Assembly (NCBI GenBank): GCA_903813345.2
Contig: CAIIXF020000001.1
Coordinates: 35,931,366 to 35,995,365 of the forward strand
Reading direction: 5' to 3'
Origin: Owenia fusiformis
Lineage: Eukaryota; Annelida; Polychaeta; Sabellida; Oweniidae
DNA length: 64,000 nucleotides
Shown piece after piece: positions 1-64,000 of the stretch. The notes beneath the pieces are model-generated. The model saw nothing but the letters and a program-made list of their open reading frames with translations. It searched no databases and was not told where the DNA came from. Position numbers and translations under genes: made by a program. The first letter of the stretch is position 1; each line of letters begins with the position of its first letter.

Positions 1-1043
1 ATATTCAGCTGCTTATCCGATGTTTGGGCCTTTGTAAATATATCTAACAGTTCATTGTCTTTATGTACAACTACAGCCTTGAGTGAGGCAATCTCATGCA
101 CATTGTCAATCTGGTTCACGCATCCATTTTTTACCACAACGCCTTGGTTAATTGTCTTTAACGCTTTAACGATCGAATCATCACGTTCATGCATTACGAG
201 CATCTTTACGTTGACCTTATTTATAAGCTTTTTTAGATTATGATGTTTCGGCTCATAAATGTAGGGCTGGAATAGAATAATAAAGGTGGTTATTACTGAC
301 GTCAGCAATGGCCAACATGTCAGTGGACTATTGATGATGCTCTGTGTAAATATGAGCCACTCCCAATGTATGGGCCTACTAATTCGGCAAAGTAAAAGCC
401 ATATATAGCTAGTCGGTGACCTTAATCTTTGATGGACCATAATATATTTATTTTTACGCCGGTTTGGAAAATATTTCCTTACCATGACAAAAATACCACC
501 AATGCTTGCTATGGCGTAGAAGAGAGTAGCGAAGTCGGCGCCATGGTTACCACTGACCATAATTACATCACCCTTGACAATACCATATTCTATTAGACCT
601 TTTGCCAAAATGCTCACCTACGAAGTACGTATGAATATAGATTAAGTTAACATATTCTGGTAAAGCATGTTTTCTGTCATCTCATTAGTATCAGAATGGA
701 GTTGGTTGTTTCTGCTATTCTTAGTTTATCCACCTACTAAATAAGAACGATGACAACGAACAAAATTTATTTCTTCTAAACAAGAGACAACATTGCTAAT
801 GCAAATTAGGTCAAATACTATTTAAATGAAGCAAAAATAACAATTAGACAAATTACCCGGTTTGAAAGTTGGCCATATGAAACATGAGTATCACAGTCGG
901 CATATATAAATGCAACATGGTTAGGTTTCTTTTGAGCGGCACGTTGCAGTGACTCTCCAAGACCATATTTCAACAATGGCCAGTTGCCCCTCACGTTACC
1001 ACTCACATAGCTTTCCTTTAGGGCAGTGGGTAGCGTCACGTCT
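1..1043 (-). CDS. ACSF2-like acyl-CoA synthetase, N-terminal exons (partial)
   Basis: Three exons are visible on the minus strand: 1043-857, 617-483 and 266 to beyond the left edge. All have AG acceptors and the first two have GT donors; the phases join cleanly. The first exon reads into SYVSGN..., LGESLQRAAQKKP, HVSYGQLSNR; the second contains GIVKGDVIMVSGNHGADF and IASIGGIFVM; the third contains NLKKLINKVNVKMLVMHERD. This order matches the start of the AMP-binding domain of ACSF2 (medium-chain acyl-CoA ligase of mitochondria): SYVHG, the LTFAQL-like strand, the KGD turn, the AGIILV-like helix and the LKKVGCKALV-like strand. The enzyme would activate fatty acids with ATP and CoA. The phosphate-binding loop and the C-terminal domain lie outside the window, and the exon carrying the start codon and any mitochondrial leader was not found upstream of 1043. 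An SLC27-type synthetase is a weaker alternative. The exon-3 acceptor has a good pyrimidine tract and the frame stays open to the edge. Confidence 0.72.
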
Positions 1044-2478
1044 CTGCAAAAGTAGAATTATAGATATAGAGGGTGGCAAAGTTGCAAGCGACATTTGCAA
1101 TTCAATTACTATTCACTTCTTAGAAGAATGACCTCTCTGTTTTGTTGTTTGCATGTTTTATATTGGTATTCATTCAATCATTTCCAATTCTGCTATTGCT
1201 GTATACAAAGGAGCTCTTAGGTTATCGCAAACAATTTCAAAAGGTTATATCTTGGATTATGACTATTTTCTGACAATGAAGACAGGTTTATCTTTAAGAT
1301 CAATTCATTATCTCAAAGAAAATTATATACAGTAATAATAAAGTCAAACAAACTCGGAGATAGGTGTTCCCCATGTTATTTCTCCATCGAAAAATCTCAT
1401 GCTATCCATTGGTTTTAGTTAATTTTGGTCATCCAAAGTCAGTATCTTTAAAGTCCCTGGAGCAATCAACTTTTCCTTTTAGGAAATCGAACATGTCTCA
1501 AGGCACATTCTAATTATGCATTCAACAATATAATAAAAGGTTGCATTTTTGGTGAAAATTGGGTCAATATTTTTGAAAAGGTATGTTGATTGGTCCATTG
1601 CCCCTTCAATATCACTTAACTAAATTATCATTATATACTTTTCTTGAAGATAATGAATGGATCTAAAAGATACACCCATGTTCATGATCAGAAAATATTC
1701 ATAATTCAAGCTAGAATCTTTTGAAATTGTTAGCGATAACCTACGTGCTCCTTTATTTGCTATTTATGTTCGCTTTGGCAGCTTTTTGTGAATGATTTTT
1801 GTTTGCCTCGTTATTTGTATCTTATTTTCTAGATATAGGGATTGAGTCCCAGGAATTTATTCGCCTAATTTGCATTGATTTTGAGAAAGTCCTATCTAAT
1901 TAGATTAAATCAAGAAGAAAAGTTTTATTGCAGAAAAACAATTGTTTTAATTTTTTAACATATACCGATTTCAGAGCTACTATACCAAGGGAAGGAATAA
2001 TACCTAAAAAGGCTAATTTGATGCTAGGTTAAATTATCTTGTTGATTTTTTATTCATCATTTCATGTAATCACACCATTATTAATTTACCACTAAACACT
2101 GCATGGAGAAAGCCTAAATAAAGTTGAACTTACTGCGAGTCAAGCCACTTCATTTTAATTTGAGATTGTCGTTTCGTTTGAGATCGTTTATCACGTATGT
2201 TCTGTCATGAGATTCTTCTTTCAGTCTTGTGATTCCCGAGGAAATCATGTGATGTAAGTACGAGTATTTGTCTGAGAGGAGGGTGTGTTGTGATATAGCT
2301 TACTAACTGGCCTACCTTCACTTATTTACATGCACCAAGTGTCTCTATCATTTAGCTTGGTAGTGTTCTTGAACTAAATGATATCAACGACAACACTCTA
2401 TTGTTAAATTGATAAGATTGAAGATGAACACTACTTAGAAATAGAAGCAATCCTGTCACACGCTGCATATCTATCATA

Positions 2479-2732
2479 AGGGAGGTTAGGCTACACGTTT
2501 TTAAGAAAACTTTTACATGAACGTGTAGAATTATTGTTCTCTAATCTTTAGGAATGATTTCTCCCTTTTGTAGTATTTACTTGTCCAACTGAGCATAAAG
2601 GTATGAGAAAGTTAGTTGTAATTAATGAGGTCCCTGGAAAACCCAGTTTAATAGGGGAGAGTAATCCTCGGGGCCATAATATTTCACGTTTACGTATAAG
2701 TTCTCTGCAAAACGTGTAGCTTAACCTCCCTA
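2479..2732. mobile_element. Short inverted-repeat element (MITE-like)
   Basis: A left arm at about 2479-2503 (AGGGAGGTTAGGCTACACG...) is matched by its reverse complement at about 2709-2732, with one mismatch in the core. The roughly 200-bp interior has no credible coding frame. No target-site duplication could be assigned, so the family is unknown. Confidence 0.55.
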
Positions 2733-3083
2733 ATATCACCCATATATAAACGAACCTGCGTAAAATGTAAGATGCTCTACTACAATCGGATTTGGGACGC
2801 CGATGTGTATTCACGAAAGGTTTGATTCTCAACTTTGACTTATCCCATTGTTTTACATGTTACTTTAATTAGAATTCAACTTTATAGTACATGGTAAACA
2901 TGAAATTGTAAGGATTTAGAAGATAAATTGTGAAACTATAGTTTTAGATCGTTTGAAAACGCACCGTGCGGATACACATTGATGTCATACTATTTTTATT
3001 CATATTTCACATCTCTTGGGATAGATTTACCAAGATACATTGATTCATTATCTTTACAGCAATATCCAGTACGTAAGTAAATA

Positions 3084-3949
3084 CAGTAAAACCTGAGTTG
3101 GTGAACACACCTCTGTAGTAAACACCTATCAACAGTGAACGTTTTTTTGGCAAACCTTTTTCTCCCATTAACTCCCATGTTAAAGTAAAATCCTATAGTG
3201 AACACCTACATACTATGAACAGTGAACACTAAATCTTGGCAAAATCAATTGTATTGTTCTGTCTCTAGTGAACATTGAATCAGATATAAGATTTCTGGCG
3301 GATTTTCTGCAACTGCCTTATCAGAGTTAAGCAGCTTATGTTTATATTACCTGCTACAAAAATAATTAAGAGGTCAATTTGAGATGGTGATCTCCTCTTC
3401 TGTTGAAACAGATGTGACTAAATATAATTCTTAAGTAAGCTTTGTTTTTATGAGACAGGATATTCGTCTAGCATCGATTGCTTTGGGGATAATCTGGTTA
3501 ACTATTATTAATCGATAAATCCCAATTTAATTTTTTTCTTATCCCTATCAATTTAAAAAACAGATTGGATTAAAATTATCACCTTTAATTGACTCTATCA
3601 TGTTCTTGAATTAAATCAATACATTCCTTTAGCTGACTCAAACGTGTAAAGGATTCCACTATCTAAAGGGTCATCTCAATGAGATCATAAAGGATTTTGA
3701 CAATAAAAGGATGAACCATTCAGATGACTGTCAGTCTAAAATAAGTCAGTTTACAACAAAACAAAACTTATCGCTAGAGTGTCATAGGTTATCATGGGTA
3801 GAAAATACAAATTAAATTGATTATTCCCGCCTCTCTTTTAGCCTTGTTTAATAACTGGTCTCTTTAATAAAACGGCAAAATGCCGCGCAATCAAATCCTC
3901 GCTGTAGTGAACACCTACCAAAACTGTTCACTATACACAGGTTTAACTG
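3084..3949. mobile_element. pogo/Tc1-like MITE with TA target duplication
   Basis: The left end begins CAGTAAAACCTG after TA (3082-3083). The right end, read on the other strand, begins CAGTTAAACCTG and is followed by TA (3950-3951). Repeated GTGAACACC-type motifs lie inside both ends. The terminal sequence and TA duplication fit the pogo/Tc1-mariner superfamily. The 866-bp interior has no transposase frame, so it is non-autonomous. Related copies are at 27735-27900 and, one-ended, at about 53283-53410. Confidence 0.7.
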
Positions 3950-4166
3950 TAGTTATTCATTTTTTTATGATGGAATCTCTTGAAGTCTAGACGGCTCCTC
4001 TGTGAATTAAGGTGCATAGAGTAACTATGCAAGTATACACGGGTTTCCGATTGCATTACATGCAAAGAATTACTCTTTACTCTCAAGACTCTTAAATAGG
4101 TGTTTTCAATTGGTATCTCAAGACCGTTACATGTCATTAGTTATTAGTTAACAACGATTGAACTAT

Positions 4167-5556
4167 ATGTCAACAATACTACGTGCATTTGACATTGTTG
4201 TTTTGTTATCTTTATTTTTAGATAGCAACTCGAATGCATGTGATTCTTTGGATTATAATGCCAGAGAACCTACACCTGATTCAGCAATAATGGATCGATC
4301 GACGAATGACAGCAAGGGTCAATTGGAAGATTTAATGACAATTGAGGATTTTGAAAGGGAATCGGAAAAGAACACCGAGCCTAAGATCTGGAGGTATGTT
4401 TCTCATGGCGCTGGTATTGGTCAAACATTGAAGAGAAATTGTGAATACTTTCAGCGGTATCTGTTTCGACCTCGTGTGATGCGAGATGTTTCTCAACTTG
4501 ACATGGGCACAACCTTACTTGGAGAACATATAAACTCTCCGATATGTGTTGGTGTGACTACAGCACAGGATAAGATGCACGTCGATGCGGAGCTTGCAAC
4601 GGCAAAGGCATCACGCGCTCATAGAACATGTATGGTTGTAAGCACTTGGTCTAGTGTGTCAATGGACGATGTGGCAACCGTGGAAGGGCTTAAATGGTTC
4701 CAGATTCATCCGTTTCATCACAGAGAAGAGACAACAAGGAGGTTGGTGACACGGGCGGAAAATTGTGGCTATAAAGCCATAGTGCTTACAATTGACTCAA
4801 GAGTCGTTGGTCGTGAATTCGGGCGTCTCATGTCCTCGGGAGGATTTGGATTTACTCCCCTTCACGAACTCCCAAACTTGAAAGAATTCGGCAAGATAGA
4901 ATATCACGACCCAAGTGCATCTTGGGAATACGTGGATTGGTTAAAAACTATTACAAATTTACCAATTGTTATCAAAGGAATATTAACAGCAGAATCAGCT
5001 AATGAAGCGATCCAACACGGGGCAGACGGTATTATAGTCTCGAACCAGGGAGCTAGACATCTTGATGGTATGGTTGCAAGTATTGAAGCACTCCCGGAGG
5101 TGGCTAAGGCGATCAATGGAAGATGCGAGGTGTATCTTGACAGTGGTATTCGACGTGGAACCGACATAATCAAGGCCCTGGCACTAGGTACATGATGTTG
5201 ATCTTTACGATTGCTCATTTATTCAAAATTTCTATTTTAAACATTAATACATGTTTTGATGTCTTGTATTTGTCTAATTACTACAGAACCAAAATTGTTC
5301 TCGAATGTTGCCCTTCCTGACATCGCTGTGTTTGATGCATGGTCTACGTGTAATTGCAGGTGCTCGTGCTGTATTCGTTGGTAGACCTATACTATGGGGA
5401 CTGGCGTGTGGGGGAGAGGCTGGTGTAGACAGAGTATTGACATTGTTAGAGGATGAGCTGAGCAACGCCATGGCATTGTGTGGAGTGGCCAAAGTGGCTG
5501 ACATAGACAATTCACTTGTGAGACACGACACTCGCCCCCATGTATCAAAATACTAA
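4167..5556 (+). CDS. Secreted 2-hydroxyacid (glycolate) oxidase-like protein, probable pseudoenzyme
   Basis: Two exons, 4167-5187 and 5360-5556, join in frame (A-L-A-L-G / A-R-A-V-F-V-G-R-P) to give 405 aa. An in-frame TAA at 4149 supports the ATG at 4167. Residues 1-27 look like a signal peptide (R6, then [11 protein letters not shown], then a small-residue stretch before Cys). From about residue 60 the protein follows the FMN-dependent alpha-hydroxyacid dehydrogenase fold: PICVG, the GYKAI strand, PIVIKGI with the FMN-contacting Lys, [30 protein letters not shown]. Compared with plant and animal glycolate oxidase, the catalytic base His of SNHGAR is Gln (residue 294), the substrate Tyr of QLY is His (residue 181) and the arginine after LG(R/N) is Glu (residue 217). 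The Tyr of the first helix (WRYVSHGAG) and the Arg of GAR remain. The C-terminus is SKY rather than SKI or SRL, so peroxisomal import is doubtful. FMN binding seems possible; glycolate oxidation seems unlikely. The long first exon suggests intron loss. Confidence 0.88.
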
Positions 5557-8005
5557 GAATGACGAAATTATGTTTCAATGATGCATGACATGTTAACTTT
5601 TCTCACTTTAATGAATGATATCTATGATAGAAAAACATGACACATCAATGTTATTCCAGTTGTTCCCCGTTATTATTTCATCGTTCGATAGCCTTTTTCT
5701 AGATTTTAAGTTCTTGTACTTAAATCCTTTAATAATAGATGTACATCTTGTGTCATCAAGAAGACTTATGTATTAAACTAAAACACTGCTTGTTTCAAGA
5801 GTATACTCCACTTGCTAATGTTGTAATATGGGATGAGAATTCATCTAAAGTTTGCATCTCTAGGATATCATTTTGATAAATGCCGATTCGAAAGGCATTT
5901 ATCCATTTTGGGATCCACAGGCTCGTATACTATTTAGATAAAGAGAGACTCTGATAAATCAAAACGACATTTAAAGATGGCAATGTTGTCATAGCGGTCA
6001 TGTTGAATTCCGCCAATATGTTTTCATGCACGAGACGAGTGTAGAATATTCTTTACACTTTGATACAGATTTTGGAACAAGAAAAAAAGAAGGGAGTATA
6101 TTTTAGAAATCCCTGCGAAACATTTTGAACAATGTATACTATCGTAGGTCATTTTTTCCAAATGCCATACAAATCTCATATTTGTATCAATGTCAGCTGC
6201 TTAAAGACACTAGGGTATCATCTTCTACTCATGTTCCATTTTCTTTAACATTTGACCAACTATATGTCAGTCTATTTTTATTGTTTTCACAAAGAGAGCG
6301 CATCTCTCCCGGGAATCGGAATTCAGTTCACAATCGCAAATGAGCTACAGTTGAAAGGTTATTGTAAGAATATGGACCTAAGGATACGTGATGAACCCTT
6401 AATTTGTCCTAATTACAAATTTACGTAACTTCGATAATTAAAGTGCCGAAATGATGTGTATTTATACTCTAGCTCTATCGAATATATCACGTCAATTTTC
6501 AATTTGCATTAGATTTATAGAAACCGTATTACCCACATCAAACATAATATGTGAACAGTTTGACTGAATGCTAATTTACATTGGTTTCCAAACTATCTAT
6601 AGATTGTATATTGTATTACCATCCAAATGAGGTTACTATTTGAATTGCAACTGTCTAATGATGAATATCGGGATTATCTTAAATAAACAGTCATAATATA
6701 GTTATGTAGTTGGGCATTGAGCTTGCGATGTCAGTATACGTCACTCAGTCTATAATAATTGTATCTCGATAAAAAAATTCATGATTTACGAAACTGATAA
6801 AATACATTACAGTCCCTTGATACGTCGGCATGAGCAGAACTGCACTCAGTCTTGTTTTGATACTATGGTTAATGACATTTAACCCATTTTCGATTCAACC
6901 TCCGCCAATCTCATTTGCAAATCTATAGTATAAACTATGACGTGAGCCACCGCAAAGAACTAAAACTCGCCGTTTTGAGAAAAAAGAAAAAATGCGCAAA
7001 GCTACCGTTTCGTTTTTAGAAATTCGCCGGTTAATTTTCAACACCAATATTGACAAATTGCTGTCATACAATTTCGAATAAGTATCTTAATAGAAATATA
7101 GGGCATCAGATATGCCAATCAAACGAGTTTTGCTAGTATTACAAGCTACAAAGATGCCATCAGGTGATTTAGTATTAAATACTTTTTGTTTTACCAGTGG
7201 GATTGGCTAAATTGAATGGTGTGGATAGAAATCCCTAGATAAGCAATGTGCACGAATATAAATCAACTTGCTGATCGGGTTGAACTTGGAATATGTGCGG
7301 AGATGTAATATTGCGACACTTTGTATCAACGTCTTACCATCCAATCGTAGATGGCAAGGCTGAACATTTCATCTGGTGATTTTAGTAGAAAGTCTATCTA
7401 AGTTTACAATGGAAGTTAACCAAAACAAAATTATAATTAATATTTCTTCATTGCGATATTAAAAACAATTTCATTACTAATTATTATTTGGGATGGTGTG
7501 CACAAGAAGAGATAGGGAAAGGTGAAGTATGTTTTAATGAGTGTAATCTTGTATTTATAGCGGATTATGATGCGGGAATAGCGAGCTGGGTCCAAGATCA
7601 ATGTGTTCAATGATAAAGCGCGATAATCTCCTGGTAAGACTTTGTCTGTATGTGACGTTCATAGCAAATGAAAATGTTAAAATCCCAATAACTAGCTAGG
7701 CCAGCAAAACGTAAGCTTCCGTTCAAACACTTTTGTTGTGATCCGAATCTCTTGTTTATCCAAAATCGTTTTTGTGCTTTGTGTATCAGTTCTCTGTGTC
7801 ATTTTTAAACGATTTTCTTATTTATTGTTATTCGAGAGCTAGTATATTTGTGTTGGTATTTTGAATTGTTTCTCTTTTTCATGATGATAACATGACAGTC
7901 TGTTACTTCAAATTATACATACCGTGTCAAATATATGTTTCATATTAAGTTTGTGCGTAGTCGCACAATATGAAATCTTTATAAATGTTTACCAAAATTG
8001 CATCA
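5557..8005. other. Intergenic, no gene seen
   Basis: Downstream of the oxidase-like stop there is an ATTAAA at about 5772-5777 that could serve as its polyadenylation signal. Beyond it the sequence is AT-rich with only short random frames; I see no conserved protein motif, RNA gene or clear repeat. Confidence 0.6.
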
Positions 8006-9486
8006 TACCTTTTGCATTTGTTCGACTTCACTTCTCAAAATAGAGCTTCGTATAACTATCGACATTTTGTTTAAAACTATATAGACTGCGCGCAAGTAGT
8101 AATTGCAGCATGGCATATCATAATGAGCTTGGGCATCAACGTCCACCATCTGGATCAACAATAATGACAAATAAGACACTGAAGTTAGGCTTGCAATAAA
8201 CCTTTTTAAAACAAGGAATCTCATTATTAGAGCATCATTTGCTCAACCTTTCACAAGGAATGCGTTAATGACATGCCCTTCCTTTTCTTCATCCTCTGTT
8301 CTGGTTATGATATATAGATCGCAATCTTAATCGGTGACATATTAACTGCATCATTCGTCTCTGGTGTAATCGAAAACCTTATTTCAATCCAGGATTGAAT
8401 TCACTGCTGGTCACTTTCATGTATTGATTTTTGGATACCATAAAAAGGAACCATCTCTGTGTTACTCATACTGCTTTTATTCACAATATGTATGTATTCT
8501 TTTCTTCGTTTTAGATTGACCCTTACAGAGAGCAAAGAAATAATTACCTCTATCTCTCTATGTTTCCTCTGCATTCGTTCGACCATGGACATTCAACTCT
8601 AGTTGAAAGGTTCATGTGCAGTATAGCAATTGATTTAAGACAGTCATATCTTTCACCATGAGTACTTTCTGGGCATAAATATAGTGGTTTTTATGAAAAC
8701 AATATGTTTTCTTTCAAGTGAAGTACCAATAATGATAAAAATATCAATCGAACAATCCGAAAAATTATAAATAGGGACCCCATGTCAACAATTTTTTTAT
8801 TTCTTTTTCTGATTTTTATTGCATGAAAAGATTATTCAACAAGGGGTCTAAAACTTCTTCAAAAGTAGAATGGTATTGAAAGTCTAGTCTTGAAGATATC
8901 AATTTTCGCTGACCAAAATTATGCTGAAAACAATGGATAGCACGAGTTTTCCCTATGGTAAATAACATGGGATATGTGGTTTTTAACTTTAACGCATTTC
9001 AATACCTATCCCCTTTTCAGAAAGTGTTAATATAGTGTAGAAGAAACTTTTGATATGTTTAAATTGAGAAAAAAATATTCTCTTTTGAGAAAATAAGCTT
9101 TACATTTTCAAAAAAGTGCCAAGGTGGGGTCTTAAATCTTAATTTTTCAAAGAGTTGAATTGATATTTTACTATCATGGGGATTTCACTTGAAAGAAGAC
9201 ATATTGTTAAAGACCATTGTATTTATGGTCAGAAAGTACTCGTGGTGAAAGATATGACCGTCTAAAATCATTTGCCATACTGCACATGGACCTCTAGTTG
9301 CCCGTGGTTCGACTACAACTACAACTAGACTCTGCGCACATTGTACTCTCTATGGAAAGTCGTTATGGTATACAGTATACAGTGGACTACCCTGCCAGGA
9401 CCGAACCTGCGCACAGAGACTAGTTGTAAACAAAGACGAAGCTCTCTTTTAAGAAGTGAATTGTAGTCGAACGAATGCAAAGGTTA
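8006..9486. mobile_element. Foldback element with nested inverted repeats
   Basis: The outer arms (about 8006-8050 and 9438-9486) share TTTGCAT(T)CGTTCGAC and an AGAGCTTCG block in inverted orientation. Inside is a second inverted pair: about 8596-8690 matches about 9210-9302 across CTCTAGTTG, GCAGTATGGCAA and the GTACT-containing stretch. The core is AT-rich and non-coding. The nesting suggests one foldback element inserted in, or derived from, another. No target-site duplication was identified. Confidence 0.6.
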
Positions 9487-10268
9487 ACAATGGGCATTTC
9501 AATCGTTGTAAGAATGAGAGATGTGATGAGTGTTAGATACAGAATGACGAGGAACATGGTGAATTATTTTCCCCAAGACATTATATTGAAGAATACTTTC
9601 AGTGGTAATAAATAAGCAGAAAAAATTAGTACTTGATGTGTCGCATTTATCGCAGTGTCCGTAAGGGCAAAGGTGAGATCTCCTGAAGTGGAATCTAATG
9701 ATGTACACTAATGTAATAACTATTTTACATTTTTACATCCCTAAGGGTATAGACTTGTCGCACCAAAAGTGACTTTGGAATTTGTCTCAATTGAAGAACT
9801 TATGTCTTACAGATTTAGTTATGATTACGGTTAATAGCTTGTATTGTATTATGAAAAATGATGTTCTTATTTTATTCCCTCGGGAATGATAGATTCTGTT
9901 TGGATGACGATATGGATAAACCACGAATTTGTTTCCTCTGGTAAACACTTCCAGGTGGCCTATCGATATTCATATTTGCTGTTTACCAATTGTTTAATTG
10001 TTTACCAATAATTAATATCCCTAGAAATAGAATCCGTGACTGTATTCTTTATACTTCCTTTTGTTTGTTCTTTTGAGTTCTTCATGAATCAACATCCTCT
10101 GAACGAGGTGCTACAGATTTCAGACATCTTCCACAAAATCCATATTTTCACTTCCGGTTGTTGGCCCAGAGCATGACGGACGATTACGAGTCACGTCTGA
10201 TAATTAGGTAATTTGTTTTAGTTTTATTAAAATATTAGAAATACACCTGACTTTTTCTAGATCAAAGA
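9487..10268. other. Intergenic, no gene seen
   Basis: AT-rich sequence with short random frames. No feature beyond the flanking transposons could be supported. Confidence 0.5.
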
Positions 10269-10276
10269 TTCGAGAT

Positions 10277-10940
10277 GGTAAAGATTAAAAGGTGGATTGG
10301 ATCAAGTGGATTGGATTCAAGTAAAAGGTGGATTGGATCGGAAATCTTCAAAACATGGGGTTTCTTAAGATTTTTGACCACTTTGGCCCCTTTGAGGAAC
10401 AAACCAACAACAGACAAATTAGTCTAGCTACAAGCCCTTCTGACCCCCTCCCGCCACTACAAGGTAGAAGGTGTTAAGTCAAGTAGAGAGGATGGGGTCG
10501 CAGAGGCGTGTAGCTAGACTACAAACAAATAAATACTACAATTAGTTGATGGATACTCTAAGTATTAAACTGATTTCCCTTGTAAATCGACTTTTGTAAG
10601 GCATATAATAAACATAGATCTGAAGATGAAAGCTATCATTCAAATTGATGTGTGGATGTTCCAAAAACATTTCTGCTATGTTCTGTTTGGACTGTAACAG
10701 ATGATATGGATCTTCAAACCAGTCTGCCTTATGATTTAAATTGCCTAAAATTCCACTTGATATGAATAAGAGTGTATCAGAACCTTTCTTGCCCACAAGG
10801 CAAAATAATAGTATATCTATTATTTGACAATGTGGATGTGAGAAGAACACCAATTTTCTTGGAGGGAGATCAATAGAAAAAATACTTAGAAATTCTATAT
10901 CTTGAAGATTTCCGATCCAATCCACCTTTTATCCTTTACC
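10277..10940. mobile_element. hAT-like non-autonomous element with 8-bp target duplication
   Basis: The element starts GGTAAAGATTAAAAGGTGGA and ends with the inverted counterpart (TCCACCTTTTATCCTTTACC). It is flanked by a perfect 8-bp direct repeat TTCGAGAT at 10269-10276 and 10941-10948. An 8-bp duplication is characteristic of the hAT superfamily. The left side carries an extra partial duplication of the GGTGGATTGGATC motif. There is no transposase; the right half is filled by a minus-strand reading frame described separately. Confidence 0.78.
10542..10925 (-). CDS. Unidentified 127-aa reading frame inside the hAT-like element
   Basis: An uninterrupted minus-strand frame covers most of the right half of the element. 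Its first seven codons (MDWIGNL) lie in the inverted terminal repeat. The rest has protein-like composition: DLPPRKLVFFSHPHCQ, KKGSDTLLFISSGILGNL, then ADWFEDPYHLLQSKQNIAEM. I do not recognise the family. It could be a captured host exon, a remnant of an element protein, or a chance frame. The stop follows a serine/isoleucine/asparagine end at 10542. No promoter or splice context supports expression. Confidence 0.25.
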   Translation of the reverse strand: MDWIGNLQDIEFLSIFSIDLPPRKLVFFSHPHCQIIDILLFCLVGKKGSDTLLFISSGILGNLNHKADWFEDPYHLLQSKQNIAEMFLEHPHINLNDSFHLQIYVYYMPYKSRFTREISLILRVSIN

Positions 10941-12220
10941 TTCGAGATTGACCAGTTTGTTTAGGCATTTCCGTTATATTTTACGCAAGGTAGGCACTGT
11001 GTCCTTGAAATGAATACTATTTCATTTCTTCTTTAAAGCACAATTTAATATAGGGGGGGTGTATAGAGGGTCTTGGAAATGCATATACAATATTTTTCAG
11101 CTCTCTTATACCATATACAATATTTTTTCACCATATACAATATTTTTCACAGCTCTTATACCATATACGATATTTTAGGTGAAATACAATATACGATAAT
11201 TTTGAAACTGCTTTTGATTAAAGTTTGGATATTTATAAGGAAATAATATTATATTAGGAGAGAATCCATGTACTAAAGTAAATGTATTATTATAAGGCAA
11301 CTAGACTCCACATACTTACCACAATGATTTCATTTATTTCATTATGAATTAGACACCATTCGGGTGCATCAGCATCAGAAAAGCTGTGACCACATTTTAT
11401 TTTCAGGTAAACAAGTTGATTTAAAACACATTTATGATATAAGATTCATGACTTCTCTTTAGTGATTTAGCAACCTACTTTGACAAAAAAAACTAACTAT
11501 GACATTGCTGCAATTTGCTAAAGCCATTAGCCCATTACCTGTAAAAGTACCATAAAGATATTCAAAATTAGCACAAAACCTGCATCATTGGAATGGGTGG
11601 AACCCAGTGCTCCTCTTTCTTATGACCTACTTTCCCATGACTTATTTAAATGTCCTTCATAGTGAGCCAGGGAAAAAAAATCTTGAAACATAATTGATGC
11701 AAAATTGAGAATGTTGAATAAAAGATTCATCATGTGTTCTATGAAAATAAAGTTTGCTGAGGAAAATATTTATTAGATAGATAATGAAGATTCACAATGC
11801 ACAATAATTTTGTAAAGCAGTTACCTGGAAAATATTATGTATTTAAAACAGTTTCAGAAATAAAGGACTTCACAAACTTCCATGTAGATAATTCATTTTT
11901 GATTGGACTCGAGTCTGGAAACTAGAGTTTGAAATAAAGGCAAGATGAGACTTGATTGTTTAAACATTTGAAACATGAGACACTTCGTGGTTTCAGATAA
12001 GGCAGCCTCAAAGACAGTATAAGTTAAACAAAGGTGTGTCAAAATTAAGCAAATTTCCATGAAGGTCAAACCACATGTTTCACAGATGATTTCAAGGCAA
12101 AGATGTATTGATGAGAATGAAAACTACTCTATGTAACTAGAAATAACTTTCTTTTAAAGGACCATGGACGATATCGCAACAGATTTCAGTCATATATTGG
12201 ATTTTGGCTATTTTCTGAGG

Positions 12221-12789
12221 ATTTGAACAGGTGCATATGTTAGGCCAATGCATTAACTCCAGGACAAGCAGTCATAGAGATTATAAAATAATTTGGACTT
12301 TAAGACAGGGAAGGTGCAAACACCCCATCAACATGTTTTTCTGTAATGTTGTCCTGATTTCCAGCCCTTTCCACACCTGTTTTTCAATGTTTGTTGCATC
12401 GATCACTCGTTGCGTTTTGAGACATGGTTAAGATCTTTAAATGAAAATATGATTCATGCAGGGGTTTTAAAGATATCAATTTTGGATGACCAAAATTGAG
12501 CTGAAAACAATGGACCACATGAGTTTTCCCTATGGGAAAATAACATGGGAAATACATGTACTGTTTTCCACTTTATCCCAAATAAATCATATTTTAGAGG
12601 TTAACTGTGTCTCAAAGTGCAACATATTGGTGCATCAAACATTGAAAAAACATATGTGGAAAGGGCTGAAAATAAGGACAACATTTCAGAAAAACCTTCC
12701 CTGTCTCAAAGTTCAAATTATTTTATTACCTCTATGAGTGCTTGATCTGGAGTTAATGCATTGGCCTAACATATGCACCTGTTCAAATC
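12221..12789. repeat. Inverted repeat, arms about 95 bp
   Basis: The left arm (about 12221-12315) contains GAACAGGTGCATATGTTAGG and ends near GACAGGGAAGG. Its reverse complement occupies about 12697-12789. The central part repeats motifs about the CAATGGACCACATGAG segment. It sits inside the 11.0-14.4 kb composite element and encodes nothing recognisable. Confidence 0.65.
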
Positions 12790-13015
12790 CCCAATAAATA
12801 GCCGAAATCCAACACATGACGGTTTGAAGACCAAATAAACACCTTTTGCTATATTATGCTATATTAGCATTGTGATGCTTGTATTAAAACATGCGCTGTA
12901 TGAACACTTTATACTCAAATATTTTCATGATTTATCCCACATACCCCGAAACACGAGTAGCCATAGTGACCATATTTTTCATCAAAGTTAAGATGGTCAA
13001 TGACATTTGGCAGTC

Positions 13016-13967
13016 TCACGCCCGGTGATCTGATGAAATGAACGGAGGGGGAGTAGCTGATTTTCGGTAAATTCAACAAATGTTGAAGATTTATTTTTTC
13101 AAGCAAAAGTTTACAATTGAATGGCTACATGAATAGGTGCAGTGCAGAGGGAAATATGTTAGGTCTTCTTGGATTTTTTTGAACTGATGGAGTTCTAAGA
13201 TAAAAGGTCTATTAAAAAAGGCGCAGCGTCGCCAACGTGCAAATGACAATGGTCTGCAATGGTCTGCACGACATGTAATAAATATATAAGCGACATTTTT
13301 ATATCACAAAATTCATTGCCGGTTTTTTAAAATAATTTTCCAAATGATAGATAAAAAATAATCGAAAATAATTAAAATTGAACGGAGGGGGGGGAGTGAA
13401 CGGAGGGGGGGAGTAAAATGTCTTTAAGGTGGAAGAAATTTCCACAAATTCGTGTACTTGAAAAATGAACTCACTTACTCAGTAACTTGATGTTACAACT
13501 CTGAAAAGTGAAAAATGGGGACATATGGATTTATTGGAAGTTTTCATATGTCTTATAGACAAATTACCCCCCCCCCTCCATTCAATTTTAATAATTTTCG
13601 ATTACTTTTTATATAACGTATGGTAACATGTTTTACAAAACCCAATAGTTTTGTGATAATTACTTCACTTACAAGTATTTATTACAGGTCGTGGAGACCC
13701 CTGTTGGTTGATTTATAGCAAAAACATTGGCATTTGCATGTTGGCGACGCTGCACTTTTTTAATAGATCTTTTATTTTAGAACTCCAAAGTTAAAAAAAA
13801 TCCAAAAAGACCTAACATATTCCCCCGTCCACTGCGTCTATTCATTTAGCCATTCAATTGTAAACTTTCTCTTGAAAAAATAAATCTTCAAGATTTGTTG
13901 AATTTTCTACCGAAAATCAGCTAGATCTACTCCCCCTCCGTTCATTTCTTCTGATCACCGGGCGTGA
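13016..13967. repeat. Long inverted repeat, arms about 400 bp
   Basis: The ends are perfect inverted copies (TCACGCCCGGTGATC at 13016-13030 and its complement at 13953-13967). The match continues inward for about 400 bp on each side through GAACGGAGGGGGAGTA, GTTTACAATTGAATGGC and GGCGACGCTGC blocks, reaching poly-G/poly-C tracts near 13388 and 13568. This is a foldback element nested in the larger composite. Confidence 0.7.
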
Positions 13968-14356
13968 TTCTTATTTGAGACTGTATTTAACACCTCCTGT
14001 GAAAATTTGAATGAAAAGGGCACAAAACTCTTAGTTTGAGAGGGATTTTCTCTAAACTAACAGTATCGATTGACCTGGAATTTGAAAACAATTATAGAGA
14101 CTACTTTTCCATGTTTTTCCAACACGGTTACAGTAAGAGAGTTGGCACAATGGGGGAACTTTAGGGTACAATTTCTTCATAATTAGCCTTCTTTAATTCT
14201 AGATACCATATACCATATTTTCTAAAATACCATATACCATATTTTTTACACCTCTTATACCATATACGATAAATTTTGCCCCCTCTTATACAATATACAA
14301 TAAATTTTCAGCTTCTTATACGATATACAATATCTCTATACACCCCCCCCCCTATA

Positions 14357-15878
14357 TACTTCAAAGCATACTCGACATTTTACTTTGAAATATGATCTTC
14401 GTAGAAATACACTCGACATTTTTCTGTTAGAATATAATCTTCTTTGAATATCGCAATCTCTGTTATTGTCGCGTCGTACACCTAAATGGGTATCGAGGGA
14501 GTTCGATGAATTCAGAACTCCTTATCATATTCTTGAAAAAACAGTTACGGATATCCAGACGTAGATGACTGACACAACTTTGGAACAAGGCTGTAACATG
14601 AAAAAACGTCAACATTTTTCATATGGTTACATATGTGCCATTTGCCGAGAGACGCCGAGCACCGAATGCCATGAAAACGCTCTCTGACAAAAGTGAAAAT
14701 TCCGAAATTCCAAGTTGTTTCGTGTTACATGAAGGCCTATCATTGAGCTTAGTACCCGAGCTTTATATGGGTACGAGGTAACACTGAAGATTGTTTCTAT
14801 TTCTATCATTACGTTTTTACTTTGTTTGATGTTTTACACAATTACGCTCATCAAATGCATAATCATTAAACTGCTAACTAGAAATTGATTATCAGTGGTC
14901 GATGAGAATGTATCCAATTGTAAACAGATCTCTTTGTGAAAAGTCATTCTGGTTATTGGGATTCTGAATGATATGTTTGAGGGTATTCGCTGTTTAGGAC
15001 TTACTCTGAACCCAGGGTTAAAGACTAATCGATTAATTTGTGGCCAACTGATTGAATCTGGGGCACCATATTTAGCAATTTTACCATCATCAGTTGACTG
15101 ATTCAATTCAATCATTTCTCGATTGTTCCTTTTCTGAAGTAATAAGATTAGGCTAATCGAATAAATTTGAACAAGTTTACGGATTTAACTTAGCAGAGAA
15201 GATTGTCTAAAATGTTGAAATGTAGATACGAGAGGAAATCCAATTGCATCATTCAGACTTCTATTTATTCAGCAACGCAAAGAAAATAGACGCATCTGGA
15301 TTAAAATCAGTTTGCGAAACTTCAATTTATTGAACTTCTTCCAATTACAGTGAACACGATAATTGATATTTCCACGCCGTAATATTTGTTATTTACATTA
15401 TCTACAAATGAACAAAGCTATCATTGCACTAATTATAGCTCATCAAATGTTGTACATTTTATATTAATTAAGGAATGTGTTCATCACAAATTTACTCAGT
15501 TCAAATTAGTAAACATTTCTTGGAGAATCTATTTCAAGCTCCCAAGTGCGAAAACCACAATAAATTCGAAAATAACTTAAGGTATAGCAAAAGTACACCA
15601 GTGATGATTTTAAGCATATTTCGCGAGATACAAAATAAGACACAACTGACATGCCTGCAAAATCTCTAGCTCAGTTGTTTACTTTTGCTAAAAATAAATT
15701 TCACGTTACAACCATCACTAATAAATAATGTAATATCTGAATTCGACTAATGTAACTATCCTCTAATGCTGCACCTCAACAAAATAATTCCATTTAAAGA
15801 AAATCAGATTATTGATTGTTCGAATTATTTGATATAGAAAAAATATATTTGAAGATAGCTAACTGCACGTAATATTTT
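14357..15878. other. Region downstream of the neuropeptide gene, no gene seen
   Basis: Several 60-90 codon frames exist but none shows recognisable motifs or splice context. Part of the right side probably includes the 3' untranslated region of the neuropeptide gene. Confidence 0.5.
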
Positions 15879-15883
15879 TTATT
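15878..15883 (-). terminator. Possible polyadenylation signal overlapping the neuropeptide stop codon
   Basis: The minus strand reads GAAGAATAAAAAATATT, so the TAA stop lies within an AATAAA hexamer. If used, the 3' untranslated region would be very short. Other signals further downstream are equally possible. Confidence 0.3.
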
Positions 15884-16889
15884 CTTCAGCAGTGAGATCG
15901 TTCATGTTTGATTCGTCACCAGTTTCAATACTTTCAGCTGAGTTCTCTTCTGATGATTTTTTACCGAAAAATAGAGTAGGATGACTTCCGTCATCGAAAC
16001 GTTTGCCGAAAACGAGTCCACTACTAGCTGGGTCAAATCGTTTGCCGAAAACGAGTCCGCTACTTGCTGGGTCGAATCGTTTGCCGAAAACGAGTCCACT
16101 ACTAGCTGGGTCAAATCGTTTGCCGAAAACGAGTCCACTACTAGCTGGGTCAAATCGTTTGCCGAAAACGAGTCCACTACTAGCTGGGTCAAATCGTTTG
16201 CCGAAAACGAGTCCACTACTAGCTGGGTCAAATCGTTTGCCGAATACGAGTCCACTACTAGCTGGGTCAAATCGTTTGCCGAATACGAGTCCACTACTAG
16301 CTGGGTCGAATCGTTTGCCGAATACGAGTCCGCTACTTGCTGGATCAAATCGTTTGCCGAATACGAGTCCACTACTAGCCGGGTCGAATCGTTTGCCGAA
16401 TACGAGTCCACTACTAGCTGGGTCAAATCGTTTGCCGAAAACGAGTCCACTACTTGCTGGATCGAATCGTTTGCCGAATACGAGTCCACTACTAGCCGGG
16501 TCGAATCGTTTGCCGAATACGAGGCCACTACTAGCCGGGTCGAATCGTTTGCCGAATACAAGTCCACTACTAGCTGGGTCGAATCGCTTTTTCTTTCCAA
16601 AGACAAGTCCACTCATACTTGGGTCCATTTTCTTATCATCTTTCAAGGGGCGTTTCCCAAACACAAGACCACTACTTGCAGGGTCAAAACGTTTACCAAA
16701 AACAAGTCCGCTACTGGCAGGGTCAAAACGTTTCTTTTTTCCAAAGACGAGCCCACTGATGTCTGGATTCATACGTTTCCCATAGACCAATCCGCTCAAG
16801 TTTGGGTCCATTTTCTTCTCTTCTTGAATTGCTGTGACGACTGCTAACCATATCACCAACAGGGCAGTAAAAGGGTTTACCAGATCCAT
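15879..16889 (-). CDS. Neuropeptide precursor with 21 amidated peptides (SGLVF-amide, SALMFamide-like)
   Basis: A 336-aa single-exon frame. Residues 1-20 form a signal peptide (hydrophobic TALLVIWLAVVTA). Peptides are bounded by KK, KR or KKKR and carry a Gly amide donor. In order: MDPNLSGLVY, MNPDISGLVF, two FDPASSGLVF, a PLKDDKK spacer, MDPSMSGLVF, fifteen tandem FDPASSGLVF, and FDDGSHPTLFF. A 25-residue acidic tail rich in Glu and Ser ends the protein. The C-terminal S-G-L-V-F-amide fits the S-x-L-x-F-amide consensus of echinoderm L-type SALMFamides, which act as muscle relaxants. The (F/M)DPxxSG core also recalls pedal peptide/orcokinin-type peptides, although those are normally not amidated, so family assignment stays open. 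Products would be processed in the secretory pathway by prohormone convertase, carboxypeptidase and the amidating enzyme. A possible 3' splice site at 16898, eight bases before the ATG, suggests a 5' UTR intron. Confidence 0.93.
   Translation of the reverse strand: MDLVNPFTALLVIWLAVVTAIQEEKKMDPNLSGLVYGKRMNPDISGLVFGKKKRFDPASSGLVFGKRFDPASSGLVFGKRPLKDDKKMDPSMSGLVFGKKKRFDPASSGLVFGKRFDPASSGLVFGKRFDPASSGLVFGKRFDPASSGLVFGKRFDPASSGLVFGKRFDPASSGLVFGKRFDPASSGLVFGKRFDPASSGLVFGKRFDPASSGLVFGKRFDPASSGLVFGKRFDPASSGLVFGKRFDPASSGLVFGKRFDPASSGLVFGKRFDPASSGLVFGKRFDPASSGLVFGKRFDDGSHPTLFFGKKSSEENSAESIETGDESNMNDLTAEE
15999..16583 (-). repeat. 39-bp coding tandem repeat, 15 units
   Basis: Fifteen consecutive 13-codon units encode the same peptide plus Gly-Lys-Arg. 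Differences between units are synonymous only: GTT/GTA in the Val codon, TCA/TCG-type changes at the unit junction, GGA/GGC in Gly. The GTT and GTA variants occur in blocks (mostly GTT in the six C-terminal units, mostly GTA upstream), as expected from unit-by-unit duplication or gene conversion. Confidence 0.95.
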
Positions 16890-19800
16890 CTCTTAATCTG
16901 AAATGAGAGATGAAATAAATGAAATGTCTCTATTCCGCAAAACTATACTCAATTAAGATTTTTATGACTTCAATCACGTTTCGAGTAATGTGAACGTTCC
17001 TCTCTGTATATATGAGAGCTTGTGATAGGTGTGACCTACCAGCGTTCAGAAGTGTGTAGATTCGGGAACCGTGATATAATTACTATATGTAACCTTCGTC
17101 ACTTAAAAGGGAATTTGGAAAGTGTTTGAGGTGATTGATCCAATTTAAGGTATTGAACTTCGATATTTATGGATCCAGTGTCTCTCTTATGATTCCTTTG
17201 TTCTGTACTTTCCTCTGTGAAATTGATATGCAATTATTTATTTCATACGAAAGACTCCGTTTGTTTAGCATAGAGACTTTGTAAGCTGTTGACAATGTAA
17301 TAATATTGTTTAGTTAGTTGTTTAGCGATAGGACAATAATGTATACGATGTCTGCTTGACCGAACTTGATATTTCCTATTCTAAGTCTGATATAAAAGTG
17401 CGTGTTTGCAGCCCACGCATTTTTATCTTGGACATGCTGGATTCTATAAACGATTCAATCTGAATTGCAGCAAACATTTTAGACCTCGTATGCCGAGAAG
17501 ATGTGTCTGTAGAAAGATATAGGTCGTAAATAAGAGCCAATCAACAATTAGGTAGATTTAAATTGAGCTGTTTTCAAGAAGAGTGAAATCTCCTATCATC
17601 GTAAAAACGCTTGCAAGCCTCGTTTCCATAAAAATAGCCCGAGACATCCGGTAATCTAGAACAACGGGAAAAATTAAATTCAGACAATTAACTCAATACC
17701 TGAATATCTGATTTTATTACTACCAAATAGCATGTTAGATTAGATTAGATGTTGGATTATTTATTTTAGATAACCTATCTGATTAACAATATACGTCAGC
17801 ACCTAAAATAATATCCAGGTTTAAAAAATAGAATATCATGTGTCGTGAACAATAATGTTCAAATTAATCTCGGTATTGTGCTGAAGATGAGCCGCTAATA
17901 CCCGGAGTGTTGTATGATCTAATTTCATTGGAAATATGAGGATTGATGACAGGTATTTGTTACGTGGTCGACGGTGGCTTAATCTTGATCATTTCCATTG
18001 TCAATAGATATCAGTAAAAAGGAAATTCTATATGAGTATCTTACATGTGAACATAGCCTTGTTAACTGGTGATCATTAGCACCTATCTTACACCTGCCAC
18101 TTTTCATTTCAACATAGCGGATCTCTCCCGATGCAATAAAATGTTTTTAATTATCGGATAAAAGTTTCATTAAGAGTCTTTTATTTTGTCAATGATAGAA
18201 GATACGCGCCGTATATAACTATTTTCAGATCGGTTTGGTCAGTAAGTACATAGTTTAAGAAAATGACCCTAGATTCATTCACCAAGTTATAATTAAATCC
18301 GGTTTAGAGTTGTAAACGTATAATATATCACTATCTCCGAATAAGGGTAAGAATGAAATATGATGATACTATTTTCGGTGTGCTATAAACAAACAGTGGC
18401 CAAATATTAATAAATTCATTATACGATGTAACATCTATTGGGATATGGTCTAATAGATAAAATTCAATTTTACCTGTTTTTAGTAAATGCAATAAAATGG
18501 TAAACTATTCACCTGGCTACAATCAATTGATCAGATGATTTAGCAAGATACATCAAGTATTTATCGAATAAATTGAAACTTGTAATAAGAAACCATAGAA
18601 CGTGACAAGAACAAATAGGCGTTTTTCATCTTATATTACGATTATCCTCCTTAATTACTGCATTACGGGAACGCAGAGGTACCCTAGCTGAAGGCGTTGC
18701 AAAGCTAAGGCCATAAAAAGTAGATTCTTTGTTTGACGTCAACTTGCTTGTGTGATTTTGAGTAAATCACCAAAAAACAAACAAATCCAAATATCATTTA
18801 TATGAAATCAATTAACAATCCCAGGTGGTCTTGGTTTAAATGTTATACTATGTATTTAACTGTTTAAATACATATTATATACTAAATATGTGTTTGTTTA
18901 GTTACTGCAAATTGGTATATGTACCCTTTTGTAGCCATAAATTTAACACATTTAATAGGAAACAATGAAACAATTTCTGATGGCCTAATGAGAGCATACA
19001 ACATTAATCGTACTTTATTCAGCAAAATATTGCGGTTAGAATTCAGAGTTTAATATTTCAATACTGTATATGATTCCGAAAAGATAGTTTGCACCTTTCT
19101 GTAGCAACCATCTAGATGTATCTATACATTACTAATGAATATGATTCTTCATGTTCTAATAACATTAAATGCCCTGTTTGAAAACAAACACGGACAATAA
19201 GGCAATTATAAAAACTATAAAATTAGGCATAGTAGTCAATGATAATAAGTCAGTTATAAGCAAAGATACATCAAACCAAAACTGAGAGTCGCCGAATTGC
19301 AACATATGCAGCTCAAGTTCGCCATTCTGATATAATCACATCTTTCTGTTTTATAGAAAGGCTCTAATAGAATGCCATGGTGGGGCTGCATAGGGTCTAC
19401 CCACCGTGATATCGAACTGCAAATTTTTTTAATTTTAAGTACGTCAGTTATTTAATGGTTTCTTTTCCGAACTGCAAATTTTTTTAATTTTAAGTACGTC
19501 AGTTATTTAATGGTTTCTTTTCCATGGATTATTTCATACTATAAACACAATTAAGTAATCTAAGAAAGGTATAAATGTCAACGTCTATGTTTAAGTTAAT
19601 GGGATTATTTCTTAAAAGACAATGTAAAGACATTAACATTGTATTTTTAACGCAACTAGGACATCCTTTTGAAATGAATATTTCCTAAAACGCCCCAAAA
19701 GTATGAATACATCCATCCAAATAGCTTGCATATCACACCTAGCAGTCTGATTTAAATGTTAAGGGGCGAAATGCCATAAAATCAGCGGTGTAAGTTATGC

Positions 19801-20937
19801 ATTGCCTTACAAGTCTTCAGTTAATCTATTATCTATTTATATTGTGGATGTCCATTTGTCAAATATGTCACATTTCAAAATATATTTAGTGTTAAATTTG
19901 GCGTTAAATCGACGAAAAGATATCAGTTTCACCACCGTTCTTATTTCGCACAGTTAGACTTTTAACAACTGATGCAATGGTTATTAATTTGGCGACTGTA
20001 TCTTTTTGGGCTAAAACTCTAGCTAAACAATAAGACATTGACAAATTAAAGAAGAAACGACCGATGATTTCCACTATCAAAATAAAGCAAAACGGATAGC
20101 CTTACTTTCACAAAGTACTGTGTTACGATTTATCAAATCCATAATTATAGAAATGTACAAACCCGGTGAAAAAATATGACATGATTCTAGTCTCCGAATT
20201 TGGAACTAAATCTAAGTCTACTTGTTCCATAGAATGAACAACCTAAAAATCAAATATTATACTTATCAAATAGATAAATATCGATAACACTTTTTGACAC
20301 TTTTGAAGATCGAAATTGCATTAGTTTCAATACGCTTATTTTATCAAAGTGTAGAAAGTAGTTAATATAGTTACCTTATAAGTTAGCAAAGTATGTTGTC
20401 AAGGTGCCCCTCGTTTCGCTTGGGTTCTTGTTGCGAGTCTCACAAATGGCAGAGTCGACTGTAGGTTGTCTTATAAGGGATACTCTAATCAGATTATCAG
20501 CCTTAAAAGCATATTTCAAAGGTGATATCGTCCAATTATTGGTAGCATCAATCGTGAATCATTAAATGTTATCTGTTCCTCTTGATGTGCGCCTGTGCTC
20601 GCTAAGATACAGATTTCGAAAGACAACTCACTGCAATCCTAATATTGGTGACGTCAACAAGGGGGCGTCTCACGCTCGGCTATTTTATCCAAGTAAAGAA
20701 ACGCGTTACCCCAATCCTAAAATGTATAGGACTGGCGGTAATCATTCATATTTTGTGTAACATTTTGCCCAAAAGAAAAAGTCAGCTTGACAGGAAAAAT
20801 ATATGAAACATTGTCAAAATCAATATCTAGATTTTAACCTATTCTTTATGGGTCTCTGAAGCTCGACATAATCCTGTTGGGGGTAATGGGCTATCCATTC
20901 AAAGTATGAAACCATTATTCAAAGGCGGCAGCCTGTC
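16890..20937. other. Upstream of the neuropeptide gene; intergenic, no further gene
   Basis: A TATATA-containing stretch at about 17006-17014 on the minus strand could be a TATA box for the neuropeptide gene. The remainder is AT-rich with no recognised exon. A 55-bp exact tandem duplication starts at 19413. No RNA gene was recognised. Confidence 0.45.
19413..19522. repeat. 55-bp tandem duplication, two copies
   Basis: The segment beginning CGAACTGCAAATTTTTTTAA at 19413 is repeated from 19468 to 19522. The two copies look identical, indicating a recent duplication in non-coding DNA. Confidence 0.85.
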
Positions 20938-21450
20938 CCTATATATTTCGCTTTTCAAAACTAGGTTCGCTTCCTGGTCATCTCAACCCCAAGTCAACTC
21001 AACCCAGTAAAACTCAACCCCAGTAAAATTCAACCCCTATATATTTAAGTCCTGACAAATTTGTGTTCCACATGATATAAAAGTTTGTTGAATAAAATGC
21101 GTCATAATCTTGATTTAAGATTGTAATGAAATTACTTTGAAATGGCATATAAAAACTGACAGTATACTTCAAAATGTAAGTTCTCTCCTAATCATCTAGG
21201 CCGTGTAAAGTAAAAAAGAATGAATGAATGAATGGGGTTGAGGGTTGAGTTGACTTGGGGTTGAGTTTTACCGGGCTTGAGTCTTACTGGGGTTGAGTTG
21301 ACTTGGGGTTGAGTTTTACCGGGCTTGAGTCTTACTGGGGTTGAGTTGACTTGGGGTTGAGATGACCTGTCACCTGTTTGCCCGTCTGAACTTTTCTGTA
21401 TCATTTGTATTAAACGGATTTAGAATGGAGAACCAAGCGAAATATAGGGT
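20938..21450. mobile_element. Inverted-repeat element with GGGGTTGAG subterminal repeats
   Basis: CCCTATATATTTCGCTT at the left is matched by AAGCGAAATATAGGG in inverted orientation at the right (about 21434-21449). Inside, CTCAACCCC motifs on the left (20980-21040) face GGGGTTGAG motifs on the right (21235-21362). The right set forms a 48-bp tandem repeat of about 2.3 copies. No protein is encoded. Confidence 0.6.
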
Positions 21451-21477
21451 TATCTATGTACATAGCAATTATAGTAT

Positions 21478-24400
21478 GGGAGCAAAGGTCATTCCGTGTC
21501 CTTTTTAGAGGCGAGCTAAGCGACATTTATTTTCAGGAACTATACGTGATACTTACCAAGAAAAATTATGTTGGCAATTCTGAATCCGCGACGGCGTTGC
21601 TATGGTAACCAAGTAAATATGCCACGCCCACTTTTAGGGTCTCTTTTCAGTGTATGGTCCCTATCTCTGTCATTATTGCTCAGATTTAGGTGAAATTAAC
21701 ACCAAATGGAAGGTAATGGATAATGCAATCAGGAAATATTAAGTTGACAATTCTGAATCCGATATGGCGTTGCTATGGTAACAAAGTAAATATGCCACGC
21801 CCACTTTTGGGAGCTATTTTCAGTGTTTGGCCCCTAACTTTGTCATTATTGCTCAGATTTAGATGAGATTTGCACCAAATTAAAGGTAATAGATGAGCAA
21901 TCAAACAATCTTCAAAGTATGCCAATATGGTGATTTGCATTCTAACTATGACGTCAAAACTGTTTGTTCTTGCATATTTTATTTTAATCATAATGCATAA
22001 AATCTGGGAAATCATTGTCTTTCAAATGGTCAGTATAATGCTTTTAACTAGTTTAGTTTATTTCTTTTAGTTGAGTTTATTAGTTTATTTCATTCATACA
22101 TGTATGATCATAAAATTGAATAAATATAATGAAAGTGTCCAATTCACACTGTTGCTTTGGTGACAGCATGTAACAAACTATCTGCTGTAAACAAGAATTC
22201 TTTAGGAAATGTTACATTTTGACCAGTTGACTGACATGTATTCTTTTTAAAATTTGGTGACAGAAAATAATCTAATAACCATAGTTATCAAATTTGGATT
22301 GTGCTATATTATGATGTCATAATGGCAATTTTTAATCAGGGGTGCAGCCAGCTTTCAGTCAGAACGGGCCTGCGATCGTGGGACAGGCAATCCAAAAGTA
22401 TTTATAGGATACGTAGGTTTTGAATATTACAAAATTTAGCAAAAAGCTTCAAGTTGAAAGTCTTCTTTTATCTAATGGTTCTATTTTTATTGGTTATTAG
22501 GGGGTGGGTGAACCCAGCGCCCCCCATCCCCCTAAGCACTGCCTATGTTAATCCAATATGATGTTGCTATGGTAACCATTAGGTGAATATGCTTGGTGAA
22601 TCAGACAATACATGAATAATGTAGATTGGCTGACTGACATACTAAGTACCTGTTATGGTATCATAGCTGCTTTTTTGTGATTATTTTCTTGAAATAAGTT
22701 AAAATTGCTCAAAATGATTCCACTGTAATAGACATTGGTACTAACTATTCCATTAATCGCCTAAAAACACTTGACAAACATTTTACAAAACACGAAATGT
22801 AATAATAAATTTCACAAATCCCCGATTTATTTCACAATTTTGCTAAGATTAATTTTTGCGATTTTACCAAGCACGAAACTAAATAGCAGGCGAAAAATAC
22901 CAGGAGTACAGTACCTGTTATAGTATCATAGCTGCTTTTTGTGATCATCTCTTGAAATAAGGTAAAATTGCTCAAAATGGTTCCAAATTGGAACCTTGTC
23001 CTTTGACATTCACCATAAAATTAAGCCAAAGCTGAAAACTATGATTGATTCCATTTCGTTACAAGTATGAAGTATGGAAGCTCCTGATTTCAGATATGCT
23101 TTTGGTTTTGAAATCCGACATCCGACCATTCGGTTCAAAATTGGTACAGTTATGTCTACATGACCTAAAAAGATGAAATAGGTATTGACCTATACCATAA
23201 AATGATATTTTTGTATGTAAATTGACACTGAACATATTTTTCGGATTTCGAAACCATTAGCATAAAATGATATTTTTGTATGTAAATTGACACCGAACAT
23301 ATTTTCGGATTTCAAAACCATTAGCAGCTATTAATGCCACAATGGGTATGCCAGTCAGTCAATCGACATAATCCATGCATTGTCTGAATCTTTAGCTTTA
23401 ATTTGATGAATATTTCATATACACTCAAGTTGTAATCATATGACAAAGATAGAAGCAAAACTTTGGAAAAGCCCTGAACAGTGGGGGGATGGCATATTCA
23501 CCTAGTTACCATAGCAACATCATATTGAATTAACATAGGCATTGCCAGGGGGTGCGATGGGTGCGCCCCCATAAACAAAAAAATAGAACCATGAAATAGA
23601 AGAAGAGCTTCAAAATCATTTTGACTTAAAGCTTCTAGCTCAGTTTTGAAGGAAGTTGCATCAACTTTTGTAAAATTCAAAACAAATCTTTAAAACATTT
23701 TTAGTTGCTTGCCACAATCGAAATCCTCCCCCCTCTCCTGACTAAACGCTGGCTGCACCCCTGATTAAAATTGCCATTATGGCATCATAATATAACACAA
23801 TTTAAATTAAATAATTTTCTATACTTATAAGATTATTTTCTGTCATCATATTTTAAAAATAATACATGGGTCAGTCAACTAGTCAAAATGTAAAATTTCC
23901 CAAAGAATTCTTTTTATTACATCAGATAGTTTTGCTACGTGCTGTAACCATAGCAACAGCATAAATTGGAGATTTTCAATGCATTTTTAGATTTATTCAG
24001 TTTTTATGACCATGCAAGTATGAATGAAATAGAATTATAAACTCAACTAAAATAAATAAACTAATTAACTAGTTAAAAGAATTACTGACTATTCTAAAGA
24101 CAATAATTTCACAGATTAATACATCATGATTAAGATAAAATATGCAAGAACAAACAGTTATGACGTCATAATCAATATGCAAATCATCCTATTTGCATAG
24201 TTTTGTCAACCTAATATCTCCTGATTGCATTATCTATTACCTTCCATTTGGTCTGAATTTCATCAAAATCTGAGCAATAATGGTGGAGATGGGGGCCAAA
24301 CACTGAAAAGAGCCCCTAAAAATGGGCATGGCATATTTACTTGGTTACCATAGCAACGGCATCGCAGATTCAGAATTGCCCATAATATTTCTTGATCATA

Positions 24401-25848
24401 CTTTATACATGTAAAGAAATAGAATGAAAATCAATCATACTTTTCAGCTTTGGCCTACTTTTATGGTGAATATCATTATCAAAGGACAAGGTACCAATTT
24501 GGAATCATCTTGAGCAATTTTAGCTTATTTCAAGAAAATAATCATGAAAACAGCTATGATAGTCATACCATAACAGGTATGCCAGTCTGTCAATCTACAT
24601 TCCCCATGCATTGTCTGATTCTTTAGTTTTCATTTGATGAAAATTTCATATAAATTTAGAGCTATCATCATGACAACTGAAAAAATCAAAACTTTGGAAA
24701 AGATCTGAAATTTGGGACGGAATATTCACCTGAATACCATAGCTAACGTAGGCATAGCCAGGGGTGTGATGGGGAAACCCCCACCCCCTCCCATTAACCA
24801 ATAAAAATAGAACCATTAAAGAGAAGAGATTTAAAATGCTTTTGACTTGAAGCTTCTAGCTCAATTTTGAAGAAATTTTTGTAAAATTTAAGAACAATTA
24901 AACATTTTTTGAGTTGCTTATGCCGAGATCGCATCCCCCCTCATTGAAAGCTGGCTGCACCCTGATTGAAAGCTGGCTGCGCCCCTGATTAATAATTGCC
25001 ATTATGACATCATAATATAACACAATTTAAATTAGATAAGTTTATATCGTTATTAGGTTATTCTCTGCTATCAAATTTTAGAAGGAATACATGTCAGTCA
25101 ACTGGTCAAAATGTAACATTTCCCAAATAATTATTTTTATAGCAGATAGTTTTGCAACATACTGTTACCATAGCAACAACTTGAATTGGATATTTTCAGT
25201 ACATTTTTTCAATTTTTTATAACCATACATGTATTAATGAAATAAACTTATAAACTCAACGAAAATAAATAAACTAATTAACTACTTAAAAGCATTACTG
25301 ACGCTTTTAAAGACAATATTTCCACAGATTTATACATCATGATTGAAATAAAATGTGCAAGAACTAATGGTTATGACGTCATAATTAGTATGCAAATCAC
25401 TTTATTTGCATATTTTATAAATTGTTTCATTGCTCTTTCCATTACCTTTCATTTGGTACAAATCTGAGCAATATTGACGAAGATAGGGACCAAACACTGA
25501 AAAGAGCCCCTAAAAGTGGGTGTGGGATATTTACTTTGTTACCATAGCAACGCCATATCGGATTCAGATTTACCAACTTAATATTTCCTGATTGCATTAT
25601 CCATTATATCATATAATTTCATATAAATCTGAGCAATAATGACAGAGATAGGGGCCATACACTGAAAAGAGCCCCTAAAAGTGGGCGTGGCATATTTACT
25701 TGGTTACCATAGCAACGCCGTCGCGGATTCAGAATTGCCAACATCATTTTTCTTGATCAGTATCACGTATAGTTCATGAAAACATATGTCGCTTAGCTCG
25801 CCTCTAAAAAGGACACGGAGCCTCTTATTTGGACTTTTGCTCCCACAC
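21478..25848. mobile_element. 4.4-kb foldback element with repeated X-box and CRE palindromes
   Basis: The ends are inverted: GGGAGCAAA...CCGTGTCCTTTTTAGAGGC and TCGCTTAGCTCGCC blocks at the left (21480-21525) recur as complements at 25790-25845. Both arms continue inward through long imperfect matches. A module combining CCCACTTTTA(G)GGG, CATATTTAC and GTTGCTATGGTAAC recurs in both arms, and a cluster of C-rich GCCCCCAT motifs lies near 22500, 23560 and 24780. No transposase was recognised. This looks like a non-autonomous foldback element built by repeated internal duplication. The target duplication is uncertain. Confidence 0.7.
21596..21609 (+). promoter_or_regulatory. RFX X-box-like palindrome (first of a series)
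   Basis: GTTGCTATGGTAAC fits the RFX transcription factor X-box pattern (two GTTGCY/RGYAAC-like half sites). Perfect copies on either strand are at 21596-21609, 21769-21782, 22563-22576, 23505-23518, 24344-24357, 25164-25177, 25538-25551 and 25703-25716; a one-base variant is at 23944-23957. All lie inside the foldback element. Function is not shown by sequence. Confidence 0.5.
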
Positions 25849-27254
25849 TAATTAGATGCCATTTGAATATAAGATTTGGTGGTACATGGTCCAAGATAGC
25901 ACTTTCATCTTGAGCTTATATTTCATCTCATTAGATGTCATTAAACGTGTGCCCGTGTCAATATCTTATGGCAGTCACAATGGAAGAGAACACAATATTG
26001 AAGATAACAAAATGCTTATTATGTAATTATGGACCTATATTAATTAATTGCATTGGTATGTGTAATCATTTACATTCTAATAAAAAATACAATTTCCGTA
26101 GGAACATGCGCTTCTAGTTTCTGGCAGATGGCTATGATGTTTGGTTTGCATTTTGTGTTCCTAATTCAATTCTATGTTGTATATTATTATCAAAATATAT
26201 GCATGACATCATGTTTTTATATTTGCGTTATTTCTTTGAATTAAGTTTGAAAAATGCAAAGCAACATTTTTCTTTGCATGTGCTTTCCTCCAATTTTGAA
26301 AACCAGGGCATACGCTAATTTATGGAATGTTGGAAGTTCCATAACGTTCTCTTGAAAACCCATGTCTTTGTATAATCACATTAGGCCGATGCAAGGAAAA
26401 TAGTTGTGTAAATTGGTCCAGACTTGTAGCTAACGTATGGCGTATCTTGCATCTAATAAGAACTCAAAGCGTTTAAGGGGCGGAATATATTTTCCACATC
26501 TCATTCTTTTTGGCAGTTGAGCTACCACATCATTCAAGATGTACACTCGTATGGGCGTAGCCAGAAATGAGGCAGGCGAGATTCCTCGCTAAAAATTTAC
26601 ATCGATTTCTGTCATTCATGCAACCGTTCAACTGATACTTTGAAAACTAATGATCGTGTTTGATAGCGTTTTAGCTAAAAGTTGCCTCACTAAATTGATT
26701 TTGCCTCGCCATTCTGGCACGGTTATGCATTTTAGAGATAATGTCAATTTCAGAAAATATATCTTCAGAATGATAATTATTAACTAATGCTTAGTTTGCC
26801 TTGGGTACGTGCAATTATCATGATTAGGTGTAGACAGAATATGAATCTGAGGCGGGTATATGTTGTGTACGATTTAAAATGATAAGGAGAAAAATGAGAT
26901 AATTTTAGTGAAGCCAAACAACATCGTCTACGGTAGCAAGGGATGCGCGCGGACATAAAGATAAATGAGCTTAGTTCCCGTGTGACCAAACAAAACATCT
27001 TTATTTATTTAATATAAATACATGAAGCAAAAAGCAACCTTATCGAAGAAAATGCCATTTCCACGTCCGTACCTCTTAGAACCTTTAATTTAGTCAGTTT
27101 ATAATACACATGAATCGTTTACAGTAAGATGACATAACGATAAAAAGATCATCTCGGTCGTCCTGATCATTGTAACCCAGACATATCTTGTTTTGAGTCC
27201 ATTGGATGGTGTATTTTTAATCAAATTGCAAAGTGATTAAAACAAGATATGAAA
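25849..27254. other. Intergenic, no gene seen
   Basis: AT-rich sequence. A weak inverted repeat around 26548-26730 (GTAGCCAGAAATGAGGC facing GCCATTCTGGCAC) may be a degraded short element. No exon was recognised. Confidence 0.45.
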
Positions 27255-27259
27255 CATAC

Positions 27260-27480
27260 AGGGTGAGCCAAAAAATATAACAAATTTGAATAACTCAGTC
27301 ATCCAGCAGCGATTTGAACTCATATTTGGCACAATTAAACCTTGCTCAATATTCTTTCATTCTAAGTTTCAACGGTCTACTGTTAATGGTCACTTTGTGT
27401 TTTATGGCCATTTTAAAAGACATGCTCCAAATGTGGAAAAATCACCCGATATGAACCCCAAACATGAAATCAACATGGTG
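27260..27480. mobile_element. Mariner-like MITE, left part only
   Basis: It begins at about 27260 with CAGGGTGAGCCAAAAAATAT and shares internal blocks (CTCAGTCATCCAGCA, ATGCTCCAAATG, ATCACCC) with the complete element at 47764-48145. The right terminal repeat is missing, so it is a truncated copy. Confidence 0.6.
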
Positions 27481-27734
27481 TAAACTCAACATAATATTTC
27501 TAATACGTTTTCGCCAAGACGTCTTGGAATGTCACGTGTAAAATAGGGCTAATATGAATGTATTCGAAATAGCGCACAGAAATCCTGCATTCCGACAGGC
27601 GTACATACCCTTTACCACATAATATTACTGTATATAAGATGATCCAAATAAAGATTTAATTTGGTGTTATTTGGTGCTTCGTCGTTTTGCATAGACTAAA
27701 GATATAAAAAAAAGGTTTTGGTAAACGTGCTGCA

Positions 27735-27900
27735 CGGTAAAACCTGTATCAATGAATATATATCTTTCTCTAGTGAAAACCTCTTCTTATCAAATATTCC
27801 TCTGGCTTCTGTATGAAATTGCCTCTATAGAGTGAACATCTACCAACTTGGAACACATTTTTTGGGCTCCATATGTGTTCACTGTACACATGTTTTACTG
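27735..27900. mobile_element. Short pogo-like MITE
   Basis: The left end reads CGGTAAAACCTGTATCA and the right end is the complement of CAGTAAAACATGTGTACAG, followed by TA at 27901-27902. Internal GTGAACA(T)C motifs match the 3084-3949 element. At 166 bp it is an internally deleted relative. Confidence 0.65.
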
Positions 27901-28730
27901 TAGTTGCATCGGATGACCATAACTCTTATTCAAATAAAGAACAATCTTAAAATCAAATTTTGCATTTTCGTATTTCAAGATACACTCCACTTACCTTTTG
28001 GAACGACTAACAATCCACAGTTCATACCATTATATGTATTTAGCTTCATCTTCATCAAATAATTTTACTTCAAATAGTCAAGTTACCGTAAAAATGACCA
28101 TATCAGGCGATAGATCGACATTAGGCACTACGAAAGGCAAATACCCTACACTGAAATGAAGTTGACTATCATTTCCATGAGTTACCATGCAATATAAGTT
28201 GGATTGCAGTACAAACTGAGAAAAAAGCTTAAAAGTTGTCGTATATACATCTCAGAATTTGAATTTTGTACTTTATTACGTTTCATTTTTCAGAATACTT
28301 TACGAAAGAGATTTGACACGCTCGCTCCTCTTAAGTGTAGTTGTAAAGTATATATTATAAATCTAAATTCTTAACGTACTTCAGATTTGAAAATGCAATG
28401 TCACAGCGGACAAAAAAATGAAGCATTTTTTTTTATGAAAAAAAATTAAAAATACCAAAGACATCAAGATCTCATTAATACCTTCAGAGTTATGCTTAAA
28501 ACATATGTAAATATTATCATGTCACTTTGTTGTACCATTAAAAAGAAATAAAAGAAATGGTACATTTTGGAGTATGATTATGATACTCCGGCGCCGTTTT
28601 CAATAGCTTTTAGTCTAGCTTTTAGATCCTCGGGAACCTGTCTATAGGTGTATAATGAAAATGATGATAACTATAGTAAGTAGCAGAAGGTTTTCGAAAT
28701 GAATGAAGTGGATGAGCTACTCCCGAAGTA

Positions 28731-29026
28731 CAGGGTGTACCAAAAATGCAACCCACTTAACAAAGCATAACCAATAGAGTTTGACAATTTTTTCATCATA
28801 ATTTATAAGTTGGTTAATGTTCTTTAAGTTGACAAAGTTTCATCATTGTAGAATGTGTATGTCCCATTTGCTGTTCATTTGAAGAATGTGCTACAAATGG
28901 CTAACACTTCTCCACAGACAGACTTCCACATGCCGTGTGAACTTAATTATGCTAAAAAAGATTTTGTTAAACTCTTGGTTAAAAAGATATGAATTGTTGG
29001 GTTGGTTGCATTTTTGGTACACCCTG
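28731..29026. mobile_element. Mariner-like MITE with perfect TA duplication
   Basis: The ends CAGGGTGTACCAAAAATGCA and its inverted copy enclose 296 bp, flanked by TA at 28729-28730 and 29027-29028. Terminal repeats and TA duplication fit Tc1/mariner. No transposase frame is present. It sits immediately upstream of the P450 fragments. Confidence 0.8.
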
Positions 29027-29162
29027 TAATTGGCACTCAACGAGTAAAACATTAAATATGGGGATAAAGCAACACTTGTTGCAATACTCGAAATACAAAT
29101 AATGATGATTTTCAGGTAACAGGAGAAACTATTTCCAAGGAATATGACTATTACGGTATAGT

Positions 29163-29345
29163 AGATTAGTAGAACGGCTAGAAAGAACAAGTGAAGAAGT
29201 AATGGGACAAGGAGGGGGGATAGAATTGGAAATGTTTCCCTGGCTACGGTTCTTTGGAAATAGAGCCTATAAGGTTCTTGTGGAATATTTGCGTGTAAGA
29301 GATGATCTCTTTGGTCGTTGGATAACTGAATACAAAAAAATTTAA
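29163..29345 (+). pseudogene. Cytochrome P450 internal exon fragment (CYP17/CYP1-like)
   Basis: The frame starting at 29163 reads RLVERLERTSEE, then MFPWLRFFGNRAYK, VLVEYLRVRDDLFGRWITEYK and a stop at 29343. This resembles the helix F-G region of CYP17 and CYP1 proteins (VPWLKIFPNKTLEKL..., KIRNDLL...ENYK). No GT donor follows ITEYK before the stop. On the 5' side the likely continuation (KEYDYYG) is in another frame. Both suggest decay. A short in-frame stretch near 29671-29715 (EKFREKFQRGR) may be the next piece. The I-helix and K-helix exons were not found. Alternatively this is a real exon of a gene whose splice sites I misread. Confidence 0.5.
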
Positions 29346-30142
29346 AAAACTATTTTTATAGTAATGGAGAAGTTATCATATTTTATCAATAGCGTTGTTT
29401 GATAGTCTTGCCTCAAGACTCTGTAAGTGTACTTATTAGTCGTTGGGTGACCCCAAAAAACAGAACCCTCTAAAAGTGTAATTATTTCTGAAATACCTAT
29501 CCCTATCAACCCAATCTTTTGTGTGCATTAACTAGAATCTATTGATGATAATATGATATAGGCCTAAAGGTTGTTTCATAAAATTGATTATTTGTGATAT
29601 CATGGGTGATCTTAGAATGTGTCCAATTTTCGGAAAATCAACATTTTGACAAAATCATATCTTGAGATTTTATGAGAAATTCAGAGAGAAATTCCAAAGA
29701 GGACGTAAGATCAAAGTCTAATTTAATATTTTAATGAAAAATGAAGAATAATTAAGCAATGGTAAAAATCAGATGACTGAAATGCCTGGCCTCTGAGCAA
29801 GAACACCTCAAACGCTGTACAAAATTCAAAATTCTGAATTTTCAAGAAATCGTTAAGACAGCAGAATGATCAGTCAAGAGCACTATATGACATGCGGTAT
29901 CAAAATCGGATATTTAAAAACGAGTTGAAAGAGGGAGAAAGGAGACCCTTTACAGTTAAACACCCGAATGGAAATAATGATCAGCTTTCCTATCTTGGGA
30001 GGTTTCTAGGAATGGGGTATGAGAACACCTGAAAGCACTATGTGTGATTGCATTGAACGTAGTTTCAAAAGCACCACTCAGAAGTTTCAACATTTATGAT
30101 ATAAGTGTTCTTTTCGTTACCATTATATCATGTATATTCTAG

Positions 30143-30365
30143 CTTCCTGCCATTCGGTGCTGGTAGACGGGTGTGTTTGGGTGAAAATCTTGCCAAAGCG
30201 CGGCTTTTTCTTATGGTGACATGCTTCTTACAAAAGTTCAAGTTCTATCCTGAGGAGGACAACAATATTCCTTCTTCTGATCCAAGGACATTCACTATGG
30301 GAATAACTTTGAGACCTCCACCATATACATATATATTATACAGTATCATAAGATCATATATATAA
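30143..30365 (+). CDS. Cytochrome P450 last exon with haem-binding loop
   Basis: After a TTCTAG acceptor (30137-30142) the frame reads FLPFGAGRRVCLGENLAKAR, which contains the P450 haem ligand signature F-x-x-G-x-R-x-C-x-G. The C-terminal beta region follows, and a stop lies at 30363-30365. An AATAAA is at 30416-30421. The pattern resembles the ends of CYP17/CYP1/CYP2-type microsomal enzymes, which oxidise steroids or lipophilic compounds. It should join upstream exons on the plus strand, but only a helix F-G fragment at 29163-29345 was found. The exon is intact; whether it belongs to a working gene with distant exons or to a relic cannot be decided here. Confidence 0.85.
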
Positions 30366-30519
30366 TATATATATGTACAATAATATTATATCTACAATAA
30401 TTGCAAAATTGAGAAAATAAACTAGTGTCGTGGTGTAGCAAATTTTACTGTGTCTTGAAGGATTACATTTAACAGGAATGATGCGCATGACAATTTCATG
30501 ATTTTAACAGCTCAACGTA

Positions 30520-30722
30520 TGGCATGATTGGGGTAAGGTTTGATTGGGGTATGGTATGATTGGGGTAAGGGTTGATTTGGGTATGACATAATTGGGGTAT
30601 GGTATGAATGTGGTAAGGGTTGATTGGGGTATGGTATGATTGGCCAGATTTGGGTAAGGTTTGATTGGGGCATGGTATGATTGGGGTATGACATGATAGG
30701 GGTATGGTATGATTGTGGTGTG
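30520..30722. repeat. Degenerate GGTATGATTGGG minisatellite
   Basis: Irregular tandem repeats of motifs such as GGTATGATTGGGGTA and AAGGTTTGATTGGGG, with a unit of roughly 10-20 bp. Open frames across it on the minus strand (repeated SYHTP/YPN) are a by-product of the repeat. Confidence 0.8.
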
Positions 30723-30869
30723 ATTTAGATTAATGAGCACAACAGACAACGCTTCATCAGAGAGCGAGGGCCTTAAAATATAATACCCAGAGAAAATGAA
30801 TCGGCCCATGTCAAGTTTAAATCAACTGATCACCCTTCTGCTAAATTGTGTTGTGATCCAGTAAAGATC

Positions 30870-31369
30870 AGGCTTTGTATAAAAACCTCCTACCTCATAC
30901 CCACCTACCCACCTACGTTGGACATGATACAGTCTTTGAAGGGTTCAATTTTAGAGATCTTAGTTTATTAAATCTTAGTTTATGATGAATTATAGATGCA
31001 TTTGTAACGACCCTTGATAGCATGTTGCTACTACAGCCCTGCTGGGTTCGATTCCCACTCGGGGCCTCGAGTTTAGCACACTTTCTTTCAATTTCTTTTT
31101 CTGGCTTGTTGGACCTATGCTCACAGTCGTTAGTTAGTTATTCCCCTGGGGTGCCCTCGGGTCATTACACATTACAATGCACCTATATGCCTTTATCTAT
31201 GCATCTGTCATCCGTAGAGTCATAAAATAAAGCCCGAATTGTAGAAATGTTAATAATTAGAGCTATTTTGAGATTTAAAAATCTTTAAATTGAACCCTTC
31301 AATGACTGTATCATGTTCTTCGTAGATGGGTAGGTGGGTATGAGGTACGAGGTTTTTTATACAAAGCCT
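30870..31369. mobile_element. Inverted-repeat element containing a tRNA-derived SINE-like core
   Basis: The left arm (30870-30962) with ACCTCATACCCACCTACCCA and TTGAAGGGTTCAATTT faces an inverted right arm (about 31277-31369). Between the arms lies a sequence with an RNA polymerase III B-box described separately, so a SINE probably inserted into a foldback element, or the arms captured it. Confidence 0.65.
31015..31240 (+). mobile_element. tRNA-derived SINE-like sequence
   Basis: GGGTTCGATTCCCACTCGGGG at about 31046-31066 contains a canonical tRNA B box (GGTTCGATTCC) with a T-arm-like stem. TAGCATGTTGC at 31018 could be a weak A box. The downstream non-tRNA body lacks a folded tRNA continuation, so this is not a tRNA gene. 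The 3' end is not defined. Confidence 0.5.
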
Positions 31370-33100
31370 AATGCAAATCAATAACAAAGAATGATAACTT
31401 ATTTTATCCCATTTTTAGTTGTGTATTTATTTCCCAAGAAAAAGAAAATATGGTAGATGTTTACTCCATACTTCTATTTTCCAAGCACATGTACATTCGT
31501 GTTCAAATAAATTAACCTGTTTGGTTTATTATCTGCACTTAAATTGAAGAGATAAAGGGAAAATTAAGAGCAAAATATAGTCATATATTATCATCACAAC
31601 AATTTTGTTCTTTTTTAAAATAAATCTGAAATATCTGAAATATTATTCTAAATAATAATAATAAAAATAAGTTATTTTGCTGAGGGTTCAATGTGGAATT
31701 GAATAGATTGTCCTCAGTTCTTGACAAATATCCATTTCATTAAATACTGTTTGATTACTTTTTGCAAATGACCAAGCAAAATGTGACACCATAAACAATA
31801 CTTTATCATGCAAACTTAAACTCTGTAGAGCTTTTTTCTAAAACATTTCCAATGATAATTATGATACATCCCTCCAACATGTCCAAGGAAAAAGGTACAT
31901 TTCTAACCATGTTAATGTATTGGAAATAATTTATTACTTCAGTCTTTCCAGAAAATGTTAAAAAAACAATATTTGGTCATTTCAATCATTGAATTCCTTT
32001 TACCTTTAAATGGTTAGGCGGAGATTTACACCAATGGTTAGGGGGGCATATCTGTGATCTCGGAAATGAACAATGAGGTATCATTGGAAAGTTGTATTAG
32101 GTATCATTGGAAAGTTTATTCAATCCCCAGTATTATAAGGGTTTATCATTTAAAGTCAAAACAAGGAAGAAAAGCCAGAAAGTTTCAGATCAAAAGACAA
32201 ACTACAAAAACCTATTAACAAATACCTTAGGGGCAGGTTTTTCCCCACCACCCACCCCTAACTATTTAAGGGTTAAGAAGAAAACAAAAACTTTGTGCAT
32301 GTTAAATGTACATTGTAGGCCAACTACAGCATGTTTACAATATTTACATGTTTCTCTTCAGTGAATCACAGGATGTGAACTAATGCTACATTACGGTTGA
32401 AAATTTGAACTGCACTTTTTAATAGATGATCCCAACTTCACTCAATAATCCTCATCTTCAACTATTAATACATCATCATGGTATAGGTCTGACCAATAAA
32501 AGAACAAGTTGTCCAAGGCCTCAGCAAATTATAAAGTTTAAAGCTTTTGGATATCAAACTACTAATGTTGGTCTGTCTGTTCTATTAAGTTGAATTATAA
32601 TTTCCAAATTCCATCTATTTTCAATAAAATGGTGCCTCAGTTATCAAAGTATAACATAACTGTGTTAAGTGCCCTGACTTCCATTTTAACATGTACCAAA
32701 TCATCTCCTTCCATTTCAAGTGTGGAAATCTTGCAGAAAGACTTCATTAATATCGCAAAGACATATATCACAATGATAGATATATACTATTACAATTAAC
32801 ATTAATTTGCTGCATTCAGTCAAGTGAATTGTTGATGCTTAACATAATTATTTCTCCTGAACTTTCAGATAAGCCCAGCTGATAGCTTATAATAAACATG
32901 TACATGTAAGTTCAAAACAACTTTCATGAAGGAACAGTCTTGATAGTTTTTCATACACAAATATGATTTTGATTGTCCAACTTTTTCAAAAAGTAAAGGC
33001 ATGTCGCATCTCTAAAAATATAATTTTTTGGACAATGTTTAAGTTATCATTGATATTGCTTACATATATGTAATTATTATTGATATCATTTTTGACAGCA
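31370..33100. other. Intergenic, no gene seen
   Basis: AT-rich sequence with random short frames. A small imperfect duplication (ATGAGGTATCATTGGAAAGTT) occurs near 32070-32120. Nothing else is supported. Confidence 0.5.
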
Positions 33101-33106
33101 CCTCTC

Positions 33107-33690
33107 AATAGACTAATACGCGATAGACGAAAACATGGTCATTAACATAAATATCTCCCGCAATGCATCACTTCGAATGGGACAAATTTTCAATGGTCCG
33201 GTGATTAAACCAAATTCTCCCAACCTTAAAACCATGTTTTCGCGTATTGTCGGGACGATAAAGGTCATACTAATTTCAAGTAACAACCCTCACAATTGAT
33301 ATAAGTCAAACATATAAAAACATGACATCAAACCCGCGTTATATACACAAGAACTCGCTTCTTTTTCATATCGAGTCATCGAGGCTCAGCTTCCGGTAAC
33401 TAAGTCGGTGACGTCACCAAAGAACATTTCATGATTATCGTCAGTTTCGAAAAATATTCGTGAAAACGCTTGGAAAATTGCCATAAGGACCTATATTTTT
33501 ATCGATTGTGCAAATATCCGTGAAGAGGAATGTCAAATAATGCTGAAATGATGTGTTCAAAATCGGACTCAGTATATTTCAATGGAAAAAAACCCGGATG
33601 TAAAAAATCTGTTCTCGGAATTGGAGCTCTTCAAAAGGGGAGGTGAGAATATTGTTGTCATTCTGAACTATCGCGTACACCTCTATTGAT
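33107..33690. mobile_element. Possible inverted-repeat element
   Basis: CAATAGACTAATACGCGATAG at the left is mirrored by CTATCGCGTACACCTCTATTG at about 33668-33690, with a few mismatches. A second inverted pair, ACGAAAACATGG / CCATGTTTTCGCG, lies near 33127 and 33232. The interior includes a 12-bp GGTGACGTCACC palindrome at 33407-33418. Confidence 0.4.
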
Positions 33691-33716
33691 TATTCAATAT
33701 ATGTAGGTTTTTCAAT

Positions 33717-33870
33717 CATTTATATCATTCTTCAATCATTCATATCATCTTTCAATCAATCATATCATCTTTCAATCATTCATATCATCTTGCAATCAAT
33801 CATATCATCTTTCAATCATTCATATCATCTTTCAATCAATCATATCATCTTTCAATCATTTATATCATCT
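33717..33870. repeat. 20-bp minisatellite
   Basis: About seven to eight tandem units close to TTTCAATCATTCATATCATC, with alternating CATT/CAAT variants that suggest a 40-bp higher-order unit. Confidence 0.9.
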
Positions 33871-34415
33871 TGAACAAACAGTGTCCTTTGCAAATTTTCA
33901 AACAAAATAAACTATAAAAAAATTATGTTAAGAATTTCATTTTCGCAATAATATAATATGAATCCTCACTAAGAGCGGATTTCAATAAAATGTCATGAGA
34001 ATAGCACCCTGAATTCAGAGTAGTCAGTCATACCAGGCCTTCTTCCATTCTCTTTCATTGTCTTTTTGACAATAGCCCAGTTTACACGACACATAGCATT
34101 CCTTCTTGGATTAAACATTTTAGAAAAATCAATTGATTTACACTTCCTTTGTAAAATGTTTTAATGCTAAGATGTCCTGCTATGGCTGGGGTCCTAAACC
34201 ATTTTAGTCGAGTGCTAGAGCTTGACTCTGATTGGCTGATGTTAATGATTTTTGACGAACTAATGACTTGTTGAGCAAGCAGTATTCCCGGAGTATTCGT
34301 GAGGGTGAAAGAATAAACCAGGACTTTACAATAGTGTTTACAGTATGTCATGTGTGTTTAGCTAAGTCATTCTAAAAATATAATTCATCTAATTCTATCC
34401 TACAAGGAAGTGTTG

Positions 34416-40605
<6,190 letters not shown>

Positions 40606-41139
40606 GGTACTCACCTAGTTACGCTGACGATACGTCAGCGTAACAAGATGGAAGAACTTCCGTGCTTCGTTTTCGGTAAGACATTTTTATTTCTCGATTC
40701 TACACCACTTATAAGTCAAGTTGTGGACAATAATTTGGCTCAAAGTTAAGGAAGATAGTCTAGTTTGAGAATATACAGGCGGTTCTATATTTGGTATATT
40801 AACGAAGACGCAATTTACATATTTAGTCCCTCGCTTTTGTTACGTTGACGATCTTCATGAATATTGCCAATGTGACAATATTCATGAAGATCGTCAACGT
40901 AACAAAGGCGAGGGACTAAATATGTGAACTGCGTCTTTGTTAATATACCAAACATAGAACCGCCTGCATATTATCAAACTAGACTATCTTCCTTTACTTA
41001 TTAGAGCCAAATTATTGTTCACAACTTGACTCATAAGTGGTGTAGAATCGAGAAATAAAAATATCTTACCGAAAACGAAGCCCGGAAGTTCTTCCATCTT
41101 GTTACGCTGATGTATCGTCAGCGTAACTAGGTGAGTACC
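40606..41139. mobile_element. Near-perfect palindromic foldback element
   Basis: The two halves (40606-40868 and 40880-41139) are almost exact reverse complements from GGTACTCACCTAGTTACGCT inward to a centre near 40874. The ends carry an additional local hairpin (GTTACGCTGAC-gatac-GTCAGCGTAAC). The near identity of the arms indicates a young element or recent arm conversion. A 534-bp hairpin could form in single-stranded DNA or RNA. No clear target duplication or protein. Confidence 0.85.
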
Positions 41140-44100
41140 AATGAAGGTGTCTTGAGCAGCAAAATAGACTATTATAGAACAAAAGGACCTTTTGAAAGCC
41201 AATGTCATAGACTAAATGCCTGGGTATAAAAGTATGAACAAATGAGACAAGTGTGGGTTAGAAAGTCAGGAGAGGGCAGATAAAAAAAAATAAGATGGGT
41301 TTGGAAAGTGGAGGAATGTTTAAGATCTATAAGTGATGGAATTGAGTAGAACTTTGTACAATTGAAAATAAGAAAATAAAGTGAGGAAGAAAATCATATA
41401 AAGTCTCAGCTTATATGTAGGAACTTTAGATCCATTTACCAATAAAGGACATTGATCATAAAAGACATATAAGGTCAAAACAGACATTAATAAAGAACAA
41501 TGGATAATAGGTCCTTTTCCCAACAATCGCACTTGGGGCAATCTGCGCGAGGTTCAATTTTGGTTTGCTTTTCTGCGCATGCACATTAAATCCAGCAATT
41601 TGATTTGTTCAAATTATTAAAACACAAGCGCAATCATCATTATTTAATGCACCTTATATGCGGGAATATTATCATTTGGTACAAAAAGTACAAAAGGGTT
41701 CATCCAACAGGAGTGCATATACAGGGTGGTAAAATGGAAACCCTGCTGCTATTCTCCTTTATCTTTATCATTTTAGGGATTTACAACCTGATATTTGGCA
41801 TCTTTTGTACATCATTCAATTCTTCACCATTGCTTTGCACCTTCTTAAATATATCTTACATCTTAAAACAAACTGAGTAAAAACTGAACCTTGTGCAGAT
41901 TACCCAACTCGACAATCGATCTTCAATGCCATTATGTATATTGCTACCTTCACTGTCGTCACATACTTGTAAGTAGACAAATTTATCTCATGTAAATTTC
42001 ATATTTTTCTGGGTCAAAGTACTTCACAGAATTAACTAGACAATGGCAACTCTGCGGAGTAGCAAATCCCAACGAACAAAATATCAATTACCGAATTCCA
42101 ATCAATTATACTCATTACTTTGGTTAAAATTGAAAAATTTTAATTTTAGAATTGCGAATTCCTGCAAAGCAGCCATTTTGAATTTTCTGAGGTACAAATC
42201 TGAAGAATAATACCATAATTGTGATCTACTCCAAAATTCCTTCAATTTGAGTATAATATAGCCATACTTTGAAAGGATCAAAAAATTATTGCGAAATCGT
42301 ACATTAGACGGCCATTTTGAATTTTACGAGGCTCGAATCAGAAAAAAGATACAATATTTGCAATCTACTCTTAATTGCCTTTCATTTGAGTATAATAAAG
42401 CTATACTTCAGAAAGATCTAAAAATTAGCGAAAATTACTGTTTTCCTGACCCCCCATACACAGCCCCTGGGGGTCAGGATGAAAAACACGGAATATATGT
42501 GAAATAGATAGATGTTGCGAATATACTACCAAAATTTCAAACAATAATATTAATTACTTTGGTTTAGAATGAAAAATTTATGGTTTTTGCGAAAAAGTCC
42601 CGTCATTTTTAAAGCGGCAGCCATCTTGAAAAATTTTTTTTTTGCGTACAACTATTCACCAATATACATCTTTCCACTAAATATGAAGAAAATCCGTCAA
42701 CTCGTATTTGAGTTATCTTCCGGACGGACGGACGGACGGACTGACTGACGGACTGACGGACGGAGGGCTTCACTATATCCCTACCGAACTTCGTTCGTTG
42801 GGATAATTATCCCACAGCTCAGTCTTCCCCCAAAAAAATTTGCTTTTTTCCAAAATTTTGCAAATACGATTGTGGATTTTGCGAATTAGAAATAGACTTC
42901 AAGATGTCCCTAGTCCTACTAGGGACATCTCGCATACCATTGAATAGATTGTCGCAGAATTTTGCACTCATGAATGTTAGAATTATGATGTTAGTTGGAG
43001 ACCTACCCTTTATTTGACCAGCCCACTTCTTTCCTGTCTCACTTATACAGTTGAAATTGTAATTTTTGAGTTCTTAATTATCGTAAATCCTTCGTTCTAT
43101 AAGTAAAATGTCCAAGCAATTTCAACTTAGAAATTCTGGTTCCTCTGGTCGTTATGCAAATCTATATAACACCAAGAAACGAAATTATTATAATAAGATT
43201 TTGATAAAGCTACAAAACGTGTAGCGAGATATCATATTCTTTTCATATGTTTTGTATACTAACTACAATGTATATGGGCCTAAGGCCTTAAATATATGAA
43301 ATAAATACTATACAATACATATAATTTATATATATTCATATAATTGTCCATTTATGTTATTAAACTAGTATTGAAATAATGATTTTGATTAGTTAAACAC
43401 GCTATTAGTTTGACACACGCATGCGCATCAAGAGGATTTTAATTTTCAAAATTAGTTCCAAATTTTTGACAAAAATCTCCCAATTACTCATGAAATACCA
43501 AATTACTTCACTAAAAACTTAGCAGAGTGCTTTCGGAGCATTCAAAGATAGGGTAGGTGCATAGTTTATCGCAGTTTGCTGCTGCGTCATTATAAATATA
43601 GGTACGCGTAATGGCCATGATATCATCATGGCCATTGGGAAAGGCTAATTAGAAAGTAAGGATTTTACATAAAAAAATTGTGAAAAGAACATTCACCTGT
43701 TCAAGATGGTAGACTAATGAAATGAAATATTTCATTTTAGCGATTTTATGCGTGAACTCAAGTAAAAAACTTCAAATTTCTTGCTTTTTTGCGTTTATAT
43801 GACAGATTAGGAATTTTGACATCAAATTTTTACTAAATCACATTACGACCGCAGAAACGCAAATTTCTTTCGCCATGTTTGTTTGTTTGATTGTGAGAAG
43901 AATCTTTTGATAAAGTGTATAAAAAACAAGAAAATTCAGTGAATTTATACATTTTACAAAACAAATCTTCTCACTAGTCTTTTCTAGGCACAAAAGTGCA
44001 CTCTTTGTGCAAAACTGGTATATAGACAATGTGGGGAAGGAGTGATTCTTGTTTGAAAAATAACATGTGACTCAATATGAAGAATGCAGAAAATTTCCCA

Positions 44101-44177
44101 TTATGCACCCTGACCTTAAGTGAGGAATTAAATCGGCGATTCTGTTGTCTTCTGTACTATATGTTCGCAAATATGTA
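41140..44177. other. Intergenic with repeat fragments, no gene
   Basis: Around 42722-42770 a GGAC/GACT tetranucleotide run is followed by TATCCCTACCGAACTTCGTTC and a hairpin (TATCCC...GGGATA); this looks like the end of a dispersed repeat beginning near 42000. A 29-bp hairpin with AGATGTCCCTAGT arms is at 42902-42930, and another palindrome (AATGGCCATGATATCATC...) is near 43610-43637. No coding exon was recognised. Confidence 0.5.
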
Positions 44178-44421
44178 TATTTTCTTAAACATTAACCAAA
44201 CCTGTCTGGCCCAGTTATCTACTCCCGACCTCGTAGATCCCAGTGTTTTTTATGATGTTTATTCATTTATTAGAACGTATTATACATTGAAAAGACAGTG
44301 TGTTTTTTCCGGAGTAAATACCCCTTTTTTTGTTTTGCATTGGAGCTAGTCTGGCCCAGATCTACGAGGTCGGGAGTAGATAACTGGGCCAGACAGGTTT
44401 GGTTAATGTTTAAGAAAATAT
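44178..44421. mobile_element. Inverted-repeat element, arms about 63 bp
   Basis: TATTTTCTTAAACATTAACC through TACTCCCGACCTCGTAGATC (44178-44240) is repeated as an exact reverse complement at 44359-44421. The 118-bp loop is non-coding. Confidence 0.8.
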
Positions 44422-44429
44422 TGTGCTAA

Positions 44430-45008
44430 ATACCACCTAGGTGCCCCACACCTAGGTGTCCCCATTGAAATGCCTTACTGGCATATTTTACTACTTTATT
44501 TCAAGATAACATTTTTCCAAGTGTTAATATGGTACATAATAAAGTATTTTCGCGGAACTTGTGTAAATATTTCTGTTTGTTTATGATATTTTTAATTGTC
44601 TTGAAAATTTTGATCGATGTCGAAAGTCATTTGTAAGAATAATATTTCATTATTTGCTCACTATAAAATGCTACAAATTCACTATTTTAGCAACAAGTAT
44701 GAACAATATATATATTTCAAATATAAATGCACACTTTAGAATTTCAGCATTAATGGTGTTTTATTACTACAAATAAGTAACCATACATATGAGCAAAATT
44801 CCAGGTGCTCATTTTATAACAATAAAACTTTTTACATTTTATTTTCGAATCTTCTTTGCTATATTCTCGACTACAAATTATTATTTCAAGCCTATTCAAT
44901 GTCAGGTCAATATGACGAAGGAAATAATACTATATTCAAAATATGTACGAGGTTTAAAATGGAATTAGAAATCCAGGTGCCCAAGGGGACACCTAGGTGG
45001 TATTTAGT
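44430..45008. mobile_element. MITE with AATACCACCTAGGTG ends and TA flanks
   Basis: AATACCACCTAGGTG at the left (about 44430) faces its complement CACCTAGGTGGTATT at about 44994-45008, each bordered by TA. The left end has a duplicated CACCTAGGTG-CCCC motif. The interior is AT-rich and non-coding. Terminal repeats and TA flanks suggest a Tc1/mariner-type non-autonomous element. Confidence 0.55.
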
Positions 45009-45425
45009 AACACCCCATGGTAAGGCCCAAAAAGGACTTGATATAACTTCCCGAGAATATAATAGCCAGCTTTACATAATAATGTTACAATCGAAAGAGT
45101 ATTGATATATGCACTCACCATTGATACCTGTTGAATCAAAAGCACCAATGATGTTAGTAAATCTTCACAAATGTTCGTCAAAAATCCATCAAAAACTTTT
45201 GAACGTTAGCCGGAAGTGGACATGTGGACACATGCATCAGCTCTAAAAATTAATAAAGCTTAGATTCAAATATAGAATAATTTTGTCATTTAGATATAGT
45301 GAAAAATGTTAGAAAATACATATTACGTTGAACTATTACTGTATTTGATAAGGTATACACTATATCTAATATCTAATACATATAAAATAAATATGTACGA
45401 AGTGTGTTTGAAGGTGAAGGTTGAA

Positions 45426-45433
45426 TGACGTCA
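45426..45433 (+). promoter_or_regulatory. CRE-like palindrome upstream of UBE4B
   Basis: A perfect TGACGTCA (CREB/ATF site) lies 135 bp upstream of the UBE4B start codon. Full CRE palindromes are often found in proximal promoters of housekeeping genes. Neither the transcription start nor a TATA box is evident. Binding is inferred. Confidence 0.45.
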
Positions 45434-45567
45434 CGACCCAGATTTTTGACTTTGTTTTCTCAAAACACAGCAAACTTTTGCTGTTTTTGTGTTTATATCA
45501 CCGATCTAACGAAAATAATCGACTGTCGCCTTTAGAGTACATACTCAAAAATTATATTTTCGGAAGG

Positions 45568-48500
45568 ATGAGTGGACTGAACCCAGATGAAGTGAGTAAT
45601 CAACGATAGGAATAGTAGATTATTTTTTAAAGATTTTTTCTTTTAACACAGTCACTCACTGAGTCACTTTCAATTGATTGTTGGCCTGTCTTCATTATTC
45701 AACAGGCCTCGCGCTTAACTTTTTTTATCAGGTAGTCGTTTCACTACTTAGTGAATTTTACAGGTACTGTAGCTATTTGAGAGAAGCAGGTAGACTAGTG
45801 ATGTTTTTGATAAGAGCATGGGCTTTCAACTAGATAAGAGCATGGGCTTTCAATTAGAAGGGTATGGTAAGAGTGATCTTTATTCTTATTGTTGTGGTTC
45901 GATTCGAACAAGAAACAACAAAAGATCAGCTGATCGACGAATTAATAGAAAATCCATGTTTTTTCACATGGAGAGTCGTAAGGTGAGGTTATCGCATCCT
46001 ACGACCCCTTTAGATTGTGGTCGTACGCGCGTATAATTGGTCAGTCGATGTTTTTACAAAGTTGGAGAAAATACTACGCATTGTACACCTAAATGACCCA
46101 CCTCGATACATTCCTTAGTATTTTAGAATTCTTTTTTTATTGTATGGGTTCATCGGTAGAACGAAGAGATTTTAGTTTTTACATCGGAAATATATCAGCA
46201 ATTTTCAAAATGTCGGAAGGGGAATTCCCCAGGGATTTCCCTTATGACTGGTGCATGCCGGGAACTGAATGGAGGAATTTGACGGTTGAAATAAGTTTAA
46301 TATTACACGCAAATATTGCTATCAAAAACGAAAACCTCTTCATTCTGCCGATAAACCCATACAATTGGCGATTCAACTACATAAAAAGAATTCTAAAATA
46401 CTAAGGAATGTATCGAGGTAGGTCATTTAGGTGGGTAATGTGTAGTATTTTCTCCAACTTTGTAAAAACATTGACTGACCAATTATACGCGCGTATGACC
46501 ACAATCTAAAGGGGTTGTAGGATGCGATAAAGGTGAGGTACTAGTGAAGTTAGCTAGCTGGAGGAAATTACAAGTAGTGTTTTTTGGGTAAAACATGTAG
46601 CAAAGCGCTACCTTCACAATGCTAATTTCGAGGCCTGTTGAACATTTTTAATAAAACGTTATTGATCCTTGATATAGTTTATGATTCATAATTCAAGTCA
46701 TCTATTCATAATTCAAGTCATCTATTCGTAATTCAAGTCATCTATTCATAATTCAAGTCATCTATTCATAATTCAAGTCATCTATTCATAATTCAAGTCA
46801 TCTATTTTTCTGCCATTGATGTAATAGCCCTAATTTTGAAAGTAATTTATGGGCCAATCAAATGGGAGGCTCAAGGCTCATGAAGTTGCGAATTCTGGTG
46901 ACAAAATCCTTAAAACTTAAATATTTTGATGCTACTACTCATTCTGTGCACAGGTACGCCGTAAGCGTTTAGCTCGACTAGCTGGTGGTAATGCTGCATC
47001 ATCATCGACATCTCTTCCCAACAGTGAACAGACCTCTTCTGTTTCTATGCCTCAAGTTCCTCAAACAGAATCTGCCTCTCAGTCGAGCACTCAACCAACT
47101 GATGATAATGTCCCAATGTTAGAGATAGTACGAGAAAGTGTTGATTCATCGGCGAGTATGGAATCAGGTATGTAAAGCATATAGCAACAGTTAACAATAT
47201 GCAGTTAATGATATCATTTCTCAAAGTAAGTTAATATTTATTATTGAACATATAATCATAATCTTATATTTTGAGTGTCTTCTTGTGTTTCAGCTGCACC
47301 AACTGCTTCATTGTCTTCCGCAGGCTCAATGACATCAGAACTTCAAAGCATGGAAATAGATGCTGCTGGAGAAAAAACGTAATTATTAACTTTTCTGTTT
47401 CCTGATATATTACTAATTAGAACATCAATAGTTTAAACAAATGTGTTTTGTGAGTCCAGTTTCCAGTCCAGAGAAATGTTGTACGCAGGAGGTAGAACTA
47501 AAAATGTTCATAATGACAAGACATGTATATTATAACCAAAATATTCATACAAATTGCAATGTTCCAGTGCAGTGCAGGCTCAAATGGATGCTGACTCTGG
47601 TATAGAAACGATGGAAGTTGATGACACAGAACCAAATGAAAGCAAAAGAAAACGGGTAAACATGCAAATGTTTTATTCATAATGTTCAAAATTATCAGAA
47701 ATAAAGATCATATAAAGAATCATATATAAAAAAACTGTTACCTATCATTTCATGTTCAATATACAGGGTGAGCCAAAAAGGTAACCCAAACAAATCTTAA
47801 TAACTTAATCATCCAGCATGGGTAAGTTAAGTTAAGTTAAGTAATATTCAGCAGAATTGAACCTTTTTTAATGTTCTTTGATTCTAATAGGTATCATTGG
47901 TCTGTTCCAAAATGTCATGATTTTATGGCCATTTTACGAAACATGCTGCAAATGTCAAAACAATACTAAAATCACCCAATATGAGCCCCCAGAATTTTAT
48001 CTTTGTGGTTATTTCAAAGGAATATTGTGGAATGAAAGAAAATTTGAATAGAGTTCAGTTTTGCTAATTATGACTTAAAACCCATATTGGACCACTGAGT
48101 TATTAAGATTTCTTTAGGTTTGGTTACCTTTTTTGGCTCACCCTATATATGAACATACATGTCAGTGAACTGCTGTTAAACCTTTATAGAAATGATTATC
48201 CCAGCTAAATCTTATGCAAGCTGCTTTGTTATACATATCAGATAAAGACATTTGTGTTCATGAATTGTAAATGTTATGTATATTATAAATGCCTTTATAT
48301 TATATATATTTTAGCAGTCAAGTATTAATGAAGCCACTGAAGAGCATGTCCAGAATTCCATTAGGAGAGTATTCCGTGTGTCCTGGAACAATGCTGAGGC
48401 CAGTCAGGGAAATACTATTGCCCTTCCAGAACTAGCTGAAGCTGCTAAATCGGGAGATGGTAACTACATAATGTTGATTTAGTACACTTGTGTATATCTT

Positions 48501-51500
48501 GATCTGTGATATTTTTAAAACTTTATCCTTAAACATTTTCACCTATACAAATGTAGTAGTATATAGAAGTATTAACTCATGTTGTGCATCTTTTGTCCTC
48601 CTTTATGTATTTGATTGAAAAAATATTTATATAAAATGAGTTTGAATTGAAATGACAAGTCTTGTTTTAAATCTCTGCCCACTCCCCATGAGGGAAATGG
48701 GATTAGAGATGTCAGGAAAATATGATAATTTTTTCCTACAAAGAGTACAAATATATTCTCTTCACTGTTAATGTTTTATTATTAGATAAAACTTATGTAA
48801 TACTAGCAAATAGCAATGTAACATTTATGTAACAATTTTCAACAACTGACAAATTAATTACTTTTTGTCACATTAATGTGTTTTTACAAGATGTTTGTGG
48901 TTGTTTTGTAGGTTGGTTGGATCACAAGGACCTAATAAGTCAGTTGTTATTAGAAGTATTAATGATTTTGAAGAACAAACAGGAAAACCCTTTCACAACT
49001 TTGAAACTAGAACCTCCTAGTTCTCCAAGCAAATATGGGTCTCCAAGTAAATACGGAGCTAGTCCTAAAAGGTAAGTTAATTGAATTACTTTAAAACACA
49101 AAATAATGTACATGATCCAAAATATTATGATTCATTATAATATTTTATAGGTTAAAAGATGTGCTATACATGCAAAATTGTAAGTGATATACTATCACTC
49201 AAAAGTGATTGCTATTCAAAATTTACTCATAATTTTTGTTACATTATTTTTTACACTGAAAATCATGTTTCAGTCCTAGCCCACTGTCATCGTGTATGAC
49301 ATCACAACAAACTAGTCGGGAATTTACATACAAGAAGGTTCAGCCAGAAAAATGTGCTGAGGTGAATATGATCACCTACCTGATGGATTGCTATGATCGA
49401 GTCTCTGTAGAAGAGAGGTCAGCCCCTAAGAGAAGTAAAACACCACCATTGAGTGACGTCCTTGCAGACATAAGGTGTCAGTGTGTATGTCACACAGCAT
49501 TGGTGCTCCAAGGTGTATTTACACAGATAAGGTTAGTTCTGAAAACAGGAATAATGTGTAGTTTGAATAAAAGATTGTAAGCCTGGGTATAGTGAATATG
49601 ATTTTTTTATCCCATTTATTTTATCCCATTTAAGGAACTTGACTGATTATATCAAGGCACCTGTTAAGTTATCTGTTCTTGTGCCATATTTCAGGTCATT
49701 TGCTTAACTGACTGTTCTATGTGCCATATTTCAGATCACCTGCTAAATTATCTGTTCTTGTGCCATATCTGCTGTCACACAATCTACCCAGGGACTTCCT
49801 TATACAACTTATGACTATCACATACCAGGACAAGGATTCATTCAGAGCAGTATGTTCACCAATTATTCATTAAATTCTGCTATAGTACAATATAGACTAA
49901 TATTAGATATCTTAAATTTTGATCAAACCTCCATATGCAACACCTTTTCAAGTGTTTAAATAATGGAAATTACAAAAATTGATGGAAAATACTTTGTGTA
50001 ATATGATATAACATTGCAAAAGCAATTTCAATAAAATATTTAAAGAACACAAAGAGGTGTAAACTACCAATTTTTATCAATATTAAATAATATTTGCAAT
50101 TTGTGTATATTTGCAGGTATTTGAGCCAGTTTTACAAGGGTTGGCATCTGTGATGAGATCAATATCATTTGACAACCCAGAGTTTAGGCAACCTTTGATT
50201 GTGTTCAGTGAACTTTGTGATGTCAAAATATCAAATACAAGACCTATATGTAACCTGGTAAGATATTTTACAGAAATCTGTTATGATTCAATTCCAAAAA
50301 AGAATTGAATTTACTATTAAACATACATTTTCATTTTGGTCGGAGATTCTGCAATTGAGAGCTGGGTTATATTTCCAAATACATTCATAGAATTTGACAT
50401 GCATTTAATCCTTTCAAAAGAGACCACTTTAATTTTTGTTTATAAACATCCTGTGGTGACTTTCCATTTAATCTTCTCCCTTGTAGTTAATTTTATTGTG
50501 TAATTTAACTGGGTAGAATATCTATCAAACTTATTGGGTACAAGGTAACCAAAAGTAACAGGACAGGTGCTGTCTTTTTTTATTAATACTGAACAGATCC
50601 TGTTCATACATTCTACTACACTGGAAAGAATTTCAAAACTGGTATAGTGGTGCTAGAGCCTTGACTCAAACAGACTAGCTGACATGTCAGGAAGGGTAGA
50701 TTTCACAAGTCAGTGAAGACTCACTCTTCTCCATGACGATTTGACCCTCCAGATTAGCTATCAATGCATACCATTTGAAGTGAGATATTACACGATCATG
50801 AGAGAAGTCTGTATGGTCTAAGATGTCAGAAAAAATTTGAACATAATTGGCGCAGAATTTAATTCAATTTATTTATTTCATAATTCTTATATAATATACA
50901 CTATAAAAACAAGCCGCTGGACACCCTAGTGGGTATATGTTGCGGTTTAACAGAAATTTTTAAAATGACATCTAGACTACATATAAAAGAAAGCACTTAT
51001 GTTACATGTAGGTATATAAAATGTTATTAACAATAATACTTTAAGGATGTACAATGTAGAAATGTTACAAAAAATCGGGTACCAGTATAAAAATCAAAAA
51101 TCAACAGTACAGTATTATACATTATCGATAGATGAGTAGTTTTTTATATGAAGATTTGAAAATATTTAGAGTGGAGCATTTTTTAATATCATCTGGTAGA
51201 GCATTCCAAAGATTAGGACCTAGATAGCGAAGGGAAAATTTAGAGCATTTAGGGATATGAAAATCTCGTGAAATGATGATGGACATTAATACTTTTAACA
51301 AAATGCCAGCACCAGACCTGTTACTTTTAATACAGCCTGTATTCTCTACTAATGCTAGTTATTATTTATTTATTATTTAGATAACCAAACTAGATAACTG
51401 GTTGCCAGATTCGTTAAGCCCAGCTGCAGGATTGGAAATTGAAAGATTGTCCATCTTGGGAGCTTTCTTTGGTATCTCTGTCTTTGCTGAAGATGATGTA

Positions 51501-54500
51501 AGTAGTCATACAAATACTACATTCATATTTGATTTAGTAAGCATTTTAATTCAGTGATTTTACAAAATTTACAAGTTAAGAGGACCATAGCCAATTAGCT
51601 TTGATTAGGTCAACCAGAGGAAATATTAAGAATAACCTTGGACTTAGTTGTTCTTTCTATTTACAATTTGGGAATTTCATGATTTTAGACATTTATAAAG
51701 AATTGGTAATGCCAATGATTTGATGTGTATATGGTTTTAGACAAGTGTGGTGGATGCCTATTTCTCCAACCCTGAGATGACAGCTGATAGTGCCAGGATG
51801 ATCAACAAATCTCTGCAACAAGCCATGGAGTTTGCAAGGGTAAGTCTTATATCCATTTAATACACCCAAATTGTAGTTATATGGTTGCTCACAGAAAATG
51901 CATACCATAAATTTTTCGTTAAAATTTATTCTTTTTTTTCTTTGTTTCATTTTATCAACTTTGCTGTTTCAGAGGTTATTTTACAGGTCCTGCTGCCAGT
52001 TGGTCAACGGAAGAACTCTATTTATTAAATATGTTTATTTGCTTCATTGTAGGGGGAACAATTTAAGATCCTACACAGTATTTTAGTGAACTCTGAGACT
52101 AGGGATGCAGCCATGTCTTTCATAGCTGCAGCTACATGTAGGAACCACAAACGCTCACAATTACAGGTATTTAAAAATCAGCCATCTTGAATTTTACAAA
52201 TAAGTGTCATTTTGTTTATTTGTTTTAAGTACATTTATTGTTTAAAATAATTTTAAATGAATAATGCTAATCTTGGGATATTTTATATAATTGTATGTCT
52301 GGTAACAGCATTTCTTTATTTAAAGTACAATACCACAATACCAAAAATTAATTAAACTTGATAATATTTTTCCAGGCAGATGAAAGACTAGTCAGTGGAG
52401 ATGGGTTCATGCTAAACTTTCTCACAGTCCTTCAGCAACTTGCAGTGAAAGTCAAACTAGACAAAGTAGATCTTTGTTATCTAAATCATCCTAAATCACG
52501 CATAGACATCAAAGAGGAGACAAGGCTGAAGTGCAGCTCTCAGGAAGCAAACAACTGGATAGATACAATGAGTAAGCCTTGAGTATTCAAGTACTAAGCT
52601 TTGATTTGTATAACATGGAAGCTCTGTGGAAGCTCTGAATTGTTGAATTTATTTATATTTCGTTCAAAATTTCAAAATGTGAAAAAATCAGTGTACAATA
52701 GAAGTGCATAATTTGATATAAACATGTGAAATTTAATTAATGTTTTATTATAGAAGCTAACCCTACTCATAGCTGGCCAGATCCCAAGTTCCCGACAGAG
52801 TGTTTCTTCCTCACCCTGCATTGCCACCACCTGGCCGTGCTCCCCATTGCCAGGAAGTACCAACGTAGATTACGTGCAATACGTGACTTATCACGCATGG
52901 TAGATGAGATCCAGAGTGCCGAGCCACAATGGGCTAACACACCAGTAGCAATGCGCAATAAAGAACTGATTAAGAGGTGGAAATCTCAAGTTCAGGTGGG
53001 CTGCTTTGAACATATTCACTCTTCCAATGTGTTAAACACTTAATCAGAAAAGCATGACATAACATTTTCTTTCTTTTTACATTTTAACTCCCATAAAAAA
53101 CATGACAGTTACAGACGAGATTGATACAAGATGTGAAAAAGTGTAAAATCATCTTTAATAATTTAGAGGCCAGTGAACTTAACCAGTTTGTATTCTGAAA
53201 ATGCTAGCTTGCTTAGGTACCAAAATTGTAGAAGCAATATTCATATTCAAATGTGACAAACAACTGCACAAGCACACTTTATAGTAAAACCTGTATATTC
53301 ACCTAGTTAATCTGAACATCTCCCAATCTGAACATTTTTTCTGTCCCGTTTTTCCTCCCATTGACTCCAGTGTTAAAAAGCTTGAAATGTGAACATTATT
53401 TGTGACTAGAAATAGAGATCATGTACATTCAGTGTTTCAAACATTGTCATGTGATTTTTCAGAGACTTCAAAAGGGCAAACTGTGTGCAGATGCTGCTTT
53501 GATGGATGAGAGTCTCTTGAGGCGGTGTCTCCAGTTTTACAGTTCACTGGCACAATTTATACTTAACATAGTTGATTCTAAACCCAGTGGGTAAGTTCTG
53601 TTTATATGATTTCTGTTTTGTTTATTTATAATTAATTTTAGATTTTCTAATCTGTTGGATTTTAAAGATTATAGGGGCAATGAAGGAATGGATAAGAGTA
53701 GCAAACTTTATCAAAAAAAATTCCAATTATTTCAGGTCTTGGGTTTTCATTGCTATCTTCTGTTTCCAGTTCAGACTTGATTTCATGAAGTGCCTTGATT
53801 TTTAAATGCTGCCCATTTATTTTTACATTTCTGCATCTTAAATCATCAATTACTTTGATCCTGTTTCAACCAATACCTTAATTTTTTCCACATTGAATTT
53901 TGAATTGTAAGGTACACATGGTTTTGTTTATTTTTTCCTGCTACTTTGATGACTCAATGAAATAATCAAAACAAGATTATAACACATGCTTAATATCAGT
54001 AACAATATGTTATTGCAGGCCTACATTACCTCTAGCAACAGATGTCCCTATGCTGTTCTCTGCCCTGCCTGAGTACACAGTGGACGATATGGCAGACTTC
54101 CTCCTATTTGCAATACAGTGAGTCTACTTTTCGTTACAATTTCTGATGCTTTTCAATTACATTTCAGTACCTTTTGAACAGAACAATTTTTTCCAGTCCC
54201 ATTTTTGTCCTCGTAAAAATGATTAAAATGTAAACATCTGGTATATAACATCAGAACACAAAATATTTTCTTGTACTGTGTGAAATAAAATTGTCCAGTT
54301 TTCCATAAATAAAAAGAATCTTGCCTGAATTCTGATTTTATAAAAATGTTCATATTCTCGCCCAATGTGTACAATATCTAAACTGACCCATTATTCATTA
54401 TATTTCAGGTACATGCCCAGCATACTGGCTGATGTTAACCTAGATCCCATCATAACGTTCCTCATTGTGTTCATTTGTTCCCCCACTTACATCAGCAACC

Positions 54501-57500
54501 CCTACCTAGTGGCCAAACTCATTGAAGTTGTCTTTGTTATCAACCCTAATGTACAGCCAAGGACAGAGAAATTGAACAATATGGTAATGCTGCACGATCT
54601 CGCCCTGGATAATCTCGCTCCAGCACTTATGATATTTTACACTGGTATGGCTTAAATCTTCATTTTTTGATGTACTATTAGTCTATATTGATTAATACAT
54701 TTTACTGTAACTATTCAGTGAATGAAAACAAAATTCTTATTGTTGAAATAATAAAATATATGCCAATAACTAAAGATTCCTCTTCTGTTTTAGACATTGA
54801 GACAACTGGCTCCAGTAATGAGTTCTATGATAAGTTCACAATCCGTTACCATATAAGCATTATCTTCAAGACTATGTGGGAGATGCCTTCTCATAGGTCC
54901 AGGTTCATTTCAGAGGCCAAGTAAGTACAATGAGGCAAAACATTTACAATAAGGTGAAGTAATTACAATGGTGGCAAGTATGTACAATGAAGTAAAGAAT
55001 TTACAATAAAATTAAGTAATTACAATGGTGCCAATTAAGTACAAGGAGGCAAAATATTTACAATAAGGTGAAGTAATTACAATGGTGCCAAGTATGTACA
55101 ATGAAGTAAAGAATTTACAATAAAATTAAGTAATTACAATGGTGCCAATTAAGTACAAGGAGGCAAAATATTTACAATAAGGTGAAGTAATTACAATGGT
55201 GCCAAGTATGTACAATGAAGTAAAGAATTTACAATAAAATTAAGTAATTACAATGGTGCCAATTAAGTACAAGGAAGCAAAACATTTACAATAAGGTGAA
55301 GTAATTACAATGGTGCCAAGTATGTACAATGAAGTAAAGAAATTACAGTAAGATTAAGTAATTACAATGGTGCCAATTAAGTACAAGGAGGCAAAGTATT
55401 TACAATAAGGTAAGTAATTGCTTATGCCAAGTATATACAATGAAGTGAAGAATTTACAATAAGATTAAGTAATTACAATGGTGCCAATTAAGTACAAGGA
55501 GGCAAAGTATTTACAATAAGGTAAGTAATTGCTTATGCCAAGTATGTACAATGAAGTAAAGAATTTACAATAAAATTAAGTAATTACAATGGTGCCAATT
55601 AAGTACAAGGAGGCAAAGTATTTACAATAAGGTAAGTAATTGCTTATGCCAAGTATATACAATGAAGTGAAGAATTTACAATAAGATTAAGTAATTACAA
55701 TGGTGCCAATTAAGTACAAGGAGGCAAAGTATTTACAATAAGGTAAGTAATTGCTTATGCCAAGTATATACAATGAAGTGAAGAATTTACAATAAGATTA
55801 AGTAATTACAATGGTGCCAATTAAGTACAATGAGGCAAAACATTTACAATAAGGTGATGTAATTACAATGGTGCCAAGTATGTACAATGAAGTAAAGAAT
55901 TTACAATAAAATTAAGTAATTACAATGGTGCCAATTAAGTACAAGGAGGCAAAGTATTTACAATAAGGTGAAGTAATTGCTTATGCCAAGTATGTACAAT
56001 GAAGTAAAGAATTTACAATAAGATTAAGTAATTACAATGACACCAATTAAGTACAAGAAAGTAAAGTATTTACAATAAGGTAAGTAATTGCTTATGCCAA
56101 GTATGTTCATTGATGCCATGTATGCACAATGAGGCAAAGTACATACAATGATTTTAAGTTATTACAGTGTGACCAAGTGTGTGGATGTAAAATAAGTTTA
56201 AGTAATTACAATGAGGGCAAGTATGTACATTTGTACAATGTCACCAAGTAAGTGTAATATGGTTATGTTAGTATATGCAACAAGTCCAGGTACATTCTGT
56301 TAACTGTCAAAGAATTTAGACTTAATTTTCTGGAACTTTCATACATGTCGCACAATGAGAGACTGTTCATATACATATGTATGTAGATCATCACTTTATC
56401 TTTCCTCCCAATTAACAATTTTTCCATTATTCTGTAATATTCAGGTCAGGGAAACAGTTTGTGAAATTTGTAAACATGCTGATGAATGACACAACATTTC
56501 TGCTTGATGAGAGCCTAGACACACTGAAGAGCATACATGAGATACAGGAGCTCATGGAGAATAAAGAAGAGTTCAACAAACTGTCCAGAGTAAGTAACAA
56601 ATAACCTGTGCCAAGGTACACAAACCATCAAAATTCTAATCTTGGCAGAGTATTATTGACATCCAGTGTAACCATTGTACTTTGAATTTGTAATGAAGTT
56701 TGAAACAAAAACTTAACTAATAGTTATTATTACCACCTTGCAGGGCCTGTTCTAGGGGTTTTAGTACTAGTTGAGAAGGCATTTAAATTGCTATATTGAC
56801 GTGAGCAATATTGTGTCGGGCGTTAATGACTTTAGTTGGGCAATAATGACATTATCCGCCCGGCTATGTTTCCCGAGAAAAGTGATATCGTTCAGTGCGT
56901 AAGATTTTCTATTTCAAATTTGCTATTTCAGCCCTGGTCATTAACGGTGGTAATAATAGTAATAACGTCATTTCTGCGGGCAAAATAGTGAAATATTGGA
57001 CCTTGGGCCTGCGGCCCTTGGTCCAATATTTCACCATATTGCCCTTTGGAATGACGTTATTGTACTATTATTGGTGATAATAGGCCATGCAAACAACCAA
57101 GCTGTAGTTTATAAGACAATCCCCTGTGTTTAAATTATTTTCATTAAGTCATTTGTGACCCCTTGTATTGAAAGCGAGAGCCTTTTGTGCATAACTTGGT
57201 TAATGTTTTTCAGGAGCAACAACAAAGTAAACAAAAACAGCTTTCCACAGATGAGAGACAATGCAGGTCATACCTCACCCTTGCTTCAGAAACTGTGGAA
57301 ATGTTCCACTATCTCACCAAGTGCATCGTAGATCCATTTCTTATACCCGTATGTATTGTTTGTACTGTTCCAGTTCCATTGTTGGCATGTTGTCTCAAGT
57401 AATGTTAAAGTTGTATATTAATATGTTTAAAATTCACTACTGCCTAAATACCAATGGCAATCACTTTTTTTTATTATTCTTGGAAATGAACTTTGAAAAA

Positions 57501-60500
57501 ATGAGCATTCCAGCAACAGACTTATTGCCAACATGGAACTTGTGCCAGTCATGTTGCCAACCTTAGTATAGTACCTAAGAATACATTAGAAAATAATCAT
57601 ATTTTAAAACTATATGTCCAACCACTGTATCTCAGGGACATATAACTATGTATTTTAAACTTTAATATATGTTTATATATATTTGTGTGATCAATCTATG
57701 GTCCAAATAAAGAAACATAAACATATGTCAAACTGTTCTTTTTATGTTTTAGGAGCTCTCACACAGATTAGCTGCAATGTTGAACTTCAACCTCCGCTCA
57801 CTATGCGGCCCAAAATGTAAAAATCTCAAAGTGAAAAACCCTGAAAAATATGGCTGGGAACCGAAGAAGCTTTTGAATCATCTGACAGATATATATCTAC
57901 ATTTGGACTGTGACAAGTTTGCTCAGGCAATTGCCAGTGATGAGGTAAGAGCAATAGTTTTTGTAAACTGATATCTGATGATAACAGTCCTTTATAAGCC
58001 AGACAAGATTTTGTCAAGCTTGTAATAGAGCTGCCTTATATATACAAATACAGATCTGTATGAATTCTTGGCATAGATAGAAGACTGGTAACAGAGTTTG
58101 TGGTTTCAAGTACATTACTTTTTTCAAAAAAGCCTCCTTGTAGATCATAATAATTATAGAAATCACAAATTTTGTGTGGTTTTTAGAGCTATGCGCTTAA
58201 ACGTTAATATTCATAAAATATGGTGTTGCATTCATCCATTGGATCCCATGTCTAATTTACATTTTATCTACTATGAGTATGCATAATTTACTTTTTATTC
58301 ATTCTAGAACACTTTCATTCTTCATATTAGTCAATAACAATATTGTGCTTCAATAGTTTTATATTCATTCAATTTATATATACATCCATATCCTTGCTCC
58401 AGAGGTCCTACTCCAAGGAGCTGTTTGATGATGCCATAGCTCGCATGACTAAAGCCAGAATAAAGACAAACCAAGAGATTGAACAGTTCAGGGCTCTACA
58501 AGAGAAAGTGCAAAACTTAGTTCTCAAGAAGATGAGGACTGAAGTGGACCATGAAAACATTCCGGATGAGTTTAAAGGTAAACAATAAGCATACAAGCAT
58601 CTGTGTCATCATATCGTTGCTGCATCATGAAGATAGCATGATAAGTAATTTCAGTAATACACCTAAAATCAAGCTTGGATTTTGTGTAGAAGGATTTGCC
58701 AAACTCTGCTCTTACATTCAAGCTTTTCAGTGATCTATATTGTGATCAACATTCTTCTGTATTACACATATTAGGCCTATATTATGAAGTGGAATGCTCA
58801 ACTCCTAATAAAGTCATCCAATCCTAACCCACTGTGATGGACATACACAGACCAATCATTCCTATTCAATTATTCACTTCACTGTTTGATTTATTCTAGA
58901 TCCATTGATGGATACATTGATGAATGACCCTGTGCTACTCTCTAGTGGTATGATCATGGACAGACCAATCATTCCTATTCAATTATTCACTTCATTGTTT
59001 GATTTGTTCTAGATCCATTGATGGATACATTGATGAATGACCCTGTGCTACTCTCTAGTGGTATGATCATGGACAGACCAATCATTCCTATTCAATTATT
59101 CACTTCATTGTTTGATTCATTCTAGATCCATTGATGGATACATTGATGAATGACCCTGTGCTACTCTCTAGTGGTATGATCATGGACAGACCAATCATTC
59201 CTATTCAATTATTCACTTCATTGTTTGATTTGTTCTAGATCCATTGATGGATACATTGATGAATGACCCTGTGCTACTCTAGTGGTATGATCATGGACAG
59301 ACCAATCATTCCTATTCAATTATTCACTTCATTGTTTGATTTGTTCTAGATCCATTGATGGATACATTGATGAATGAACCTGTGCTACTTCCTAGTGGTA
59401 TGATCATGGACAGACCAATCATTTCTATTCAATTATTCACTTCATTATTTGATTTATTCTAGATCTATTGATGGATACATTGATGAATGACCCTGTGCTA
59501 CTCTCTAGTGGTATGATCATGGACAGACCAATCATTCCTATTCAATTATTCACTTCATTGTTTGATTTGTTCTAGATCCATTGATGGATACATTGATGAA
59601 TGACCCTGTGCTACTCTCTAGTGGTATGATCATGGACAGACCAATCATTCCTATTCAATTATTCACTTCATTGTTTGATTTGTTCTAGATCCATTGATGG
59701 ATACATTGATGAATGACCCTGTGCTACTCCCTAATGGTATGATCATGGACAGACCAATCATTCCTACTCAATTATTCACTTCATTGTTTGATTTATTCTA
59801 GATCCATTGATGGATACATTGATGAATGACCCTGTGCTACTCCCTAATGGTATGATCATGGACAGACCAATCATTCCTATTCAATTATTCACTTCATTGT
59901 TTGATTTATTCTAGATCCATTGATGGATACATTGATGAATGACCCCATGCTACTCTCTAGTGGTATGATCATGGACAGACCAATCAATCCTATTCAATTA
60001 TTCACTTCATTGTTTGATTTATTCTAGATCCATTGATGGATACATTGATGAATGACCCTGTGCTACTTCCTAGTGGTATGATCATGGACAGGCCAATCAT
60101 TCTGCGCCACCTGCTCAACTCCCAAACTGACCCATTCAACAGGGAGAACCTTACTGAAGAAGAACTGATACCAGGTATATACATGTAATGCAATAATTTT
60201 AAACAACATTTTTTTGTTGAAAAAGGTTCTGTAAAACATATTTGTTTGCACTCTGCAGATTATTGAATTGAGCTTGCTTTTATCACCAACCTTACCACTA
60301 ACCAACAACCAAAAGCAGTTGTATGTTGAATTCCATTTGAAACTTATGTGACAGAACCTTGAACCAATTTCTGTATTATACATTGTCATATTTGTTTAGA
60401 ATGGGGAAATTGTGTGGTGATACTGTCCCTTTAAGGGTGCGCTATGATGTCATCAGTAGGTCAATGCCTCGTGTATTTGAAGCTAAGCAAATAAAGTCTT

Positions 60501-60755
60501 TTAAACTTCTAAATATTCATATTCCGTTGAGATCTATCTGTCTGCTAACAGTACAAATTGTCGCTTTCATTTTACGGCAGTCGATAAATGGAAATAGAGG
60601 AGTGAAAATTTGAGTGATTATGAGGCAGATTTGTACTATGTGTTCTATTTAGATAAATATATTGTCTGATACTCCATGTTTACTTTGTTTCAGTACCTGA
60701 TCTGAAAGAGAAGATATCAAAATGGAGGAGAGAACAAGAGGAAAGCATGCAGTAA
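45568..60755 (+). CDS. UBE4B: Ubiquitin conjugation factor E4 B (U-box E3/E4 ligase)
   Basis: Twenty-four exons join in frame to 1147 aa: 45568-45591, 46954-47167, 47294-47378, 47568-47655, 48315-48459, 48912-49071, 49274-49531, 49735-49849, 50117-50257, 51381-51497, 51741-51839, 52053-52166, 52376-52571, 52754-52995, 53463-53590, 54019-54117, 54409-54644, 54794-54920, 56445-56589, 57214-57348, 57753-57944, 58403-58577, 60028-60174, 60694-60755. All introns are GT-AG. The N-terminus has the UBE4B-specific [23 protein letters not shown]-like and FRVSW motifs, so this is E4 B rather than E4 A. A Ufd2P core spans roughly residues 260-1060 ([28 protein letters not shown]-like [43 protein letters not shown]). 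The C-terminal U-box (about 1079-1143) has [37 protein letters not shown] and EEELIPVPDLK. The protein elongates ubiquitin chains with E2 enzymes and the p97/CDC48 ATPase. Exon 5 has a TTAGCAG tandem acceptor that can add or drop one Gln. Confidence 0.95.
45990..46529. mobile_element. Mutator-like foldback element in UBE4B intron 1
   Basis: Inverted arms of about 150 bp (45990-46140 and 46381-46529), starting TATCGCATCCTACGACCCC, enclose about 240 bp. The element is flanked by a direct repeat AAGGTGAGGT at 45980-45989 and 46530-46539. Long terminal repeats with a 9-10-bp target duplication are typical of the Mutator superfamily. A 103-codon frame across the loop (46093-46404) has no recognised similarity. 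Confidence 0.75.
46682..46805. repeat. 20-bp minisatellite in UBE4B intron 1
   Basis: About six tandem copies of TATTCATAATTCAAGTCATC, nearly identical (one A/G variant), some 150 bp before exon 2. Confidence 0.95.
47764..48145. mobile_element. Mariner-like MITE in UBE4B intron 4
   Basis: It starts CAGGGTGAGCCAAAAAGGTA after TA and ends with the inverted counterpart followed by TA. The match extends about 50 bp inward (AATCTTAATAACT). No transposase. A truncated relative is at 27260-27480. Confidence 0.8.
49675..49765 (+). repeat. Partial tandem duplication around the exon 8 acceptor of UBE4B
   Basis: CTGTTCTTGTGCCATATTTCAG followed by GTCATTTGCTTAACTG precedes the real acceptor at 49731-49734 and looks like a diverged copy of it and of the start of exon 8 (ATCACCTGCTAAATTATCTG). 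The upstream copy supplies a second TTTCAG. Splicing there would put exon 8 out of frame because of a TAA in the copy. Confidence 0.6.
50870..51300 (-). pseudogene. 5'-truncated LINE retrotransposon 3' end in UBE4B intron 9
   Basis: On the minus strand a frame ending with TAA at 51122 reads [20 protein letters not shown], then [13 protein letters not shown] and [12 protein letters not shown]. This is the characteristic C-terminal tail of non-LTR retrotransposon reverse-transcriptase proteins (RY-x-GP-x-LWN-x-LP, then F-K-x-x-x-K-x-x-L). The rest of the protein is missing. About 250 bp of 3' untranslated sequence continues to about 50870, where the plus strand becomes T-rich. Confidence 0.75.
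53283..53410. mobile_element. One-ended pogo-like MITE fragment in UBE4B intron 14
   Basis: AGTAAAACCTGTATATTCAC, then GAACATT and CTCCCATTGACTCC blocks match the left part of the 3084-3949 element. No right terminal repeat is visible, so it is a fragment. Confidence 0.5.
54911..56245. repeat. Dimeric minisatellite starting at the exon 18 splice donor of UBE4B
   Basis: About ten to eleven units of roughly 114 bp, each made of two related 57-bp halves. A half unit reads GCCAAGTAAGTACAATGAGG, then TTTACAATAAGG and AAGTAATTACAATGG. The first half unit is the true exon 18/intron junction (exon ends GCCAA at 54920). Many units keep a donor-like CCAA-GTATGT or GTATAT; the partner half usually has CCAATTAAGTAC, in which the GT is lost. 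Units decay towards the right. Confidence 0.93.
56940..57079. repeat. Palindrome in UBE4B intron 19
   Basis: AATAATAGTAATAACGTCAT through AATATTGGACCTTGGGCC faces its inverted copy across a three-base loop (TGC) near 57011. The arms of about 65 bp suggest a short foldback element. Confidence 0.75.
58832..60027 (+). repeat. Tandem array of acceptor-plus-U-box exon starts (10 copies before the functional one)
   Basis: Copies of the exon 23 start, each preceded by a TTCTAG acceptor, begin at 58900, 59013, 59126, 59239, 59350, 59463, 59576, 59689, 59802 and 59915; the functional exon starts at 60028. The unit is 113 bp (111 for the fourth copy, which lost two bases). Each encodes [14 protein letters not shown](S/P)SGMI and stops being U-box-like after MDRPII, where the intron-derived half begins. 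Copies are almost identical, with variants such as LPNG in copies 8 and 9 and NEPV in copy 5. A partial intron-derived half lies before copy 1. Confidence 0.95.
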
Positions 60756-62490
60756 TATGTAATCTCATCTGAGAATTGGGACTTTCACACTTCATTGGGA
60801 CTTAAGGATTACCAGTTAGAATTCAAGTCACACGACATTGGGACTTTCATACTTTATTGGGACTTAAGGATTACCAGTTAGAATTCAAGTCACACGACAT
60901 TGGGACTTTCACACTTCATTGGGACTTAAGGATTACCAGTTAGAATTCAAGTCACACGACATTGGGACTTTCACACTTCATTGGGACTTAAGGATTACCA
61001 GTTAGAATTCAAGTCACACGACATTGGGACTTTCACACTTCATTGGGACTAAGTATTACCAGTTAGAATTTAAGTCATACAATATAGGGACTTTCACACT
61101 TCATTTGGACTTAAAAACACCTTCATTAAATTGGAATTTATGACTACAATGTGGATTCAAAGCAACATTGGAATTGAATGTTGCACTTGAACTTTGAGAA
61201 AATGAGATTTAAAAAACATTGGGATTTCAAAACAACAGAGAGGCTTTCCATTACTTTCAAAACAACAAACACAGGGCCTCGAATACTACACTACTAAAGA
61301 CACATTTAACTGCACTTCAGCCTGTTACATGAAGAGTTATAAAACACACATCGGCTGGTTTGGAATACTGAAGCCATACTGAAGAATAAAAGAAAAATAG
61401 AAAAAATGTAAATTAAATTATAAAGCAAAAGTCTTTGAATTTCATTGTTTATAAACATCAAGTACTTTGTTACAGCTCTAGGACTGTTTATGAATTGATG
61501 GGTAATTGAATACTGAAAATATACTGAAGAAATATCTAGCTGAGCTGGTATGATAAACTGAGTGAGTACCATCAGTCAGCAGTTGTAATGTGAAAACCAA
61601 TTTTGTACACCCTATGACATACCCAAAATAGTGTCCCCTCTTAAATGATACACATATAATAGTTTATCCAAATGTTCTAAAGACATCAACATAAAGAACA
61701 ACTGTAGCATGTAATGCATCATAGTTGAACTCTACCAAATCATATCAGTCTGCACACAATTGTATAAAAACAGGCCCATTGTGGATGTCTGCAACAGTCT
61801 AACTCACCTCTCCAATATAACTTGACTTGATGGAGTTGTCAAAGATACATTGCAATGGTCACCATGGGCTATTTTAGTCAGATATGTCGACTCAAAGACT
61901 TATTTTGAAGCTACATATTGGATGGCTTTCTCTTCAAAGACTTTTTGCCCAAAAGGAACATTGTGGAGATACAATTTGTAAGGTCATCATGCACAAATGT
62001 TTTGACTCATTATTATTAATTTTTGATATATCCCAGTTTTTTCAATTGCTTTAAAATCTAACTGCAGGATGAAAGGGATGGAATGTCATATTGCTTTAGA
62101 TTTTTTAATTTGGAACAAATAATGGTATGAAGCCTTTTGGAGTGAAGCTCTCAATGCCAAAAGTATTAAAGTTTCCCCTACATTCAGGATGAAACGTTAC
62201 TCATTAGGTGTAATTATAGTATTGACTCATACTGTAATGTTTGAAACCCTGAATCTCTCCAGATTGGTTTCATCTCCCCTATGCTTTGACATACTTCAAT
62301 GTTGTTGACTTGTTATCTTGTGGTTGTGAGATAGACATGTGCCAAGTCCTAAAGATACACAAAAGTTCATATGTTTAAATTAACCACCAAATGCTCTGCA
62401 GTTATTGATTCATAATATTTCCATACCTGAATGCAGTGAATCAAGTGTAGTATATTTATGTTTATGGAATTTTGTAGTGAATAAAGTAAT
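60756..62490 (+). other. UBE4B 3' untranslated region
   Basis: After the TAA at 60753-60755 the sequence has no conserved coding. Candidate polyadenylation hexamers AATAAA are at 61385-61390 and 62480-62485. The exact end cannot be fixed without transcript data. Confidence 0.5.
60776..61110 (+). repeat. 62-bp tandem repeat in the UBE4B 3' UTR
   Basis: Units starting TTGGGACTTTCACACTTCAT at 60776, 60838, 60900, 60962 and 61024, nearly identical for the first four; the fifth and a trailing partial copy are diverged. Each unit contains an internal CATTGGGACTT duplication. Confidence 0.95.
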
Positions 62491-64000
62491 TTATAATCTT
62501 AAATTAAGTTGTTAAATTTAATCTTTTAAATATATTATTTTGAAAAACTCCAGACACTCTCGTGCTCTTGGTCAGACATTAACAGCCCCATTATCTAGTT
62601 AGTTTTGAAATACTCTTATGATACTCTCACTCTCGGACCCTACTAAAAGCTGTCTATGAACATATTTTCAATTCAATGTTTTGGATATACCAGTTTCCAA
62701 CTTCTGATAACTGAGTTTATTCTAAAGTCACTGTACTAAGAATAAGAAAACCATAATTTTGTAACCAGTGGAAAAATAAAATAACATATTTCCTGTTTTG
62801 AATGTCACTAAATCATTGAACATGTTGAATGTGGGTCTCAATCATGAGACATGCCATGTCTGAGGGTTAACTTAATTTTAACCTGATATTTTTCATTTTG
62901 GTTATTTATTCCTTGAGGATGATAAGAGGTACATAACACATACCTTTTAATTATGGAATAATAAAAATATCCTATGATTTACTCATAATATGATTTCTAT
63001 CCACTCCATTCTATGTCAATCCTATACATGAATATGGATATCTGCCCTCTCACACGAGATACCGTGTTATTCATGGATAAAATTGTATCACTTATGAATC
63101 ATAGGATATTCTCTGTATTAGGGGTCCCATATTTCTGCACCACCCTGTACACTATTAGATAACAAAAACCATTTTGATGACATTTCAGAACTTTATTTTA
63201 ACTTAAAACTAAAAGAAAAACAATACAAAATTCTGAATAACAAATGTGTTGCATTCTTTCCTAATGAGTAACAAACTCACAATACTATAAGTTTCATTGT
63301 TCCTCAGAGCATCTATGCTCAGAGTTCCTTAATAGAGTTCTTTAATTGTCACCAAGCATTGCCAAGACATTGAAAGATTGCTTAAGCTCTCTAAAGCACA
63401 AGCGAGATAAAAACAAATGTTTCTGTTCATATTCTACATCAATTGTTGTTGACTCTTGACTTTCACATGACCCCAGCTTGGATGACCTTTGACCTATTCT
63501 CTTGCAGATGACCTCAGCTGAAAGGATCATGAGCCAACCAATAATATCAAAATCATTGGGTAAACACTCAGGTTTTGTACTCCAATCCCAATGTGGAGGG
63601 CCCCATAGTAGAATATGCAGAATGTTTCCCAGTACTTGTGGACTCAGCCTCTGAAAGTTTTAGATACATTTATTAATATAAAGATTTATATACCCCATTT
63701 TCTGACCCAAGAGGAAATGGTAGAGAAATACAAGAACGATAACCTTAAAATAATTACAAACAGATTTGCGTTTTATATTTGATTATCCCCCTATTTCCTG
63801 AGTGTAAGCATGAGAACAAGTGAGGAATATTAGCTTGATGCAGTTCTAAAATAAACAAAATGGGATGAAATGAAGAACCATTTTGGAATGCAGTTTTTTT
63901 TACATTAATTGCTTTATACAATAAGTTGATCTTGTCTTTTAAACTATTTTTTTTCACTATTCAATGTACGTAATTACAATCAGTGGTAGAAAATAGAAAC
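62491..64000. other. Downstream intergenic DNA, no gene seen
   Basis: Only short random frames. A weak inverted repeat ATATCCTATGATT / AATCATAGGATAT spans about 62967-63110, and CACCCTGTA near 63142-63150 looks like a lone mariner-type end. Nothing else is supported. Confidence 0.45.

Follow-up and report, generated by a model that had tools for sequence, protein, structure and literature searches.

Tandem copies of an intron-exon junction at the U-box exon of UBE4B in the annelid Owenia fusiformis, with similar arrays at exons of other genes

Minisatellite-like duplications of intron-exon boundaries, known as mirages, have been described in amphioxus and are reported not to disturb splicing (PMC3087553). 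They are known in the globin and Adh genes (PMC3087553) and in troponin C genes, and the paper that adds troponin C also presents similar repeats in PGBD5 (PMC3902484). In the accessible text of the mirage papers, the units of BflGb6 consist of an intron 3' end and an exon start over 150-160 bp, as in the array that we describe here at the U-box exon of UBE4B, and the units of BflGb9 consist of an exon 3' boundary, as in the donor arrays of the Owenia genome. The same text portrays one authentic genic section accompanied by splice signals in many copies, a trait shared by the UBE4B array. The latter is a minisatellite-like tandem repeat inside a gene (113 bp x 11.1), the unit spans the boundary and carries the splice signal in 11 of 11 copies, and a single authentic copy completes the gene, giving a UBE4B of 1,139 amino acids through the last acceptor. 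Unlike the lancelet mirages, the arrays studied here belong to an annelid, number 11, 18 and 11 copies in UBE4B, a kinesin gene and a ubiquitin-protease gene, and lie at about one tenth of the exon matches sampled (12 of 115). No case of junction arrays outside lancelets was recognised in the literature searched, which consisted mostly of titles and the starts of abstracts and included few subscription papers, and a search specific to UBE4B returned no description of such an array. The apparent novelty of these mirage-type arrays lies in the phylum and in how often they occur.

The human IFI6 (6-16) gene reportedly contains a minisatellite of splice donors, described by Turri et al. in 1995. 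This work is cited in PMC2572611 and PMC4526556, and the accessible part of the second source states that two downstream repeat units serve as splice donor sites (PMC4526556). IFI6 and UBE4B are alike in that a splice site of the gene has been multiplied by a minisatellite, but IFI6 has donors, units of which are used, whereas the U-box locus of UBE4B has acceptors that were seen in genomic sequence. In a potato RdRp gene, an intron has been gained by tandem duplication according to the accessible text of PMC4974935, where the Rogers model and ATP2A1 are cited. In the potato gene as in UBE4B, the duplicated piece of intron and exon brought its own splicing signals. A single duplication produced a new spliced intron in the potato gene, whereas UBE4B is readable without any new intron.

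The analysed DNA is a stretch of 64,000 nucleotides of contig CAIIXF020000001.1 (the window), in which UBE4B is encoded on the forward strand (Table 1). When the 23 exons were joined via the last acceptor of the array, an open frame of 1,139 residues up to the stop codon was obtained. A Pfam search with the typed product (1,136 residues, the first residues altered) matched Ufd2P_core over positions 1-628 of 628 and the U-box over positions 1-72 of 73, and the best PDB matches of the C-terminal 73 residues were UBE4B chains (5o75, 2kre, 2kr4). These matches confirm the gene identity proposed in an earlier note made from the letters of the window. For the 22 exons that could be delimited at both ends, lengths range from 85 to 258 nt, and the shortest intron of the gene model is 126 nt. 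The U-box exon is exon 22 of the 23 seen in the window, the last but one, and the intron that separates it from exon 21 (end at 58577) measures 1,450 nt, most of which is array. Another tandem array (62 bp x 5.5, at 60775-61114) was seen just past the stop codon, presumably in the 3' UTR. In the profile search of the assembly, the Ufd2-core and U-box profiles also matched on contig C9, in a gene which we take to be probably the UBE4A paralogue. A third Ufd2-core-like gene, besides those on C1 and C9, was seen at G000:C7:30916764-30927723, and no U-box was among the C7 matches listed in this search.

The unit of the array at the U-box exon combines 39 nt of intron 3' end, including TTCTAG, with the first 74 nt of the exon. 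Its TRF score is far beyond chance. Between 58400 and 60900, TTCTAG occurs 11 times; each of these acceptors is intact and leads into the beginning of the U-box exon. The first exonic bases are 58900, 59013, 59126, 59239, 59350, 59463, 59576, 59689, 59802, 59915 and 60028, corresponding to a spacing of 113 in nine of the ten intervals and of 111 in the other. The complete exon follows in copy 11 only. The count of 11 tandem 113-bp copies and the restriction of the full U-box to the last one had both been put forward in the earlier note and are reproduced here. The note had further claimed that reading on from a non-final copy ends at the next acceptor. This holds for nine of the ten non-final copies, which encode 37 residues followed by the TAG of the next acceptor, and fails for copy 4 (59239), where a loss of 2 bp shortens the exon part to 72 nt and a stop follows after 14 residues. 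Upstream of the left edge of the array, an ungapped comparison revealed little similarity.

Table 1. Positions of the UBE4B gene, of its junction arrays and of the arrays in two other genes (window positions, except where another stretch is named)
Feature	Position	Strand	Remarks
UBE4B gene	46954..60755	+	23 exons visible; start codon or any earlier exon not identified in the model
Older acceptor array, about 2.8 diverged 40-bp copies of exon-7 start + TTTCAG	49658..49768	+	TRF, viewing
Donor array, 10.7 copies of 114 bp (about 57-bp half units)	54916..56113	+	begins at exon-17 donor, 54921 GTAAGT
Acceptor array, 11.1 copies of 113-bp unit	58847..60102	+	TRF; 96% matches, score 2330
Left edge of acceptor array	58847..58860	+	14 nt identical to end of the unit's exon part
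First-to-last acceptor stretch with ten non-final exon starts	58900..60027	+	first exonic bases 58900 to 59915
Authentic U-box exon (147 nt)	60028..60174	+	sole copy with whole exon; donor GTATAT from 60175
Last UBE4B exon, coding part with stop codon	60694..60755	+	joined exon model
Kinesin-family array, exon start + acceptor, 18 copies x 159 bp (one spacing 158)	L005 546-3389 (G000:C2)	-	
Ubiquitin-protease-family array, exon start + acceptor, 11 copies x 150 bp	L006 451-2129 (G000:C9)	-	

The copies are closely similar. No difference separates copies 2 and 7 across the whole unit; in every other pair, between 2 and 7 of the 113 positions differ, with gaps included in the count. Departures from the consensus amount to 1-4 of 113 positions in copies 1-10 and to three in the last copy, and copies 8 and 9 have two changes in common. 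The functional copy encodes LLPSG, whereas six of the ten non-final copies have a serine in place of the proline (LLSSG); the proline is kept in three, and copy 4 is deleted at that place. In the exon part of the nine other non-final copies, two differences are silent and six change the protein, which is the expectation without constraint, albeit for a small number of eight differences. As far as these eight differences tell, the copies do not resemble coding sequence maintained by selection. The array is found in one place in the assembly, and the search gave a single further match, a 78% piece on C9.

UBE4B contains two further junction arrays. The older acceptor array at exon 7 has acceptors at 49695 and 49735, the second of which is used in the open gene model. 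Past the exon-17 donor, the motifs searched were found eight times as CAAGTATGT, three times as CAAGTATAT and ten times as CAATTAAGT, which has no GT. The exon-17 donor itself scored 10.0, as compared to 8.9 for the eight CAAGTATGT copies and 5.8 for the three CAAGTATAT copies.

Junction arrays were also found in other genes of the assembly, which comprises 498,259,871 bases in 525 contigs. Profile searches with six other families returned at least 612 matches, 29 of them in two tandem arrays; the searches score the best candidates only, so that these numbers are lower bounds, and the tandem matches were picked by eye. One array belongs to a kinesin-family gene and the other to a ubiquitin-protease-family gene, and in both the full exon is present in the last copy only. 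Four of the 17 non-final kinesin copies were translated, and all four end in KNKPVAL followed by a stop (TAA). An AATAAA followed by a T-run was seen in some of the kinesin copies. The protease array is open in one frame throughout, so that use of its upstream acceptors would add in-frame repeats of 50 residues. Four silent and seven changing differences were counted there (p = 0.49), as against six silent and two changing ones in the exon part of the non-final kinesin copies (p = 0.004, without correction for the three arrays that were tested). The silent excess in the kinesin array hints at constraint or at exchange with the functional copy, and the kinesin copies could earlier have held the functional last place by way of unequal exchange.

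The frequency of such arrays was estimated from two samples that were not chosen for arrays. The Cpn60/TCP1 sample covered 11 stretches from eight loci (85,208 nt) and took in 50 of at least 60 exon matches. The kinesin sample covered 20 stretches (110,120 nt) with 65 of at least 144 matches, leaving out those outside the stretches or with two or more stops, as well as the 18-copy kinesin. Exon limits in both samples are the limits of the profile matches. In the 31 pooled stretches with their 115 exon matches, the screen placed 13 arrays at an exon edge, of which 12 proved on viewing to be junction arrays. An exon edge was touched by eight of the 22 arrays in the Cpn60/TCP1 sample, all eight being junction arrays on viewing, and by five of the 19 arrays in the kinesin sample, four of which held up; the edge array of L038 was rejected as intronic. 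Six arrays are on the acceptor side (L012, L013, the 30-bp array of L014, L018, L024 and one in L035) and six on the donor side (L009, the 48-bp array of L014, two in L019, L034 and one in L035). The full exon always lies at the inner end, which is a geometric necessity and not independent evidence. Two adjoining 105-bp arrays of 39.8 and 9.3 copies (L018 18-4215 and L017 8923-9901) were also seen in a Cpn60/TCP1 gene region; they are probably one array and are not at a profile-matched exon.

To obtain a null expectation for array placement, single units or whole arrays were shuffled, and placements of single units that damaged an exon were discarded. Arrays with a period below 25, fewer than 1.8 copies or less than 75% matches were excluded, and one Cpn60/TCP1 match that spans an array with stops (in L018) was dropped, leaving n = 49. 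In the Cpn60/TCP1 sample, the eight arrays observed at exon edges compare with 2.7 expected for single units (fraction of shuffles 0.004) and 3.5 for whole arrays (0.018). The five kinesin arrays, counted before viewing and thus including L038, compare with 1.9-2.2 expected for single units (0.034-0.059) and 3.9-4.0 for whole arrays (0.34-0.38). Taken together, the enrichment of arrays at junctions is suggestive rather than established; the arrays touch exon edges beyond random placement in the Cpn60/TCP1 sample and less clearly in the kinesin sample, and something may favour junctions. The unit length is a multiple of three in eight of 17 arrays (p = 0.30), namely the three of UBE4B, the kinesin and protease arrays and the 12 from the samples, and in five of the 12 from the samples considered separately (p = 0.55). 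Assigning one period to each array is a simplification for L012, the L035 donor array and the exon-17 donor array, where spacings are mixed; the main spacing of one L035 array is 154, not a multiple of three. Selection for in-frame units was rejected on the count of eight of 17 (p = 0.30).

The acceptors of the U-box array were scored with a rough matrix built from the 20 other acceptors of the UBE4B gene, which themselves scored 8.2-16.6, or 0.3-13.6 when each was left out of its own matrix. Scores of the array acceptors ranged from 10.8 to 15.0. The last acceptor scored 13.4, as did two of the ten upstream ones, and another five reached 15.0, which gives no support to site strength as the explanation for a preference for the last acceptor. 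Exon length does set the sites apart, since the last acceptor yields an exon of 147 nt and the upstream ones yield exons of 260-1275 nt. If no further splicing takes place, a transcript spliced to an upstream acceptor would meet a stop at a distance of 147-1162 nt from the end of the exon, and an mRNA with such a premature stop is expected, as a general rule, to undergo nonsense-mediated decay.

We consider it likely that the array is a neutral minisatellite, tolerated because the gene stays intact when the innermost splice site is used, and that it is not a regulator. At its origin, a piece of DNA reaching from the last bases of the intron into the U-box exon would have been duplicated in tandem, and the array would then have grown to 11 copies. 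When the duplicated piece contains an acceptor, the added copies come to lie in the intron and one complete exon remains at the inner end; with a donor, the arrangement is mirrored. The gene remains intact as long as splicing takes the innermost site, that is, the last acceptor or the first donor. This site gives the shortest exon, and exon definition would favour the choice, because the 147-nt exon is within the 85-258 nt range of the gene and the exons from all other acceptors (260-1275 nt) are outside it. Occasional use of an upstream acceptor would introduce a premature stop and probably lead to decay of that mRNA. Against this interpretation, all 11 TTCTAG sites are intact, seven upstream copies score at least as high as the last, the kinesin array has its silent excess, and exon edges are touched more often than the placement null predicts in the Cpn60/TCP1 sample, less clearly in the kinesin sample. 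In its favour are the open frame through the last acceptor, the recurrence of the design in other genes, the unit lengths without significant bias to multiples of three and the undisturbed splicing reported for the lancelet mirages. Tolerance on the ground that the last acceptor wins was one option of the earlier note and agrees with our interpretation.

The other option of the note was a tunable splicing switch, in which ten decoy acceptors would compete with the last one, the share of transcripts with a premature stop would lower the output of UBE4B and the copy number would set the dose. The preservation of all 11 acceptors, five of which score above the last and two equal to it, is consistent with a switch, as is the stop met on reading on from every upstream acceptor, 147-1162 nt before the exon end and a likely trigger of nonsense-mediated decay. 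However, a stop in this phase would be expected by chance for about one third of unit lengths, upstream acceptors would create exons of 260-1275 nt in a gene whose other exons are 85-258 nt, and the amphioxus precedents are reported, in the accessible text, to be spliced normally (PMC3087553, PMC3902484). Arrays of the same architecture are present at acceptors and donors of unrelated genes, unit lengths are not significantly biased to multiples of three, and the exon-part differences of the UBE4B copies are as expected without constraint. A regulator peculiar to UBE4B is rejected because the design recurs in other genes. The array is real; its action as a switch is possible, lacks supporting evidence and is in our view rather unlikely.

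An artificial multiplication of a single junction, or of fewer copies, during assembly would account for the identity of copies 2 and 7, and one amphioxus array does appear to be aberrantly assembled in a genome draft, according to the accessible text of PMC3087553. Against this, 2-7 differences separate the copies of every other pair, a deletion is present in one copy, the same gene contains an older, diverged acceptor array, and similar arrays are found at other exons of the genome. Judged on these features, an artefact appears very unlikely. It is also very unlikely that each copy is a 48-nt exon, running from the acceptor to GTATGA and separated by 65-nt mini-introns, so that repeats of 16 residues would precede the U-box. 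Such exons would measure 48 nt with both ends in the same phase in ten of the 11 copies, and GTATGA scores 6.1-6.5, within the 5.6-11.7 of the 21 real donors of UBE4B. However, the exon of copy 4 would measure 46 nt and cause a frameshift, the introns would be about half the length of the shortest in the model (126 nt), and the shortest exon with two ends seen is 85 nt. An equal or better donor score is found for 60 of the 789 GTs of the gene, GTATGA is also present in the authentic exon, so that its use would damage the real U-box, and the copies carry no sign of protein constraint (two silent, six changing). Mutually exclusive exons were rejected, as the near-identical non-final copies hold 74 (once 72) nt of the 147-nt exon and are without its donor.

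The UBE4B array by itself would leave the biology of UBE4B unchanged, and the frequency of such arrays in the genome is a more interesting result than the switch. Eleven near-identical acceptors in a gene that presumably still yields a working UBE4B make a ready system for asking how the spliceosome picks one of several equal sites. Should the frequency in the samples be representative, there would be many such tests at both ends of exons, mirages would exist outside the cephalochordates, and intron gain, gene prediction and isoform annotation would all be affected. A wider reading, possible but doubtful, is that this genome pervasively amplifies its own splice junctions in tandem, at about one tenth of sampled exons, on both sides and above random placement. 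The spliceosome would then pass over ten or more near-identical decoys and take the innermost site, some arrays would have been taken over for regulation by decoy dose or have given rise to new exons or introns, and UBE4B would be a single example in a genome-wide natural experiment on how decoys are ignored.

Other repeated structures were observed in the window and the assembly. On the minus strand of the window, an open frame at 15882-16892 contains about 15 tandem 39-bp units that encode FDPASSGLVFGKR and variants of it. From its translation, the frame looks like a multi-copy precursor of amidated neuropeptides; five spellings of the FDPASSGLVFGKR-type motif were not found in the literature searched. 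At G000:C9:37986009-37994334, a row of twelve matches covers approximately the same segment of the myosin head (starts 18-30, ends 80-84), with distances of 326-1,941 bases and differing scores, and is probably a cluster of alternative exons of a myosin heavy chain. The kinase exons with the HRDIKPQNLL region at L007 497-806 (C10), two in tandem and diverged from each other, are probably a mutually exclusive pair; they were rejected as a junction array since they looked like two diverged exons. A search of the assembly for COX1 gave no match. Finally, C6 contains three erythrocruorin linker matches (PF16915) that suggest an annelid, the best with 38.1 bits against a cut-off of 27, and one of these frames gave a weak match to 'Hemoglobin linker 1' (E 0.0025).
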